64,000 nucleotides of DNA, from assembly GCA_016868665.1 (NCBI GenBank), contig VGGK01000001.1, positions 1 through 64,000 of the forward strand, given 5' to 3'. Positions within the stretch are counted from its first letter, which is position 1. Every line of letters begins with the position of its first letter. Under the pieces are notes generated by a model, which saw nothing but the letters and a program-made list of their open reading frames with translations, did not search any database and had not been told where the DNA came from. Shown here piece after piece: positions 1 to 64,000 of the stretch. Origin of the DNA: Chlorobiota bacterium (GTDB lineage: Bacteria > Bacteroidota > Chlorobiia > Chlorobiales > Chlorobiaceae). The position numbers and the translations under genes are program-made.

Positions 1-120
1 TATCAGGTGTGCCGTGTTGCACGCAAAGACATGTTCAAAAGGGTAAAACGGTAACTCAGCAGGAGCTGGTCGGTAGTTTTTTATCGGCTGAGGTGGCCTG
101 CCGGATGGCTATCGCTCAAC

Positions 121-741
121 TCAGGTTTTTCTAAGGCTTTCCGGCGAATCGTCTCCTGCCGTCATTCGCAGCAGGTCGGTCACAACCATCCCCGGACTGA
201 GCGTGCCGACCTGCACTCCCGTTGAACGGGCCTCATGCGAAAATGATCTGGTGAAATAGGTCAGGGCACGTTTCGTAGTACCGTAGAGAGTCATCCCGTC
301 AAGCATGAATCCGTCGCTTCCGAATCCCTCCATATTGAAGATCTTCCCCGCTCCCCGCTTGCGCATTTCAAGAAAAGCAATAATGGTGCCATGCACCACG
401 CCGTCAATATTGCAGCGCAGCACCCGCTCCACCGTGCCGGCATCAAGTTCCCATGCGTTGAGGGTCTCATGACTGATTCCTGCATTGTTGATCCATATAT
501 CGATAGAACCGAATTTTGCGAGAACCTCGCGATGCAGCATAAGCAAACCGTCGCGGCGACTCGCGTCTGCAGCAACGCCGATCACGCGGTTTTCGTAAAG
601 TACAAGCCGTTCGAGCGCCCTGTCAGTCGTCGCACGGGAACTTCCGTTCACCGCGACCAGGCATCCCCGTTTAAGGAATTGTTCCGCAAGCCCGAAGCCT
701 ATGCCCCGTGAACTCCCGGTAATGACAACCTTCGTTTCCAT
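121..741 (-). CDS. Short-chain dehydrogenase/reductase, NYC1/NOL (chlorophyll b reductase)-like
   Basis: The protein has an N-terminal Rossmann fold with TGSSRGIG at residues 8-15, NNAG at 85-88 and the YxxxK active site at Tyr153/Lys157. IDIWINNAG, the IFNMEGFGSDG stretch (134-144) and LSPGMVVTDLL (181-191) match what I remember of plant NYC1/NOL, which reduce the C7-formyl group of chlorophyll b. At 206 residues it stops soon after the substrate-loop region; relatives usually run some tens of residues further. I saw no clear continuation in other frames, though residual coding beyond the stop cannot be excluded. Start is the ATG at 741. The fold is secure; a pigment substrate is inference. 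Confidence 0.8.
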   Translation of the reverse strand: METKVVITGSSRGIGFGLAEQFLKRGCLVAVNGSSRATTDRALERLVLYENRVIGVAADASRRDGLLMLHREVLAKFGSIDIWINNAGISHETLNAWELDAGTVERVLRCNIDGVVHGTIIAFLEMRKRGAGKIFNMEGFGSDGFMLDGMTLYGTTKRALTYFTRSFSHEARSTGVQVGTLSPGMVVTDLLRMTAGDDSPESLRKT

Positions 742-796
742 TATGCAGATTTATCCATCATCTGTCAATCATGCGTCGATATCGATCGGAAAAAAC

Positions 797-1477
797 TTAC
801 AGTTTGTCCCGACGACATTTGCATTCGTGGTTGAAATCGTCAGCATGCAAGTCGGAAGCCTCTGCAGCTGCAGTGCGATCCGCCTTTGCTGGCTTGCCTC
901 GAAACGGAGTCCAGAAACGTTGGATCGTCCTTACGGATTCGGCAATGCCGTCACGGCACTCCGACCACCGCAGATCATCAGGATCCCGCTCCTCCCCGAT
1001 GTTCGCCAGAAGAAATATCGGGGCAAGGACGGAAAAATCCGTGTCCTCCTCAAAAAGCGGCTGCCAGGTTTCCCTCGTCAGTTCGATACCCACCAGAAAC
1101 CCTCTGGCCCAGTTCTCGACGGCACACCGCTCTTCAGATTGTTCGGTGAAAGAACATCTGCTGAATAACGGCAGATAGGTTTCGGGAGTTCGCAGAAGCA
1201 CTGCTTCGACAAGCTCCCTGTAGCGCACAATAATTGAAAGGATGCGTTGCATCTCGTCAGGAGAGACGAACTGCGGTGCGCTTTCTGCATCCGTTCCCCA
1301 TACAAGCGGAAGCCACTGCCCGGTGGGCAAAGGTTCCGGGCCGGCGGCCAGCGAGGCAAAGAAACCGTCGAGCATGTCGAGATCCATGGCGCTTCGGGAA
1401 ACCTTGCCGGAAAGCAGAAAATCCTCAAGCTCGCCAAGCTCGTCGGCAGTGACCGGATTGTTCGTCCTGTCGTTCAT
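797..1477 (-). CDS. YecA/YgfB (UPF0149) family protein
   Basis: A 226-residue soluble protein. Its N-terminal half carries the family signature: a helix opening with ELGELEDFLL, then MDLDMLDGFFASLAAGPE, followed by a central region with an NWARGFLVG motif. Many YecA proteins end in a zinc-binding SEC-C motif; here the C-terminus is basic and has only two cysteines in a CKC group, so a canonical SEC-C is absent. No biochemical role is established for the family. It lies 55 bp upstream of the SDR gene on the same strand, so co-transcription is possible. Confidence 0.75.
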   Translation of the reverse strand: MNDRTNNPVTADELGELEDFLLSGKVSRSAMDLDMLDGFFASLAAGPEPLPTGQWLPLVWGTDAESAPQFVSPDEMQRILSIIVRYRELVEAVLLRTPETYLPLFSRCSFTEQSEERCAVENWARGFLVGIELTRETWQPLFEEDTDFSVLAPIFLLANIGEERDPDDLRWSECRDGIAESVRTIQRFWTPFRGKPAKADRTAAAEASDLHADDFNHECKCRRDKL

Positions 1478-1639
1478 AATACCGATATAAAAAACTGTAA
1501 TAAAAACAAATCCGCTTCTCTTTTCCTGAAAACTAACGATTCGACACTGAATTATCAGAATAATTCCCGCGGATTCTGTTGTTTATCGGAACTGACCTTA
1601 TGGAAACAGCATGCGTCAGCTCGCGGTTCCATGACCGGA

Positions 1640-2347
1640 TTATCGGTTCTGTGCCGCGATACAGGCGAATTCGGCAAGAATGCCTGCCGATTCGGGGGCT
1701 TCATGAACCTCCGGCAGCATATCGAACTGTTCGTCAGAAAACCCCCCTTCCACCCTGATATACTCCTGCATGACAGGAAGAGTATACTCGGGATGAAACT
1801 GTACGCCCCACGCGCATGCGCCGACACGAATGACGTGATGTCGCTCATGCCCGTTACTTGCCAGGCATACTGCGCCAGGGGGCAACTCGAGCACAGACTG
1901 CTCATGAATGGTATGGGCATAAAAAACAGGAGCAACACCTCGTAAAAGACGATCATCGGCAGCCTCCGGTTTCAGCGATATCCGGACAGTACCAATCTCC
2001 CGGCCATTGGGATTGTACCCGACTGCCCCGCCAAGCGCCCTGCCGAGCAACTGATGGCCGTAGCAGATGCCAAGAAGCGGCACCCCGCTTTCGACGAACT
2101 GCGGAATCCATGCTTCGATCGCCAGACTCCAGGGAAGATTATCGGTGACCATGGCGTGAGAACCGGTGATAATTGCACCGCAACATGCAAACGGTTCCGG
2201 CAGGGTCTCCCCGACTACAGCATCGACGACGCTCACCGGAAGCCCCGAACCGCTCAGGCACATCCTTATCCAGTCCCCGAAATCACCGTAATTCCGCAGA
2301 ATCGATTTGCGGGTTGTTCCGGCCTTGATGATGTAAAGCTGTTTCAT
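1640..2347 (-). CDS. Class I glutamine amidotransferase domain protein
   Basis: A stand-alone class I GATase of 235 residues. The nucleophile Cys95 lies in GICYGHQLLG, and the catalytic His185/Glu187 lie in VQFHPEY. It should hydrolyse glutamine to release ammonia, or hydrolyse a related gamma-glutamyl substrate; the acceptor is unknown and no synthase domain or partner is adjacent. The frame is open upstream to a TTG at 2389, but family members begin at an MKxxxIIK-type strand, so the ATG at 2347 is preferred. No good ribosome-binding site precedes either candidate. It is transcribed divergently from recD2. Confidence 0.8.
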   Translation of the reverse strand: MKQLYIIKAGTTRKSILRNYGDFGDWIRMCLSGSGLPVSVVDAVVGETLPEPFACCGAIITGSHAMVTDNLPWSLAIEAWIPQFVESGVPLLGICYGHQLLGRALGGAVGYNPNGREIGTVRISLKPEAADDRLLRGVAPVFYAHTIHEQSVLELPPGAVCLASNGHERHHVIRVGACAWGVQFHPEYTLPVMQEYIRVEGGFSDEQFDMLPEVHEAPESAGILAEFACIAAQNR

Positions 2348-2491
2348 GTCTGCAGCGAGCACAAGAACTATTGCAAAAAGAATCTTCAAGGCAGGAAACT
2401 ATGATTTTTCATATCGATGAACAAGCCGACATGACAATGACAGATTATTTTGTACAATGAATAAACACAGGAACACCCGGGAGACTCTGCC

Positions 2492-4720
2492 ATGGACCGA
2501 CACGCTTCAGATCCGAAAGACTCAAACGACTCCGGACAACAGGGCGAACATCTGACCGGAACGGTTGAACGGATAACCTACCATAACGAAGAAAACGGCT
2601 TTTCCGTCCTGAAAATCAGGATCAGTGAGAGCCGGGAACCTGCAACGGTTGTCGGTATCATACCTGCCGTTGCATCCGGCGAAATTGTGGAATGCAGGGG
2701 AAACTGGCAAAACAACCGTACTCACGGCCTGCAATTCAAGGCAGAAGAGATCCTTGTCGTACCACCGAACACTGCTGACGGTATAGAAAAATACCTCGCA
2801 TCCGGTATGGTCAGGGGAATAGGTTCCTTCTACTCGAAACAGCTCGTCAAAAAATTCGGCACCGGCGTGCTCGACATACTCGACAACGACCCGGAAAAAC
2901 TGCTCGATATCCCCGGCATCGGAAGAAAACGTCTTGAAATCATCACAGCCTCATGGAACGAACAGAAAACCGTCAGGGATATCATGGTTTTTCTGCAATC
3001 GCACGGTGTTGGCATAGCAAGGGCATCACGGATATTCAAAACCTATCGCGAAGAGGCGATCAGCAAAGTCTCTGAAAACCCCTACCGTCTCTCGCTGGAT
3101 ATCGACGGCATCGGTTTCCTCACCGCCGACACCATTGCGTCGAAGCTTGGCATCGCTCATGATTCGCTTATAAGGGCGGAAGCCGGCGTACGGCACGTCC
3201 TGCAGGAACTTGCAGCAAAAGGCCATTGTGCCGTACCGAAACCCCTGCTTGTTTCTGAAGCAGCGGCGATTCTTGCTATTGCCGGACCGGTAATAGAAGA
3301 AGCCATATCGAAAGAAACCGGAAATTGCAATCTGGTGAGGGAGATCGTCGGAGAAGATCAAATATACTACCTGGCCCCGCTCCACCGGGCCGAAGAACGC
3401 ACGTCACTATATCTGGCAGATCTTCTGCAGGGCGATCCTCCCTGGAAAGATATCGAACGCGAAAAAGCAATTCGGCAAGTTGAAAAAGAGACCGGTCTCT
3501 GTCTGTCGGTATCCCAGAAAAAAGCCCTTGCAACGGTGCTGACAAGCAAGGCCGCCGTCATCACCGGCGGTCCCGGCGTTGGTAAAACAACGCTTGTCAA
3601 CGCCATTCTCAGGATCATCGGTAACAAAATCACGAATATCGCGCTCTGCGCTCCGACCGGTCGAGCTGCGAAGAGGTTATCGGAATCAACCGGCATGGAA
3701 GCCAGTACCATTCACCGGCTGCTCGAATTCGATCCGGTATCCGGCAGCTTCAAACATGGACCCGGCAATCCGATCGAAGCCGATCTGATTGTTGTGGATG
3801 AAACATCCATGGTTGATATTGTGCTGATGAGCCGCCTTGTCTCCGCCTTGTCGGCAAAAGCCGGCCTGCTGCTGGTCGGCGATGCCGATCAGCTGCCATC
3901 GGTCGGACCGGGAGCCGTACTGACCGATATTATCAGGTCCGGTGTCATGCCGGTCATTACCCTGACGGAAATTTTCCGTCAGGCCGCCGAATCGCAGATC
4001 ATCGTCAATGCACACCGCATCAACCGCGGAGATCTTCCGCTCAATACCGAAACCGGAAACCTCTCTGACTTCTATGTGGTGGAAGCGTCATCTCCGGAAG
4101 AAATTCACCGGAAACTGATGCAGATGGTCACCAGCCGCATTCCCGAACGTTTCAACCTGCATCCGGTCAGGGATATTCAGGTGCTCACACCGATGAACCG
4201 CGGCGGACTCGGATCCCGTGCGCTGAACGCCGAGCTGCAGAAAGCCCTGAACGGCAGTGCGGAGCCGAAAATCTCACGTTTCGGCACCACGTTTTCTTCC
4301 GGCGACAAGGTGCTTCAGATGGTGAACAACTACGACAAGGAGGTGTTCAACGGCGATATCGGCACAATCGCCTCAATCGATACACAGGAAAGCGAACTGG
4401 TGGTCGATTTCGAACGACGCCCCGTACGTTACGAATTCGGCGAACTTGATGAACTTTCTCTTGCCTATGCCACAAGCATTCATAAAAGTCAGGGATCGGA
4501 ATACCCGGCAGTTGTCATACCCCTGGGACTTCAGCACTTCACCCTTCTTGAAAGAAACCTCATCTATACCGCAGTCACCAGGGGAAAAAAGCTTGTGGTG
4601 ATCATAGCCCAGCCGAAAGCGCTTGCAATAGCCGTCGGGAACCGCAAAGCCGACAGCAGAATGACCACGCTGGCCTCCAGGCTTGCGGAAGCATGCGGCG
4701 ACAGTGCCGGCAAACGATAA
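2492..4720 (+). CDS. recD2: RecD2-type SF1B DNA helicase
   Basis: 742 residues, the usual RecD2 length, with the long N-terminal region (OB-fold and helix-hairpin-helix repeats) that separates RecD2 from RecBCD RecD. Walker A (GGPGVGKTT) is near residue 358, Walker B (VVDETSMVD) near 432, and the C-terminal SF1 motif with SIHKSQGSEYP near 660. The family unwinds DNA 5' to 3' and acts in recombination and repair without RecBC. The ATG at 2492 follows a GGGAGA ribosome-binding site. It stands alone upstream of aroK, separated by 116 bp. Confidence 0.93.
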   Translation: MDRHASDPKDSNDSGQQGEHLTGTVERITYHNEENGFSVLKIRISESREPATVVGIIPAVASGEIVECRGNWQNNRTHGLQFKAEEILVVPPNTADGIEKYLASGMVRGIGSFYSKQLVKKFGTGVLDILDNDPEKLLDIPGIGRKRLEIITASWNEQKTVRDIMVFLQSHGVGIARASRIFKTYREEAISKVSENPYRLSLDIDGIGFLTADTIASKLGIAHDSLIRAEAGVRHVLQELAAKGHCAVPKPLLVSEAAAILAIAGPVIEEAISKETGNCNLVREIVGEDQIYYLAPLHRAEERTSLYLADLLQGDPPWKDIEREKAIRQVEKETGLCLSVSQKKALATVLTSKAAVITGGPGVGKTTLVNAILRIIGNKITNIALCAPTGRAAKRLSESTGMEASTIHRLLEFDPVSGSFKHGPGNPIEADLIVVDETSMVDIVLMSRLVSALSAKAGLLLVGDADQLPSVGPGAVLTDIIRSGVMPVITLTEIFRQAAESQIIVNAHRINRGDLPLNTETGNLSDFYVVEASSPEEIHRKLMQMVTSRIPERFNLHPVRDIQVLTPMNRGGLGSRALNAELQKALNGSAEPKISRFGTTFSSGDKVLQMVNNYDKEVFNGDIGTIASIDTQESELVVDFERRPVRYEFGELDELSLAYATSIHKSQGSEYPAVVIPLGLQHFTLLERNLIYTAVTRGKKLVVIIAQPKALAIAVGNRKADSRMTTLASRLAEACGDSAGKR

Positions 4721-4836
4721 AACATTTTTTGCTATATTCCGCCCTTAAGAACTGTTTTACACTCTTTTTCAGGACGCATGCGGCCAGGTTCGGCCTGTGA
4801 CCGCCGGTCAGCGTTCTTATGTCGCAGGCATGAATC

Positions 4837-5433
4837 ATGAAAGACCTCTCTCTCATTTTTCTCACCGGGTTCAGCGGTTCCGGAAAATCCACCATAGGAC
4901 CGCTGTTGGCCAACTCCCTCGGATACGAGTTCATCGACCTCGATCACGCCATTGAGCAATCTGCAGGAAAATCCATCACAAGAATTTTCGCTGAGGAAGG
5001 GGAACCGGCATTCAGGCTGCTGGAGTTGGAAACGCTGCAGAAACTTGCCGGAAAAACCGAGATGGTCGTTTCGCTCGGCGGAGGCGTTCTTGAGCATGAT
5101 GAATGCTTCAGTTTCATCAGAGAAAACGGAACGCTCATCTATCTGAAATCCACCCCGGGAGCGCTTGCAAAACGACTCTGTCATAAAACCGATAGACCGC
5201 TGCTGCTGGGAGATAACGGAACAAGGCTATCGCGCGAAGAAATAGAACGGAAAATAATGCTCATTCTCGAAAAGCGCGAAAGCCGTTATTCGGCCGCGGA
5301 GCTTACCGTGCAGACAGATACAAAACGCATAGGATCGACCGTCGAGGAGCTGACACGAAAAATCAACCGGTACATCCGTCAGGCGGATCTATACCGGCAA
5401 AAAAAACAATCAGACAACCATGCAGACAAATAG
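4837..5433 (+). CDS. aroK: Shikimate kinase
   Basis: Phosphorylates shikimate at O3 in the chorismate pathway. The Walker A GFSGSGKST lies at residues 11-19, the DLD magnesium/substrate motif at 34-36, the substrate arginine in EPAFR at 60 and the GGG shikimate-binding loop at 81-83. Length (198 aa) is slightly above the typical ~175 because of a polar C-terminal tail. Its 3' end overlaps the aroB start by 14 bp, so the two are almost certainly one operon. Another ATG 7 bp upstream is out of frame. Confidence 0.93.
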   Translation: MKDLSLIFLTGFSGSGKSTIGPLLANSLGYEFIDLDHAIEQSAGKSITRIFAEEGEPAFRLLELETLQKLAGKTEMVVSLGGGVLEHDECFSFIRENGTLIYLKSTPGALAKRLCHKTDRPLLLGDNGTRLSREEIERKIMLILEKRESRYSAAELTVQTDTKRIGSTVEELTRKINRYIRQADLYRQKKQSDNHADK

Positions 5434-6535
5434 CGCGAAAAGTTCGATCCTCGTCAGCACGCCGGTACTTTCCGAAGCCGGCGAATTATACGGCAAACAC
5501 GGACTCGCACGAAAAACAGTCGTACTTTTCGACGACAACACCAGAAAACTCTTCAGGGATCGGGTTATCGGCACGCTGGAACAGCAGGGATTCAGGCTGC
5601 TGGAAATCACGGTACCGGCAAGGGAATCTTCTAAAAGCTTCAAAGCCGCCTACCGTCTCTATGGCGCCATGATCGAAGCCGGAGTCGACAGAAGCTGGAA
5701 CCTTCTTGCAATCGGGGGGGGCGTCGTTGGCGATCTGGGAGGGTTCATCGCAGCAAGCTACTACCGCGGCATCCCTGTAGTGCAGTGTCCCACGACGCTG
5801 CTTGCCATGACCGACAGCGCGATAGGCGGCAAGGTAGCCATCAACCACCCGCTCGGAAAGAACCTTATCGGATTTTTCCATATGCCCGAGATGGTACTGA
5901 TAGATCCGTCGTTCCTCTCTACCTTGCCGGAACGCGAAATATTCGGAGGCATGGCCGAAGTGATCAAGTATGGCTTCATTGCCGACCTGAATTTCCTTCG
6001 CTGGCTCGAACAGCACTTCGACAGGATCACTTCGCTTGAGGAACCGTTCATTTCCGAAGCCGTCCGGCGCAGCGCATTGATAAAAGCCGATGTCGTTGAA
6101 AAGGATTTCAGAGAAACCACGGGTCTGAGGGCAACCCTCAACTTCGGCCACACCTTTGCACACGGCCTCGAAAAACTCGCGGGATTCCGCGGTATCCGCC
6201 ATGGAGAAGCCGTCACAATCGGAATGGCCTGTGCACTTGCGCTCTCACACCGCCTCGGTTACCTCGACGCAGCTGACATGCAATCCGGCCTCGACCTTAT
6301 AGCACGTTTCCGCTTGCCGGCTGGTCTCGTTAATAAAAGGTTTCTCGCGCACCGCGCCGATCTTCTGTTTGAAAACATGTTTTCGGATAAAAAGAAGCTC
6401 GACAGCAAACTGCGGTTCGTATTGCTGAGAAAACCCGGAGAGGCATTTCTGCTGGAAGAAAATGTAGAGGATCTGGCCGTGCTCGAAGCAATTGAAGAGG
6501 CACGAAAGTTCTTTTCTACCCGTACGAAGCGTTAA
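5420..6535 (+). CDS. aroB: 3-dehydroquinate synthase
   Basis: Converts DAHP to 3-dehydroquinate, the second step of the shikimate pathway, using NAD and a divalent metal. The 371-residue protein contains the NAD-binding GGGVVGDLGGF motif near residue 98, the catalytic PTTLLAMTDSAIGGK segment, and metal-ligand histidines in the GHTFAHGLE and RHGEAV segments. The ATG at 5420 lies inside the last codons of aroK, implying translational coupling. Its 3' end overlaps the convergent coaX gene by 20 bp. Confidence 0.94.
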   Translation: MQTNSAKSSILVSTPVLSEAGELYGKHGLARKTVVLFDDNTRKLFRDRVIGTLEQQGFRLLEITVPARESSKSFKAAYRLYGAMIEAGVDRSWNLLAIGGGVVGDLGGFIAASYYRGIPVVQCPTTLLAMTDSAIGGKVAINHPLGKNLIGFFHMPEMVLIDPSFLSTLPEREIFGGMAEVIKYGFIADLNFLRWLEQHFDRITSLEEPFISEAVRRSALIKADVVEKDFRETTGLRATLNFGHTFAHGLEKLAGFRGIRHGEAVTIGMACALALSHRLGYLDAADMQSGLDLIARFRLPAGLVNKRFLAHRADLLFENMFSDKKKLDSKLRFVLLRKPGEAFLLEENVEDLAVLEAIEEARKFFSTRTKR

Positions 6536-7331
6536 GCTCGTACAGATAGCGAGCTCCCTTTGCGACTGCGAGTTCAAGCTGCACCACCTCCCGCTCAAGA
6601 AATGGAACTATGGCGGGAGCGCTGCCGCCGGTAACGATTATCGCAGGCTCTTCTTCCCCCTGTTCGCGGAGATCCCGGACGATCCTGGCAGTCAATCCGT
6701 CGATGCCCGCTACACAACCCCAGAAAATACCGTTCCTGATGCATGACGCCGTCGAACGTCCGAGAAACTCCCCGCTATGAACAGCCCTAACATGCGGCAG
6801 TTGTGCGGTACGCTCATGAAGCGAACGCGCCATGATATCCAGACCCGGCATGATAAACCCCCCCTCGTAGAGTCCAGAAGCGGACAGCACGTCGACGGTG
6901 ACAGCAGTTCCGATATCGAGCGCGATAAGCGGTCGCTGAGGAAACAGTTTACGCCCTGCGGCGCAGAGCGCAATCCTGTCTGAACCGAAAGATTCGGGAT
7001 TGTCGTACTGCAGCTCGAAAGGCAACTTCAGGTTCGATGAAATGAGTAAAACATCGGCAATACCTGATTGGCGAAGCATGACGGCAACAGCTTCAGAAAC
7101 AGCTGGCACCACACTGCACAGAACCGCAGCTCCCGTATCCTGAAAAGTGCTCAGCAACTGCGGCAATACGGAATTCAGACACTCCCTGTCCCCAAGCGAT
7201 TTCGTTGAAATCCTGAGTACCTCGAGAGGATCATCATGCCGGAAAACGGCACATGTGGTCGTGGTATTTCCTATCTCAACCACAAGAAGCCCTCGTTCTC
7301 GGGATAAAGGCTTAACAACCATATCAGTCAT
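6516..7331 (-). CDS. coaX: Type III pantothenate kinase
   Basis: Catalyses the first committed step of coenzyme A synthesis. The ASKHA-fold motifs are present: GSDR at 116-119, DIGTAVTVD at 139-147 and the GGFIMPG segment near 157-163. The first phosphate-binding motif, normally DxGNT, reads EIGNT (Glu19), an Asp-to-Glu change at a position known to be catalytically important in the family. Twelve bases separate it from the upstream membrane-protein gene on the same strand, so they are probably co-transcribed. Confidence 0.88.
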   Translation of the reverse strand: MTDMVVKPLSRERGLLVVEIGNTTTTCAVFRHDDPLEVLRISTKSLGDRECLNSVLPQLLSTFQDTGAAVLCSVVPAVSEAVAVMLRQSGIADVLLISSNLKLPFELQYDNPESFGSDRIALCAAGRKLFPQRPLIALDIGTAVTVDVLSASGLYEGGFIMPGLDIMARSLHERTAQLPHVRAVHSGEFLGRSTASCIRNGIFWGCVAGIDGLTARIVRDLREQGEEEPAIIVTGGSAPAIVPFLEREVVQLELAVAKGARYLYELNASYG

Positions 7332-7343
7332 ACGCTTAGGAAC

Positions 7344-7850
7344 TCAGGGGCGTTTGACGATAACTCCTGTTTTCGAAGAAAGAGAAGCAAGAAATGCCTC
7401 GAAACCCTGCAGGTTCTTCGTCACGAAAAGGGAATCCTTCAATTCGTCCTTTCCGGCAACAATATAGATTTTCGGCGGCGGATTATAGGTTCTTGGTTCC
7501 TGGTATATTGCGGTAATACTCTGCAGAGAAAAATTCTTCTCGTTCCCCTTTCTATCGAGGTAGAGCAGTTCGCTATCGGTAATTTTCACCGAATCGCCAT
7601 CCTGACCATGCTCGCCGACAAACCGGGTATTGTAGTAATTCGGCCCGCCGAGTGCGATGGTCGTAAGAACGATCAGAAGCGTGGTTTTCCAGAGGCAGCC
7701 GAGATCGACTCCGTAAGAAAACTTGCCATATCTGAAAAAAACAGCCCAGCCTATGCCGAGAAACACCATGCCAAGCATCCAAGTTGCAACATAATAGTAG
7801 TCCAACCACCAGGAAGGATAGGTCATAGGGTACTGGAAAACCTCGGACAT
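7344..7850 (-). CDS. Predicted membrane protein with a C-terminal soluble domain
   Basis: I do not recognise a named family. The 168 residues contain two likely membrane segments (about 20-39 and 52-68) and then a soluble beta-rich domain of about 90 residues. That domain has alternating strands (VKITDSELLYLD, FSLQSITAIY, KIYIV) and a final helix near FEAFLASL, an arrangement that resembles small bacterial PH-like domains. It lies directly upstream of coaX in the same transcription unit; a functional link to CoA synthesis is not implied by the sequence. Confidence 0.7.
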   Translation of the reverse strand: MSEVFQYPMTYPSWWLDYYYVATWMLGMVFLGIGWAVFFRYGKFSYGVDLGCLWKTTLLIVLTTIALGGPNYYNTRFVGEHGQDGDSVKITDSELLYLDRKGNEKNFSLQSITAIYQEPRTYNPPPKIYIVAGKDELKDSLFVTKNLQGFEAFLASLSSKTGVIVKRP

Positions 7851-7964
7851 AGCACTATCGATTGGTTTTATTGAGATTCGGTTACATGATTTTAAAAATA
7901 AGGCTTAAGTTTTCCTTTGCAAGAATTTATTTTAAACGGAAAAACCACCCTTGAACAAACCGTC

Positions 7965-8384
7965 ATGAAATCATATCACAAGGAGCTGTGGATGCAGGTG
8001 CCGGCAAGAATGGATTTCGTCAACATCACCGGCGATGTGGAAAAAGCTCTCGAAGAGAGCGGCATACAGGAAGGACTCTGTCTCGTAAACGCAATGCACA
8101 TTACTGCATCGGTCTTCATCAACGATGATGAACCCGGCCTGCATTACGATTACAAACGATGGCTTGAAGAACTGGCTCCTCACGAACCGATCAGCCGCTA
8201 CCGTCACAACATGACCGGCGAAGACAACGGTGACGCGCATCACAAACGGCAGGTAATGGGACGCGAAGTCGTTATCGCCGTAACAAACGGGAAGCTGCAT
8301 TTCGGTGCATGGGAGCAGATCTTTTACGGCGAGTTCGACGGGAAGCGCAGAAAGCGGGTGCTGGTGAAGATCATCGGAGAGTAA
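7965..8384 (+). CDS. YjbQ/UPF0047 family protein
   Basis: A 139-residue member of the YjbQ family (secondary thiamine-phosphate synthase). The conserved [19 protein letters not shown] region and the C-terminal GxWExIFYxEFDG block are intact; the family's metal-binding histidines fall in HITAS and in the downstream RYRHN and DAHHK segments. The frame is open from a TTG at 7917, but the ATG at 7965 (MKSYHKEL) matches the usual family start. Family members weakly complement thiE mutants; the physiological role is uncertain. Confidence 0.82.
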
Positions 8385-8385
8385 A

Positions 8386-8498
8386 GGGAAGCACTGAACA
8401 GTTATTGGGCACCCGAATTGCGCTGGTTGGCCTGTGCTCGAAATCCTCATGTACTGCGTGTACACTCCGGCTTCTCCGCTTCGTCCGCGCCTCTACAA
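8386..8498 (+). mobile_element. Degenerate copy A of a MITE-like repeat
   Basis: Begins two bases after the yjbQ stop codon with GGGAAGCACTGAACAGTTATT, a decayed form of the terminal repeat seen intact at 23803-23974. It then follows the reverse complement of that copy through the conserved core TCATGTACTG...GTGTACACTCCGG to about 8498. The right terminal inverted repeat is missing. Confidence 0.7.
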
Positions 8499-8501
8499 AC
8501 G

Positions 8502-8529
8502 AAAAGGGCCTGCAGTTACAGGCCCTTTT
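8502..8529. terminator. Bidirectional intrinsic terminator
   Basis: A perfect 11-bp stem, AAAAGGGCCTG paired with CAGGCCCTTTT, around a 6-nt loop, with the T-run on either strand supplied by the ends of the stem. It lies between the convergent yjbQ and glnN genes and can serve both. Confidence 0.85.
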
Positions 8530-8559
8530 CGCTTGGAAATACTGAAGCGATTTTGCTGA

Positions 8560-10698
8560 TCAGTGTTCGAACAGCATTTCCGAATATGTAGGAAGCTGCC
8601 AGCGGCTGCGGTCAACCATCAGTTCGAGCTTGTCGGCAATCTCTCGAACCCTGTTCATCAGAGGCAGCAGTTCGTCTGCACAGTAATCTGCTTTACCGAA
8701 CTCTCCCTCGATTGTTTCAATCATCTCAACAGCCTCATCGAGTTCTGCGGTAAGATCGATCAGCGTCGAAAGATTTTCAGCGAGGTTCTTCAGATGGTTC
8801 GCCTGGCTTGCAATAGCGGCATCGGAAAGCCCTATTGCTTCGGCTGCGGCAAGCAGGTTGTTGAACGAATTTCCGATATCGCCCTGATACTCCGAAACAT
8901 CGGGAATGACAAACGTTTTCAGCATGAGCTGCAGCGTGCGGGCCTCGATATCGATACCCTTCACGTACCGTTCAAGACGGATATTCAGACGGGATTCGAT
9001 CTCCTGCTCGGTCAGCACGCCATATCTGACGAACATCGCCCTGACATCCCCTTTTTCAAGCGTACGGAGCGCCTGAGGAGTGTTTTTCAGATTAGGCAGG
9101 CCTCTCTCTCTGGCCGCTTCCTGAAGCGCCTCGCTGTAGTTGTCGCCCGGATAACGGATGGCTTTTGTTTCGGTAATACCTTCACGGATCGCTTCAAGTA
9201 TTGCAGAGTCGCGATCCTTTCCTGAAGCGATTTTCGCTTCGATAGCATCGGCAAGCTCGTCAATAGCCTCTGCCATCAGGGTGTTGAGCACCATGTTCGG
9301 CACTGATGGCGCCTGAGAAGAACCGACGGCCCGGAACTCGAACTTGTTGCCGGTGAAAGCGAACGGCGAGGTGCGGTTGCGGTCGGTATAATCCTTGTTC
9401 AGCAGCGGCACCTGAGACAGGCCGAGATTGAGCACCTGCTTTTCGGTCTTCAGGTCGACCTTGCCGCTTTCGATCGCGTCGAGCACGGTTTCGAGCAGTT
9501 CACCCAGAAAAACGGTAACGACAGCAGGAGGTGCCTCATTAGCCCCGAGACGATGATCGTTTCCGATGCTTGCAATTGACATCCTCAGCACGTCTGCTCT
9601 TTTGTATACGCCTTTAAGGACAGCGACAAGGAAAACGAGAAAATTGATGTTCTCGGTTGGGGTATCACCCGGATCGAGCAGGTTGATGCCCGTATCGGTA
9701 CCGATAGACCAGTTATTATGCTTGCCCGAACCGTTGATGCCGGCAAAAGGCTTTTCCATGATCAGCATTGCAAAGCCTTTCCTGTCAGCAATTTTGCGCA
9801 TAACCTCCATAACCAGAAGATTATGGTCGACGGCGATATTGGCCTCTTCGAAAATCGGGGCGATCTCGAACTGGTGCGGAGCCACCTCGTTGTGGCGGGT
9901 TTTTGCCGGAATACCGAGCAGATAAAGCTCGTGTTCGACATCCTGCATGAACTCAAGCACGCGGTCAGGAATGGAGCCGAAATAGTGGTCTTCCAGCTGC
10001 TGTCCTTTCGGTGGGAGGGCGCCGAGCAGCGTGCGGCCGCACATCACCAGATCGGGACGCTCGGAATAGAATTTTTTATCGACGAGAAAATACTCCTGTT
10101 CGCAGCCGGCGAATGTTTTCACGCGCGAAACTCCCGGCACGCCAAGCAGTCCAAGGAGTCTCATTGCGGAGTTGCTTACAGCATCCATGGAACGAAGAAG
10201 CGGTGTTTTTGCATCGAGCGCCTCGCCATGGTAGGAAATGAATACCGTAGGGATACAAAGAGTCAGACCCTTGCCCCCTTTCATGAGAAATGCCGGGCTC
10301 GAAGGATCCCATGCGGTATAACCGCGAGCCTCGAACGTCGTTCTCATGCCACCTGAAGGAAAACTCGAAGCATCGGGCTCGCCCTGGATCAGCTGCTCGC
10401 CGGAAAAGCGCTCGATCGGAGTTCCATCACGGTCAATCGAAAGAAACGCATCGTGTTTCTCGGCTGTGGAGCCGGTCATAGGCTGAAACCAGTGCGTATA
10501 ATGGGTTGCTCCTTTTTCCATGGCCCACTCTTTCATACCGTGTGCCACTACCCCGGCGATCTCGTCGGTAATTTTCTTTCCGGCCTTGATAGTGCCCTGC
10601 AATGCCTGAAACACTTCTTTCGGGAGCCTTGCACGCATTGCCTTCTGATCGAAGGTCATCGCTCCAAAATAGCTCGATACGGGAACTTTACTATCCAT
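8560..10698 (-). CDS. glnN: Type III glutamine synthetase
   Basis: ATP-dependent ligation of ammonium to glutamate. At 712 residues it is GSIII (typically 700-730), not the ~470-residue GSI. The N-terminal family signature (SSYFGAMTFD, the HWFQPMTG segment) and the GINGSGKHNNWS region are present, and the C-terminal GSIII-specific helical extension is intact. The start is backed by an AGGAGG ribosome-binding site. An Lrp/AsnC regulator lies 66 bp upstream on the same strand, suggesting control by amino-acid or nitrogen status. It ends 30 bp from the shared terminator. Confidence 0.95.
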   Translation of the reverse strand: MDSKVPVSSYFGAMTFDQKAMRARLPKEVFQALQGTIKAGKKITDEIAGVVAHGMKEWAMEKGATHYTHWFQPMTGSTAEKHDAFLSIDRDGTPIERFSGEQLIQGEPDASSFPSGGMRTTFEARGYTAWDPSSPAFLMKGGKGLTLCIPTVFISYHGEALDAKTPLLRSMDAVSNSAMRLLGLLGVPGVSRVKTFAGCEQEYFLVDKKFYSERPDLVMCGRTLLGALPPKGQQLEDHYFGSIPDRVLEFMQDVEHELYLLGIPAKTRHNEVAPHQFEIAPIFEEANIAVDHNLLVMEVMRKIADRKGFAMLIMEKPFAGINGSGKHNNWSIGTDTGINLLDPGDTPTENINFLVFLVAVLKGVYKRADVLRMSIASIGNDHRLGANEAPPAVVTVFLGELLETVLDAIESGKVDLKTEKQVLNLGLSQVPLLNKDYTDRNRTSPFAFTGNKFEFRAVGSSQAPSVPNMVLNTLMAEAIDELADAIEAKIASGKDRDSAILEAIREGITETKAIRYPGDNYSEALQEAARERGLPNLKNTPQALRTLEKGDVRAMFVRYGVLTEQEIESRLNIRLERYVKGIDIEARTLQLMLKTFVIPDVSEYQGDIGNSFNNLLAAAEAIGLSDAAIASQANHLKNLAENLSTLIDLTAELDEAVEMIETIEGEFGKADYCADELLPLMNRVREIADKLELMVDRSRWQLPTYSEMLFEH

Positions 10699-10764
10699 CT
10701 TGATAAGATCCTCCTTGTTTTATTATACTTTTTTACCCTCCAAACGAAATAAATAAAAGAAAAA

Positions 10765-11292
10765 CTAAGATTTTCTTGATTTTTTTTCATCAAATGTAAT
10801 TAAAACCTGTCTATCCTGAAGATTTTTCCTCACGATCTCCGCACTGATTTTCCTGTTCCGTTTCAGTTGCGATAACACGAAACTTGTATTGGTTTCCAGG
10901 ACGCCCGGCCAGCTCTGGATGCGCGACAGAAATTTCTCGAGAGAACCGGTATTGTGGGTCATTACTTTAAGTATATGTGAACCCTCGCCTGTCACAGAAA
11001 AACACTCCATGATTTCATCCTCCTTCATGACATGCTCCATGAACGACTTGTAATGCTTCGATGAATCGATCCGGACCCTGACAAAAGCCTGTATGTCAAA
11101 CCCGAGCGACCGCTCGTCCACCTCCATGGTAAACCCCCGGATGATGCCGTTTTTCTGAAGCTTGTCGAGGCGTTCGCTGACTGAGGGTATCGAAAGGCCG
11201 ACCACTTCCGCAAGTTCGCTCAGCCGAAGTCTGCCGTTTTCTCCCAGCGACTCGATGATTTTAAGATCGATCAGATCAAGATGTCCGGACAT
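10765..11292 (-). CDS. Lrp/AsnC family transcriptional regulator
   Basis: 175 residues with an N-terminal winged HTH (LRLSELAEVVGLSIPSVSERLDKL) and a C-terminal RAM-type ligand domain, whose IxxCxxVTGxxxx pattern appears as IMECFSVTGEGSH. The frame extends 14 codons further upstream, but MSGHLDLIDLKI at 11292 is the expected family start. Members bind amino acids and act as dimers or octamers. Its position immediately upstream of glnN makes that gene a likely target, by inference. The basic C-terminal tail is slightly longer than usual. Confidence 0.9.
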   Translation of the reverse strand: MSGHLDLIDLKIIESLGENGRLRLSELAEVVGLSIPSVSERLDKLQKNGIIRGFTMEVDERSLGFDIQAFVRVRIDSSKHYKSFMEHVMKEDEIMECFSVTGEGSHILKVMTHNTGSLEKFLSRIQSWPGVLETNTSFVLSQLKRNRKISAEIVRKNLQDRQVLITFDEKKSRKS

Positions 11293-11526
11293 AACAGAAC
11301 TGTAATTATTTCGATTTTGTAAGAAAATACACAAAAACAGGAAGCAAAAAAACCTTTATTCTAAATAAATCACTTTTTTTATAGTTTTTTCCTAAAAAAA
11401 TAAGGATTAAGGATTTATTAAATAACGAATGACCGGAACAAAAGCGCGATTTCATCTTATGATCGTATTTTATTACAATATACGGAGCAATGACGATCTC
11501 CATTGATGTAACCTTATTTTTAAGTC
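11293..11526. promoter_or_regulatory. AT-rich divergent promoter region
   Basis: 234 bp between the Lrp gene (minus strand) and a small plus-strand gene. It is much richer in A+T than the flanking genes, with A and T tracts and several TATAAT-like words, and has no plausible ORF with a start signal. It should contain the promoter for the lrp-glnN unit and possibly Lrp sites; I could not define individual boxes. Confidence 0.45.
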
Positions 11527-11721
11527 ATGAACGAAGAACAAAACAAGATCGCTCACTCCCCTGAAAACAAACTATCCAAACCGGTTGAAAAAAACGGGTT
11601 TCCCTCCGTTCCGCCAGGAGCGGCAATGGAGGACCTGCGCTTCATCGTCAAAGAATCCATCAGACTTGGAGGAAAAGCCATAACCGAACTCGACAGACTG
11701 CTTTCCGCACTCAGGAAGTGA
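11527..11721 (+). CDS. Small conserved-type hypothetical protein (64 aa)
   Basis: A 64-residue ORF with an ATG start and consistent codon use. The N-terminal half is polar and disordered-looking (proline, lysine, asparagine). The C-terminal half forms one amphipathic helix (MEDLRFIVKESIRLGGKAITELDRLLSAL). No cysteines, signal peptide or membrane segment. I do not recognise it. It stands alone between the lrp promoter region and the carotene desaturase gene. Confidence 0.5.
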   Translation: MNEEQNKIAHSPENKLSKPVEKNGFPSVPPGAAMEDLRFIVKESIRLGGKAITELDRLLSALRK

Positions 11722-11827
11722 GCGCATTTCCTGTCAATGAAACTAATTATATATATTACGCCTTGTTGCCTTGAAATCCGGAACCTCCTGATTCTTTATT
11801 TCATAACGACATAATAATCTTAACACG

Positions 11828-13189
11828 GTGAAAATAGCAATTTTTGGAGCTGGAGTAGCTGGTCTGAGCACAGCCATCGAACTGGTTGAGCGCGGCCACA
11901 CCGTCGAACTCTACGAAAAACGCAAGATACTCGGAGGAAAAGTCTCCGTATGGAAAGACGGCGACGGCGATTCGATCGAATCGGGCCTGCACATAGTGTT
12001 CGGGGGTTATAAACAGCTGCAGCAATATCTCGACAAAGTCGGCGCCGGCGACAACTACCTTTGGAAGGAACATGCCCTGATTTATGCGGAACCTGACGGA
12101 AAACAGTCGTTTTTCAAAAAAGCAAACCTGCCAAGTCCATGGGCGGAAGTCATAGGCGGCATGCAGGCCGACTTCCTGACATTGTGGGACAAACTCTCGC
12201 TGATCAAAGGGCTCTACCCCGCACTCGCTGGCAACGAAGAGTATTTTCGCAGTCAGGATCACATGACATATTCGGAATGGCACCGGTTGAGAGGAGCTTC
12301 GGAGCATTCGCTGCAGAAACTCTGGAGAGCAATTGCGCTCGCAATGAATTTCATCGAACCCAATGTCATCAGCGCTCGTCCGATGATCACGATCTTCAAA
12401 TACTTCGGCACCGAGTATGCCGCCACGAAGTTCGCTTTTTTCCGCAAGAATCCCGGCGACTCCATGATCGAGCCAATGCGCCAGTACATTCAGAGTAAGG
12501 GGGGGAAAATCTTCATCGACGCTAAACTGAACCGTTTCGAGTTGAACAGCGACGAAACCATCAAATGCGCGGTGTTGCAGGACGGGCATAAAATCGAGGC
12601 CGATGCCTACGTTTCGGCGCTCCCTGTACACAATATTAAAAAAATCGTTCCGGAAGAGTGGCTCAACAATGCCTATTTCCGTAACCTGCATGAATTCGTC
12701 GGAAGCCCCGTGGCAAACTGCCAGCTCTGGTTTGACCGCAAAATCACTTCGACCGACAACCTCATGTTCTCGCAGGGAACAACTTTTGCCACCTTCGCCG
12801 ATGTCTCTATCACCTGCCCCGACGATTTCCAGCAGGGCATGGGTACGGCCAATGGAGGCAGCGTCATGAGTCTGGTGCTCGCACCGGCACACCAGCTGAT
12901 CGACATGCCAAACGAAGTTATCACGAAACTCGTTATAAAGGACATTCATGACCGTTTCCCGCTTTCACGCGACGCGAAACTGCTGAAATCAACTATCGTA
13001 AAAATTCCGCAATCCGTCTACAAAGCGGTACCTGACGTTGACAAGTTCCGTCCCGACCAGATCAGTCCGGTGAAAAACTTCTTTCTGGCCGGTGACTACA
13101 CCGATCAGCATTACCTCGCCTCTATGGAGGGCGCTGCCCTCAGCGGACAGCAGGCAGCCGAAAAACTCCACGCCAGATTCTGCGCATGA
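11828..13189 (+). CDS. crtQ: Plant-type carotene desaturase (CrtP/CrtQ family), probably zeta-carotene desaturase
   Basis: An FAD-dependent amine-oxidase-fold enzyme of 453 residues. It has the dinucleotide motif GAGVAG at 7-12, a second FAD segment (YEKRKILGGKVSVWKDGDGD), and the C-terminal FAD motif FFLAGDYTDQHYLASMEGA. It belongs to the cyanobacterial/plant phytoene-zeta-carotene desaturase group, not bacterial CrtI. CrtP and CrtQ are close relatives, and some segments here (GLHIVFGGY, ADAYVSALPV) look CrtP-like. I favour CrtQ because, as I recall, the Chlorobaculum tepidum crtQ lies near bchC/bchX. The start codon is GTG at 11828. It acts in chlorobactene/isorenieratene synthesis. Confidence 0.8.
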   Translation: MKIAIFGAGVAGLSTAIELVERGHTVELYEKRKILGGKVSVWKDGDGDSIESGLHIVFGGYKQLQQYLDKVGAGDNYLWKEHALIYAEPDGKQSFFKKANLPSPWAEVIGGMQADFLTLWDKLSLIKGLYPALAGNEEYFRSQDHMTYSEWHRLRGASEHSLQKLWRAIALAMNFIEPNVISARPMITIFKYFGTEYAATKFAFFRKNPGDSMIEPMRQYIQSKGGKIFIDAKLNRFELNSDETIKCAVLQDGHKIEADAYVSALPVHNIKKIVPEEWLNNAYFRNLHEFVGSPVANCQLWFDRKITSTDNLMFSQGTTFATFADVSITCPDDFQQGMGTANGGSVMSLVLAPAHQLIDMPNEVITKLVIKDIHDRFPLSRDAKLLKSTIVKIPQSVYKAVPDVDKFRPDQISPVKNFFLAGDYTDQHYLASMEGAALSGQQAAEKLHARFCA

Positions 13190-13334
13190 AACATAAAGGA
13201 ACAGAAGGCGTTTTTTTGAAATCCCTTCTGTTTCCGACCTTATTCTTCATCCTCCTGAACTCATGCCTCGAACGTTTTCTCCGATTAGCGGTGTTACTGA
13301 AAAGAGAACGTCCATCGAACATCCGAAACGCACC

Positions 13335-14390
13335 ATGAATAGTCTGACATCGCTTCACAAGCGAAAAAGCATGCTCGCCGACAGCTTTGAACAGATACGA
13401 ATACTTGAAAAGACCGACTGCTGCATTCCGGCATTCGGTGAAAAGCTTGCCGAAACAGGCCATGCACCCCTTTACCCTGCCGGAAGCCGCATTCTGCAGG
13501 TTAACGTTGGGTACCGGTGCAACTTGCTCTGCCAACACTGCCATGTGGACGCCGGACCGGATCGAGAGGAGATCATGAGCCGCGAAACAATGCGGCACTG
13601 CCTTGAAGCGCTCCGACAAAGCGGCATAAGCACGCTCGACATCACGGGTGGAGCGCCTGAAATGAACCCGGAACTGCCCTGGTTCATACACGAAGCACGA
13701 AGCATCATGCCGGAAGGAGAGATTCTCGTGCGCACCAACCTCGCGATACTCACGGAGGGAACAAAGTATAGGCACGTTCCTGAAATCTATCGCGAAAATC
13801 GGGTCTCTCTCATTGCCTCCCTCCCCTGTTATACTCGTGATAACGTGGATGAGCAGCGAGGCGAAGGAGTATTCGACCGATCCATAATGGCACTGCAGAT
13901 GCTGAACTCGATCGGATATGGAAAAGAAGGCAGCGGTTTGTCGCTCAACCTGGTATTCAATCCCGGAGGCCCATCACTTCCCGGCCAGCAGCAGTCGCTG
14001 GAAGCGGACTACCGCAGGAAACTCGATGAAAGCTACGGCATCGAATTCAGCCGTCTTTACACTATCACGAACATGCCGGTCAGCCGGTTCCTCGAGTCGC
14101 TGATCGAGGAGGGTCGTTACTGCAGCTATATGCACCTGCTTGCCGGCCACTTCAACCCGGATGCGGTACAGAACCTCATGTGCCGCACCACGGTTTCTGT
14201 AGGGTGGGACGGATCTCTCTACGACTGCGATTTCAACCAGATGCTCGGGCTCCATATGCGGAAACCTGCTCCGCAGAATATCCGGGATTTCGACGAGGCG
14301 CTGCTTTGCGAACGGCTGATCGCCATAGGGCAGCACTGCTACGGATGCACGGCCGGGGCCGGATCGAGCTGCCAGGGAAGCCTGTTGTGA
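13335..14390 (+). CDS. arsS: Radical SAM protein ArsS (arsenosugar biosynthesis family)
   Basis: The [4Fe-4S]/SAM motif CNLLCQHC follows an ILQVNVGYR strand, and the C-terminal cysteine-rich signature CYGCTAGAGSSC is diagnostic of the ArsS family. ArsS makes 5'-deoxy-5'-dimethylarsinoyl-adenosine on the way to arsenosugars. Start is uncertain: the frame is open from an ATG at 13263, with another at 13335 and MLADSFEQIR at 13371; I chose 13335. Two small glycosyltransferase genes follow with a 2-bp gap and then an overlap, forming one operon. No arsM methyltransferase is in the window. Confidence 0.85.
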   Translation: MNSLTSLHKRKSMLADSFEQIRILEKTDCCIPAFGEKLAETGHAPLYPAGSRILQVNVGYRCNLLCQHCHVDAGPDREEIMSRETMRHCLEALRQSGISTLDITGGAPEMNPELPWFIHEARSIMPEGEILVRTNLAILTEGTKYRHVPEIYRENRVSLIASLPCYTRDNVDEQRGEGVFDRSIMALQMLNSIGYGKEGSGLSLNLVFNPGGPSLPGQQQSLEADYRRKLDESYGIEFSRLYTITNMPVSRFLESLIEEGRYCSYMHLLAGHFNPDAVQNLMCRTTVSVGWDGSLYDCDFNQMLGLHMRKPAPQNIRDFDEALLCERLIAIGQHCYGCTAGAGSSCQGSLL

Positions 14391-14392
14391 CC

Positions 14393-15007
14393 ATGCCCGG
14401 AGACAGGAACCGGCTGCTCGCGGTACTGACCCGCAACCCTGCGCCTGGCCGGGTCAAGACACGTCTTGCTTCGGCTGTCGGTACTGAAACCGCGTTCCGG
14501 GTATACCTGACGCTCCGCGAGTACACTGCCGGAGTGATGAAAACATGCCATACAGAGAAAGCGGTATTCTATTCGGATGAAATTCCCGCCCGGGACTGCT
14601 TCCTCGGCGGGGGGACGCTGGCGTTCCTGCAGGATGGTCATGATTTCGGAGATCGTATGCACCACACCTTTGCAACCGGCTTATCGCTCGGTTTCCGCCG
14701 CGTGGTGCTCATCGGCACCGACTGCCCGGATATCGACCACGTCATTATCGAAAATGCGTTCGCGGAGCTTGAAAACCACGATGCAGTACTCGGTCCTGCA
14801 CGGGACGGCGGTTTCTACCTGATCGGGCTGAAACAGGAGCGTCCCGAACTGTTCAAGAAACGCATATGGAGCCACCCTCAGGTGCTGAAGGAAACCATCG
14901 ACATCCTCGACAGGACGGAAGCCTCGTACTTCCTGCTCCCTGAACTTCAGGACATCGACACCTTAGACGACCTCAAACAAAGCAGATTATGGCCCATCAA
15001 GGCATAA
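14393..15007 (+). CDS. TIGR04282-type glycosyltransferase (radical SAM-associated transferase 1)
   Basis: 204 residues of the small nucleotidyl/glycosyltransferase family often found beside radical SAM or selenodomain proteins. It opens with LLAVLTRNPAPGRVKTRLA, has the GTDCPDID motif, and has the DAVLGPARDGGFYLIGL motif in which the DG pair lies at the sugar-nucleotide site. The open frame begins upstream at 14180 inside arsS, but the ATG at 14393 fits the family start exactly. It lies 2 bp after arsS and overlaps the next gene by 19 bp. By context it may add or process the sugar of an arsenosugar. Confidence 0.85.
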   Translation: MPGDRNRLLAVLTRNPAPGRVKTRLASAVGTETAFRVYLTLREYTAGVMKTCHTEKAVFYSDEIPARDCFLGGGTLAFLQDGHDFGDRMHHTFATGLSLGFRRVVLIGTDCPDIDHVIIENAFAELENHDAVLGPARDGGFYLIGLKQERPELFKKRIWSHPQVLKETIDILDRTEASYFLLPELQDIDTLDDLKQSRLWPIKA

Positions 15008-15717
15008 CGATCATCATTCCGACCTTCAACGAAGAAAAGGGAATAGCAAAAACGCTGGAAACGCTGCTCGCCATAACGAAAAACTATCGAGACATAGAGA
15101 TTATCGTTGCCGATGCCGGAACCGACCGCACCGCAGAAATCGTCTCGGGCTATCCGGTCATACTCTGCCGGCCTGAAAAAGGACGCGCACGGCAGATGAA
15201 CGCCGGTGCTGCGCTTGCCGGACACGACACGCTCTACTTTCTGCACGCCGACACCCTCCCGCCTGAAACGTTTGTCGATGATATCCGTAAAGCGATAAAG
15301 GAAGGGAAGAACGCCGGCTGCTTCCGGATGCGGTTCGACGATCCACACCCCATTATGACAGTCTACGGATGGTTCACCAGAGTGCCTCTCCCGATCTGCC
15401 GAGGCGGCGACCAGTCGCTTTTCATCGCCAAACAGCTGTTCGAAGCTACAGGAGGGTTCGACGAAAACCTTCAGGTCATGGAGGATATCGATATCATCGG
15501 GCGCATCGAACGCCAAACGACGTTTCACATTCTTGAAAGCGAAGTGGTCACCTCAGCCCGGAAATATCACAGAAACGGGATCCTGCGCCTGCAGGCCATC
15601 TTCGGCACCATCCACTTCATGTACGCCGCAGGGTATGATCAGGACAGTATTGTCCGGTTTTACCGGGACACGATCAAAACCGGACAGGATCCGGGAAAAC
15701 CGCATAATTGCAGCTGA
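14989..15717 (+). CDS. TIGR04283-type GT2 glycosyltransferase (radical SAM-associated transferase 2)
   Basis: 242 residues with a GT-A fold: IIIPTFNEEKGIAKTLETLL at the N-terminus, IVADAGTDRT, FLHADT as the DxD-like motif, and GGDQSLFI with a downstream MEDIDIIGRIER catalytic segment. The family is typically encoded next to a TIGR04282 gene, as here. Its start overlaps the preceding gene by 19 bp. The acceptor is unknown; an arsenosugar or membrane-lipid product is inference from the arsS operon. Confidence 0.87.
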   Translation: MAHQGITIIIPTFNEEKGIAKTLETLLAITKNYRDIEIIVADAGTDRTAEIVSGYPVILCRPEKGRARQMNAGAALAGHDTLYFLHADTLPPETFVDDIRKAIKEGKNAGCFRMRFDDPHPIMTVYGWFTRVPLPICRGGDQSLFIAKQLFEATGGFDENLQVMEDIDIIGRIERQTTFHILESEVVTSARKYHRNGILRLQAIFGTIHFMYAAGYDQDSIVRFYRDTIKTGQDPGKPHNCS

Positions 15718-15788
15718 AACATCCGCTTATTCCGGTCTTTTTTCCGGTTCCTGCATTAAAAACACAACAGCCCGCAATCAGCCTACGG

Positions 15789-16910
15789 TCAGCGGAAAAC
15801 GCCCGATCGCCTCGGTTGCATCAATCCGGTGTTGCGCTGCCCTTCTTTGCCGTGTACTGCACCGGGGAAAGAATTCTTCTGAAGAAGACTGTAATAAAGC
15901 TCTTCGTAATTATTCACCATTGTATCGGCCGAAAAACGCCGTTCGAATTCATCCCGGCAGGTTTTTCGCGACAGCTTGTCCACATTTCGAATGGCATTGA
16001 TAAAATCAAGCCTCGTCTGGCAGATATAGCCGGTTTTGCCATGCGAAACCACTTCGGGCGCCGATCCGCAACCTCTGACGATAACCGGTGTTCCGCATGC
16101 TAGTGCCTCGATCATCACCAATCCGAAAGGTTCAGGCCAGTCTATGGTATTGAGCAGTGCCCTGGCGTTTTTAAGCAACGTAACCTTGCGTTGCTCATCG
16201 ACTTCGCCGACATAATCGATCAGCGGATGATCGAGCATGGGTCTGATTTTTTTCTCAAAAAAAACCTGATCGAGAGGATCGATTTTAGCCGCAATTTTCA
16301 GAGGAATATTGCAGGCCTTCGCAAGCATGATTGCATGTTCGGGCTTTTTTTCTTCGGAAAAGCGGCCCAGATACAGAAAATAATCTTCAGGGGTGTCGTT
16401 AAACTCGAAATTGGAAGGCGGATAACCATGGTAGACGGTTTTCACCCAGTTGATATTACCGACAGGAAGGCGCTGCGAATCGCTTATCGAGACATAAGCC
16501 ATATGAGGATACAAGCCAAGCATTTTACCATACTCCCCGATATCAAGCCGGCCGTGCATCGTCAGAACGGTTGGTACCCGAACTTTATGGGCGTATGGAA
16601 GGGTCAGGTATTCAAGATGCGAATGAATGATGTCGAATTCATCATGCATCTCCTCGTAAACCCTGCTGAGCATCATCATGGTCACGATCGTCTCCGAATG
16701 TGTCTTTCGTCCGAGACGAAGGCTTTCACGAATAGGTGCGATAAGCCTGGCGCTGGTTACGGAATCTCCCGAGGCGAACAGAGTAACATCATGACCTTTC
16801 GCCACAAGTCCTTCGGTCAGATGGTAAACGACCCGTTCAGTTCCTCCGTATTTTTTCGGAGGCACCCGCTCTACCAGAGGGGCAATCTGCGCAATTCGTA
16901 GTTTTTTCAT
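15789..16910 (-). CDS. GT4-family glycosyltransferase
   Basis: 373 residues with a GT-B fold. The N-terminal acceptor half begins with IAQIAPLVERVPPKKYGGTERVVYHL. The C-terminal donor half has YLGRFSEEKKPEHAI and the EPFGLVMIEALACGTPVI block, with the conserved glutamates of the EX7E motif. It should transfer a sugar from a nucleotide donor in envelope polysaccharide or glycolipid synthesis. It is a single gene convergent with the arsS operon; the sequence gives no clue to the acceptor. Confidence 0.85.
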   Translation of the reverse strand: MKKLRIAQIAPLVERVPPKKYGGTERVVYHLTEGLVAKGHDVTLFASGDSVTSARLIAPIRESLRLGRKTHSETIVTMMMLSRVYEEMHDEFDIIHSHLEYLTLPYAHKVRVPTVLTMHGRLDIGEYGKMLGLYPHMAYVSISDSQRLPVGNINWVKTVYHGYPPSNFEFNDTPEDYFLYLGRFSEEKKPEHAIMLAKACNIPLKIAAKIDPLDQVFFEKKIRPMLDHPLIDYVGEVDEQRKVTLLKNARALLNTIDWPEPFGLVMIEALACGTPVIVRGCGSAPEVVSHGKTGYICQTRLDFINAIRNVDKLSRKTCRDEFERRFSADTMVNNYEELYYSLLQKNSFPGAVHGKEGQRNTGLMQPRRSGVFR

Positions 16911-17495
16911 CTCGTCATTCCTCCGGTCAACAGGAAACGTCTTTCAGCGGACAGTCATCGAAATCAGGGCATTGACAATCAATCTTCAACCAAATATTAA
17001 CCTTGAACAGAGGATCAGGATCTCGATCGGTATTCCGGTTATTACCATTACAGTATGACATGCAAATACGCACATCCTGTATTACACCGCTATTGCAATA
17101 AGTTCATATCGGCAGATGTCTGGAGTAACGATACGGAAAAAAAAGAGCTGCATTGCGGCAACTCCTTCTTACTCCTGATACATATACTCCCTTATTTCAC
17201 CTTCATGCCAACCATAAAACTTGATCTTTACAATCTCTTTATTGAACAAAGCAAAAAAGAAAAACGTTCGCTTCTCCAGGCTGTTAAATTACTCACCATT
17301 TGCCCGCGGTTCTGCTCATAGCGGATCATGCGCAGCCGGTGCCCCCCGTATGTACCTGAACACCCTATTAAAAGGGCTTTTTCGGCCTGCAACAAATAAT
17401 CCACACTATCGGTGTTTTTTTGAAAAACCGGACAGGAGAGATTGTTATATTAACGCAATATCTAATCATACAATCATCTAAACACCTGATAAACT
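16911..17495. other. Long intergenic region upstream of the chlorosome gene
   Basis: 585 bp with no gene I can support. Two short open frames (17055-17321 and 17221-17481) have irregular composition and no family resemblance. A possible promoter for the chlorosome gene is TTGAAA near 17419 followed 17 bp later by TGTTAT. No riboswitch was recognised. Confidence 0.4.
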
Positions 17496-18095
17496 ATGGC
17501 AGCTGAAGAACTCAACAAACCTGCGGCGAAACCCGCTCCCACTGCGGATACTGCAAGCAATGTCGGTAACGGCGATATGGCCAGCCTGATAGGCAACATG
17601 GGAATCCTGATCGACTCTACCATCGAATCCGTGCAGGGCATGATCTCTACGGTCAGCACCGCTACAGGCCAGATCATCGAAGGAGTAAACTCCACCATCA
17701 ATTCCGAACCGGTCAAGAAAATAATCGATAACGTGAACTCGGTTTCCGGGCAGCTCATCGAAGGCGTGACGGCAACCCTGAAATCCGAACAGGTACAATC
17801 TTCAGTTCAGGAGATCGGCAAGCTGTGGAAGAATCTGCTGGAGAGCCTCAATGCCACAGTCAGTTCCGTCAACGCAACAGTAAGTTCCGGGCAGGTTCAG
17901 AATCTTTTCGAAAATGTTAGTGCCGGTCTCGGGCAGCTTGCAGGCAGCCTGTTCTCTCCCGGCATGTATCCCGGCAGCAGAGAAGAGACACCCAAGAAGG
18001 AAGTAAAACAGATCCCGTTCGCACAAAAAACTGCAAGCACGAGGGAAGCAGCATCAAAAGCCCCTGAAGTACCGGTCAAGCCATCTGTACGGTAA
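17496..18095 (+). CDS. Chlorosome envelope protein, CsmB/F/H-like (probably CsmH)
   Basis: 199 residues, very rich in Ser, Val, Asn, Thr and Gly, with no cysteine and one tryptophan. After a ~25-residue Ala/Pro-rich start come repeated amphipathic units related to each other: GQIIEGVNSTINSEPV, GQLIEGVTATLKSEQV, and an NATVSSVNATVSSGQV unit. The last 50 residues are Pro/Lys-rich. This is the style of the chlorosome envelope proteins that coat the bacteriochlorophyll aggregate monolayer. The length and added C-terminal domain favour CsmH over the ~75-residue CsmB/CsmF; this is from memory. It is monocistronic, with a hairpin after the stop. Confidence 0.7.
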   Translation: MAAEELNKPAAKPAPTADTASNVGNGDMASLIGNMGILIDSTIESVQGMISTVSTATGQIIEGVNSTINSEPVKKIIDNVNSVSGQLIEGVTATLKSEQVQSSVQEIGKLWKNLLESLNATVSSVNATVSSGQVQNLFENVSAGLGQLAGSLFSPGMYPGSREETPKKEVKQIPFAQKTASTREAASKAPEVPVKPSVR

Positions 18096-18112
18096 AACGT
18101 GAGAACTTTTTG

Positions 18113-18146
18113 ATACCCCTGGTCGTTCGTCTTCAATCAGGGGTAT
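18113..18146 (+). terminator. Hairpin after the chlorosome gene
   Basis: A 9-bp stem, ATACCCCTG with CAGGGGTAT, around a 16-nt loop, starting 18 bp after the stop codon. The T-run on the plus strand is poor, so it may act as an mRNA-stabilising hairpin and not as a strong terminator. Confidence 0.5.
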
Positions 18147-18213
18147 TGGTTCAATGCTCTCTGATAAAGACACAGAAAGCCATACTCCCCTACACCCCTA
18201 AAAACGGACTTCA

Positions 18214-19665
18214 GTGCAGACCATTGAGACTAACGGCACTCTTTCCGCAAAAAAAACATCAGGAAAGATCAGATATCATGTACTTATAGCCGACGATGAC
18301 GAAACTTCGAGAAGAGTGATGAGTCATTTTGTCAGCAAGATGGGATATACCCCTCATACAGCCGTAGACGGTATGGACTGCATCCGCGTACTCGAAGAGT
18401 CCGATGAGGATATGCACGTCCTGCTGCTCGACATCTCCATGCCGGTAAAAGACGGCTTCGAAGTCATGAGCTACCTCAAGGCAAATCATTTCGACTTTCC
18501 GGTCATCATGGTTACGGCCTCAAACGAAATCCCGTTAGCCGTAAAATGCATCAAAATGGGAGCGTTCGAATATTTGACCAAGCCTGTAGGCATGGACAGG
18601 CTGGAAATCGTTCTGAGAAATGCCCTGGCAGAATCGAATCTGCAGAACGAGGTCATCAAACTGCAGAAAGAACTCAAAAGCAAAGAGGTGTTCCATCACA
18701 TCATCGGCAAGAGCGAGGCTCTGCGCGATGCGATGGAACAGGCCATGATGGTCATGGAAACCGATCTGAACGTCCTTATTCTTGGAGAAAGCGGCACTGG
18801 CAAAGAACTGTTCGCACAATCGATCCATAACGGAAGCAGAAGAAAGAAAGGACCTTTCGTATCGGTGAACTGTGCGGCCATATCCAACGATCTTGCAGAC
18901 AGTCTGCTCTTCGGTCATGTAAAAGGATCTTTTACCGGAGCGAATAACGACCATACAGGTTTTTTTGAACAGGCTGACAAAGGCACCATTTTCCTCGATG
19001 AAATCGGCGATATGAATGCCGATATACAGGCCAAAGTGCTTCGTGCGCTTCAGGAGAGAAAAATCCGCAGAGTCGGCGAAAAAACCGAAAGATCGGTTGA
19101 CTTCAGGGTCATATCGGCAACGAACAGGGATTTCTCCCAAGCAATAATGAACAACCTGTTCCGCGAAGATCTTTATTTCCGGCTTGAAGAGTTTCCTCTC
19201 TGCATACCGCCTCTGCGCGACAGGAGCGAAGACATCCTTCTTCTTGCCAAACATTTTCTTTCTGAATTCGCCAGCGCCAATAACCTTGATTCGCTGCAAT
19301 TCAGCGAAGAAGCGCAGGCATCACTCCTTGAATATACATGGCCGGGAAACATACGAGAACTGAAAAACGCCGTACAGCGAGCCGCAGTAACGAGAAAAAG
19401 CAACATCATAGAGATGCTTCCGGCTCCACGAATTCACGGCAACAGTCCTTCAATACCGGCAAGGCATAATCAGGAATCAACTGAATCGGCTAAAACACCT
19501 TCGGATCTTTTCTCTCTTGAAGATCATGAACGGGAGGCGATCGTCAAAGCTTATGGCTTGTCGAGAGGCAACCTCACAAAAACCGCAAAAATGCTTGGGA
19601 TCGGCAGAGCTACGCTATATCGGAAACTTGACAAATTCAGCCTTCAGAACTTAAAAAACGGATGA
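18214..19665 (+). CDS. Sigma-54-dependent response regulator (NtrC family)
   Basis: 483 residues in three domains: a receiver (about 20-140) with acidic triad ADDDE and phospho-acceptor Asp73 in LLLDISMP; an AAA+ sigma-54 interaction domain with Walker A GESGTGKE near 191 and the sigma-54 loop as GSFTGA (usual GAFTGA) near 239; and a Fis-type HTH at the C-terminus (GNLTKTAKMLGIGRATLYRKL). The start is a GTG at 18214. No histidine kinase is adjacent, so it is an orphan. It lies about 120 bp downstream of the chlorosome gene; a regulatory link is speculative. Confidence 0.92.
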   Translation: MQTIETNGTLSAKKTSGKIRYHVLIADDDETSRRVMSHFVSKMGYTPHTAVDGMDCIRVLEESDEDMHVLLLDISMPVKDGFEVMSYLKANHFDFPVIMVTASNEIPLAVKCIKMGAFEYLTKPVGMDRLEIVLRNALAESNLQNEVIKLQKELKSKEVFHHIIGKSEALRDAMEQAMMVMETDLNVLILGESGTGKELFAQSIHNGSRRKKGPFVSVNCAAISNDLADSLLFGHVKGSFTGANNDHTGFFEQADKGTIFLDEIGDMNADIQAKVLRALQERKIRRVGEKTERSVDFRVISATNRDFSQAIMNNLFREDLYFRLEEFPLCIPPLRDRSEDILLLAKHFLSEFASANNLDSLQFSEEAQASLLEYTWPGNIRELKNAVQRAAVTRKSNIIEMLPAPRIHGNSPSIPARHNQESTESAKTPSDLFSLEDHEREAIVKAYGLSRGNLTKTAKMLGIGRATLYRKLDKFSLQNLKNG

Positions 19666-19693
19666 GAGCAACACCCCTCTAAAGAATGCCGAC

Positions 19694-20143
19694 TCAAGGT
19701 ATCGATCCTTTTCCTGTATGTCCGAATCCGCCTTTTCCGCGGCTGGATGGAGTAAGTGCCGACACTTCCGAAAACGCCACGCGCTCGACTTTGGCAACCA
19801 CCATCTGGGCTATCCTGTCTCCATGCATAACTATGTAGGGCTCCTTGCCGTAATTCACAAGAATCACCTTTACTTCCCCCCGGTAATCCGCATCAATGGT
19901 TGCAGGAGTATTCGGCAATGAAATCATATGCCGGAGAGCCAGACCGCTGCGAGGCCTCAGCTGCGCTTCATAGCCCTCAGGCAGTTCGATGCACAGACCT
20001 GTCGGAACGAGTGCCGTAGAAAAAGGCTCGAGCAGCAATGGAGCGTCCAGGCATGCCGATATATCCATGCCAGCGGCATGTTCGGTGGCGTAAACCGGAA
20101 GAATCGCATTTTTGTTTACTCTGACAATTTTTACTTTAAGCAT
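19694..20143 (-). CDS. dut: dUTP diphosphatase
   Basis: 149 residues, the normal trimeric dUTPase size. All five motifs are visible: [15 protein letters not shown], the [15 protein letters not shown] segment with the catalytic Asp, GDRIAQMVV, and the C-terminal [11 protein letters not shown] lid. It hydrolyses dUTP to dUMP, limiting uracil in DNA and feeding dTMP synthesis. The frame stays open upstream to 20317, but the ATG at 20143, preceded by AGGAAA, is the true start by homology. It is convergent with the response-regulator gene, separated by 28 bp. Confidence 0.95.
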
Positions 20144-20211
20144 CGATAGTAATGTTTCCTTATTGGTGGCAGAACATGCCTGCAGACGACCGGAGGCATC
20201 AGTCATTCTGA

Positions 20212-20982
20212 ATGGGCAGACAATATAACCTTCAAAAATATAGCATTGTGGAACATTCATCCGAAAACGTCTATGCGCTGGCGTTCGGAGCGCATCCGGA
20301 CGATGTTGAACTCTCATGCGGGGCGACGCTGCTCAAAATCATCCGGGAAGGGCGCAGCGCAGCCGTCTGCGACCTGACAAAAGGAGAACTCGGCACGCTC
20401 GGTTCGGCAGAAACAAGAAAAAATGAATCTGAACATGCTCGAGAGATAATGGGCTACTCCCAGCGCATTACACTTGATCTTGGCGATGGAAAACTCTGGT
20501 ACAACGAAAAAAACCTGAATGCCGTTATCAGCGTGATCCGCCGCTTCAGGCCGACGGTGGTGTTTGCGAACCCGACGGAAGAGAGACACCCGGACCACAT
20601 AAAAGCCTCCAGACTGATTGCCGATGCCGTCTATTACGCCGGACTGAAGCAGCTCATCACCCTGGACGAGACAGGCAAAGTCCAGGAACCCCACCGTCCC
20701 CCGCATCTTTTTCACTACCTGCAGTTCAGGCATATAGAGCCGGATATCATAATCGATGTCAGCGATACGTTCCAGGCCTCCAGAGCCGGCGTCCTCGCGT
20801 TCGGCTCGCAATTCTACAGGGAAGGCTCCGAACCTGAGACGCTGATCAGCCGTAAGGAGTTCCTGACCGGTCTGGAAGCGAGGGCCCGGTATTTCGGAGA
20901 ACAGATCGGCACAATGTACGGCGAAGGATTGCTGACTACAAGAACGCCGGGAATCAGAAACTTTACTGGACTGTTCGCCTGA
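20212..20982 (+). CDS. bshB1: Bacillithiol biosynthesis deacetylase BshB1
   Basis: A LmbE/PIG-L zinc deacetylase of 256 residues. The metal site is AHPDDVE (28-33) and HPDH (126-129). The [19 protein letters not shown] stretch is typical of BshB1, which removes acetyl from GlcNAc-malate in bacillithiol synthesis; green sulfur bacteria are known to use an N-methylated bacillithiol. Start could be ATG 20212 or GTG 20248, the latter closer to the usual family N-terminus. The convergent TrxR-like gene begins its stop only 9 bp away. Confidence 0.88.
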
Positions 20983-20991
20983 CAGGGAACA

Positions 20992-21933
20992 TTACCGGTA
21001 ATCGTTATTCGGCTTCTGGCGTCCCCGAAGATATTTATCGGCATAGAGCGCTGCCTGGCATCCTTCGGCAGCGACGATGACTGCCTGCTTGATCTCCTTG
21101 CAGAGCATGTCTCCAGCCGCAAAAACACCGGGAGAAGATGTTGCGAATTCGCGGTTCACCTTAAGGCATCCGCACTGCGAAGTATCAAGGCGCCCCCCGA
21201 TGAAATCCAGCACAGGAGCCGAGCCGCTTATATAGATGAAAAGCCCGTCAACCGGCAGCGGATGTTCCACGCCCTCGAGCGTCACCGATTCCAGCTCTTT
21301 GTCGCCGTTCACTGCGACGATCTTGCTGTGATAGCGGATTTCAACATTTTTTTCGCTCAGCAGCACTGATGCCTCATCCTCCGCAACCGACAGTTTTGAT
21401 GCTGGACATAGCACAATAACCTTCGAAGCAAGACGACTCAGAACAAGAGCCTCTTCTACGGTCTCCCTGTTTTTACCATACACTCCTACCTCTTTTCCCC
21501 GGTAAAACGCTGCATCGCAGGTGGCGCAGTAGCTTACCCCCATGCCGACAAGTCGCTTTTCACCCGGAATCTCGCTATTTTTACCCATAGCACCAGTAGC
21601 GAGGATCAGCGAACTGGTACGAAAGAATTTTCCGGAAACCGTGAACACGCTCTTTACCTCTCCGTCGGGATCGATTGCGGTAACCTTGTCACGCAGGTAC
21701 TCCGCACCGAACGACACTGCCTGAAGCTTCATCAGCTCAAGCAGTTCCATGCCGCTCAGGGCTTCGGGTACACCAGGATAATTGGCAATGAGATGCGCCA
21801 TGCCCAAAGCGCCTGCATGAGGGTCCTTATCGATGACAAGGGTTTTCAGACCCGCTCTTGATGTATAGAGCGCTGATGACGATCCTGCAGGTCCGCCGCC
21901 GATAACGATAACGTCGTAAAGATCGTTCTGCAT
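20992..21933 (-). CDS. Thioredoxin reductase-like FAD/NAD(P) oxidoreductase
   Basis: 313 residues with an N-terminal FAD motif GGGPAG (12-17), an active-site CATC (Cys136, Cys139) in the NADPH domain, and the C-terminal FAD motif GVFAAGDM. The redox-active CxxC indicates the low-molecular-weight thioredoxin reductase family; bacillithiol-disulfide reductase (YpdA) lacks this pair. The NADPH-domain motif reads GVYGKNRETVEE where TrxB usually has GGGDSAxEE, a notable departure that may mean a different electron donor. It is transcribed divergently from the binding-protein gene. Confidence 0.85.
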   Translation of the reverse strand: MQNDLYDVIVIGGGPAGSSSALYTSRAGLKTLVIDKDPHAGALGMAHLIANYPGVPEALSGMELLELMKLQAVSFGAEYLRDKVTAIDPDGEVKSVFTVSGKFFRTSSLILATGAMGKNSEIPGEKRLVGMGVSYCATCDAAFYRGKEVGVYGKNRETVEEALVLSRLASKVIVLCPASKLSVAEDEASVLLSEKNVEIRYHSKIVAVNGDKELESVTLEGVEHPLPVDGLFIYISGSAPVLDFIGGRLDTSQCGCLKVNREFATSSPGVFAAGDMLCKEIKQAVIVAAEGCQAALYADKYLRGRQKPNNDYR

Positions 21934-21977
21934 GAGGCAATTGGTTTTGAATGAAGGATAGTTTCTCTAAATTCTTA

Positions 21978-21986
21978 TGCTATAAT
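21978..21986 (+). promoter_or_regulatory. Extended -10 promoter element
   Basis: TGCTATAAT is a perfect -10 hexamer (21981-21986) with the TGN extension, 38 bp before the ATG of the binding-protein gene. No good -35 is present. The AGGAG ribosome-binding site (22013-22017) can pair with CTCCT at 22005-22009 across a 3-nt loop. Confidence 0.55.
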
Positions 21987-22023
21987 AGTCTTACATATAT
22001 GCAACTCCTTACAGGAGAAAAAC

Positions 22024-23712
22024 ATGCGAAAAACAGTCAGCTCATTGCTTCTTCTTCTTCTGCTCTGCGTTGCGGGATTATACGGGTGCGGGCAACAAAG
22101 CGGCAACTCCCGCAGCAACCATATCGCTGTAGGTATCTCCTCCGATTTCGATTACCTCAATCCCCTGCTCATACAGCTCTCTCTTTCGCGAGAAGTCTGT
22201 ACGCACATCTATCCGACGCTGGTAAAACCGGAATATAATGAAGAAATAGGCAAGATAACCTACAAGCCGTCGGCGGCAAAAAGCTGGGATTTTTCTGCCG
22301 ACGGAAAAAAAGCGACATTCCATCTGCGCGCGGATGCCGTATGGGAAGACGGGAAAAAGGTAACATCCCACGACTTCAAATTCTCCTACGGCCTCTATAA
22401 AAACCCGAAAATCGCAAGTTCCCGCCAGGACTATCTCGACGACCTCCTTCTGCTGCCGGACGGCACGGCAGATATCGAACGTGCCGTAGAAACGCCTGAC
22501 GACTCAACGCTGGTACTGCATTTCAACAAGCCGCTGGCAAAGGAAATCGTCCTGGACCATTTCAACGACCTGATGCCTGTCGCCAGACATGTGTTCACGG
22601 CGATTCCTGCCGACGAAATAAGAAGCAGGGCAGCCGAACTGCCCATCGTCGGTGCCGGACCATTCAAAGTGAAGGAATGGAAGCGACAGGAAAAACTGGT
22701 ACTGGCTTCCAGCAAATCCTCAGTGCTGCCGCACCCGGCAGTTACCGGAACCATAACCTTTCTCGTTATACCGGAATATACGACAAGACTTGCCATGCTG
22801 AAATCGGGACAGATCGACGCGCTTATTTCCGCTGGCGGCATCACCCCGAGGGACGCCGTCGAACTGAAAACCACAAACCCGGAAATAGCCATCAAACCGG
22901 TACGCAACCGCTACTTCGACAGCGTAGTATGGCTGAACATCGACGGCGAACAGTACCGCACTTCAAGAGCCATAGCGCCGAACCGCTTTTTCGGCGATCG
23001 CACTGTACGTCGGGCAATGACTTATGCCATCGATCGGGAATCGATCATCGACGGCTTCATGGGGACGGACCACGCCGTCATCGTCAATACCTCGCTCTCG
23101 CCCGCATATACGGCAATAACCAACCGATCCATGGAGCCCTTTTCTTATAACCCGGCAAAAGCCAGGGAACTGCTCAAAGCCGCAGGCTGGAGCGCCGGAC
23201 CGGACGGCATCCTGCAGAAAAACGGCCTCAGGTTCTCCTTCGAACTTGCAGCTCCTGTCGGCAATCCTCGCAGGAACTATGCCGCCACAATCATTCAGCA
23301 GAACCTGAGGGATATCGGTATCGAATGCCGCCTGAGGTTTGACGAAAGCCTCATTTTCAACACAAACCAGAACGAATTCCGCTACGATGCCGCGCTATCC
23401 GGCCTTGCCGCGGAAACACTGCCGTTCCAGCTTATTATCTGGGGCAGTGATTTCGCCAACAGACCATTCAACTCTTCCGCTTTCCGGAATGCCGAACTCG
23501 ACAGGGCCATAGCCGAACTCGGCGGGCCGCTTGATGACGCGAGGCAGGCGACCCTCTGGAAAACCTACCAGCAGATCCTGAACGATGAGCAGCCGAGGAC
23601 ATTCCTGTATTATTACGATGAACTCGAAGGGTTCGGCGGACGCATGGAAAACGTCGAGGTCAACCTGCTCTCGACGCTCTACAACGTCTATGACTGGCAG
23701 CTGAAACCCTGA
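22024..23712 (+). CDS. Extracellular solute-binding lipoprotein, family 5 (Opp/Dpp type)
   Basis: 562 residues. The N-terminus is a lipoprotein signal: Met-Arg-Lys, a poly-leucine core, and a lipobox ending LYGC with lipidated Cys22. The body is an SBP_bac_5 domain with the usual start (AVGISSDFDYLNPLL) and the VRRAMTYAIDRESIIDGFMG signature near residue 330. Such proteins capture oligopeptides, nickel or other ligands for an ABC importer. No permease or ATPase gene is next to it. A terminator hairpin follows the stop. Confidence 0.9.
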   Translation: MRKTVSSLLLLLLLCVAGLYGCGQQSGNSRSNHIAVGISSDFDYLNPLLIQLSLSREVCTHIYPTLVKPEYNEEIGKITYKPSAAKSWDFSADGKKATFHLRADAVWEDGKKVTSHDFKFSYGLYKNPKIASSRQDYLDDLLLLPDGTADIERAVETPDDSTLVLHFNKPLAKEIVLDHFNDLMPVARHVFTAIPADEIRSRAAELPIVGAGPFKVKEWKRQEKLVLASSKSSVLPHPAVTGTITFLVIPEYTTRLAMLKSGQIDALISAGGITPRDAVELKTTNPEIAIKPVRNRYFDSVVWLNIDGEQYRTSRAIAPNRFFGDRTVRRAMTYAIDRESIIDGFMGTDHAVIVNTSLSPAYTAITNRSMEPFSYNPAKARELLKAAGWSAGPDGILQKNGLRFSFELAAPVGNPRRNYAATIIQQNLRDIGIECRLRFDESLIFNTNQNEFRYDAALSGLAAETLPFQLIIWGSDFANRPFNSSAFRNAELDRAIAELGGPLDDARQATLWKTYQQILNDEQPRTFLYYYDELEGFGGRMENVEVNLLSTLYNVYDWQLKP

Positions 23713-23724
23713 TCTGAGGAAGAA

Positions 23725-23742
23725 CCGGCAGGCATTTGCCGG
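23725..23742 (+). terminator. Intrinsic terminator
   Basis: CCGGCA paired with TGCCGG over a 6-nt loop, followed by a T-rich stretch (TTCTATTTTCTT), 13 bp after the binding-protein stop codon. Confidence 0.6.
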
Positions 23743-23802
23743 CCTGTTCTATTTTCTTATATTCAACCACATTTCGACGCACAAGATGCGCCACTTACAT
23801 AA

Positions 23803-23974
23803 GGGAACCTCTAAAAAGTGTGATGAGCGAACAAAGAATCAAGCTCCATAAAGGGGCGCGAGTGTAAAGGCATGGATGGCGCGGAGAAACCGGAGTGTAC
23901 ACCACAGTACATGAGGATTTAGAGCACCGACCAACGAAGCAATTTGGTCGCACAATAACTTTTTAGAGGTTCCC
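23803..23974 (-). mobile_element. Intact MITE-like element, copy B
   Basis: A 172-bp element bounded by a perfect 17-bp terminal inverted repeat: GGGAACCTCTAAAAAGT at 23803-23819 and its exact complement at 23958-23974. Four-base direct repeats ATAA flank it at 23799-23802 and 23975-23978, as expected of a target duplication. It has no ORF. The core (GGAGTGTAC...CAGTACATGAGGATTT) recurs in inverse orientation at 8.4, 43.9 and 46.8 kb. Its right end is 21 bp before the bchF start codon. Confidence 0.85.
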
Positions 23975-23995
23975 ATAAAGCCAAATCATTTTTTT

Positions 23996-24469
23996 ATGCC
24001 CCGTTATACTCCGGAACAGCTTGCAAGGCGAAACGCATCCCCATGGACGAAATCACAGGCCATTCTCGCACCTATCCAGTTCCTGATTTTTCTTGCAGGA
24101 CTCACCGTTACATGGCTCTATAAAGAAGGCATCTGGATCGAGGACTTCGGATGGGTCACCTTTTTCGTAACCCTTAAAACCTTCATGCTCTTCCTGATTT
24201 TCATCACCGGTGCATTTTTTGAAAAAGAAGTTTTCGGCGCGTATGCGTTCGCACCGGAATTTTTCTGGGAAGATTTCGGCAGCGCCATCGCCATGATCGT
24301 GCATATCGCCTATTTCGTACTCTTTTTTCAGGGTCTCGACGAAAATTTCCTGATATGGACGGCACTGCTTGCGTACCTGAGCTACCTTGTCAATGCCGCC
24401 CAGTTCGTTATCCGTCTGCTGCTTGAAAAGCATAACGAGAAAAAACTCAAACAGCAGCAGATCGCCTGA
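23996..24469 (+). CDS. bchF: 3-vinyl bacteriochlorophyllide hydratase BchF
   Basis: 157 residues, an integral membrane protein with about four transmembrane segments. It opens with the family signature MPRYTPEQLARRNAS and contains the GAFFEKEVFG and FFWEDFGS motifs. BchF hydrates the C3 vinyl group to 3-hydroxyethyl in bacteriochlorophyll synthesis; green sulfur bacteria also carry the paralogue BchV. Adjacent bchC, which acts on the hydroxyethyl product, favours BchF over BchV. No ribosome-binding site is evident, and the leader is shared with the end of a MITE-like element. Confidence 0.9.
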   Translation: MPRYTPEQLARRNASPWTKSQAILAPIQFLIFLAGLTVTWLYKEGIWIEDFGWVTFFVTLKTFMLFLIFITGAFFEKEVFGAYAFAPEFFWEDFGSAIAMIVHIAYFVLFFQGLDENFLIWTALLAYLSYLVNAAQFVIRLLLEKHNEKKLKQQQIA

Positions 24470-24485
24470 ACCGTATCCTGATATC

Positions 24486-25490
24486 ATGAAATCAAAAGCA
24501 ATTGTTTTCAGCGGCGTTCAGCAGGTTTCTCTTGCAGAGGTAACCCTCAAGCCACTTTCCTCGACCGACGTGCTCGTTGAAACCTACTGGTCATCCATCA
24601 GCACAGGCACCGAAAAAATGGCCTATAACGGTCTTATCCCGTCACCTCCCTTTATCTATCCCTTCATTCCCGGCTATGAAACCGTGGGAAAGATCATCGA
24701 TGCAGGCGACCATGTCAACCAGAACCTCATCGGAAAGTTCGCCTATGTGGCTGGCTCATTCGGCTACAGCGACGTCAACGCAGCTTTCGGCGGCGCATCG
24801 CAGTTCATCGCATGCCCGGTTGACAGCATCACCATTCTCGACGTCATAGCCAACCCGCAATGCGGCATCGCGCTCCCGCTCGGGGCCACGGCGCTGCATA
24901 TCGTCGATCTGGCAAACGTGAAAAACAGGAAAGTACTGATACTCGGACAGGGTGCCGTTGGCATTCTCGCAGCGGAACTGGCCCGCCATATGGGCGCGAA
25001 ACTCGTTGCCGCCACCGAACCTCATCAGAACAGACTCAAGTACTCCCCTGCCGACCTTAAGGTCAACCCGGAAACTGAAGATGTATCGGCCGCGCTGGCC
25101 GGACATGAATTCGATGTTCTTATCGACAGCACCGGCATTATGAGCGCCATCGATACCGGCTTGCGATTCCTCAAATTTCACGGCCTGGTGATTTTCGGAG
25201 GATATTACCAGCGAATCAACATCGATTACTCCCAGGCTTTTCAGAAAGAGCTTTCGTTTATTGCAGCTCGACAGTGGGCTCAGGGCGATCTCGAACGGGT
25301 GCGCGACCTCATTGCCGCAAAAAAGCTGAACGCCGAAAAGATATTCACTCACCAGTGTGATGTGAATGAAAACATCACCTCAATCTACATGCAGGCATTC
25401 AGCGATCCGGACTGCCTGAAGATGATACTGCACTGGAAACCGGAAGCCGAAGAGCAGAAAACCGCCTGTTACATGACCGGCAATATCTGA
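24486..25490 (+). CDS. bchC: 3-hydroxyethyl bacteriochlorophyllide a dehydrogenase BchC
   Basis: 334 residues of the medium-chain dehydrogenase fold. An N-terminal GroES-like domain carries STGTEKM and FPIPGYET-like segments (YPFIPGYETVGKI). The Rossmann domain has GQGAVG and an acidic TEPH end to the second strand. It oxidises the C3 hydroxyethyl to acetyl in BChl a synthesis. The frame is open back to 24387 inside bchF, but MKSKAIVFSGVQQ at 24486 is the family start. Gaps of 16 bp from bchF and 8 bp to bchX indicate one operon. Confidence 0.93.
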   Translation: MKSKAIVFSGVQQVSLAEVTLKPLSSTDVLVETYWSSISTGTEKMAYNGLIPSPPFIYPFIPGYETVGKIIDAGDHVNQNLIGKFAYVAGSFGYSDVNAAFGGASQFIACPVDSITILDVIANPQCGIALPLGATALHIVDLANVKNRKVLILGQGAVGILAAELARHMGAKLVAATEPHQNRLKYSPADLKVNPETEDVSAALAGHEFDVLIDSTGIMSAIDTGLRFLKFHGLVIFGGYYQRINIDYSQAFQKELSFIAARQWAQGDLERVRDLIAAKKLNAEKIFTHQCDVNENITSIYMQAFSDPDCLKMILHWKPEAEEQKTACYMTGNI

Positions 25491-25498
25491 GGAGAATT

Positions 25499-26605
25499 AT
25501 GGCAGCAAGAACCATTGCGATCTACGGCAAGGGAGGAATAGGAAAAAGCTTTACCACAACAAACCTCAGCGCCACCTTTGCGATGATGGACAAGATGGTG
25601 CTGCAGCTTGGCTGTGACCCCAAACACGACTCCACGACATCGCTTTTCGGTGGCATCTCCCTGCCGACCGTTACGGATGTATTCGCAAAAAAAAATGCAG
25701 AAAACGAGCCGGTCAGAATAAGCGACATCGTTTTCCGACGCGATGTACCCGGTTTTCCTCAACCGATCTACGGCATCGAACTCGGCGGCCCCCAGATAGG
25801 ACGCGGCTGCGGCGGACGCGGCATCATTTCGGGATTCGACGTACTTGAAAAGCTCGGCATTTTCAAGTGGGATATCGACATCATTCTCATGGACTTTCTC
25901 GGCGACGTGGTATGCGGAGGATTTGCAACCCCCCTTGCCCGTTCCCTCAGTGAAGAGGTGATTCTCGTCACGAGTAACGACCGGCAATCCATCTTCACGG
26001 CCAACAATATCTGTCAGGCCAATAACTACTTTAAAACCGTAGGAGGACAGTCGCGTCTGCTCGGCTTGATAGTCAACAGGGATGACGGGTCCGGCGTAGC
26101 TGAAAAATATGCGGAGGCCGCAGGCATTACGGTTCTCATGAAGGTACCCTACAACACCGAAGCTCGCGACCGGGACGACAGTTTCGATTTTGCCATCGGA
26201 CTGCCGGAAATAGGCGGACAATACCGGAAGCTTGCTGCCGATATTCTCGAACACCGCATCAAGCCATGTGAAGCCAGGGGCCTTGATTTTGAAGAATTCA
26301 TCCGCCTGTTCGGCGACGTAAGCGAGGATGATCCGGTACCGGCAACAGAAGACGAGCTTTTCGGAAAACCGGGCAATAAGCCATCATGCAGAATACCGTC
26401 AGAATCAATTTCTCCCGAAGACCAAAAGCTGGAGGATTGCCTTGGACGCCTTCCTGAAGCCGAACAGCATGCCTACCGCATGTCGGAACACGAACAACGT
26501 ACAGAATCTGATATTGCCGAAGCCCTGCATATCGATGAAAAAGAGGTCAAAGCTCTGCTCTCCTCAGCACGCCGACAGCTCAGGAAACTGTTTTTCGATA
26601 CTTGA
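25499..26605 (+). CDS. bchX: Chlorophyllide a reductase iron protein BchX with a C-terminal sigma-4-like domain
   Basis: The NifH-like ATPase of chlorophyllide a reductase, which delivers electrons to BchYZ to reduce the B ring. The P-loop GKGGIGKS is at residues 10-17; cluster ligands are Cys139 in VVCGGF and probably Cys172 in NNICQA; RGCGGRGI at 102-109 is BchX-specific. The start follows a GGAGA site. The catalytic core ends near residue 275. After a linker, residues 305-368 read as a sigma-70 region 4/ECF-type helix-turn-helix (LPEAEQ..., SDIAEALHIDEKEVKALL, SSARRQLRKLF), not expected in an iron protein. bchY and bchZ are not in the window. Confidence 0.93.
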   Translation: MAARTIAIYGKGGIGKSFTTTNLSATFAMMDKMVLQLGCDPKHDSTTSLFGGISLPTVTDVFAKKNAENEPVRISDIVFRRDVPGFPQPIYGIELGGPQIGRGCGGRGIISGFDVLEKLGIFKWDIDIILMDFLGDVVCGGFATPLARSLSEEVILVTSNDRQSIFTANNICQANNYFKTVGGQSRLLGLIVNRDDGSGVAEKYAEAAGITVLMKVPYNTEARDRDDSFDFAIGLPEIGGQYRKLAADILEHRIKPCEARGLDFEEFIRLFGDVSEDDPVPATEDELFGKPGNKPSCRIPSESISPEDQKLEDCLGRLPEAEQHAYRMSEHEQRTESDIAEALHIDEKEVKALLSSARRQLRKLFFDT

Positions 26606-26647
26606 CATCCGTTGCAGCATACGAAGACAACGCCTCAATCAAAATCC

Positions 26648-26687
26648 AAAGCCTCCTGTCCGGCATAAGCACCGAACAGGAGGCTTT
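26648..26687. terminator. Bidirectional intrinsic terminator
   Basis: A 12-bp perfect stem, AAAGCCTCCTGT with ACAGGAGGCTTT, around a 16-nt loop, followed by CATGTTTTATTT. It separates the convergent bchX and typA genes. Confidence 0.85.
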
Positions 26688-26737
26688 CATGTTTTATTTA
26701 TGTGGACGCCACTCTGAAAGGAGCAGCCTTGAACCAC

Positions 26738-28564
26738 TTACGCTTTGGCCCGTTTAACGGCCTTTGCACGCAGATTGCCGTCAAGAATCTTCTTGCGAAG
26801 CCGGATGCTCTGCGGGGTCACCTCGACCAGTTCGTCATCATTGATGAACTCGAGCGCCTGTTCAAGCGAGAGCTTGCGAGGAGGAGTAAGCCTGACGGCA
26901 TCGTCGGAGCCTGAAGCGCGCATGTTCGTCAGCTTTTTTGTCTTGCAGATATTGATGGTGATATCGAGGTCCCTTGATGACTCCCCGACAATCATGCCCT
27001 CATAAACACGGGTATTAGGAGAGATGAAAAAGGTACCGCGATCTTCGAGACTTCCGATTGCGTAAGCCACGGAAACGCCTGTTTCGGTCACGACAAGTGC
27101 GCCGGTCTCGCGAGACGGCAGCTTCCCTTTGAACGGCTGATAGTTATGGAAAACATGTGAGAGAATACCCTCGCCCTTGGTATCGGTAGTGAATTCAAGA
27201 TTGTAACCGATAAGACCTCTTGTAGGAATTTCGAACTCGATACGCACCATTCCCCCGCGCAACGTGCCCATATAGACCATTTCCGCTTTCCTGCGGCCCA
27301 TCTTTTCGATCACCACACCAGTATACTCTTCGGGCACATCTATGGTAACATGCTCGACCGGTTCGAGCACCGTGCCATCATCGTCCTCCTGCAGAATCAC
27401 TTCGGGCCTTGAAATGGCAAGCTCGTATCCTTCGCGACGCATAGTCTCGATAAGCACCGACAGATGCAGTTCACCCCTGCCGGAAACGCGGAAAGTATCG
27501 GCGCTGTCAGTCTCTTCAACGGTAAGAGCGACGTTGGTCATAACCTCCTTCATGAGGCGTTCGCGGATTTTGCGGCTGGTAACTTCCTTGCCTTCCTGGC
27601 CGGCAAATGGAGAGTCGTTAACCGAAAAAAGCATCGAAAGGGTAGGCTTGCTGATTTCAAACGACTCGAGCATATCGGGAGCATCAGCAGCGGCGAGCGT
27701 CTGGCCGACGTTCGCGTCGGCGATTCCGGCGACGGCAATGATGTCTCCTGCCAATGCCTCTTTTGCTTCTACCCGCTGAAGCTTGTCGAAAAGAAAGAGC
27801 TTGCTGACGCTGCCCTTGCTTATCACACCATCGGAAGAGACAACCGCAAGCTGACTGCCGGGAACGACTTTTCCGCGATGGATCCTGCCGATAGCGATTT
27901 TGCCGATATATTCACTGTAGTCGAGGCTGGTCACCAGCATCTGGAAACCGGCATTTTCGTCGCCTTCCGGAGGAGGGATCTCCTTGATGATCATGTCAAG
28001 CAGGAGGCTCATGTCCTGGTCCTCGTCTTCCATACTGTATTTTGCAATACCAAGCTTTGCCGAAGTGAACAGGTAAGGAAAATCAAGCTGATCCTCGTCT
28101 GCGCCGAGCGCGATGAACAGGTCGAGCACCTGGTCATGTACCTTGACGGGGTCAGAATTCGGGCGATCGATCTTGTTGATGACCACAATAGGTTTCAGAT
28201 GAAGTTCGAGGGCCTTGCGAAGCACGAACTTGGTCTGGGGCATCGGACCCTCGAATGCATCGACAAGCAGGAGAACGCCATCGACCATCTTCAGGATGCG
28301 TTCGACTTCTCCCCCGAAATCGGCGTGACCGGGAGTATCGACAATATTTATTTTATGATCCTTGTAAAGCGCTGCGGCATTTTTCGAAAAAATCGTTATA
28401 CCCCGCTCTCTCTCTTGTGGGTTTGAATCAAGAACCCTGACGCTGACTTGCTGATTATCCCTGAAAACACCTGTCTTCTGAAAAATTGAATCCACAAGCG
28501 TGGTTTTTCCATGATCAACGTGCGCGATGATGGCTATATTTCTGATATCTTGTCTCTTGCTCAT
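26738..28564 (-). CDS. typA: Ribosome-associated translational GTPase TypA/BipA
   Basis: 608 residues. G1 is [10 protein letters not shown]2 lies in RERGITI, G3 is DTPGHADF and G4 is NKIDRP; EF-G-like domains III and V and the BipA C-terminal domain follow. It binds the ribosome and helps large-subunit assembly and stress adaptation. The open frame extends upstream to 28747, but [13 protein letters not shown] at 28564 is the family start. The C-terminus is basic (KRAKA). It is divergent from hemX. Confidence 0.95.
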
Positions 28565-28738
28565 CTTTGTTATCTTTGCAAATAAGTATATTTTATTCCG
28601 TAACGGCCCGAATATACATTTTTTTCTTTGTTTCGCGCCCATAAACTTCGCGCCCTCATCCAAAGGCAGAAATGGCTTTAGAAATCTGGCGCTGTGTTTG
28701 TTTTGCCAACAGCAACAGCTCCTGCTCATACCAACGTC

Positions 28739-29620
28739 ATGGATCATTTCTTACACAGCAATATAGCCCTGTTCGTTCTCATACAGCTTGTCTCGCTGCT
28801 CTATATCGTCACGACGCTGCTCTACGGCGCACATTTCTTCATGGAGAACAAACCGGCGGGACGATACAAACAGCCGGCCCTTGCGCTGACCGTCCTGTCT
28901 CATGTGGTCTACCTTGGACTGCTCACCTCCCTTGAAGGCTACAAACTGAGCTATTCCACCTTCAACATCATGAGCATGGTAGCGCTTACGCTGGCCATCA
29001 CCTACATTTTTATCGAGTTCACCACAAAAAGCGATAAAACCGGCTTTTTTGTACTATCCTTTTCCGCAGGCGCGCAGATCATATCGTCGATATTCACCGC
29101 ACAATCTTCAGGCTCCGGTCCTGCATTCAGCGGCTTCGGCATCGGCGTCCACCTTATTGCGGCGATCTTCGGTTTCAGTGCCATCGCAATCGCCGGACTT
29201 TACAGCATTCTCTATCTTCTGCTGTTCCGCCAGATCCAGAAAAACCGGTTCGAACTCCTTTTTCAGCGGCTGCCGAGCCTTGAGGTACTTGAAAGGCTCA
29301 CCATGCATGCCGTGGCATTCGGATTCATCTTTCTCTCAATAACCCTGTTCGCAGGCATCATCGAACAGAAAGCTTCAGGCGAAACCATAAGGCTTTTTGA
29401 GCCGCGACTGATTTCGCTTATTGTAATCTGGATAATCTACGGCGCAAGCATTTTCGTAAGGCCGATAACCGGCTGGGATCTCAAGCACATGGCTTATCTG
29501 TTCATCGCCCTTTTCATTTTCATTACGGCGCTGATCCTGCTGATGACAATATTTTCGCCATCGTTTCACGGGCTGGTGCTTGAATATGCGCAGCGTTATT
29601 TCAAAGGCGCTTACATTTGA
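28739..29620 (+). CDS. HemX/CcsA-type cytochrome c assembly membrane protein
   Basis: About 293 residues with roughly eight transmembrane helices and very few charged residues outside the loops. The pattern resembles HemX/CcsA proteins, but the tryptophan-rich WWD motif of full haem-handling CcsA is not evident. It sits immediately upstream of hemA, as hemX does in Bacillus (hemAXCDBL), where it controls HemA levels. The ATG at 28739 is chosen; the frame continues upstream to 28694. A 113-bp gap precedes hemA. Confidence 0.75.
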   Translation: MDHFLHSNIALFVLIQLVSLLYIVTTLLYGAHFFMENKPAGRYKQPALALTVLSHVVYLGLLTSLEGYKLSYSTFNIMSMVALTLAITYIFIEFTTKSDKTGFFVLSFSAGAQIISSIFTAQSSGSGPAFSGFGIGVHLIAAIFGFSAIAIAGLYSILYLLLFRQIQKNRFELLFQRLPSLEVLERLTMHAVAFGFIFLSITLFAGIIEQKASGETIRLFEPRLISLIVIWIIYGASIFVRPITGWDLKHMAYLFIALFIFITALILLMTIFSPSFHGLVLEYAQRYFKGAYI

Positions 29621-29733
29621 TATTTATAGCCTTTTACGATATATTAAGCTTTTGACAGGTTTTCACTGCGCTTATCGCAGAGTAATAGATTTTCTTCCAT
29701 ATACCCTAATCTGCTCATTTAAACAAGCCTGCT

Positions 29734-31005
29734 ATGAACATCATTTCAGTCGGTGTCAATCATAAAACTGCACCCATTGAAATCCGTGAAAGAATCGCTC
29801 TTTCTGAGGTTCAGAACAAAGAGTTCATCACCGATCTCATCTCAAGCGGCCTTGCCCATGAAGCGATGGTGCTTTCGACCTGCAACCGGACAGAGTTGTA
29901 TGTTGTACCGGCAATAGCCGAAGTAACCGGAGAATACCTCAAAGAATATCTCATCGCATACAAGGATGCCCGCAAAGAGGTAAGACCCGAACACTTTTTC
30001 AGCCGTTTCTACTGCGGCACCGCCCGCCACCTGTTCGAAGTGGCGAGCGCGATCGACTCGCTGATTCTCGGTGAAGGACAGATTCTGGGTCAGGTCAAGG
30101 AAGCTTACCGGATTGCCGCAGAAGTTCAGGCAGCAGGAATCCTCATCACCCGTCTCTGCCATACGGCATTCAGCGTCGCCAAGAAGGTGAAAACCAAGAC
30201 AAAGATCATGGAAGGCGCTGTATCGGTCAGCTACGCTGCCGTTGAACTTGCGCAGAAAATCTTCTCGAACCTTTCGATGAAGAAAATACTCCTGATCGGC
30301 GCGGGCGAAACCGGAGAACTGGCAGCTAAGCACATGTGCCAGAAAAACGCCCGCAACATCGTCATCACGAACCGAACCCTGTCAAAGGCCGAAGCACTGG
30401 CCGAAGAACTTGGAACCGGAAAAGTACTTCCATTTGACGGCTACAAGGAACACCTGCACGAATTCGATATCATCATTACCGCGGTCAGCACGAAGGATTA
30501 TATTCTCAAAGAGGCTGAAATGCATCAGAGCATGCAGAAACGCCGCCTTAAGCCCGTTATTATTCTTGATCTCGGACTGCCACGGAATGTCGATCCCGAT
30601 ATTTCGAAACTGCAGAACATGTTCCTCAAGGATATCGACGCCCTCAAGCACATTATTGATAAGAACCTCGAACGCCGCAGGGCAGAACTCCCCAAGGTAC
30701 AGACCATTATCGAGGAAGAGCTCATTTCGTTCGGTCAGTGGATCAATACGCTCAAAGTCCGCCCCACCATTGTCGATCTTCAGTCGAAATTCATTGAAAT
30801 CAAGGAAAAGGAGCTGGAACGGTACCGCTACAAGGTAAGCGAAGAAGAGCTCAGGCGCATGGAACATCTGACCGACCGAATTCTGAAAAAGATTCTTCAC
30901 CATCCTATCAAGATGCTCAAGGCCCCGATAGACACTTCAGATACCATCCCCAGCCGGGTAAATCTTGTCCGCAATATTTTCGATCTCGAAGAACCAAATC
31001 AATAA
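29734..31005 (+). CDS. hemA: Glutamyl-tRNA reductase
   Basis: Catalyses NADPH-dependent reduction of Glu-tRNA to glutamate-1-semialdehyde, the first committed step of C5-pathway tetrapyrrole synthesis. 423 residues; catalytic Cys50 lies in STCNRTELY, the [10 protein letters not shown] segment follows, the NADPH site is [14 protein letters not shown], and the C-terminal dimerisation domain is helical. It supplies both haem and bacteriochlorophyll. hemC and hemD follow closely in one operon. Confidence 0.96.
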
Positions 31006-31030
31006 CTCTCACTACAAATCTGTAACTGCT

Positions 31031-31972
31031 TTGAAAAAACAGCTTATCATCGGTACCAGATCCAGCCCCCTTGCCCTGTGGCAGGCAGAATTCACCAAGG
31101 CCGAGCTTTCGAGACATTTTCCCGAACTTGACATCACCCTGAAGCTGATCAAGACCACCGGCGATGTGCTCCTCGACTCTCCTCTATCGAAAATTGGTGA
31201 TATGGGTCTGTTCACCAAGGACATTGAAAAGCACCTGATTGCAAAAGAGATCGATCTGGCCGTCCACAGTCTCAAGGATGTGCCGACAAGCACTCCGGAA
31301 GGGCTTATTATCACATCGTTTACCGAACGTGAAGACACCCGTGATGTCATTATTTCAAAAACCGGTGCAAAACTGCTCGATCTGCCCGGAAACGCCAAGA
31401 TTGCGACAAGCAGCCTCCGCCGAATGTCGCAGCTCAAAAGTCTGCGGCCTGATCTTGAAATCCGGGACATCCGCGGTAACCTAAACACAAGGTTCAAGAA
31501 ATTCGACGAAAGCGACTTCGATGCGATGATGCTCGCGTACGCAGGAGTTTACCGCCTTAACTTCAGCGACCGAATCTCCGAAATACTTCCTCACGAGATC
31601 ATGCTTCCGGCTGTCGGCCAGGGCGCTCTTGGCATCGAAACCCGCATCGATGACGAACAGACCAGAGAAATCGTCAGAATCATGAACCACTCCAACACGG
31701 AGTATTGCTGCAAAGCCGAAAGGGCCCTTCTGCGCCACCTTCAGGGCGGTTGCCAGATCCCTATCGGGGCTTACGCCTCCTTTAAAAACGGCACGCTCAA
31801 CCTGCTCGCATTCGTAGGTTCTGTCGACGGCACCATCGGCATCCGCGATGAAATAACGCGTACCGGCCTCAGTTCTCCCGATCAGGCTGAAGAAGCCGGC
31901 GTGGCGCTCGCCGAAGAACTGCTCAAACAGGGCGCAGACAAAATCCTTTCCGCAATACGCAAGACCTGCTGA
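31031..31972 (+). CDS. hemC: Porphobilinogen deaminase (hydroxymethylbilane synthase)
   Basis: 313 residues. It polymerises four porphobilinogens; the dipyrromethane cofactor attaches to Cys241 in [21 protein letters not shown] at the N-terminus and LKDVPT are family motifs. No ATG fits the N-terminus. A TTG at 31031, giving [12 protein letters not shown], is the best start, 25 bp after hemA; another TTG at 30965 would overlap hemA. The stop codon overlaps the hemD start (TGATG). Confidence 0.93.
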
Positions 31973-32721
31973 TGAAAAGCGTACTTGTAACCCGTCCGAA
32001 ACATCAGGCGGAAACTTTTGTAAGAGAACTGGAACAGTACGGCCTGACCTCCTTCGTCTTTCCGACAATCGAGATCAGGCCCGTTCCGGGCTGGAAAGTA
32101 CCGGATCTCTCTTCGTTCAGCGGAGCATTTTTCACCAGCCCGAACAGTGTGCGTTTTTTCATGGAACACCTGCTTGAAGAGGCACCTGAAGAACTTGACA
32201 AACTTCGCGGCATCAGGGTCTGGGCTGTCGGGAAAACGACCGCAGGCGATCTGGCCCGGTATGGCATAGCAACCGAACCTGTTCCGAAGATTGCCGATGC
32301 CGTCAGCCTTATGGCCGAAATCGAGTCTGAAGTCCTAAGCGGCAATGCATTCATCTTTCTTCGCGGAAGCCTTTCGCTCGGCACCATTCCTGAAGTCATT
32401 TCGCGTCGCGGGGGCATTCTGACGGAAATCACGGTTTACGAAAACGTCAAGCCTTCAGCATCCGATACCGAAATCGTCAGGCAGCTTATCCGGGAAGGAA
32501 AGCTCGACTGTATATCTTTTACAAGCCCTTCTACAGCCGAAAATTTCTTCGAAGCTATCGGCACAACTGAACTTCCGGAACGGCTGCTGATTGCAGCCAT
32601 CGGCACCACGACGGCTTCTGCCCTTGAAAAACTAGGCGTACGAGTCGATATTGTACCGCCATACTTCGACGGACCGAGTTTTGCGAAAGCGATCGCCGAA
32701 GCATTGCAATCACATCCCTGA
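31972..32721 (+). CDS. hemD: Uroporphyrinogen-III synthase
   Basis: 249 residues of the two-domain HemD fold. The family is poorly conserved, but the opening [18 protein letters not shown], the FTSPNSV-like [11 protein letters not shown], and the [14 protein letters not shown] motif in the second half identify it. It closes and isomerises hydroxymethylbilane to uroporphyrinogen III. Its ATG overlaps the hemC stop by one base, implying coupled translation. It ends 47 bp before a convergent gene. Confidence 0.9.
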
Positions 32722-32768
32722 AAACTCTCCCAACAGTCACTGTCCGGAATTCAGAATACCGTTCAGCT

Positions 32769-33323
32769 TTAGGGATTCCGTAATTCCGCATCAGGATCGT
32801 AAGGGGGATCGAGATCCGGATCGAAGTCCGCGGCAGGTACCGAAATAAATTCCGAACTATCTTCGCTCCCTGTATCCTTATCGTCTTCATTTCCGAGAAT
32901 TGCAGCAGGAAAAAGTGTAAGCTGGCGTGCATCATACATCGTCTCTCTTTCGGTAGCAACTGTTTCCTCCATACTGGAATCACCAGTTGCGATGTGAGCA
33001 TCTACGGCAGCATCTCTCTCGGATTTTCGCTTCTGGATTCTTTTATATCCCGTCTGCTGCCGAAGCATGGCAATTATCCTTTCCGTCTGCTCGAAAAGAG
33101 CGGAAGTCGTTCTATCCGAATCGTTTCGGTGCTCAATATCACCCCGTATCGCATCCAGATGCTGCAACATCTCCCCACGTAATTGAGCGAGATCCTGACG
33201 AAACTCCTTTCCGATGGCTGTCGGTTCATGACGGCGTCCTGTCGGCCAGCCGTTAACCAGCAAGACAATCAGTATGATGAGCAGAATAACCACAAAAAGA
33301 AGCAGGATTGTCGTCAGCATCAT
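32769..33323 (-). CDS. Single-pass membrane protein with coiled-coil (unknown)
   Basis: 184 residues: one strongly hydrophobic helix at about 3-24, a helical charged region (about 40-105) likely to form a coiled coil, and an acidic tail rich in Asp, Glu and Pro. This is the shape of RmuC- or MukB-like anchor proteins in miniature, but I recognise no family. The start codon overlaps the stop of the upstream IMPase gene (ATGA), so the two are translationally coupled. Confidence 0.65.
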   Translation of the reverse strand: MMLTTILLLFVVILLIILIVLLVNGWPTGRRHEPTAIGKEFRQDLAQLRGEMLQHLDAIRGDIEHRNDSDRTTSALFEQTERIIAMLRQQTGYKRIQKRKSERDAAVDAHIATGDSSMEETVATERETMYDARQLTLFPAAILGNEDDKDTGSEDSSEFISVPAADFDPDLDPPYDPDAELRNP

Positions 33324-34093
33324 ATGCGATCTCCTCTGCGGACTGCGTCGAGAAGCACCGAACCGAGAGCAGCATTGCAGCTTACCAGGCCCTGACCGTC
33401 AATAACGGTTTTTCCCCGATAATCAAAACAGCAGCCCCCGGCTTCGAGCACAATGGGAATGACAGCAGCGCAATCCCACGGGCTCATGATTTTATCAATG
33501 GCAACCTCGGCCCGCCCGGAAGCCACCAGCATATGGCCGTAACAGTCACCCCATCCTCTTACAAGACCTGCAACGGAGCGGAGCCGGTCAACCGGGTGTT
33601 CGGACAGCGGATCGAGCAGATACTCTTTTTCAGTAAAAACCACCGTTGCCTCTCCGATCACTTCGATCGGGGAAACCGAAATCGGCGATCCATTCATGAA
33701 CGCACCGCAGCCGCTTTCGGCATAAAAAAGGTGACCGAGCGCAGGAAAATTGATAGCACCAAGCCTCAAGTTGCCATGCTCTTCAAGAGCTATCATGACG
33801 CCGTACAGCGGCACGCCATGAATGAACGAACGGGTGCCATCGATAGGATCTATGATCCATCGCCTGCCGTTATCCGATGGCTTTTCCTCGAACTCCTCTC
33901 CCAGAAGGCCGTCAAAGTGAAAACGGGATTCGATAGCCAATCGGATCAGTTCCTCTGCCTGGCGGTCAGCTTCAGTAACCGGAGAATCATCCCTTTTGGA
34001 AAACACCTTCATCGATTTCCTGTTGAAAAAGTCAAGGGTAAGACGACCGGCGCGCTCGGCGGTATCGAGCGCAAGTTGAAGCTCTGGAGTCAT
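33320..34093 (-). CDS. Inositol monophosphatase-family phosphatase (HisN-like)
   Basis: 257 residues with the metal-dependent IMPase motifs: GEEFEE (motif with the first metal ligands), WIIDPIDGTRSFIHG (metal and substrate), and the C-terminal SPWDCAAVIPIVLEAGG. Substrates in this family include histidinol phosphate, inositol phosphate and PAP. FxHGVPLYGVMIA resembles HisN-type histidinol-phosphatases. The ORF extends upstream but MTPELQLAL at 34093 fits. The next gene begins within its stop codon. Confidence 0.87.
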   Translation of the reverse strand: MTPELQLALDTAERAGRLTLDFFNRKSMKVFSKRDDSPVTEADRQAEELIRLAIESRFHFDGLLGEEFEEKPSDNGRRWIIDPIDGTRSFIHGVPLYGVMIALEEHGNLRLGAINFPALGHLFYAESGCGAFMNGSPISVSPIEVIGEATVVFTEKEYLLDPLSEHPVDRLRSVAGLVRGWGDCYGHMLVASGRAEVAIDKIMSPWDCAAVIPIVLEAGGCCFDYRGKTVIDGQGLVSCNAALGSVLLDAVRRGDRI

Positions 34094-34269
34094 CGGGCAG
34101 GAATCTTCGTGTGATAAGGTGTTTAAAAAAATAAAAATACATTGCATACCGAGGACTGCAAAACTATCGCAACATTTTCTATCTTGCAAGAGTGTTCAGG
34201 TTCGAGAATAGCAACCGCTGCAGAAACACAAATAACTGCTGAAACCAGTCACTATCCCAACACCACCTC

Positions 34270-35811
34270 ATGAAACGACTACTTGCCGAGAGAGAGAAAG
34301 CCCGACTCGGAGGAGGAGAAAAGCGTATTGCCGCGCAGCACCATAAAGGCAAGCTGACTGCTCGGGAAAGAATAGACCTGCTGCTTGACGAAGGATCTTT
34401 CGAAGAGTACGATATGTTCGTCACGCACCGTACAACCGATTTCGGACTTGAAAACGAACACTATCTCACCGACGGTGTCGTCACCGGCCACGGCACCATC
34501 GCAGGACGTCCTGTTTATGTGTTTTCGCAGGATTTCACAGTTTTCGGCGGTTCCCTTTCAGAGACCAACGCAAAAAAAATCTGCAAGGTGATGGATCGCG
34601 CCATGAAAGCGGGAGCCCCGCTCATCGGGATCAACGACAGCGGCGGAGCCCGCATTCAGGAAGGAGTAAGAAGCCTGGCCGGCTATGCAAGCATTTTCCA
34701 GCGCAATATCATGGCATCCGGCGTCATTCCGCAGATTTCAGCCATTTTCGGCCCATGTGCAGGAGGTGCTGTCTACTCCCCCGCACTGACCGATTTTGTC
34801 GTCATGGCCGAAAAAACCAGCTACATGTTCGTAACCGGCCCGAAAGTTGTTAAAACGGTAACCGGCGAATCGATTTCCGAAGAAGATCTCGGGGGCGCAT
34901 CAGTTCATGCGACAAAATCGGGCGTCACCCATTTTGTCGGAGCTGATGAGGAGGAATCCATCCTGCTGATCAAAAAACTGCTCAGTTATCTGCCCCAGAA
35001 CAACCTTGAAGACCCTCCGCTCGCATTCTGCGACGATCCACCGGACAGGCTGATCGACGAACTGAACACCATAATACCGGAAAAGCCTTCGACGCCTTAC
35101 GACGTAAAGGACGTCATTCACGCTATCGCCGATAATGCGGAATTTCTTGAGGTTCATCGCCAGTATGCACGAAATATCGTAACGGGCTTCGTCACCTTCA
35201 ACGGCATTTCGACCGGTATTGTCGCAAACCAGCCGAACTATCTGGCTGGATGTCTCGATAACGATGCATCGCGCAAGGGGGCAAGATTCGTAAGGTTCTG
35301 CGACGCGTTCAACATTCCTATCGTCACCCTCGTCGATGTTCCCGGATTCCTTCCGGGCAGCGCCCAGGAGTTCAACGGCATCATCACGAACGGCGCCAAA
35401 CTGCTTTTCGCATACGGTGAAGCGACCGTACCGAAAGTCACGGTCATTCTGAGAAAAGCCTACGGCGGCGCCTATTGCGTCATGAGTTCGCGTCACCTCA
35501 GGGGCGACATCAACTATGCCTGGCCAACAGCAGAAATCGCGGTCATGGGACCATCCGGCGCTATTGAAGTACTCTACAACAGGGATCTCAAATCGTTCAG
35601 TGACGAACAGGAAAAAGCCGCGTTTACAGCAGCTAAAGAGAGCGAATACCGTGATAAATTCGCCAATCCCTATGAAGCTGCAAAATACGGATATATCGAC
35701 GACATCATAGAACCCAGAAATACGCGATTCCGCATCATCCGGGCCTTGCAGATGCTCGCAACAAAAAAAGACACCAATCCTCTGAAAAAACACTCGACGC
35801 TGCCATTGTAA
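34270..35811 (+). CDS. mmdA: Biotin-dependent decarboxylase carboxyltransferase subunit (methylmalonyl-CoA decarboxylase alpha-like)
   Basis: 513 residues of the acyl-CoA carboxyltransferase fold. The [15 protein letters not shown] segment and the [17 protein letters not shown] oxyanion segment are present, as is the C-terminal [32 protein letters not shown] block. Alone it could be a propionyl-CoA carboxylase beta subunit, but the next three genes encode the delta, biotin-carrier and sodium-pump beta subunits and no biotin carboxylase. The complex is therefore a membrane decarboxylase, most likely methylmalonyl-CoA to propionyl-CoA, coupled to sodium export. Confidence 0.9.
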
Positions 35812-35823
35812 CCCTACAGGAAC

Positions 35824-36195
35824 ATGAATCGCATCTCAACCATATTTCCCGCAGCAGGAGCAATCCAGGCCGACAACCTCATTCTGGCCGCAACCGGATA
35901 CACGGTTGTGTTTTTTGCCCTGCTTCTGCTCTACTTCGCATTCCGTCTTCTCCCGCATCTCCTCGCTTTCAACCTGAAAAGAAAACTCATCAAAACAGGG
36001 GAACCCGAAAAAGCCAGACAGGCAGGAACCTCCGTCACCGGTGAAGTCAACGCAGCAATCGCCATGGCGGTCTATCTCTACCTGCACGAGCTGCACGACC
36101 ATGAAAATGCCGTGCTTACCATAAAAAAAGCCGCGAGAATCTATTCTCCGTGGAGCTCAAAGATTTATAACGTCATTCATTTCAGAGGGCGCTGA
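35824..36195 (+). CDS. mmdD: Decarboxylase delta/gamma subunit (OadG/MmdD-like)
   Basis: 123 residues with a single membrane helix at about 19-42 and a cytoplasmic tail containing a short helical region (VNAAIAMAVYLYLHELHDHENAVL) and a C-terminal WSSKIYNVIHFRGR. OadG-type subunits anchor the carboxyltransferase and biotin carrier to the membrane beta subunit. Recognition rests on operon position plus the single-helix layout. It begins 12 bp after mmdA and ends 2 bp before the biotin-carrier gene. Confidence 0.78.
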   Translation: MNRISTIFPAAGAIQADNLILAATGYTVVFFALLLLYFAFRLLPHLLAFNLKRKLIKTGEPEKARQAGTSVTGEVNAAIAMAVYLYLHELHDHENAVLTIKKAARIYSPWSSKIYNVIHFRGR

Positions 36196-36197
36196 GC

Positions 36198-36614
36198 ATG
36201 AAACGCTACACCTTTACCATAAGCGGTAACACCTATACGGTCGACATAAAATCCCTTGAAGAAAACCTTGCTGAAATCGAAGTGAACGGCACGCTGTACG
36301 AAGTGGAACTCGGCAAGGAGATACAGACTCCCAAAACGCCGAAACTGGTACGCTATACCCCACCCAAGCCGAAAGCCCCCGAACCGCTTACGACGACAGG
36401 ACTGAGCCTCATCAAGGCCCCGCTGCCCGGAACGATTATCGCGGTAAACGTTAAACCAGGTTCAGCGGTAAAACCCGACCAGCCGTTGCTTGTGCTCGAA
36501 GCCATGAAAATGGAAAACAATATCTATGCAGAAAAATCCGGTATAGTTAAAACAATCAACGTAACGACCGGCACGAATGTCATGCAGGGCGATATTCTCA
36601 TAGAAATGGAGTAA
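36198..36614 (+). CDS. mmdC: Biotin carboxyl carrier subunit
   Basis: 138 residues. An N-terminal beta-rich region of about 45 residues and a Pro/Lys linker precede a biotinyl domain with Lys104 in EAMKMENN, the biotinylation site. It carries CO2 from the carboxyltransferase to the membrane beta subunit. It lies 2 bp after mmdD and 6 bp before mmdB. Confidence 0.93.
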   Translation: MKRYTFTISGNTYTVDIKSLEENLAEIEVNGTLYEVELGKEIQTPKTPKLVRYTPPKPKAPEPLTTTGLSLIKAPLPGTIIAVNVKPGSAVKPDQPLLVLEAMKMENNIYAEKSGIVKTINVTTGTNVMQGDILIEME

Positions 36615-36620
36615 CCCGAC

Positions 36621-37757
36621 ATGGAAGGACTTCTCAGATTCATCGAATTTTCCGGCTTCGCAAATGTCACCGCCGGCCATATTGTCATGATCCTTATCGG
36701 TTTTCTGTTCATCTACCTTGCCATCCGTTATGAATATGAACCGTTGTTGCTTGTCCCCATAGGATTCGGCATACTTATCGGCAATATTCCCTTTCTCGAA
36801 CATGCAGGCCTTCAGCTCGGCATCTACGAGAAGGGTAGCGTGATGAACTATCTTTATCAGGGAGTTCTCAAAGGCATCTATCCGCCCCTGATCTTTCTGG
36901 GCATAGGAGCAATGACCGATTTTTCGACGCTGATTTCCAATCCGAAACTCATACTGCTCGGAGCGGCAGCGCAACTCGGCATTTTCACGACCTATCTTGG
37001 CGCTCTCATGCTGGGATTCACCAATCCGGAATCGGCATCTATCGGCATCATCGGCGGAGCCGACGGGCCGACAGCCATATTCCTCTCTTCAAGGCTGGCC
37101 CCGGAGCTTATCGGTCCGATAGCCATTGCCGCATATTCCTATATGGCGCTTGTACCCATCATCCAGCCGCCTATCATGCGACTCCTGACAACCGCAGAGG
37201 AACGGAAAATCAGAATGAAACCTCCAAGATCGGTAACCCGGCAGGAAAAAATTCTTTTCCCGGTATTGGGGCTGCTTCTGACAGGATTTCTCGCTCCAGG
37301 TTCTCTTCCTTTGCTCGGCATGCTGTTTTTCGGCAATCTGCTCAAGGAATCGCTGGTGACCAAACGACTTGCCGATACGGCCAGAAATGCCATGATCGAC
37401 ATCGTCACCATCATTCTCGGAGTAACGGTCGGAGCATCGACACAGGCGACAACCTTTCTGACTCCCCAATCGATGCTCATTTTCGTGCTCGGCGCACTGT
37501 CCTTCATGATATCGACGGCCGGCGGCATACTGTTCGCAAAATTCATAAACCGCTTTCTTTCAGATGACAATAAAATCAATCCGCTCATCGGTGCGGCCGG
37601 AGTCTCTGCCGTACCGGACAGTGCAAGGGTTGCACAGATGGAAGGACTGAAAGCCGATCCCACTAACCATCTTCTCATGCATGCCATGGCGCCTAACGTT
37701 GCCGGAGTAATCGGTTCGGCCGTAGCGGCCGGAATAATGATGAGCTTTCTCATGTAA
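36621..37757 (+). CDS. mmdB: Sodium ion-translocating decarboxylase beta subunit
   Basis: 378 residues, polytopic membrane protein of the OadB/MmdB/GcdB family. The GGADGPTAIFLSSRLAPELIGPIAIAAYSYMALVPIIQPP block contains the conserved Asp and Ser residues used for sodium and proton movement. The C-terminal IGAAGVSAVPDSARVAQ and NVAGVIGSAVAAG segments are also characteristic. It decarboxylates carboxybiotin and pumps Na+ outward. Last gene of the four-gene operon. Confidence 0.94.
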   Translation: MEGLLRFIEFSGFANVTAGHIVMILIGFLFIYLAIRYEYEPLLLVPIGFGILIGNIPFLEHAGLQLGIYEKGSVMNYLYQGVLKGIYPPLIFLGIGAMTDFSTLISNPKLILLGAAAQLGIFTTYLGALMLGFTNPESASIGIIGGADGPTAIFLSSRLAPELIGPIAIAAYSYMALVPIIQPPIMRLLTTAEERKIRMKPPRSVTRQEKILFPVLGLLLTGFLAPGSLPLLGMLFFGNLLKESLVTKRLADTARNAMIDIVTIILGVTVGASTQATTFLTPQSMLIFVLGALSFMISTAGGILFAKFINRFLSDDNKINPLIGAAGVSAVPDSARVAQMEGLKADPTNHLLMHAMAPNVAGVIGSAVAAGIMMSFLM

Positions 37758-37838
37758 ACACTGTTACAGTTTATTCGGATTTCACCTCTTTTTTTACGAT
37801 ACCGCACTTTATGAAGTTCACAGCTTTTCGTATTTTAA

Positions 37839-38855
<1,017 letters not shown>

Positions 38856-38894
38856 CAGAAAGCGCACCATTGCTGAACAGGTTATTTTTCATAT

Positions 38895-38928
38895 GCCCGG
38901 CTGTTCCATCGGTATAGCCGGGCCTTTT
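38895..38928 (+). terminator. Intrinsic terminator after hemB
   Basis: An 8-bp GC-rich stem, GCCCGGCT with AGCCGGGC, over a 13-nt loop, followed directly by CTTTTTA. It begins 40 bp after the hemB stop and ends 17 bp before aroC. Confidence 0.85.
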
Positions 38929-38944
38929 TACTCTTGAGCAACAC

Positions 38945-40138
38945 ATGATACGATACTTTACAGCGGGCGAATCCCACGGACCCGCACTCACGGCAATCGT
39001 CGAAGGCCTGCCGGCCGGCGTTACCGTTTCGCAGCAGGAAATCGACGCCCAGCTGCAGCGCCGCCAGCAGGGCTACGGCCGTGGCGGAAGAATGAAAATC
39101 GAGAGCGACAAGGCCGAAGTGCTCTCCGGAATCCGTTTCGGCAAAACCATCGGCTCGCCGATAAGCCTGCTCATAAGAAACCGCGACTGGGAGAACTGGA
39201 CCGCCACCATGGCAAGGTTCGAAAATCCTGTAACGGAAGTACCGAAAATCACCATTCCAAGACCGGGACACGCAGATCTTGCCGGAAAAATAAAATACGG
39301 ATTCGACGACATCCGTCCGGTCATTGAACGCTCGTCTGCGCGAGAAACCGCGGCACGCGTTGCTGCAGGAACGCTTGCTCGAATATTTCTCAGAACACTT
39401 GGCATCGAAATCGGCAGCTATGTTTCGGCTATCGGTTCGGCAGCAGAACCTGCGCACAATCCTGAAATCGAAAAACTGCTCCGTGACGGAGCCGAAACCC
39501 TCGCCCTGAAGGCCGATGCCTCGCCGGTCAGGATGCTCGACAACACAACCGAACACAGCGCCATTGCCGCTATCGATGATGTCAAACAACAGGGCGATAC
39601 GCTTGGAGGCGTTATCGAGATCTTCATTACAGGCGTGCCCATGGGGCTGGGAAGCTATGTACAGCACGACCGGCGGCTCGATGCCGACCTTGTATCGGCC
39701 CTGTTGTCGATACAGGCCATCAAGGGAGCCGAAATCGGCCGAGCTTTCGATAATGCCTGCAAACCGGGATCCCGGGTTCATGATGAATTTCACCTTGTTC
39801 CCGGCAAAGGACTCGAAAGAAAAACCAATCGTTCAGGCGGACTTGAAGGCAGCATGACGAGCGGACAGACCATACACCTGAGAGCTGCCATGAAACCTAT
39901 CTCATCGCTGGTTTCGCCATTGCACTCATTCGACCTTGCGACCATGCAGCCGACGCTCTCCCGTTTCGAACGCAGCGACACCTGCGCCGTACCTGCAGCC
40001 GGCGTAGTGGCCGAAGCCGTTATCGCCCCTGTTATAGCCAATGCGCTGCTTGAAAAACTCGGAGGCGACCATTTTGAAGAGATCAGCAGCCGGCTGCGGA
40101 ATTACCGGCGCTATCTGCAGGAAATCTTTCAGGCCTGA
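38945..40138 (+). CDS. aroC: Chorismate synthase
   Basis: Converts EPSP to chorismate using reduced FMN. 397 residues. The N-terminal FTAGESHGPALTAIVEGLPAG motif, the GRGGRMKIESD loop, SSARETAARVAAG, and the C-terminal DLATMQPTLSRFERSDTCAVPAAGVVAEA block are all intact. It lies immediately downstream of the hemB terminator, and its 3' end overlaps the convergent cysE by 10 bp. aroK and aroB lie 33 kb away in this window. Confidence 0.95.
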   Translation: MIRYFTAGESHGPALTAIVEGLPAGVTVSQQEIDAQLQRRQQGYGRGGRMKIESDKAEVLSGIRFGKTIGSPISLLIRNRDWENWTATMARFENPVTEVPKITIPRPGHADLAGKIKYGFDDIRPVIERSSARETAARVAAGTLARIFLRTLGIEIGSYVSAIGSAAEPAHNPEIEKLLRDGAETLALKADASPVRMLDNTTEHSAIAAIDDVKQQGDTLGGVIEIFITGVPMGLGSYVQHDRRLDADLVSALLSIQAIKGAEIGRAFDNACKPGSRVHDEFHLVPGKGLERKTNRSGGLEGSMTSGQTIHLRAAMKPISSLVSPLHSFDLATMQPTLSRFERSDTCAVPAAGVVAEAVIAPVIANALLEKLGGDHFEEISSRLRNYRRYLQEIFQA

Positions 40139-40962
40139 AGACCGGCAGGAAGGCCGCTCTTCAGGCTTTCCTTCTCTTTATCGACCAGTTTCTGATTCAT
40201 TTCACGTGAAGGTTCGGCAACTTCCGTGCGACCGACAATCTGGGCCGGAACGCCGGCAACCGTATAATGCGGAGGCACATCGTCAAGAACGACGCTGCCC
40301 GCTCCGACTTTGGAGCCTTCGCCGATCACCACATTGCCGAGTATTTTCGCTCCTGCGCCTATCAGTACCGACCGGCGAACTTTCGGATGACGGTCTCCGG
40401 TCTCCTTGCCGGTTCCACCGAGCGTCACCTCGTGAAGCAACGAAACATTGTCATCCACGACAGCCGTCTCTCCTATTACCAGGCTGGTCGCATGGTCAAG
40501 CAGAATTCCTTTGCCTATAACCGCTGCCGGGTGAATATCGACGGCGAACACCTCAGACATCCGGTTCTGAATGAAATACGCCATGGTCTTTCGGCCGTTC
40601 TTCCACAACCAGTGAGCCAGCCGGTATGCCTGAAGGGCCTGATAACCTTTAAGGAAAAGCATGATTTCAAAATAATGCACGGCAGCAGGATCGCGCTGCT
40701 GGGTCGCAACGAGATCGTGGAGCGCATACTCGACCTGTTCAGGACTCTGGCGATAGAAATCTTCGAACAGCCCCTGCAGCACAAGCGGCGGAAAGTGCTT
40801 CGAACCGAGTTTCACCGAAAGCAGCATGGCAAGCGAAGAGCCGAAATCATCGAAACGCAGAATATGCTGTTCGAGAAAAATACTGATTTCCGGATCCCGA
40901 CCGCACTCGTTCGCAGCCTCGGCAACGATGGCCTTCCATATATTTCCTAAATCTTCATGCAT
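40129..40962 (-). CDS. cysE: Serine O-acetyltransferase
   Basis: 277 residues: an N-terminal helical SATase domain (about 1-135) and a left-handed parallel beta-helix of hexapeptide repeats. Catalytic residues lie in DHATSLVIGETAVV, and the coenzyme A-binding region is the HEVTLGGTGKETGDRHPKV segment. It makes O-acetylserine for cysteine synthesis and is usually feedback-inhibited by cysteine through its C-terminal tail. The tail here is long and charged. No cysK is adjacent. Confidence 0.92.
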   Translation of the reverse strand: MHEDLGNIWKAIVAEAANECGRDPEISIFLEQHILRFDDFGSSLAMLLSVKLGSKHFPPLVLQGLFEDFYRQSPEQVEYALHDLVATQQRDPAAVHYFEIMLFLKGYQALQAYRLAHWLWKNGRKTMAYFIQNRMSEVFAVDIHPAAVIGKGILLDHATSLVIGETAVVDDNVSLLHEVTLGGTGKETGDRHPKVRRSVLIGAGAKILGNVVIGEGSKVGAGSVVLDDVPPHYTVAGVPAQIVGRTEVAEPSREMNQKLVDKEKESLKSGLPAGLQA

Positions 40963-41114
40963 TGGTCATTATACTTCTATCTCTTGAAAAAACATCCTCA
41001 TTGCCTTCACGCCGGCGATTGCCGTCGCGTCATGCGCACTCAATGAAAGCAGATCGGAAACTAAAAGGTTTCAGCCGATAATACCAATCCTTAATGCACG
41101 AAAACGAATCGGCA

Positions 41115-43619
41115 TCATACAGGCTGATCCTGCTGCATCTGAAACTCCGCAGTAAACCAGAAAGTAGATCCGCTGCCCTCGATGCTGTTCAGCCCGATCT
41201 CTCCCCCCATCAAGGCGACGAGCTGGCGAACGATTGAAAGCCCGAGCCCGGTACCTCCGTATTTTCTTGTCGTCGACGAGTCCGCCTGGGTAAACTGATC
41301 GAAAATAATCCGCTGCTTGTCGGCCGAAATACCGATACCGGTATCCATGACCGAGAATAACAGCCGCAGCGTACCGGCATCGCAGGACTCGAGCTCGACC
41401 CTGATGACAACCTCCCCGCGTTCGGTAAACTTCACGGCATTACCCGCAAGATTGTTGAGCACCTGTCGGAGCCTGGCCGGATCGCCGCGCAGAAGGAGCG
41501 GCACATCGGCTCCGAAACTGTAAGCAAACCCGATCCCCTTCTGCTGCGCGTTGCATGCGACGCCGCCGGCAACCTCATCGACAAGATCGGCAAGATCGAA
41601 ATCGACGATTTCAAGCACAAGCTTTTTTGCCTCGATTTTACAGATATCGAGAATATCGTCTATCAGTTGAAGCAGCGACATCGCACTCGAATCGACCGTT
41701 TCTGCCAGCAGCTTCTGTTCGCCGGTAAGTCCGCTATCGAGAAGCAGACCGGTCATTCCGATAACGCCATTGAGAGGAGTACGTAATTCATGGCTCATGT
41801 TTGCCAGAAACTCGCTTTTCGCCCTGCTTGCCTTCTCTGCATTCCGCGTCGCCTCTTCAAGCATCGTGTTGGCATCTCGTAACAGCTGTTCCTCCCGCTT
41901 TCTCTTTTCAAGGTCGTCGATCACCCAGATCACCCCCTTGTCGAGATCCTGCGGATCGAGCGCCTTGCCCGAGAGGCTGCACCATACAGGCGATCCATCC
42001 TTGCGACGCAGCTGGTATTCAACCTGAAACTGCTCGCCTTCAGTGAGCTTTTCATAATGCATCTTTCCGAACTCCTCGAACCGTTCCATGCTCAGATGGT
42101 GCCGCGCCATGCCGATACCGGCGAGTTCGTCCGGGGAATCGTAGCCCAGAATCCCGGCAAGACGCCGATTGCCCCGAACACAGACTCTCCCCCCTCTGAG
42201 CAGCATGATTCCGATATGGGAATTGTTGAAAATATGTTCGAACTCGAGCGTTCGGGCCCGAAGCATCTCCTCGGACGCCTTTCTTTCGGTAATATCCGTA
42301 TGCGAACCGGCCATTCTGAAAGGAATGCCATGTTCGTCCCGTACAGCTTCTCCCCGCGCAAGAATCCACCTGCAGCCGCCATCCTTATGCTTCATGCGAA
42401 ACTCCTGCCTGTACTGTCTGATGCCTCCCTTCAGGTAACGGGCAACATATTCTGTCACAGAAGCGCGGTCATCGGGATGAATGTTATCTGAAAATGAAGA
42501 AAATTCATTCGGCAGTTCATCGTCCGAATAACCGAGCATGCGCTTCCACTGCGGCGAAAGGTAGAGCGTACCGTCCCGCAGGCTCCAGTCCCAGATGCCG
42601 TCGTTACTTCCATTGACGGCCAGCATGAACTGCTCGCGGCTCTTTCTCAATTCCGCCTCCACCATTTTGTTTCCGGTAATATCAAGCAATATGCTTTCGC
42701 ACTTGACATAATCTCCCTGAGAGTCGCGACGAATGGTGGTCACATCCTTGATCCAGAGTATACCCCCATCGGCGTGGATGACCCTGTAATCGTCATGCTG
42801 AACCGTCGTAATGGCTCTGTTGACGACAGCTTCCGATACCTTCTGCTGAACAGCTCCAAAGTCCTCCGGATGGACAAGCGAAGCGAAAGAGACCCGTCCC
42901 GACCTGAAATCCGATGCCGGGTAACCGAAAAGCTCAAGCGTATTGCCGGATACATACTCGACCGGCCATGCATCCAGTTTTTTCCATATGAACGCCGCAG
43001 CCTGACTTCGTTCGAGCAGATCGTTGGCAAGCCGGAGCTTGCCCGCCTCATCGATTTTATGCAGCGCATACCCGATATCCCGAACAAGCTCGAAAAAATA
43101 TTCCTGTTCACGAGATATGCGGGAAAAAGATTTCGGTACCGAAACCGAAAGTACCCCATAAACAATATCGTCGCAAGCAAGTACACCCGAAAACCCCGAT
43201 CTGCCGCTATAGCATGACGAAAGAGGGCATTGCCGGCAATCGGCCGAAGGATCCTCGACAATCAGATGATGCCTGCCGCCCATTACCTCCCTGACGCAGT
43301 CCGGCAACTCACCTCTTCTCAACTGCTCTTCCATTTTTTCAAAAGCGGCACCTATACCGGAAAAAGCCGTATGACGCAGGGTACCGGAACCATCAAGAAG
43401 AATCGCCCATGCATTGAAATATTCAAGCGTGCCGGTAAGTGCCTGACAGACCCTTGAAATCAGCCGGCAGGGATCCTGCTCGGTAATGATCAGATGATTG
43501 ACACGACGAAGGGCCTGCAGCACCTGATAATCGTGATGGATCGGATCGGTTTCGATCCGGCTCCCGCCAGGCGAAGGATACCCGCACAGCCGCAACTGAT
43601 CCGGAGATTGTTCGTTCAT
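41115..43619 (-). CDS. GAF/PAS sensor histidine kinase
   Basis: 834 residues with no membrane segment. The order is: a GAF domain (about 40-190) containing CRQCPLSSC, three PAS domains (about 205-335, 345-470, 475-600), a HisKA domain with H-box NMSHELRTPLNG near 628, and a HATPase domain with NxxGNAVKF, DTGIGI and GTGLGLS. No receiver follows, so it signals to a separate regulator; none is adjacent. The cysteine cluster in the GAF domain could bind a metal, Fe-S or redox ligand, by inference. The ORF extends to 43700 but MNEQSPDQL at 43619 is the likelier start. Confidence 0.9.
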   Translation of the reverse strand: MNEQSPDQLRLCGYPSPGGSRIETDPIHHDYQVLQALRRVNHLIITEQDPCRLISRVCQALTGTLEYFNAWAILLDGSGTLRHTAFSGIGAAFEKMEEQLRRGELPDCVREVMGGRHHLIVEDPSADCRQCPLSSCYSGRSGFSGVLACDDIVYGVLSVSVPKSFSRISREQEYFFELVRDIGYALHKIDEAGKLRLANDLLERSQAAAFIWKKLDAWPVEYVSGNTLELFGYPASDFRSGRVSFASLVHPEDFGAVQQKVSEAVVNRAITTVQHDDYRVIHADGGILWIKDVTTIRRDSQGDYVKCESILLDITGNKMVEAELRKSREQFMLAVNGSNDGIWDWSLRDGTLYLSPQWKRMLGYSDDELPNEFSSFSDNIHPDDRASVTEYVARYLKGGIRQYRQEFRMKHKDGGCRWILARGEAVRDEHGIPFRMAGSHTDITERKASEEMLRARTLEFEHIFNNSHIGIMLLRGGRVCVRGNRRLAGILGYDSPDELAGIGMARHHLSMERFEEFGKMHYEKLTEGEQFQVEYQLRRKDGSPVWCSLSGKALDPQDLDKGVIWVIDDLEKRKREEQLLRDANTMLEEATRNAEKASRAKSEFLANMSHELRTPLNGVIGMTGLLLDSGLTGEQKLLAETVDSSAMSLLQLIDDILDICKIEAKKLVLEIVDFDLADLVDEVAGGVACNAQQKGIGFAYSFGADVPLLLRGDPARLRQVLNNLAGNAVKFTERGEVVIRVELESCDAGTLRLLFSVMDTGIGISADKQRIIFDQFTQADSSTTRKYGGTGLGLSIVRQLVALMGGEIGLNSIEGSGSTFWFTAEFQMQQDQPV

Positions 43620-43818
43620 AAGCTCCAAAAATATAATCGATTGAGCACATTTCGCACTTGCAGCCAAAACGCGAACAATGCGCTCAGATAACAGCTTCAA
43701 TCAAACAGAATAAATGGGGAAAAAGAATTGGCCTCGTGCGCTCCACCATGCAGAAAACGACAAGAGGAACATCGTAATATAGACACTGCAGGATAATTCG
43801 GCCAGAAAAACGGGATAA

Positions 43819-43970
43819 GGGCACCTCGAAAAAGTTATTCCGCACCCGGATTGCCGCGTTGGCCCGACAAGTCGGGATCGAAATCCTCATGTACTGTGGG
43901 TGTACACTCCGGTTTCTCAGCTCCGTCCGCCTTGCACTCCGGATGCTCACGACACGTTTTCGAAGTGCCC
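43819..43970 (+). mobile_element. MITE-like element, copy C
   Basis: 152 bp starting GGGCACCTCGAAAAAGT and ending with ACGTTTTCGAAGTGCCC, terminal inverted repeats matching at 15 of 17 positions. ATAA flanks both sides (43815-43818 and 43971-43974). The core TCATGTACTG...GTGTACACTCCGGTTTCTC matches the other copies. No ORF. Confidence 0.82.
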
Positions 43971-43993
43971 ATAATAAACAGATATATACGTTT

Positions 43994-44300
43994 ATCGCAA
44001 AGAGCCGGATAAACCTGTTGCCATGAGCTGCCAGAAAGCAGGGTTGAATAACTCCGGACAGCATTCGTTATGAGGATTGCGCTCCCGATCTATCGGAACT
44101 CCACCCTCCTTGCTCTTCGGCAGTTCATCACATGTAATCGTATGAGCCATAAAAAACGACGGAAAACAAAAAAGGCGACATAAAATGCTGCCTTTTTTGC
44201 GAGCAGAAGCCCCATCTTCCGCTCTTGGTTCCACGGGCGCGGAACATGTTACAAATGTAATAAAACAACGCAACCCAAACAGCATTAAAATATCATTACA
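43994..44300. repeat. Dispersed repeat R, diverged copy 3
   Basis: Starts with ATCGCAAAGAGCCGG and GTTGCCATGAGC, which align with the other copies (45389 and 50340), then has about 100 bp of private sequence. It resumes at a hairpin (AAAAAAGGC with GCCTTTTTT, 44168-44198) and the shared words CAGAAGCCCCATCTTCCGCTC and GGAACATGTTACAAATGTAATAAAAC. Confidence 0.65.
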
Positions 44301-44652
44301 CACAAACAGATATATATTTCATATACACCTTACACTTCCATAATATGCAATAAATGGATACAACGCGCGCAACCTTCATCTCCCGCCCGGATCAAGAAAA
44401 AAGAATTATCGAAACGCGGATTACCGAATACATTTTTTCGCAATCACGCATATCAGACAACCGATCACATAAAACGTTTCCCGAAAATATCTTAAAAACG
44501 CAACAAACAGTATCTTTATATATCCATTAATTAAAATAACAACAAAACGCATAGACTCGCAATACAGGAAAATACCGTAAATTATGCATATAATAAATCA
44601 ACCCTATTGATAGTAAATACCCGCAACAGCAAAACGGTGTAAAGGATTATTT
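44301..44652. other. AT-rich intergenic stretch
   Basis: About 350 bp of strongly AT-rich DNA with no supportable ORF or hairpin terminator. It presumably contains the promoter of the gene at 44653; no clear -35/-10 pair could be defined. Confidence 0.4.
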
Positions 44653-45165
44653 ATGCCGATACGATTTAACACCCTGCCAGGGCATAACCGGGTCGTGCCG
44701 GAAGATTGCTGGCTCTCGACAATTCCCGATATCCACTGTTCGGCAAACTCTAAAACGGCAATCGTTCTTCTTGCAAACCGGGCCATGCAGAAAAAACCGC
44801 TCTGCCATAACGAGCTTGCCCAAAAACTCGGCATTGCATCCGGGAACGAGCTTGCAATCATTCTTGAAGAGATCGGCATGGTGCTTGACCGCATCGGAGC
44901 CGCCTGCAGCGAAAAGATCCCCTGTCTCCAACTGCTCGTCCTCGACAGCGCTACCGGACTGCCCCGCTGCGGCACGGAAAAAGTGCTGCCGCCCGACTGC
45001 CCTCTGGAATCGCTCGGAACGCAACATCGGTCGGCAATCGTCGAAGCGCTGCACCGGTATATTTTCGGGTATCCCTACTGGAAAGATCTGCTCGTTCTGC
45101 TTGACATAACAAACACCGCGAATGCATGCAGTACAAATAACATAAAAAAGGAGGTAACGACATGA
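44653..45165 (+). CDS. Uncharacterised 170-aa protein
   Basis: I do not recognise a named family. It has an N-terminal helical part with HNELAQKLGI followed by ILEEIGMVLDRIGAAC, then a strand-rich segment LQLLVLDSATGLPRCG and a C-terminal helical stretch with FGYPYWKDLLVLL. The run 'small helical domain, then LLVLD..TGLP' recalls a region I associate with some HNH-nuclease-type proteins, but no nuclease motif is present. Six cysteines. A 22-codon ORF overlaps its stop (ATGA) behind a strong AAGGAGGT site. Confidence 0.6.
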   Translation: MPIRFNTLPGHNRVVPEDCWLSTIPDIHCSANSKTAIVLLANRAMQKKPLCHNELAQKLGIASGNELAIILEEIGMVLDRIGAACSEKIPCLQLLVLDSATGLPRCGTEKVLPPDCPLESLGTQHRSAIVEALHRYIFGYPYWKDLLVLLDITNTANACSTNNIKKEVTT

Positions 45166-45230
45166 GACCAACGCGAAAAAACAGACCACTGATACGCTCT
45201 GTCAAAGCGAGCAAGCGTACATATACTTGA
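45162..45230 (+). CDS. Possible 22-residue basic peptide, coupled to the upstream gene
   Basis: ATG overlaps the stop of the preceding gene (ATGA) and is preceded by AAAGGAGGT, among the best ribosome-binding sites in the window. The product is short and basic (eight Arg/Lys of 22). It ends 3 bp before the stop of an antisense gene remnant, so it may be the stump of a longer gene cut by rearrangement. The open frame resumes after the TGA but then reads antisense to that remnant. Confidence 0.3.
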   Translation: MRPTRKNRPLIRSVKASKRTYT

Positions 45231-45233
45231 GCC

Positions 45234-45395
45234 TCACAGGTCTTTCACCTCAATATGATCCGGCGGAAGGCCGGCAAGGTGCCGATCCCACATTCTTCGA
45301 TACGCCTTTTCGAGGTCACGCGCAAACAAGGCTGTATCAAACAACGGCGTGGCCGTTCTGTTCTGGGCAAGCTTTGCTCTTATGGCACTTATACG
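45234..45395 (-). pseudogene. C-terminal remnant of a SPINDLY-type O-GlcNAc transferase/TPR protein
   Basis: Reading the minus strand gives ERISAIRAKLAQNRTATPLF, then DTALFARDLEKAYRRMWDRH, then LAGLPPDHIEV and a stop. This is the characteristic C-terminal end of bacterial TPR/O-linked GlcNAc transferase (SPINDLY) proteins. The rest of the gene is absent: about 53 codons in, the frame runs into repeat R and closes. Too short for the usual ORF threshold. Confidence 0.7.
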
Positions 45396-45533
45396 CTCAT
45401 CGCAAATATAGGCTTACCCTGTCGCCATGATCGGCATAACCCGCACACATCGCACATTTCATAGCAACCAGTAAAAAAAGCGACATACATGTCGCCTTTT
45501 GAGCAAATAGAAGCCCCATCTTCCGCTCGACTC
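45389..45533. repeat. Dispersed repeat R, copy 1
   Basis: About 145 bp nearly identical to 50340-50480: it runs from CTCATCGCAAATATAGGCTT through TGTCGCCATGATCGGCATAA and the hairpin GCGACA-TACA-TGTCGC (45480-45495) to CATCTTCCGCTCGACTC. It truncates the SPINDLY remnant on its left and is followed by a MITE fragment. Confidence 0.8.
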
Positions 45534-45539
45534 TTAAGA

Positions 45540-45600
45540 GCATCTCGAATATGTGTCGTGAGTACCCCGAGTGCAAGGAGGACGGAGCGGGAACCAAGAG
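45540..45600 (-). mobile_element. MITE fragment, copy E
   Basis: About 60 bp matching one end of copy C in inverse orientation: GTGTCGTGAG, then GAGTGCAAGG and GACGGAGC. The remainder of the element, including the conserved GTACATGAGG core, is missing. Confidence 0.5.
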
Positions 45601-45728
45601 CTTATCCATAGCCCGGATTGCTGGAGATACGGCAAGCTGGCGCTGCTACCGATGCATCAGGTACACCGGAAGAGTTCGGCATCCGTTATATAGGCATGTT
45701 TATTTCCGAAAGCCGTGTGATACCAATG

Positions 45729-46763
45729 CTAATTCTGTTGCTCAGCAACCCTCCGATAGTCATCACAAGCCTTTTGATACCCATTGTTACAGGCTTTTTG
45801 ATACCACTCTTTGGCTTTCTGTCGATCCTCTGTTATACCTCTGCCATTGAAGTAGAGTACTCCTAAATTGTACTGTGCCTCTGCAAGACCCTGCTCGGCA
45901 GCTTTACGATACCAGCTTACCGCTTCTGCATAATTCTGCTTGACACCCTGGCCTGTGTAGTACTGTATACCGAGATTTAACTGCGCCTCTGCGAATCCTC
46001 GAACTGCAGCTTTGCGAAACCAAGCAGCCGCTTCGATATAGTCCTGCTTGACGCCTTGACCCGTATAGTGTATAAGGCCGAGTTTATTTTCTGATACGGC
46101 AAGACCCTGCCCGGCAGCTTTGCGAAACCAGTGTGCCGCTTCTGCATAATCCTGACTTACTCCTTGACCAGTGTAGTACAATACGCCGAGGCTGTTTTGT
46201 GCCAATGCAAGTCCTTGCCCGGCAGCCTTGCGAAACCAGTGTGCGGCCTCTCCATAGTCCTGCGTGACACCCTGACCGGTGTAATGCATTAGACCGAGCT
46301 TGTTCTGAGCCTCTGCAAGACCCTGGTCGGCAGCTTTGCGAAACCAGCGTGCTGCTTCTGCATGGCTCTGTTCCACTCCCTGACCCTTTTCATATAATGC
46401 CCCGAGATAGTATTCTCCTTTAGCAAGACCTTGCTCTGCGGCTCTGCGAAACCAGCCTGCCGCTTCTGCATGGTCCTGTTTCACCCCTTGACCTTTTTCG
46501 TACATTACGCCAAGACTAACTTGTGCCCAAGCACGTTGTTGCCCGGCAGCTTTGCGATACCATCGCAGAGCCTCGGCGTAGTCCTGTTTGACCCCTTGAC
46601 CGGTGTAGTATACCAGACCGAGCTTGTTCTGAGCAATTGCATTTCCCAGTTGTGCCTCTTTTTGCAACTGAGCTATATGCTCCGGTAAGGCTGTTTCACA
46701 GCGAACCCCTGAGGGAAGCGTCAGCAATAAGGCAGCAAGTAATCCGATGGCGTATTGTTTCAT
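45729..46763 (-). CDS. Secreted Sel1-repeat protein
   Basis: 344 residues. A signal peptide (MKQYAIGLLAALLL, cleavage around VRCE) is followed by eight tandem 36-residue Sel1-like repeats. Each has the form GLAxAQxxLGxxYYTGQGVxQDYAEAxxWFRKAAxQ, and a partial ninth closes the protein. Sel1 solenoids are protein-interaction scaffolds, here periplasmic or exported. The repeats are highly alike, suggesting recent unit duplication. The ORF extends to 46829, but the ATG at 46763 gives the signal peptide. Confidence 0.9.
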   Translation of the reverse strand: MKQYAIGLLAALLLTLPSGVRCETALPEHIAQLQKEAQLGNAIAQNKLGLVYYTGQGVKQDYAEALRWYRKAAGQQRAWAQVSLGVMYEKGQGVKQDHAEAAGWFRRAAEQGLAKGEYYLGALYEKGQGVEQSHAEAARWFRKAADQGLAEAQNKLGLMHYTGQGVTQDYGEAAHWFRKAAGQGLALAQNSLGVLYYTGQGVSQDYAEAAHWFRKAAGQGLAVSENKLGLIHYTGQGVKQDYIEAAAWFRKAAVRGFAEAQLNLGIQYYTGQGVKQNYAEAVSWYRKAAEQGLAEAQYNLGVLYFNGRGITEDRQKAKEWYQKACNNGYQKACDDYRRVAEQQN

Positions 46764-46802
46764 AGCTGTTAATCGCAGAAAATATGATGGGAACGGAAAT
46801 AA

Positions 46803-46900
46803 GGGAACTCCTGAAAAGTTATTACGCACTCGAATTACTCTGGTTGGCCGGTGCTTGAAATTTTCATGTACTACGCGAAGATTCCCGGATGCTCCGTTTC
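46803..46900 (+). mobile_element. Degenerate MITE copy D
   Basis: Begins GGGAACTCCTGAAAAGTTATTACGCACTCGAATT directly after ATAA (46799-46802) and keeps the core TTTCATGTACTACG. It then loses the middle; only CCCGGATGCTCC is shared beyond that, and no right terminal repeat is seen. It lies 39 bp upstream of the Sel1 gene start. Confidence 0.65.
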
Positions 46901-47006
46901 AAATGCTCCCGGTTACTTGGGCTTTTTTATGAAGTTTGCTTTTGCTTGCGATAATCACCTGCAACAAGTGTGAAAAGATCATTTGGTATTAACTGCATAA
47001 AAAAAC

Positions 47007-47058
47007 GCGGGAGTCTTGTTCTCCCATTATCTGACTGAGGGGAAAACAAGACTCCCGC
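47007..47058. terminator. Strong bidirectional hairpin terminator
   Basis: A perfect 14-bp stem, GCGGGAGTCTTGTT with AACAAGACTCCCGC, over a 24-nt loop, preceded by AAAAAAA and followed by ACTTTTTATTT. It ends the minus-strand autotransporter gene, whose stop is 78 bp away. Confidence 0.85.
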
Positions 47059-47135
47059 ACTTTTTATTTATCCATCATAACCGGCAGCTTACAGTGCTTT
47101 GCGAGTGCTGAACAGGCAAAGCCCCGTGATACATT

Positions 47136-48062
47136 TTACCAACCGAAAGAAGCGCCGGCAGCAACTGCAGATGGGCTTCCACTGCTGATACCAAAGCCTC
47201 CGCCTACCGAAATATTATCATTGATGTAAGCCTTTCCGCCAAGCGCAACCGCACCTTGACCTCCATAGGTACCGACCCCCATTCCTACAGAGTAGCATTG
47301 TCCGGACTTTGGCTCAGGAATTGCAGCCAGGGCTCCAATCTGGGCAATACCGCTGTAGGTCTTCCTGGAAAGATTGTTCAATTGATTCATGTTGACCGCA
47401 TCATGGCCATTCGATCCGTTAGCAACACCCGTCACTCGAGCCGGCGCTCCGTTGTTAGCCATATGAATACCGTTGTTATCGACGGTTACGCTTGACTGGC
47501 TGTTGTCACCGCCGGCAATCCGGGTCTGACCTGTATCGGAAGAAATCCCGTTCAGATTGCCACCGGCATTTGTCACGCCAAGAGAAGTCCCTCCGTTTGC
47601 AACCGAAAGAGATGCGTTTCCGTCTGAAGAATAAAGCGGACCTGTGTTCGTGATGCCGTGAGTAGTCAGCGTACCGCCAATGTTGGCGCCGCCAGTTGTA
47701 TTGAGAGTAGTTGTAACAATATCGCCAGTATTGCTGATTCCATTCGTTGTTGTCTGCCCCGTTACTTCGAGTGGGCCATTTACCTTTGTGTCGGTTGTTG
47801 TCAGGTTGCCAATTGTCATGTCGTCGGTAAATGTTACCCCGGAAATAGTAGCGGAAGAAAGGGTAATGGTATCGCCGTTTTTAACTACTTTGTCATATCC
47901 TATAGTATAATTACCACCACTGACCGTACCGGTAATATCTGCAAGCAGCGATTCACTGGGCGTAATTGCGCCGGTAATGCCCAATACGCCACAGAAAAGA
48001 GCCATACCAAGTTTTTTCTGGCAGGATTCGTGGCGAATGCGGTTTTTTTTTGAAGTTTTCAT
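47136..48062 (-). CDS. Trimeric autotransporter adhesin (YadA-type anchor)
   Basis: 308 residues. A long basic N-terminus and signal peptide (to about residue 42) are followed by a Thr/Gly/Asn-rich passenger of about 180 residues with beta-roll-like repeats. After a neck (DAVNMNQLNNLSRKTYSGIAQ) comes a C-terminal anchor of four strands ending in an aromatic residue, VAAGASFGW. The ALAAIPEPKSGQ and GVGTYGGQGAVALGGKAY segments match the YadA anchor. It should trimerise in the outer membrane and expose the passenger. Confidence 0.88.
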   Translation of the reverse strand: MKTSKKNRIRHESCQKKLGMALFCGVLGITGAITPSESLLADITGTVSGGNYTIGYDKVVKNGDTITLSSATISGVTFTDDMTIGNLTTTDTKVNGPLEVTGQTTTNGISNTGDIVTTTLNTTGGANIGGTLTTHGITNTGPLYSSDGNASLSVANGGTSLGVTNAGGNLNGISSDTGQTRIAGGDNSQSSVTVDNNGIHMANNGAPARVTGVANGSNGHDAVNMNQLNNLSRKTYSGIAQIGALAAIPEPKSGQCYSVGMGVGTYGGQGAVALGGKAYINDNISVGGGFGISSGSPSAVAAGASFGW

Positions 48063-48267
48063 TCAGTACCTCCATTTAAGATTTAGCTGTTGAACTATCG
48101 TTTCGATGAAAAAAAATCGTCTGATGTTCGGAATAACCCGAATCCTGATTAGTGGGCATCTCTATTAATTCGAAAGCGACCTATCTTTCATAATAAAAAT
48201 AACTTAGCGTTCATAAAAAGGCCGAAAATCCGTATATTTCAGCAGATTTCTTCATTCACTGCCTGCT
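48063..48267. other. Intergenic region upstream of the autotransporter
   Basis: AT-rich, about 205 bp, presumably holding the autotransporter promoter on the minus strand. I see no other gene. Confidence 0.35.
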
Positions 48268-48567
48268 GTCACGAAAAATATCAATCCTCTCGGCCTTTTC
48301 GACGAATGCTTCCTCCTTGAGCGGCTCACAAAGCTTAAAGACCCGCTCGTAAAACTGGAGGCCTATATCGACTGGAACATCTTTGTCCCGATCCTGAATA
48401 TTGGCTTCATGACCAATTCGATGCAGGCCATGTACATCAGAACCATAGGATACGCAAAGGCGACAGCAAAGATCGGCTTGGCCAATCTTACCTACAACAT
48501 GATGCGATGCATTCAGTTGAACAAACGAGTCGACAATGTGTTCCTATGGGATAGCTACGCCCAGTAG
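48268..48567 (+). pseudogene. IS5-family transposase with internal deletion
   Basis: An open frame without a start codon. Its first ~40 residues (KNINPLGLFDECFLLERL, DPLVKLEAYIDW) are the N-terminus of an IS5-family transposase. Its last ~55 (GFMTNSMQAMYIRTIGYAKA, NLTYNMMRCIQL) are the C-terminus. The two are fused in frame near 48400, so the catalytic middle with the DDE residues is gone. No IS ends were found. Confidence 0.8.
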
Positions 48568-48984
48568 ATCCTTTCAGGAGTATTTTCAGCCCTGAATGTG
48601 TCAAAGAACGGTGTTTTTTTTTGAATCGACTACGAGCTTTCCGGCTGATCCATGTACAGAGACATATAAAAAGCTCAATTAATCGTGGTTCCCTATAACG
48701 ATATAATATAAAATAAAGCTATTGCAAGAGTATATATATTGTATTATATGAGAAATTGCAATATATACGGTTTTTGTATGTGTCTTTGTTGTAAACGTTT
48801 TAAATGCATATGGATAGGTGTTTTTGTGAATGTCAATTTATTTATGACACAATACGGATATTAGTTTGCATTATCAGAACATTCCGAAAATTCCATCCCG
48901 AAAGAATCGCCTTGCCGTCGAGGCTGACCGTATTGTAGTGGACCCCGTTTTTCAAACAAAGCGGGTAAGCCCGTAGGGGAGTTC
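48568..48984. other. Intergenic region before the reverse transcriptase
   Basis: About 415 bp, AT-rich to 48850 and then GC-richer. The part from about 48935 (CCCCGTTTTTCAAACAAAGCGGGTAAGCCCGTAGGGG) may be the remnant of group II intron RNA upstream of the ORF, but no GUGYG-type 5' end is recognisable. Confidence 0.35.
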
Positions 48985-50406
48985 GTGGAGGGAAGGGGTG
49001 GGAACAAGAGGAATGAGGAACTGCTAAGCACGGGCCGGACACAGAGTCGGGAAGTCGTGTCCCAGGCGCAGGGTCGCATACGTGAAGCAGTAACCAGAAA
49101 TCGAGGAGAAAAGCTGACAGCGCTTCTGCATCACATCTCCGTAGACTGCCTGCGATGGTCGTACTTCGAACTGAAGAAAACCGCAGCAACGGGAGTGGAC
49201 GGGGTAACGTGGAAAGATTACAGGGAAGGACTGGAAGAGAACCTTGCAGACCTGCACCGGCGAATCCACACGGGAGCTTACCGGGCACAGCCATCGCGCC
49301 GGAAGTACATACCGAAGGCAAATGGCCAACAACGACCGCTCGGCATCGCCGCACTGGAAGACAAAATTGTACAGCGGGCAGTGGTGGCGATTCTCACGCC
49401 GATCTACGAGGCGGAGTTTCTGGGGTTCAGCTATGGATTCCGACCGGGTCGCAGTCAGCATGATGCGCTGGATGCACTCGCATACGGGATCAAGGTGAAG
49501 AAAATCGGCTAGGTATTGGACGCCGATATTTCCCGGTTCTTTGATACGATCAGCCATGAGTGGATGATCCGCTTTTTGGAACACCGTATTGGTGACAAGC
49601 GGATTGTCCGACTGATGATCAAGTGGCTGAAAGCCGGGATACTGGAAGATGGCGTGCGGAACGAGGCAGGAGAAGGGACGCCGCAGGGGGCCGTGATCTC
49701 ACCGCTCCTTGCGAATATCTACCTTCATTATGTCTATGACCTGTGGGCCAAGCAGTGGCGGGAAAAGCACTGCAAAGGCGACATTATCGTCGTGCGTTTC
49801 GCCGACGATAATGTCGGAGGCTTCCAGAACAAGGAAGACGGCGAAAGATTCCTGGCTGATCTGAGGGAGCGACTGGCAAAGTTCGCACTAACGTTGCATC
49901 CGGAGAAAACCCGCCTGATTGAGTTTGGCAGGTATGCTGCCAAGAACCGAAAAAGACGGGGGCAAGGGCGGCCGGAAACCTTTGACTTTCTCGGATTTAC
50001 CCACATTTGTGGGGAGAAAATAGGAGGAAAAGGCTTTCAGCTCTTGCGCAAGACGAAGCGCGGATCAGTGAGTAGCAAGCTCGGAGAGGTAAAGAAAGAG
50101 CTGAGACGGCGAATGCATGGCTCAGTATCGGAACAGGGAACGTGGCTGAACAGCGTGTTGAGAGGCCACTATGCCTATTTCGCAGTACCCACAAACACGA
50201 GGGCACTATCGGCATTCCGGTATCATGTTGCCAGACGTTGGATGAAGTGCCTCAGGCGACGAAGCCAGCGGCACAGGATGACATGGGAACGAATGGTGAT
50301 ATATATTGATCAGTACCTCCCAAACCCAAACTTTAAACACTCATCGCAAAATATAGGCTTACCCTGTCGCCATGATCGGCATAACCCGCACACATCGCAC
50401 ATTTAA
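48985..50406 (+). pseudogene. ltrA: Group II intron-type reverse transcriptase/maturase, amber-interrupted and 3'-truncated
   Basis: An RT of the LtrA family: GVDGVTWKDY, RPLGIAALEDKIVQ, GFRPGRSQHDAL, VLDADISRFFD, GTPQGAVISPLLANIYLHY, and the catalytic box as FADD (usual YADD), followed by the maturase/X domain with DFLGFTHICG and WLNSVLRGHYAYF. Codon 176 is TAG (49510-49512), where relatives have Trp in G-W-VLDADISRFFD. The same frame continues to 50406, but after PNPNFKH (about 50338) it enters repeat R, so the normal C-terminus and intron domains V and VI are missing. Confidence 0.85.
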
Positions 50407-50560
50407 TAGAAACAGTAATAAAAAAGGCGACATACATGCCGCCTTTCGATCAAGCAGAAGACCCATCTTCCGCTCGACTCATATATTCCGCGGGCGAGGA
50501 ACATGTGACCAATGTAATAAAACGACACAGGCAAAACAACATAAAAACATTTATATGCAA
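50340..50560. repeat. Dispersed repeat R, copy 2
   Basis: Begins CTCATCGCAAAATATAGGCTT at the truncated end of the reverse transcriptase and matches copy 1 to about 50480, including the hairpin AAAGGCG with CGCCTTT (50423-50446). It then continues with GGAACATGTGACCAATGTAATAAAACGACA, shared with copy 3 but not copy 1. Confidence 0.8.
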
Positions 50561-50780
50561 AATTAAACACATTTCTTCTATATACAATACAATAAAAACA
50601 TCTGCATATCATATCTATCAATTTGTATATAATACACATATCGTTCATAGGCACATTAAGAAAGTCAGGAAAAGGAACAAAAACATCCCATGTCAATTTG
50701 GTCTTCAGGCTGAAGCACTCGATCAATCAATACTTTCAGGCACTCTATGAGGAAATGCCCATTAAAAGACCCGATGATTT

Positions 50781-50831
50781 ACATACAATGTATAAAAAAT
50801 ATTCTTACATTATTTTTTATACATTGTATGT
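50781..50831. repeat. Perfect 21-bp inverted repeat upstream of the hybrid kinase
   Basis: Arm 50781-50801 (ACATACAATGTATAAAAAATA) is the exact complement of 50811-50831, with a 9-nt spacer TTCTTACAT. The two end bases of each arm sit next to the candidate kinase start at 50833. Each arm also contains the shorter palindrome-like ATACATTGTAT. It could be an operator or an RNA hairpin in the leader. Confidence 0.85.
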
Positions 50832-50832
50832 A

Positions 50833-52095
50833 ATGTTTGAAAAACATCACACCATCAACCCTGCAATGACCTATAACAAAGGGCAGAAAAAGGCCGTCAA
50901 TCCGTTCTGCAACGATGCTTCGAAACGCGACAGGGAAATAACGACCTTGAAAAGCGAGTTTCTCAACAACGTTTCCCACGAGATCCGAACCCCTCTTAAC
51001 GGCATCATCGGCATGACGGAATGCCTGTTCGATACGGAACTTGACGAAAAACAGCGCTTTTTTGCCGAAACGATCAGATCGAGCACGGCATCGCTCCTTA
51101 AGCTTACCGACGCCATCCTGACGTTTTCGAACACCGTTTCCGGAACACTCAATGCAGATCGACGCGCTTTCTCGCTGTCGGCTCTGTTGTCCGATATCGA
51201 AAAGGAGCTTTCTCCTGCCGCAGCGCAGAAGGGGATCGGGTTTTTCATCCATGTCGATTCCGGCGTACCCGACCGGATCGGGGGGGATCCGGAAAAACTG
51301 AACCAGGTACTGACAAGCCTTGCGGAGAATGCCGTCAGGTTCACGGCCAAAGGCAACGTGGATGTTTTTGTCGTGCCTGAACAGCATGGCGAAAAGAACG
51401 ATACGCTCCGCTTTTCCGTCGCCGACACCGGACCCGGCATACCTGAAGACAAGATCGGAACAATCTTCGATGCCTTCTCGCAGCTTGACGGCTCTTCGAC
51501 GCGCAGACACGAAGGTCTCGGCCTCGGACTTGCGATCTCAAAAGCGCTGGTAAGGCTTATGGGGGGCGAAATCGGCATCGAAAACCGTAAGGAGCACGGC
51601 GCCTGTTTCTGGTTTACGGTGCCGGAATGCCTTTCCCTTCCGGAAAACCTCCCTGAAGTGCATACGACAGCCGCAGTAAATCCGGCCGGACCCGCACAGC
51701 CGGGCATGGACGATCGTCCGCGAATACTGGTTGCGGAGGATAACCCAGTCAATCGGCAAATCGTGCGCCTGATGCTGCAGAGATCGGGTTTACAGGCAGA
51801 TCTGGTGTGTAACGGTCAGGATGCCGTCAGTGCCGTTGAAAAGAGACATTACGACCTCATTTTCATGGATATTCAGATGCCTGAAATGGACGGCCTCGAA
51901 GCGACCCGCATCATCCGGCGGATAGAATCCGGAAAGAACATTCCGATCGTTGCCCTGACAGCGCACACCAGGCAGGAAGAGCGCGACCGCTGTTTCGAGG
52001 CAGGTATGAGCGATTTTCTTCCGAAACCATTGAACCGTCGGGAATTTGAACATGTTCTCCGGCACTGGCTGCCGGAATTCAGCATGCCTGACTGA
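50833..52095 (+). CDS. Soluble hybrid histidine kinase (HisKA-HATPase-REC)
   Basis: About 420 residues, no sensor domain. H-box [12 protein letters not shown] is at His49; HATPase motifs are [14 protein letters not shown] and GLGLGLAIS; a receiver starts near 298 ([10 protein letters not shown]) with the phospho-Asp in [11 protein letters not shown]. The start is uncertain: the frame is open from 50623, with ATGs at 50755, 50833 and 50866. I chose 50833 because the region before it is a perfect palindrome. Its stop overlaps the next start (TGATG), so translation is coupled with the HTH-PAS gene. Confidence 0.85.
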
Positions 52096-52817
52096 TGCCA
52101 GAGCGAGTAACAGAATCCCATATTAAGAATTCCTCTATGCCAGAGCATATGCAAACCCTTGCAAGGCCCGGAATAAGTCCGGGATTTCATTACCGGCTGA
52201 GAAAGTACATACAGAAAAAGCATGGATCGATCAATGCCTTCTGCCGGGCAGTCGGCATAAAATATCCGGCACAGATGACGCCATACCTTACCGGCAAATG
52301 CGCTCCGGGCAAAAAAATGATCGCACGGCTGGAAACAGATGGCGCCGATATCCAATGGCTATTATCGGGCGAAGTTCCCCACCGGACCTCGACGGTACTC
52401 GGAGAAACCCTTATGCTTTCCCGATACCGCATGGACATCGACACCCTTTTTCGCAAGTTTCGTCTGCATGTACAAACGTTTTCAGACCTTTACAAACCCT
52501 GCGTCGACGCATACGCCGTCCTTGACCACAACAAATCGATTGTTGATCTGAGCGGCTCTCTTGAAAACTATCTCGGATACCCTGGAGACACGTTATCAGG
52601 AAAGAACCTGAAAAACATCATGCATCCTGAAGACTACAGCGTAGTACAAAAAGCCCTTGAAAAAGAAACGAGGACTGAGGCTATTATAACGTTCAAATCC
52701 AGGTTCAGGAACCATGACGGTTCATATATCAATGCCGAATGGTCTCTGGCAATGCATACAAAACCGATGAGCGACCTGCCGGAATACGCAATGATCGTCA
52801 AAAGCAGCGGCTCATAG
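52095..52817 (+). CDS. HTH-PAS protein coupled to the hybrid kinase
   Basis: 240 residues. Residues ~31-93 form a phage-repressor-like helix-turn-helix (INAFCRAVGIKYPAQMTPYLTGK, ending in DIQWLLSGE). Residues ~125-238 form a PAS domain (AYAVLDHNKSIVDLSG, LENYLGYPGDTL, MHPEDYSVVQKAL). It combines a DNA-binding fold with a small-molecule sensor fold. ATG 52095 overlaps the kinase stop; an ATG at 52137 is an alternative. The kinase may signal to it, or it may be an independent regulator. Confidence 0.82.
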   Translation: MPERVTESHIKNSSMPEHMQTLARPGISPGFHYRLRKYIQKKHGSINAFCRAVGIKYPAQMTPYLTGKCAPGKKMIARLETDGADIQWLLSGEVPHRTSTVLGETLMLSRYRMDIDTLFRKFRLHVQTFSDLYKPCVDAYAVLDHNKSIVDLSGSLENYLGYPGDTLSGKNLKNIMHPEDYSVVQKALEKETRTEAIITFKSRFRNHDGSYINAEWSLAMHTKPMSDLPEYAMIVKSSGS

Positions 52818-53223
52818 AATAAACAATCCAAACCGTTTTCAGGGAACTCACGATGCCGAAGAACCTCATGCTCGCGAGCAGTTGCCAAAAGGCCTTGCTG
52901 GATAATGATATTCATACGCGACGAGTAAAACCTCCCGAACCAGACAAAAACAACGCTTATTTAACCGTTACCCGTCGTTACCCGAAATCGCAATACATTG
53001 TTTGGTGACCATTCTTTTCGACATGACAAGATTCCTGATCACGACCGGTCTCCACTGAAATGCCTGAAAGAACTCCAGTCAGATTATCCTGTTTATTTCA
53101 ATGCGAGCTTTTCCGCACTGATATGCCAATAACCCACATCACACACAATTGCCGGCCGGCACAAAAAAAGCGGCCGGAAAGCCGCTTGATCATCAACATA
53201 ACCCTAAAATAAGAGCATACAAA
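52818..53223. other. Intergenic region with a minus-strand terminator
   Basis: About 400 bp with no gene. At 53168-53187 the stem AAGCGGC/GCCGCTT is followed on the minus strand by seven T residues, ending the bactofilin gene. A short direct repeat, CGTTACCCGTCGTTACCCG, lies near 52965. Confidence 0.6.
53168..53187 (-). terminator. Intrinsic terminator of the bactofilin gene
   Basis: Stem AAGCGGC with GCCGCTT over CGGAAA; on the minus strand the stem runs straight into TTTTTTT. It lies 37 bp beyond the bactofilin stop. Confidence 0.8.
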
Positions 53224-53949
53224 TCACTTCATTTTAATGCTCCCCGACAATTTTGCGCCCTCAGTGATGTTGAGTATCCCGACAACAAGATCTCCTTCAA
53301 TATGAGCTGTCGAATCCGCACTGAACTCATTGTTGATATCGGCACTTCCCTTAATTGAGCCTGAAACCTTCATGGAATCAGCCTTGATATCACCTTCAAT
53401 TGAACCGCCCTCTCCGATAATGACAACTGATGAACAGACAACATTACCGATTATCTTGCCATCAACACGCAAGGAACTGGAAATAGACAGATTTCCTTCA
53501 AGCACGGTACCCTTTGCAAGATGGCTCATTGCCACATCACTTTTTTCCATATCCTTTTCAAAAACTTCTTGATGAAAGTGCTTGTTTACATTCATACTGC
53601 TACTCACATTATGTGTATTTTTATTTTTTTCAATCTCAGATTCTCCCGAAGTAAAAAAACCATTTATTTTTTTTCCAGCAAAAGCAAAGCCCAGAAACAA
53701 AGAAATACCTAAAAACACAAGGATGTGGGCATTGCCAAAGTCTGACAAATTATTCAGAAACGCATACATACCAGTACCTATTGAATAATTAGTGTCTGAG
53801 TGCAAATCCCTGAAAGAGGGCTCAATCAACGAAACAGTAACAGGAATATCGGTATCATTACTTTCGCCATGAAGACAACTTCCTCTGAAAAGAAGAAACA
53901 CAGAAATTGCAACCGTGATTTTTCCATACACCTTATCAAGCAGAAACAT
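53224..53949 (-). CDS. Membrane-anchored bactofilin
   Basis: 241 residues. An N-terminal hydrophobic segment (about 10-24) resembles a signal peptide, an extracytoplasmic loop follows to about 72, then a transmembrane helix (about 74-93) and a charged linker. A bactofilin beta-helix domain occupies about 140-241, with repeating GxLxGNVxxxxxVxIxxxGxIxGDI turns (SLRVDGKIIGNVV, GGSIEGDIKAD). Bactofilins polymerise into cytoskeletal fibres; most are soluble, so the N-terminal membrane part is unusual. The codons are AT-rich compared with neighbours. ATG 53949 is chosen over the adjacent TTG. Confidence 0.85.
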   Translation of the reverse strand: MFLLDKVYGKITVAISVFLLFRGSCLHGESNDTDIPVTVSLIEPSFRDLHSDTNYSIGTGMYAFLNNLSDFGNAHILVFLGISLFLGFAFAGKKINGFFTSGESEIEKNKNTHNVSSSMNVNKHFHQEVFEKDMEKSDVAMSHLAKGTVLEGNLSISSSLRVDGKIIGNVVCSSVVIIGEGGSIEGDIKADSMKVSGSIKGSADINNEFSADSTAHIEGDLVVGILNITEGAKLSGSIKMK

Positions 53950-54122
53950 CAATCAACAAGCTACAATTATAAAAATAAACTTATTTAATCAAGTATAATA
54001 AAAGATAATTATGAATCAAACTTAACCCGGAAACGAATATCTGTAACATATCATATGTATATAAGTATAATATACAAACACACCCGAAAGACAGCACAAT
54101 AGCACACTCTTTCCGCAGAAAA

Positions 54123-54485
54123 TCACTGCAGCAGATTCAGGCTCATGAGCAGTTCCTGGCCGCTGAACGGTTTCTTGAGCGTGGTATGTGCACCAAGCGC
54201 GTCCGCAAGAACCAGGTAGTTGTCGGGTCCGACTTTTCCCCCACCGGAAATGGCTATAATCTTTATCGAGGGATATTGACGACGGATCTCCATGATGGTT
54301 TCGATACCCTCCTTTTCAGGCATGATAAGATCGGTGATCACCAGATCGATCTGCGGACGCCCCTTAAGGAATTCCAGGCCCGATTTACCGTTATCCGCCT
54401 CGAAAACGGCATGTTCGGCCTTTTTAAGCGTAACGCCGATGAATTTTCGTACGGCGCTATCGTCATCGATAACAAGTATATTCAT
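54123..54485 (-). CDS. Single-domain response regulator (CheY-like)
   Basis: 120 residues, a receiver only: IDDDSAVRKF at the N-terminus, phospho-Asp52 in LVITDLIMPEKEG, and the conserved Lys in TTLKKPFSG. There is no output domain, so it acts in a phosphorelay or by protein interaction. It lies 14 bp downstream of the large hybrid kinase on the same strand, making that kinase its likely donor. Confidence 0.92.
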   Translation of the reverse strand: MNILVIDDDSAVRKFIGVTLKKAEHAVFEADNGKSGLEFLKGRPQIDLVITDLIMPEKEGIETIMEIRRQYPSIKIIAISGGGKVGPDNYLVLADALGAHTTLKKPFSGQELLMSLNLLQ

Positions 54486-54499
54486 TGTACCTGCAATTA

Positions 54500-57400
54500 T
54501 TATTGATCGGATACGGAGAGGACTTCCCTCACTGACTGGGCAAGCAGGGCAAGCCTTACCGGTTTTTTCAGTAATTTTCTGATACCGTAACGGCTCAGAG
54601 GAACGGTATATTCAATATCTTTGCCATAACCGGTCATCAGAACAACCGGAAGATGCGGACTGATTACGTGCAGCTCCCGAGCAAATTCGATACCGGTCAT
54701 TTCCGGCATGGTAAGGTCGGTGATCACAATATCGAATGCGGCGGGATCATTGCGGAAAAGTGCAAGCGCCTCAACCGGCGAGCTCAGGGCCCGAATGCTG
54801 AATCCAAGCTTGCCCATCATCACGCTCATCAACTGTACGGTTGCCGGCTCGTCGTCGACAAAGAGAATGCTGGCGCTTTGGGAACCTTCCAGCTGAACGG
54901 CCTCTCCTTCCTGCAATGCCGTCTGTCCCTTTATCACTGGCAGGTAGATCCTGAAGGTACTGCCCTTACCGACAACGCTCTCGACAGCTACATCACCCTT
55001 GCAGCTCGTCACGATGCCATGCACGACCGACAGACCCAGACCGGTGCCCTTGTTGACAGGCTTGGTGGTATAAAACGGCTCGAAAATGCGTTCCATCGTC
55101 GCATCGTCCATGCCATGGCCGGTATCGGAAACGCTGAGCTGAACATACCTGTCGCCGGTCAGTTTCGGCATAAGCTTGCGCAATTCGCTATCCGGAACGA
55201 TTTCCCGCAGATCGATTGCAATGTCGCCACCTGAAATTTCCATAGCCTGGAACGCATTGGTGCAGAGGTTGACGACAACCTGATGGATCCGGGATGGATC
55301 GGCAAGAACATGGCCACAGTTGCCGTCGATGGACTGACTGATGGTGATGGTTGCCGGAATGGAAGGACGCAGCAGTTTCAGCGCCTCGACGATGATTGCC
55401 TGCACGCTCACCACAACAGGAGTGCGTTCGTCCGCCCGACTGAAGGTAAGAATCTGCGCAACGAGGTTCTGCGCCCTTCCGGCAGCCTGCATGATTTCGG
55501 TGAAATACTCATGCAGCGGATCTTCCTCGGAAAGGGACATGGCTCCCATTTCTGCATATCCGAGAACAGGGGTCAGAATATTGTTGAAATCATGTGCTAT
55601 GCCGCCGGCAAGGGTGCCTATGGTTTCGAGACGCTGGGTTTTTTTCAGACGCGACTCCAGCTGCTGTTTTTCTTCCTGAGCCGCAACTCTATCCGTTATA
55701 TCGAACAGAATGCCGTCAATACCGACAAAGGTTCCTTCATCGGAAAAAACAGACGTTTTACGATCTTCGATCCATCTTACCGCACCATCGGGATGCACTA
55801 TCCGATAGACGATAACCTGCAATCCTCTTGATTTTCGAAGCCTGGTGTATGAATCGACAACAAGCTGACGATCGTCGGGGTGTATATATGCAAGAATCTG
55901 TGCAATCGAACCAGCAACAGACGAAATAATCTCGCGATTTGAAGAAGCCGTTTTCACATCCGAAAGAAACCGTATCGAATCATCGGTCGAGATATGGTAT
56001 ACTACCCCGGGAATATTGTCGATAATTGACCGGAATTCCTCGCTGACGCGTTTCTGCAAAGCGCTTTCGCGCAATACGTCCTCTGCACGTTTCAGTTCAT
56101 AAAGATCGACGACGATCGTTCGCACCCCTGTAACAGCCCCTTGCTGCCTGATCGGCGAACTGTACAAAAGAACCGGTCGCCTGAGGCCGTCTTTCATAAT
56201 AACGGTGTACTCGTTTCCTCTTGGTATATAACCCGACTCAAGCATCTGTATCCGGTTTTTGCTGGCCCGTTCAAGATCTTCGGGCGCGAGGTACCTGTAG
56301 GCCGAAACCCCCTGCGCCAGATCTCTGGGGGTCAGACTGAAAAACTGCTGCCCTTCAAGATTGACATAGGTAGCAATCCCCTGCATGTCTATCTCGAAAA
56401 GCGGAAGAGGAAGAAACTCGGTGAGTTCACGGAATTTCCTTTCGCTCTCAACGAGAGCGGACTGGTTTTTCAACCGCTCGGATATATCTCGGCTGATGCC
56501 AAACAGTACCTGCTTGCCATCCCATGTTCCGTGTGTGATTTTCGTTTCAACCGGAAGGCGCCCCCCCGACTTCTGCATAAGCGGTATAAGACAGACATTC
56601 TCTTGTCCGGCAAGCATCCGTTCAACAGCGGTTTCAGCCTCTTCCCGCTGTTCGGAAGGATGCACATCGAGCACATGCATCTGCAGCAGTTCTTCACGGG
56701 AATATCCCAGTGAAGCGACGGTTGCGGCATTGATATGCATGATGGTTCCGTCGGCGCCTATTATGAACAGCATATCGTCAATGGTATCGAAAAGCGCTTC
56801 CAGATTCTTGTTAACCGCGCTTATCCGATCCTCATGGTTGGCCTGAATGATTGCCGCGCCGATATGCGACGCCACAGTTTCAAGCGCTTTGCGTGAAAAC
56901 GCAGGTACCTGCTCGAGCGAATGTGAAGCGACGTTAAGACTGGCAACGACACGGTTTTTGCTGACAACCGGAAGTACGGCAATCGCCTTCAGTCCTTCCC
57001 TGTTCAAGGCTTCAGAGGGATTGTCGTTTATATCTCTGAAACGGCCGTACCATGGACTGCCTGAAGCGACCAGCATGCATTGTGCTGAATCGGGCATGTA
57101 GTGGCATGTGTCCCGTACAAAATCATCCGACACGCCCTGGCTGTAGGCGAGACCAAGAGTGCTGTCGGCTTCATTGACAAGATAGATTCCGCCGCAATCC
57201 ATTCCCGAAATGTCTATCGCCGCCTGAAGACAGTGCCGCAGGGTCTCCCCGAACGACTGCGATGCGCTCAGCTTCAGGGCAAGATCGAGCTCGCTCTGAA
57301 TGAGCTGCTCGACCTGCTTGCGCTGCAGCGCGTTTGCAATGATGCCGCCGGCCAGCATGAGGATCGATGCCGCATCTGCGGGCCACTGGCGCTCTTCTCT

Positions 57401-58687
57401 CACGGCATCGAAACCTATAAAACCAAACGGGATTTTTTCTGATACAAGCGGTATGAGAATCAAGGACCTGATGTCCTGCAGTTCAAGAATGTTTCTTTCC
57501 GTTTCGGCCTCTTCAGGCATTGCCGATACTCTTGGAACAATGATTACTTCATTACCGAAAAATTTGTTCAATGACCACGAAAAATCCTCGGTCGGCAGCC
57601 GCTGGAGAATATCCATCTGCGGCTCGATGCCCTCGGCACACCACTCGTGGGTGTTGTCCATGAACCGCAGGTTGTCGTAGTACTGGAAAATATAGCTGCG
57701 ATCGGCCCGGACGAATTCGCCGATGCTTCGCAGCGCCTCGTTGATCATGGCATCGATGCCATCGGCCGAAACATTGATGAACCGGTTAGCCAGCGACGAG
57801 ACAAGACTCTCGAACTGACGGTTGTAGGCAAGCGACGCTTCGGACTGCTTGCGAAGCGAGTTATCGAGCAGATACCCTTCATAGCAGGCGATATGACCGT
57901 CATCTTCCCTGACGATTGCCGTAAAATCATAAACCCACGCCATTGTGCCGTCCTTGCGGAGCACGCGATACTCCTGCTCGAAGGTGGTTCTCTCAGGATC
58001 AGCTGAATAACGCTCAAGTTCTTCCTGTACCCGTTCGAGATCGTCCGGATGGATCACCTCGACATAGTTCACCCTGCCGTCAGTGAAATCTTCCGGATCG
58101 TAACCGAACAAAAGGGAGACATTGGGCGAAACATATTCGGCAGGAAGTCCAGGAACATTGTTCCACCTGAAAACCGTCACGGGTCCTTCCAGAAACAGTT
58201 TCCTCTCCTGCTTCAACCTCTCTTCGGCACGTTTTCGACAGCTTATATCCTGATGGGAACCGACCATCCTCAGCGGCTTGCCCGCTGCGTCGGTCTCGAA
58301 AACCTTGCCCCGGTCAAGCACCCATATCCAGTGGCCATGCTTGTGCCGCATCCTCAGCTCTATTTCGTAGAAATCGTCCTCTCCGCTGAAATGCCGTGCA
58401 AGCAGCTCGCCTGACTTCAGGAGGTCGTCAGGATGGCAGAATGCTTCCCAGGTCGCTATGGTGACCGGTGCAATCTCATCGAGCTTGTAACCGATCATTT
58501 CAGCCCATCCGGCATTGACATAAACACTGCCGGTACGCATGTCCCAGTCCCAGTACCCGGCTTTTGTAGCTTCGACAACCATATCAAGACGTCGAAGCAT
58601 ATCCTTCAGTTCGGCATGCTCAGCCTGCAGACGACAGAGTTCGCTCTCGCTCGTTCCGGCTGCAATAATAGAAGTATCGTCGTTCAT
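54500..58687 (-). CDS. Large hybrid histidine kinase with five PAS and two GAF domains
   Basis: 1395 residues, cytoplasmic. Order: PAS (about 25-155), PAS (160-285), GAF (295-460), GAF (465-625), PAS (635-750), PAS (755-880), PAS (890-1010). These are followed by an NtrB-like HisKA with AGGIAHDFNNILTPVLGY, a HATPase with DTGHGMDD and GTGLGLSVVHG, and a receiver (ILFVDDEPATV, ITDLTMPEMTG). The HDFNN box is typical of hybrid kinases that pass phosphate through their own receiver. The ligands are unknown. The receiver-only gene follows by 14 bp. Confidence 0.93.
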   Translation of the reverse strand: MNDDTSIIAAGTSESELCRLQAEHAELKDMLRRLDMVVEATKAGYWDWDMRTGSVYVNAGWAEMIGYKLDEIAPVTIATWEAFCHPDDLLKSGELLARHFSGEDDFYEIELRMRHKHGHWIWVLDRGKVFETDAAGKPLRMVGSHQDISCRKRAEERLKQERKLFLEGPVTVFRWNNVPGLPAEYVSPNVSLLFGYDPEDFTDGRVNYVEVIHPDDLERVQEELERYSADPERTTFEQEYRVLRKDGTMAWVYDFTAIVREDDGHIACYEGYLLDNSLRKQSEASLAYNRQFESLVSSLANRFINVSADGIDAMINEALRSIGEFVRADRSYIFQYYDNLRFMDNTHEWCAEGIEPQMDILQRLPTEDFSWSLNKFFGNEVIIVPRVSAMPEEAETERNILELQDIRSLILIPLVSEKIPFGFIGFDAVREERQWPADAASILMLAGGIIANALQRKQVEQLIQSELDLALKLSASQSFGETLRHCLQAAIDISGMDCGGIYLVNEADSTLGLAYSQGVSDDFVRDTCHYMPDSAQCMLVASGSPWYGRFRDINDNPSEALNREGLKAIAVLPVVSKNRVVASLNVASHSLEQVPAFSRKALETVASHIGAAIIQANHEDRISAVNKNLEALFDTIDDMLFIIGADGTIMHINAATVASLGYSREELLQMHVLDVHPSEQREEAETAVERMLAGQENVCLIPLMQKSGGRLPVETKITHGTWDGKQVLFGISRDISERLKNQSALVESERKFRELTEFLPLPLFEIDMQGIATYVNLEGQQFFSLTPRDLAQGVSAYRYLAPEDLERASKNRIQMLESGYIPRGNEYTVIMKDGLRRPVLLYSSPIRQQGAVTGVRTIVVDLYELKRAEDVLRESALQKRVSEEFRSIIDNIPGVVYHISTDDSIRFLSDVKTASSNREIISSVAGSIAQILAYIHPDDRQLVVDSYTRLRKSRGLQVIVYRIVHPDGAVRWIEDRKTSVFSDEGTFVGIDGILFDITDRVAAQEEKQQLESRLKKTQRLETIGTLAGGIAHDFNNILTPVLGYAEMGAMSLSEEDPLHEYFTEIMQAAGRAQNLVAQILTFSRADERTPVVVSVQAIIVEALKLLRPSIPATITISQSIDGNCGHVLADPSRIHQVVVNLCTNAFQAMEISGGDIAIDLREIVPDSELRKLMPKLTGDRYVQLSVSDTGHGMDDATMERIFEPFYTTKPVNKGTGLGLSVVHGIVTSCKGDVAVESVVGKGSTFRIYLPVIKGQTALQEGEAVQLEGSQSASILFVDDEPATVQLMSVMMGKLGFSIRALSSPVEALALFRNDPAAFDIVITDLTMPEMTGIEFARELHVISPHLPVVLMTGYGKDIEYTVPLSRYGIRKLLKKPVRLALLAQSVREVLSVSDQ

Positions 58688-59034
58688 CGTTCAGTTTTGC
58701 AATCAGAAAACCATCTTGACAGAAGCACAAAAGGACACAACGAAAGGACTTTTCCGTACAAAAAAAGATATTTCCTTATGCAGGATCCGTTCTTGCTGCA
58801 GAATACCCGGATCAACATTGCGTATAAAACAACAAATGCCGGGTATACCGGCACTATGGTTAATATAATAATAGATACGTAATATTGTAATACAGGAACG
58901 ATTGTTTCCCGGCATACCTTCGGGTTATGCGCCAGCTGTCGTTCATGAAAACATCTTTTTTATAATGTCGTAATCTCCGACGGACTCATGTCATCAAATA
59001 AAGCCGATTTCATCCTGCGCCTCAACACGAGGTT
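58688..59034. other. Intergenic region between kinase genes
   Basis: About 347 bp. Open frames on the plus strand here extend antisense into the kinase and lack support. It should carry the promoter of the large kinase; none could be defined. Confidence 0.35.
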
Positions 59035-61002
59035 TTAACACCTTTCTCCAAGAAGTCTGCCAATTTCCGATCGGAGCGCCTTCAGCGTAAACGGCTTGCG
59101 TATGAATGCCTCGGCTCCCGGCAGCAGAGCGCAGCAGTCAAGCATATCGGCCGTATAGCCCGACATGTAGAGCGCTTTGAGTTCGGGTCTTGTAGAACGC
59201 AGCTGAGCGGCAAGCTCGCACCCGTTCATTTCGGGCATCATCACATCGGTCAGAAGCAGATCGATCCTGCCGGGATATGACGATGCAATTTCGAGCGCTT
59301 CGGAGGGTCCGGATGCAATGAAAACAGCATAGCCCGACTCCTCGAGCACCTTGCGGCAAAGCTTCAGGATACCGGAATCGTCTTCAGCAAGAAGAATGGT
59401 CTTCCGTTCATGCCGTACATCGTCTCTGGCTTCAACGGCATCGCATTTCCCGTTTTCAGGTTCGAGACCGTCATGCCGGGGAAAAAACACATCGAACGCG
59501 GTACCCCGCCCTACTTCGCTGCGGCAATTGATAAATCCCCGGTTCTGCCTGACGATTCCGTATACGGTCGAAAGCCCCAGCCCGCTCCCCTTATCGGGAC
59601 CTTTGGTGGTATAATAAGGCTCCATAATACGCGGCAGATCCTTTTGACTGATACCGCAACCGTCGTCGGTTACCGTCAACACGGCGAAACAGCCCTGTTT
59701 TACGACAGAATCCAGAGCATCATGGCGACCATCGCGACCATCAAAACATGCGGAGCCTGTGGATATGCTGATGGTGCCGCTTCCGGTAATGGCGTCGCGC
59801 GCATTGACGCAGAGATTCATGACGATCTGATCGAGCTGGGAGGGGTCGATATGCACTGCATAGCCTCCATTGCCGGGTCTCCACTGCAATGTAACCTGTT
59901 TGCCGAGGATCGGTTTCAGCATCGTTATCGCTCGTTCGATCACACCGTTAAGCTCCAGATGTTGCGGACACACCTCCTGCTGCTGCGCAAAGGCAAGCAA
60001 CTGCCTTGTAAGATCGGCAGAATGCAGCGCTGTTTCGCGGATTGTCACAAGGGCCTCTTCAACATGCTGCGCAGCATCATGCCGACCAAGCGCCATCTCT
60101 GCGCTCGCAAGCATAATTGCCAGCATATTGTTGAAATCATGCGCTATACCGCCGGCAAGCTGGCCGAGAAGTTCCATTTTTCCTGCCTGCTGCACCTGTC
60201 TTTCGAGCAGGGCATTCTGCTCCTCGGCAATCTTCCGCTGCGTTATATCAAGAGCCATACCAATGTAGCGGACAAGCGATCCTTCGCGGTCAAAAACCGG
60301 GGTGCCTTTCGACATGAGCCATCGGTGAGCACCATTGCCGTCGGCCACCCGCCACTCGACGACGAACTCCTCGCCGTTGCGCGCGGCACGCTGCACGGTC
60401 AGTTCGGCATGATCGCGATCTTCGGGAACAACCGAATTCAGCCACGATTCGTATGAGGCTTTGCAGGAATACGGTTTCAGCCCATAGAGCTGCCACAGCT
60501 CGTCCGACCATAAATTTTCGTTTGAAACGACGTCCCACTCCCAGCTACCGGCACCTGCCTTAGCCATGACAAGCCGTAGCCGCTCGTTGCTTTTCGCAAG
60601 TTCGCTGGTCGCAAGCATGCGGTTGGTCTGGTATCGGGCCGAAGAGAGCGCGCAGCGCATGCCTTCGACGCTCAGAATACGGGACGAAATCTCGACCGGT
60701 ATGGTTCTTCCGTCTTTATGCCGGTGAACCGCTTCGAAAACAACGCGACCGTCCCTCATCAACGCATCTGTCGCCTTCTGCATATACCCAAGTGAAAGAT
60801 CAGGGTCATCGAGGTCATACGGACTCATCTCCAGCAATTCCGCTTCGGTATAGCCCAGCATAATACATGCGGAAGCGTTGACCAGCATAAACCTTCCCAG
60901 CTCGCCATGCTCCCCGATGGTATGCAGAAACATACCGTCGGAGTTATGATCCCAGAACAGTCTGCAGTGGATATCGATATTGAAATTCAGGTTATTGTTC
61001 AT
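59035..61002 (-). CDS. PAS hybrid histidine kinase with C-terminal receiver
   Basis: 655 residues: two PAS domains (about 10-130 and 145-270), a coiled linker, HisKA with AGGIAHDFNNMLAIML, HATPase (NLCVNARDAI, DDGCGISQKD, GSGLGLSTVYG), and a receiver from about 535 (ILLAEDDSGIL, LLLTDVMMPEMNG). It has the same HDFNN-type architecture as the 1395-residue kinase, suggesting duplication within the cluster. The start MNNNLNFNIDIHC is Asn-rich. No DNA-binding regulator is adjacent; copA is divergent 480 bp away. Confidence 0.92.
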   Translation of the reverse strand: MNNNLNFNIDIHCRLFWDHNSDGMFLHTIGEHGELGRFMLVNASACIMLGYTEAELLEMSPYDLDDPDLSLGYMQKATDALMRDGRVVFEAVHRHKDGRTIPVEISSRILSVEGMRCALSSARYQTNRMLATSELAKSNERLRLVMAKAGAGSWEWDVVSNENLWSDELWQLYGLKPYSCKASYESWLNSVVPEDRDHAELTVQRAARNGEEFVVEWRVADGNGAHRWLMSKGTPVFDREGSLVRYIGMALDITQRKIAEEQNALLERQVQQAGKMELLGQLAGGIAHDFNNMLAIMLASAEMALGRHDAAQHVEEALVTIRETALHSADLTRQLLAFAQQQEVCPQHLELNGVIERAITMLKPILGKQVTLQWRPGNGGYAVHIDPSQLDQIVMNLCVNARDAITGSGTISISTGSACFDGRDGRHDALDSVVKQGCFAVLTVTDDGCGISQKDLPRIMEPYYTTKGPDKGSGLGLSTVYGIVRQNRGFINCRSEVGRGTAFDVFFPRHDGLEPENGKCDAVEARDDVRHERKTILLAEDDSGILKLCRKVLEESGYAVFIASGPSEALEIASSYPGRIDLLLTDVMMPEMNGCELAAQLRSTRPELKALYMSGYTADMLDCCALLPGAEAFIRKPFTLKALRSEIGRLLGERC

Positions 61003-61482
61003 CGCATAATCGCATTGCGGAATAATGGCTGTATGTCGTAAGCGTCATCTGCTGACAGAAACACCGACATCCAGGTTGTCTTCGATGGAAGCGGGAAATA
61101 GATCGAAATGCATATAATGCAATTTGAAGAATATATCAAAACAACAAATAAACATAGTTCCGTTATATATAAAAAATATATAAATGATATATATAACCAA
61201 TAACATCATAACAACCTTTAACAGCATAGCAATCGAAACATTACCAAAGTTCTCCGTTCCGATTTTTTTTACAGGCATTTGCAACAACGATCCCTGCCGA
61301 TGGTTCTCTGTACTAAAAGGGATATTTCACAACGACCCGAAAAAAATCTCAATTTTACATCGCAACAGGAATCAAGGCCGACGTTACGCTGATCGAGGAA
61401 CTAATCATAAGAACATTGCGTAGTCAATCAGGATAGCAGAGCGGACAACAATCAGAACAGGATCAACCGTTGCAGCGACTCC
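61003..61482. other. Divergent intergenic region, kinase/copA
   Basis: 480 bp, AT-rich, with no supported ORF. It should contain both promoters. I looked for a CueR-type or CsoR-type operator palindrome and found none that convinced me. Confidence 0.4.
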
Positions 61483-63765
61483 ATGGATGATACTATTTAC
61501 CACGTCAAAGGCATGCACTGCGCAAGCTGTGCCGCAATAATCACAAAGAAACTCTCTGAAACCGCAGGAATCGGAAAGGTCGATGTGAATCCTGCAACGG
61601 AAGAGGCAAAAATCACTTTCAGCGATAAACCTCTTTCCGACGATGAACTTAATGCCGTCGTAAGAAAATACGGCTATGAGCTTGTCAGTGAGAAAAGCGG
61701 AGCCGGATCTTCCGCAGCGGGCATCGGATCCGTAACCCTGACTTCAGGCAACGAATTGTTCGCCCACAAGGAGGAACAACTCGAACGCCAGAGAAAACTC
61801 GTCATGCGCTCGCTGCCTGCAGCCCTGCTTGTATTCCTTTTCATGATGTGGGATATCGCCGCATCGGCATTCAGCAGCCTGCCCCATATGCCTCTGTCCA
61901 TGGAGGTTTTCAACGGCGTCACCATGATTCTTGCGGCGTTCTTCATTTTTCGCATCGGCACGCAGTTTCTCGACGGTATCAGGATGTTCTTGCGCCATAA
62001 AGTTGCCAACATGGATACGCTGATCGGCATCGGAACACTTTCGGCATTTACCTACAGCTCCATTGTCACGATTTTCCCCTCCCTCAGAGAACTGCTCGCA
62101 CTGCCATCGCACACCTATTTCGATGTCACCATCGTCGTCATCGGATTCGTTCATCTCGGCAAATACCTGGAATCCCGATCGAGACTGAAAACCGGCGAAG
62201 CGATAGGCAGACTCGTCGGCCTCCAGGCAAAATCAGCAATAGTGCTCCGTAAAGGCGAGGAAATCGAGATTCCGGTAGAGGAAGTGAAAAAAGGAAATCT
62301 TCTGCTTGTCAAACCGGGAGCTAAAATTCCCGTTGACGGCATCATTGCAAAAGGCAGTTCCTCGATAGACGAATCGATGGTGACCGGCGAACCGTTTCCC
62401 GTTGACCGCAAAGAGGGCGACAAGGTAATGGCCGGCACGATTAACAGGCAGGGATCGTTCACCTTCACTGCCATGAAAGTCGGCAAGGAAACCCTGCTCG
62501 CCCGCATCATTGCCATGGTCGAAGAGGCGCAGGGCTCGAAAGCCCCGATTCAGAATATCGCCGATCGTATCGCAGCCGTTTTCGTGCCGGCGGTACTCGC
62601 GATTGACGTATCAACCCTCATCGCATGGCTTACCCTGGGCTCATCGATCCTCGGGTTCCAGTCCGCGCTCCCCTACGCCGTCATGGGATTCGTGGGCATC
62701 CTCGTCATCGCCTGCCCCTGCGCGCTCGGCCTTGCCACCCCCACCGCCATCATCACGGGAATAGGGAAAGGGGCGCAAAACGGCATGCTTATCCGTAATG
62801 CAGAGAGCCTCGAACGCCTCAGCCGGGTCGATACCGTCGTGCTCGATAAAACCGGAACCATCACTAAAGGAGCTCCAACCCTCAGCGATACGATCCCGCT
62901 CGACAACGGCATAACGGCCGACGCCCTGCTTCAGTTAGCCGCCGGAGTGGAACGATACTCCGAACACCCGCTTGCCGAAGCAATTGTCCGGGCAGCTAAA
63001 TCAGAAAAGCTGGAACTGCCTGAAATGACCGCATTCGAGGCTTCCGAAGGTTTCGGCGTTAAAGCCATGCAGGGCGACGTTCAGGTGATGGTCAGAAAAC
63101 CCGTCATGCAGGAAACCCTGCTGCCGGCTCTTCAAGCCTTGCTGGAGCAGGGAAAAACCGTCGTCATCGTGGAAATCGACCGGAAAGCGGCTGGAATCAT
63201 AGCTCTTTCAGACTCGCTGAAAGAAGGAGCGAAAGAAGCCGTCGCTGCCATGAAAAAACAAGGAATGAGAATCGTCATGATGACCGGCGACAATCCTGCA
63301 GCGGCATCGCATATCGCTTCGCTTGCAGGAATCGACGAGGTGATCGCCGGAGTGCTGCCAACCGAAAAAGCCGCAAAAATCAAAAAGCTGCAGGATGAGG
63401 GAAACATTGTGGCCATGGCCGGAGACGGCATTAACGACGCTCCTGCCCTGGTCTGCGCAGACGTCGGGATCGCTATGGCCACCGGAACCGACATCGCCAT
63501 GGAATCGGCCGGCATAACGCTCCTTAAAGGGGATATCCGCAAACTCCCGCAAGCCATCACGCTCTCCCGGGCCACAATGCGAATCATCCGGCAGAACCTG
63601 TTCTGGGCATTCATTTACAACATCGTCGGCATTCCCCTTGCGGCAGGGGCGCTCTATCCGGTTTTCGGCATCGTCCTCAATCCGGTTTTTTCCGGTATAG
63701 CCATGGCGGGAAGCAGCGTATCGGTCGTCAGCAACTCGCTTCGGCTGAAAACCATTAAACTCTGA
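61483..63765 (+). CDS. copA: Copper-exporting P1B-type ATPase
   Basis: 760 residues. One N-terminal HMA domain has GMHCASC (Cys13, Cys16). The transmembrane CPC motif (ACPCALGLATPTA) lies near residue 412, the phosphorylation site DKTGT near 455, and TGDN and GDGINDAP follow. The segment with MVTGEPFPVD is the actuator domain. The CPC and single MxCxxC HMA indicate Cu+ export from the cytoplasm. It begins ATGGATGAT at 61483 without an obvious Shine-Dalgarno site. A small exported protein follows 26 bp later. Confidence 0.94.
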   Translation: MDDTIYHVKGMHCASCAAIITKKLSETAGIGKVDVNPATEEAKITFSDKPLSDDELNAVVRKYGYELVSEKSGAGSSAAGIGSVTLTSGNELFAHKEEQLERQRKLVMRSLPAALLVFLFMMWDIAASAFSSLPHMPLSMEVFNGVTMILAAFFIFRIGTQFLDGIRMFLRHKVANMDTLIGIGTLSAFTYSSIVTIFPSLRELLALPSHTYFDVTIVVIGFVHLGKYLESRSRLKTGEAIGRLVGLQAKSAIVLRKGEEIEIPVEEVKKGNLLLVKPGAKIPVDGIIAKGSSSIDESMVTGEPFPVDRKEGDKVMAGTINRQGSFTFTAMKVGKETLLARIIAMVEEAQGSKAPIQNIADRIAAVFVPAVLAIDVSTLIAWLTLGSSILGFQSALPYAVMGFVGILVIACPCALGLATPTAIITGIGKGAQNGMLIRNAESLERLSRVDTVVLDKTGTITKGAPTLSDTIPLDNGITADALLQLAAGVERYSEHPLAEAIVRAAKSEKLELPEMTAFEASEGFGVKAMQGDVQVMVRKPVMQETLLPALQALLEQGKTVVIVEIDRKAAGIIALSDSLKEGAKEAVAAMKKQGMRIVMMTGDNPAAASHIASLAGIDEVIAGVLPTEKAAKIKKLQDEGNIVAMAGDGINDAPALVCADVGIAMATGTDIAMESAGITLLKGDIRKLPQAITLSRATMRIIRQNLFWAFIYNIVGIPLAAGALYPVFGIVLNPVFSGIAMAGSSVSVVSNSLRLKTIKL

Positions 63766-63791
63766 ACGAAACAGGCATATATGGAGAAATG

Positions 63792-64000
63792 ATGCGTCAC
63801 CTGTTTTCAATCCTCTGGTGCCTGGTCATATTGACCGGCAGCAGCGTAGGGCTTTACAGCGCACCTATGCCAGCCATCGGTCCAATGACGATACGGGGAA
63901 CCATCGAAGAGGTAACCTGGCAGCCGGACAAATTCATAAAAGCATCTTACATCGTCCGCGACGGCAAAAGGCACTATGCATCGGGCTCTCCGGGTAAGGA
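63792..64000 (+). CDS. Exported protein, 3' end beyond window
   Basis: Incomplete gene: 69 codons visible. The signal peptide (MRHLFSILWCLVILTGSSVG, cleavage near LYSAP) is followed by a small beta-strand-rich start, MTIRGTIEEVTWQPDKFIK. I recognise no family. GGAG precedes it; ATG 63792 gives better spacing than ATG 63789. Its position 26 bp after copA suggests co-transcription and perhaps a periplasmic role in copper handling, by inference. Confidence 0.65.
   Translation, partial: MRHLFSILWCLVILTGSSVGLYSAPMPAIGPMTIRGTIEEVTWQPDKFIKASYIVRDGKRHYASGSPGK

Follow-up and report, generated by a model that had tools for sequence, protein, structure and literature searches.

An IS5-type MITE between a conserved promoter-like box and the start codon of bchF in a member of the Chlorobiaceae

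In Neisseria, a Correia element lies just downstream of the mtrCDE promoter and is cleaved by RNase III (PMC10969869). The YPAL/RU-2 and ERIC repeats of enterobacteria are intergenic, palindromic and MITE-like, with lengths of 127-168 bp (PMC2759123). Here we describe an element of this general kind ahead of a bacteriochlorophyll operon in a Chlorobiota bacterium of the family Chlorobiaceae. The window analysed is a stretch of 64,000 nucleotides (contig VGGK01000001.1, positions 1 to 64,000), and its features are collected in Table 1. The locus amounts to a natural experiment: in a single bacteriochlorophyll operon, 172 bp of inserted, folded sequence now separate an invariant promoter box from the start codon. 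Its comparison with relatives brings to light a very conserved putative bchF promoter in green sulfur bacteria.

Table 1. Coordinates of features around the insertion upstream of bchF (positions within the window).
Feature	Position	Strand	Basis or match
Family 5 extracellular solute-binding protein (upstream gene)	22024..23712	+	PF00496
Hairpin resembling a terminator, 3′ of the upstream gene; overlaps the -35 region of the putative bchF promoter	23725..23748	+	
Putative native bchF promoter, TTGCCG-N16-TATATT; conservation goes on through CAACCAC to 23770	23736..23763	+	conservation
Predicted bchFCX leader, ~226 nt	23770..23995	+	start placed from the -10 position
Target-site duplication ATAA, left copy	23799..23802	+	
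MITE, 172 bp	23803..23974	+	repeats, blastn copies, duplications, covariance-model matches
Left terminal inverted repeat, GGGAACCTCTAAAAAGT	23803..23819	+	19/19 identical to the IS5-family end in locus L170
16-codon ATG reading frame within the MITE	23872..23922	+	read from the sequence
Conserved folded core, common to enterobacterial repeats	23881..23927	+	
Right terminal inverted repeat	23958..23974	+	
Target-site duplication ATAA, right copy	23975..23978	+	
bchF, 3-vinyl bacteriochlorophyllide hydratase	23996..24469	+	PF07284 (BCHF family)
bchC-like zinc-binding dehydrogenase	24486..25490	+	
bchX	25499..26605	+	PF00142 (Fer4_NifH), NifH-like

The element upstream of bchF is a non-autonomous IS5-type MITE and a member of a Chlorobiaceae MITE family. 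It is short and lacks a transposase gene, its terminal repeats (GGGAACCTCTAAAAAGT) are perfect inverted repeats matching each other at 17 of 17 positions, it is bounded by a target-site duplication, dispersed copies exist, and a partner transposon carries the same ends. The original prediction had called the element a MITE, and the inverted repeats, the ATAA duplication and the dispersed copies bear this out; the predicted gap of 21 bp between its end at 23974 and the bchF ATG at 23996 is also correct. The 16-codon reading frame, the longest ATG frame noted within the MITE, gave no sign of translation. Downstream of the MITE the genes follow in the order bchF, bchC-like dehydrogenase and bchX. 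As a separate observation, the C-terminal residues 309-361 of BchX (25499-26605) match sigma-70 region 4 (Pfam E 6e-9); in most relatives the BchX match reaches the C-terminal end, and a search with the tail alone returned 61 hits within the bchF loci.

Within its own genome the element has 28 matches by blastn and 29 by a covariance model made from 34 copies. Matches were detected by blastn in 42 of 86 genomes of the family, and by the covariance model in 24 genomes of a phylum sample of 148, all but one of which belong to the same family. Copies are usually 142 bp long, and the bchF copy exceeds this length owing to additional sequence in its left half. The closest of the other copies shares 85-86% identity with the bchF element, and repeat collapse or misjoining during assembly is therefore unlikely. 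Exact 4-bp target duplications flank 20 of the 32 well-ended copies, compared with a mean of 1.4 when flanks were shuffled. The copies are almost all intergenic and are found in convergent, divergent and tandem settings, with leaders not preferred. The window itself contains two further copies on the minus strand (8386-8526 and 43819-43970; covariance model) and a weak third further match (46803-46939). Elsewhere, a copy lies between two of three Chlorobi-1 RNAs (RF01696) encoded on the minus strand of locus L002 (1378-2331), and in locus L004 (around 1501-1650) the 4-bp target duplication of a copy overlaps an ATG beside a gene start.

Related species contain elements of ~1.3 kb that encode a transposase with DUF772 and DDE_Tnp_1 domains and have ends such as GGGCACCTCTAAAAA. 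These transposases fall within the NCBIfam IS5 family (NF033581, transpos_IS5_4; PF05598 and PF01609), one IS5-family end is identical to the MITE end at all 19 bases compared (locus L170), and end variants such as CTCTATTTATT are found in insertion sequences and MITEs alike. It was the PF05598 profile that led to the partner transposase; as search routes, PF01609 gave 0 matches in the genome carrying the bchF insertion, and PF13586 gave 0 there and few in relatives. In this genome we found only an internally deleted IS5-family relic (window 48154-48693), in which N- and C-terminal transposase pieces are flanked by IS-type ends, and the MITE may therefore not be mobile at present; the assembly consists of 100 contigs, so that an intact IS5-family copy could be missed.

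The original prediction had proposed comparing the bchF leader with that of relatives lacking the insertion, and had held that the same element at this place in all relatives with normal expression would speak against it. Among 70 bchF loci of Chlorobiaceae, none carries the element at bchF, and the insertion is therefore private to its own genome in the sampled set, where the nearest bchF genes are only 84% identical in DNA and the comparison is one with relatives at that distance or beyond. The empty site of the relatives aligns with the bchF leader of the window, and the linker that holds the insertion is poorly conserved among them.

Further upstream of the insertion point, by comparison, lies a very conserved stretch. 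The hexamer TATATT is located 39-72 nt before the ATG in 70/70 relatives (1.4 in shuffles), where it forms part of a longer run of conservation, TTTTnCTATATTCAACnACnTTT. TATATT is intact in the window at 23758-23763, ~40 bp upstream of the MITE, and a promoter scan places TTGCCG 16 bp upstream of it. The distance from this box to the ATG is 232 nt; without the MITE and one ATAA it would be 56 nt, inside the range of the relatives. Conservation and position thus point to this sequence as the bchF promoter, and the predicted placement of the MITE in the bchF leader is upheld, with the promoter box upstream and the ATG downstream. On the best reading, the predicted leader has grown from ~50 to 226 nt, about fivefold, if transcription starts at the position suggested by the -10 box. 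The TTTTnCTATATTCAACnAC box (window 23752-23770) is extremely conserved in Chlorobiaceae, seems specific to bchF and may include an operator. The promoter box was rejected as a motif shared by a wider regulon, since just three near matches occur in the genome, one of them inside atpB. Literature on MITEs in Chlorobium and on start-site maps in Chlorobaculum yielded nothing useful.

According to the original prediction, any bchFCX transcript either starts inside the element or reads through it. Read-through is the part that we favour, whereas a start inside the MITE finds no support from the scan and would leave an intact promoter upstream. Outward promoters are present in other MITEs (PMC10969869), and the element could in principle have taken over bchFCX transcription with a promoter of its own; however, the promoter scan detected no promoter-like site in the MITE, the sole site on the + strand being the conserved native one upstream, and we regard such a takeover as very improbable. 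A cryptic promoter of a type outside the coverage of the scan is possible.

The absence of a visible ribosome-binding site before bchF was confirmed, as no Shine-Dalgarno-like sequence is present in the window. Such a sequence was also found in 0/70 relatives; the lack is therefore ancestral, and a link with the MITE is not supported. Folding of the leader is more stable than that of shuffled sequence (z -2.98), and among 34 copies compensatory change is seen at 15 base pairs of the fold. Here, 55 cells changed on both sides, compared with 14.2 in shuffles and 4-17 with slid partners, counts that are not independent events because the copies are related. The covariation backs helices of the terminal repeats as well as helices within the core. 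Pairing of the terminal repeats in RNA, as had been proposed, is thus possible on the basis of the 17/17 repeats and a fold with covariation across copies.

The original prediction further held that such a hairpin could come to lie next to the start codon and alter pigment gene expression. In one form of this idea, the hairpin would hamper the start codon, blocking translation or terminating transcription and so lowering pigment synthesis. A stable fold does adjoin bchF. However, the predicted cost of opening the start region is 5.1 kcal/mol with the MITE, 6.6 kcal/mol at the empty site and 3.0-7.8 kcal/mol in 15 relatives, according to energy models that ignore ribosome and RNase effects. The hairpin is thus predicted to be self-contained and the start codon not to be occluded. 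Moreover, no terminator-like site was found at the 3′ end of the MITE, and the operon shows no decay, the bchF, bchC and bchX reading frames all being intact. These predictions give no loss of access to the start codon, and a blocking hairpin is the least probable of the explanations considered; since the start codon is predicted to be at least as accessible as at the empty site, altered expression is no more than a possibility.

We consider it likely that a single lineage-specific MITE insertion into the bchF 5′ UTR is read through from the native promoter and is probably near-neutral. In this reading, a single insertion event in this lineage placed an IS5-type MITE in the poorly conserved linker, with ~40 bp between it and the -10 box and 21 bp between it and the start codon. 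Transcription of the bchFCX operon would still be driven by the native promoter and read through the MITE, whose RNA would fold on itself, so that access to the start codon and to the final 21 nucleotides of the leader would hardly change. Because of this self-folding and preserved start access, the insertion would probably be nearly neutral, and it may have a modest influence on the processing or stability of the mRNA.

The main rival, suggested by analogy, is that the leader hairpin is cut by RNase III or alters mRNA stability, making the MITE a Correia-like post-transcriptional regulator of bchFCX. The perfect 17-bp terminal stem and the conserved fold are compatible with this, since a 17-bp leader duplex can be cleaved, although the copies show no preference for leaders. 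A stem of 17 bp is short for RNase III, which weakens the case. The Correia element in the mtrCDE leader provides a precedent (PMC10969869), and on balance we judge this regulatory role to be rather unlikely. Compared with altered expression, an insertion that is nearly neutral appears more likely, as does processing by RNase III of the kind known for the Correia elements of Neisseria.

The folded core of the MITE extends beyond the Chlorobiaceae. Intergenic matches to it occur in 5375 of 5426 E. coli genomes, at qseG-qseE and cysP-ucpA among other sites, and it also matches records from Klebsiella, Salmonella, Yersinia, Aeromonas and Comamonas. A model built on Chlorobiaceae copies alone matches seven of the loci outside this family. 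Six of these matches run end to end, and the E values, 3e-24 to 2e-13, are rough owing to a short calibration. The arms of the non-Chlorobiaceae repeats are unlike the Chlorobiaceae ends and unlike each other (GCCTATCCCA in one group, CTTGGTTCA in another), and by eye they are largely self-complementary. The enterobacterial, Aeromonas and Comamonas repeats with the same folded core and other arms are those of loci L148-L154 and L210-L224. We tentatively propose, as a possibility that is somewhat more doubtful than not, a cross-phylum superfamily of palindromic repeats, ~142 nt long, that conserve a folded core but have interchangeable arms, in which arm sequence varies by lineage and pairing is kept. 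If so, one core could, through the IS5-type arms that it has in Chlorobiaceae, be mobilised by different transposases, and the superfamily would connect the intergenic repeats of Enterobacteria, Aeromonas and Comamonas, and perhaps also the sX9 RNA of Xanthomonas. A structured repeat core that recurs in another phylum with different arms could make the reason for its retention testable. The E. coli copies may correspond to repeats that older surveys named RSA; a literature search on RSA repeats found nothing.

How, then, does the element compare with described systems? The terminal repeats of the IS5 family match those of the MITE, and several IS5-type end variants recur in MITEs, whereas the MITE lacks a transposase and its interior is unlike insertion sequences. 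An Rfam search of the MITE gave no match at the curated score: the minus strand of the core resembles sX9, a Xanthomonas sRNA (RF02228), but its score of 26.2 bits in the window, like the highest value from other places (40.9), falls short of the curated 44. YPAL/RU-2 and ERIC are, like the MITE, palindromic intergenic repeats; the published RU-2 sequence is unlike the core by eye, and on this visual comparison an identification of the E. coli copies as YPAL/RU-2 was dropped. Correia/NEMIS elements of Neisseria differ in that no outward promoter was found in the MITE, and the likeness to them is one of architecture and position. They are likewise short and non-autonomous, with inverted repeats that fold in RNA and a known case just downstream of an operon promoter (mtrCDE), and the MITE similarly lies between a promoter, as recognized by its conservation, and the start codon of an operon.
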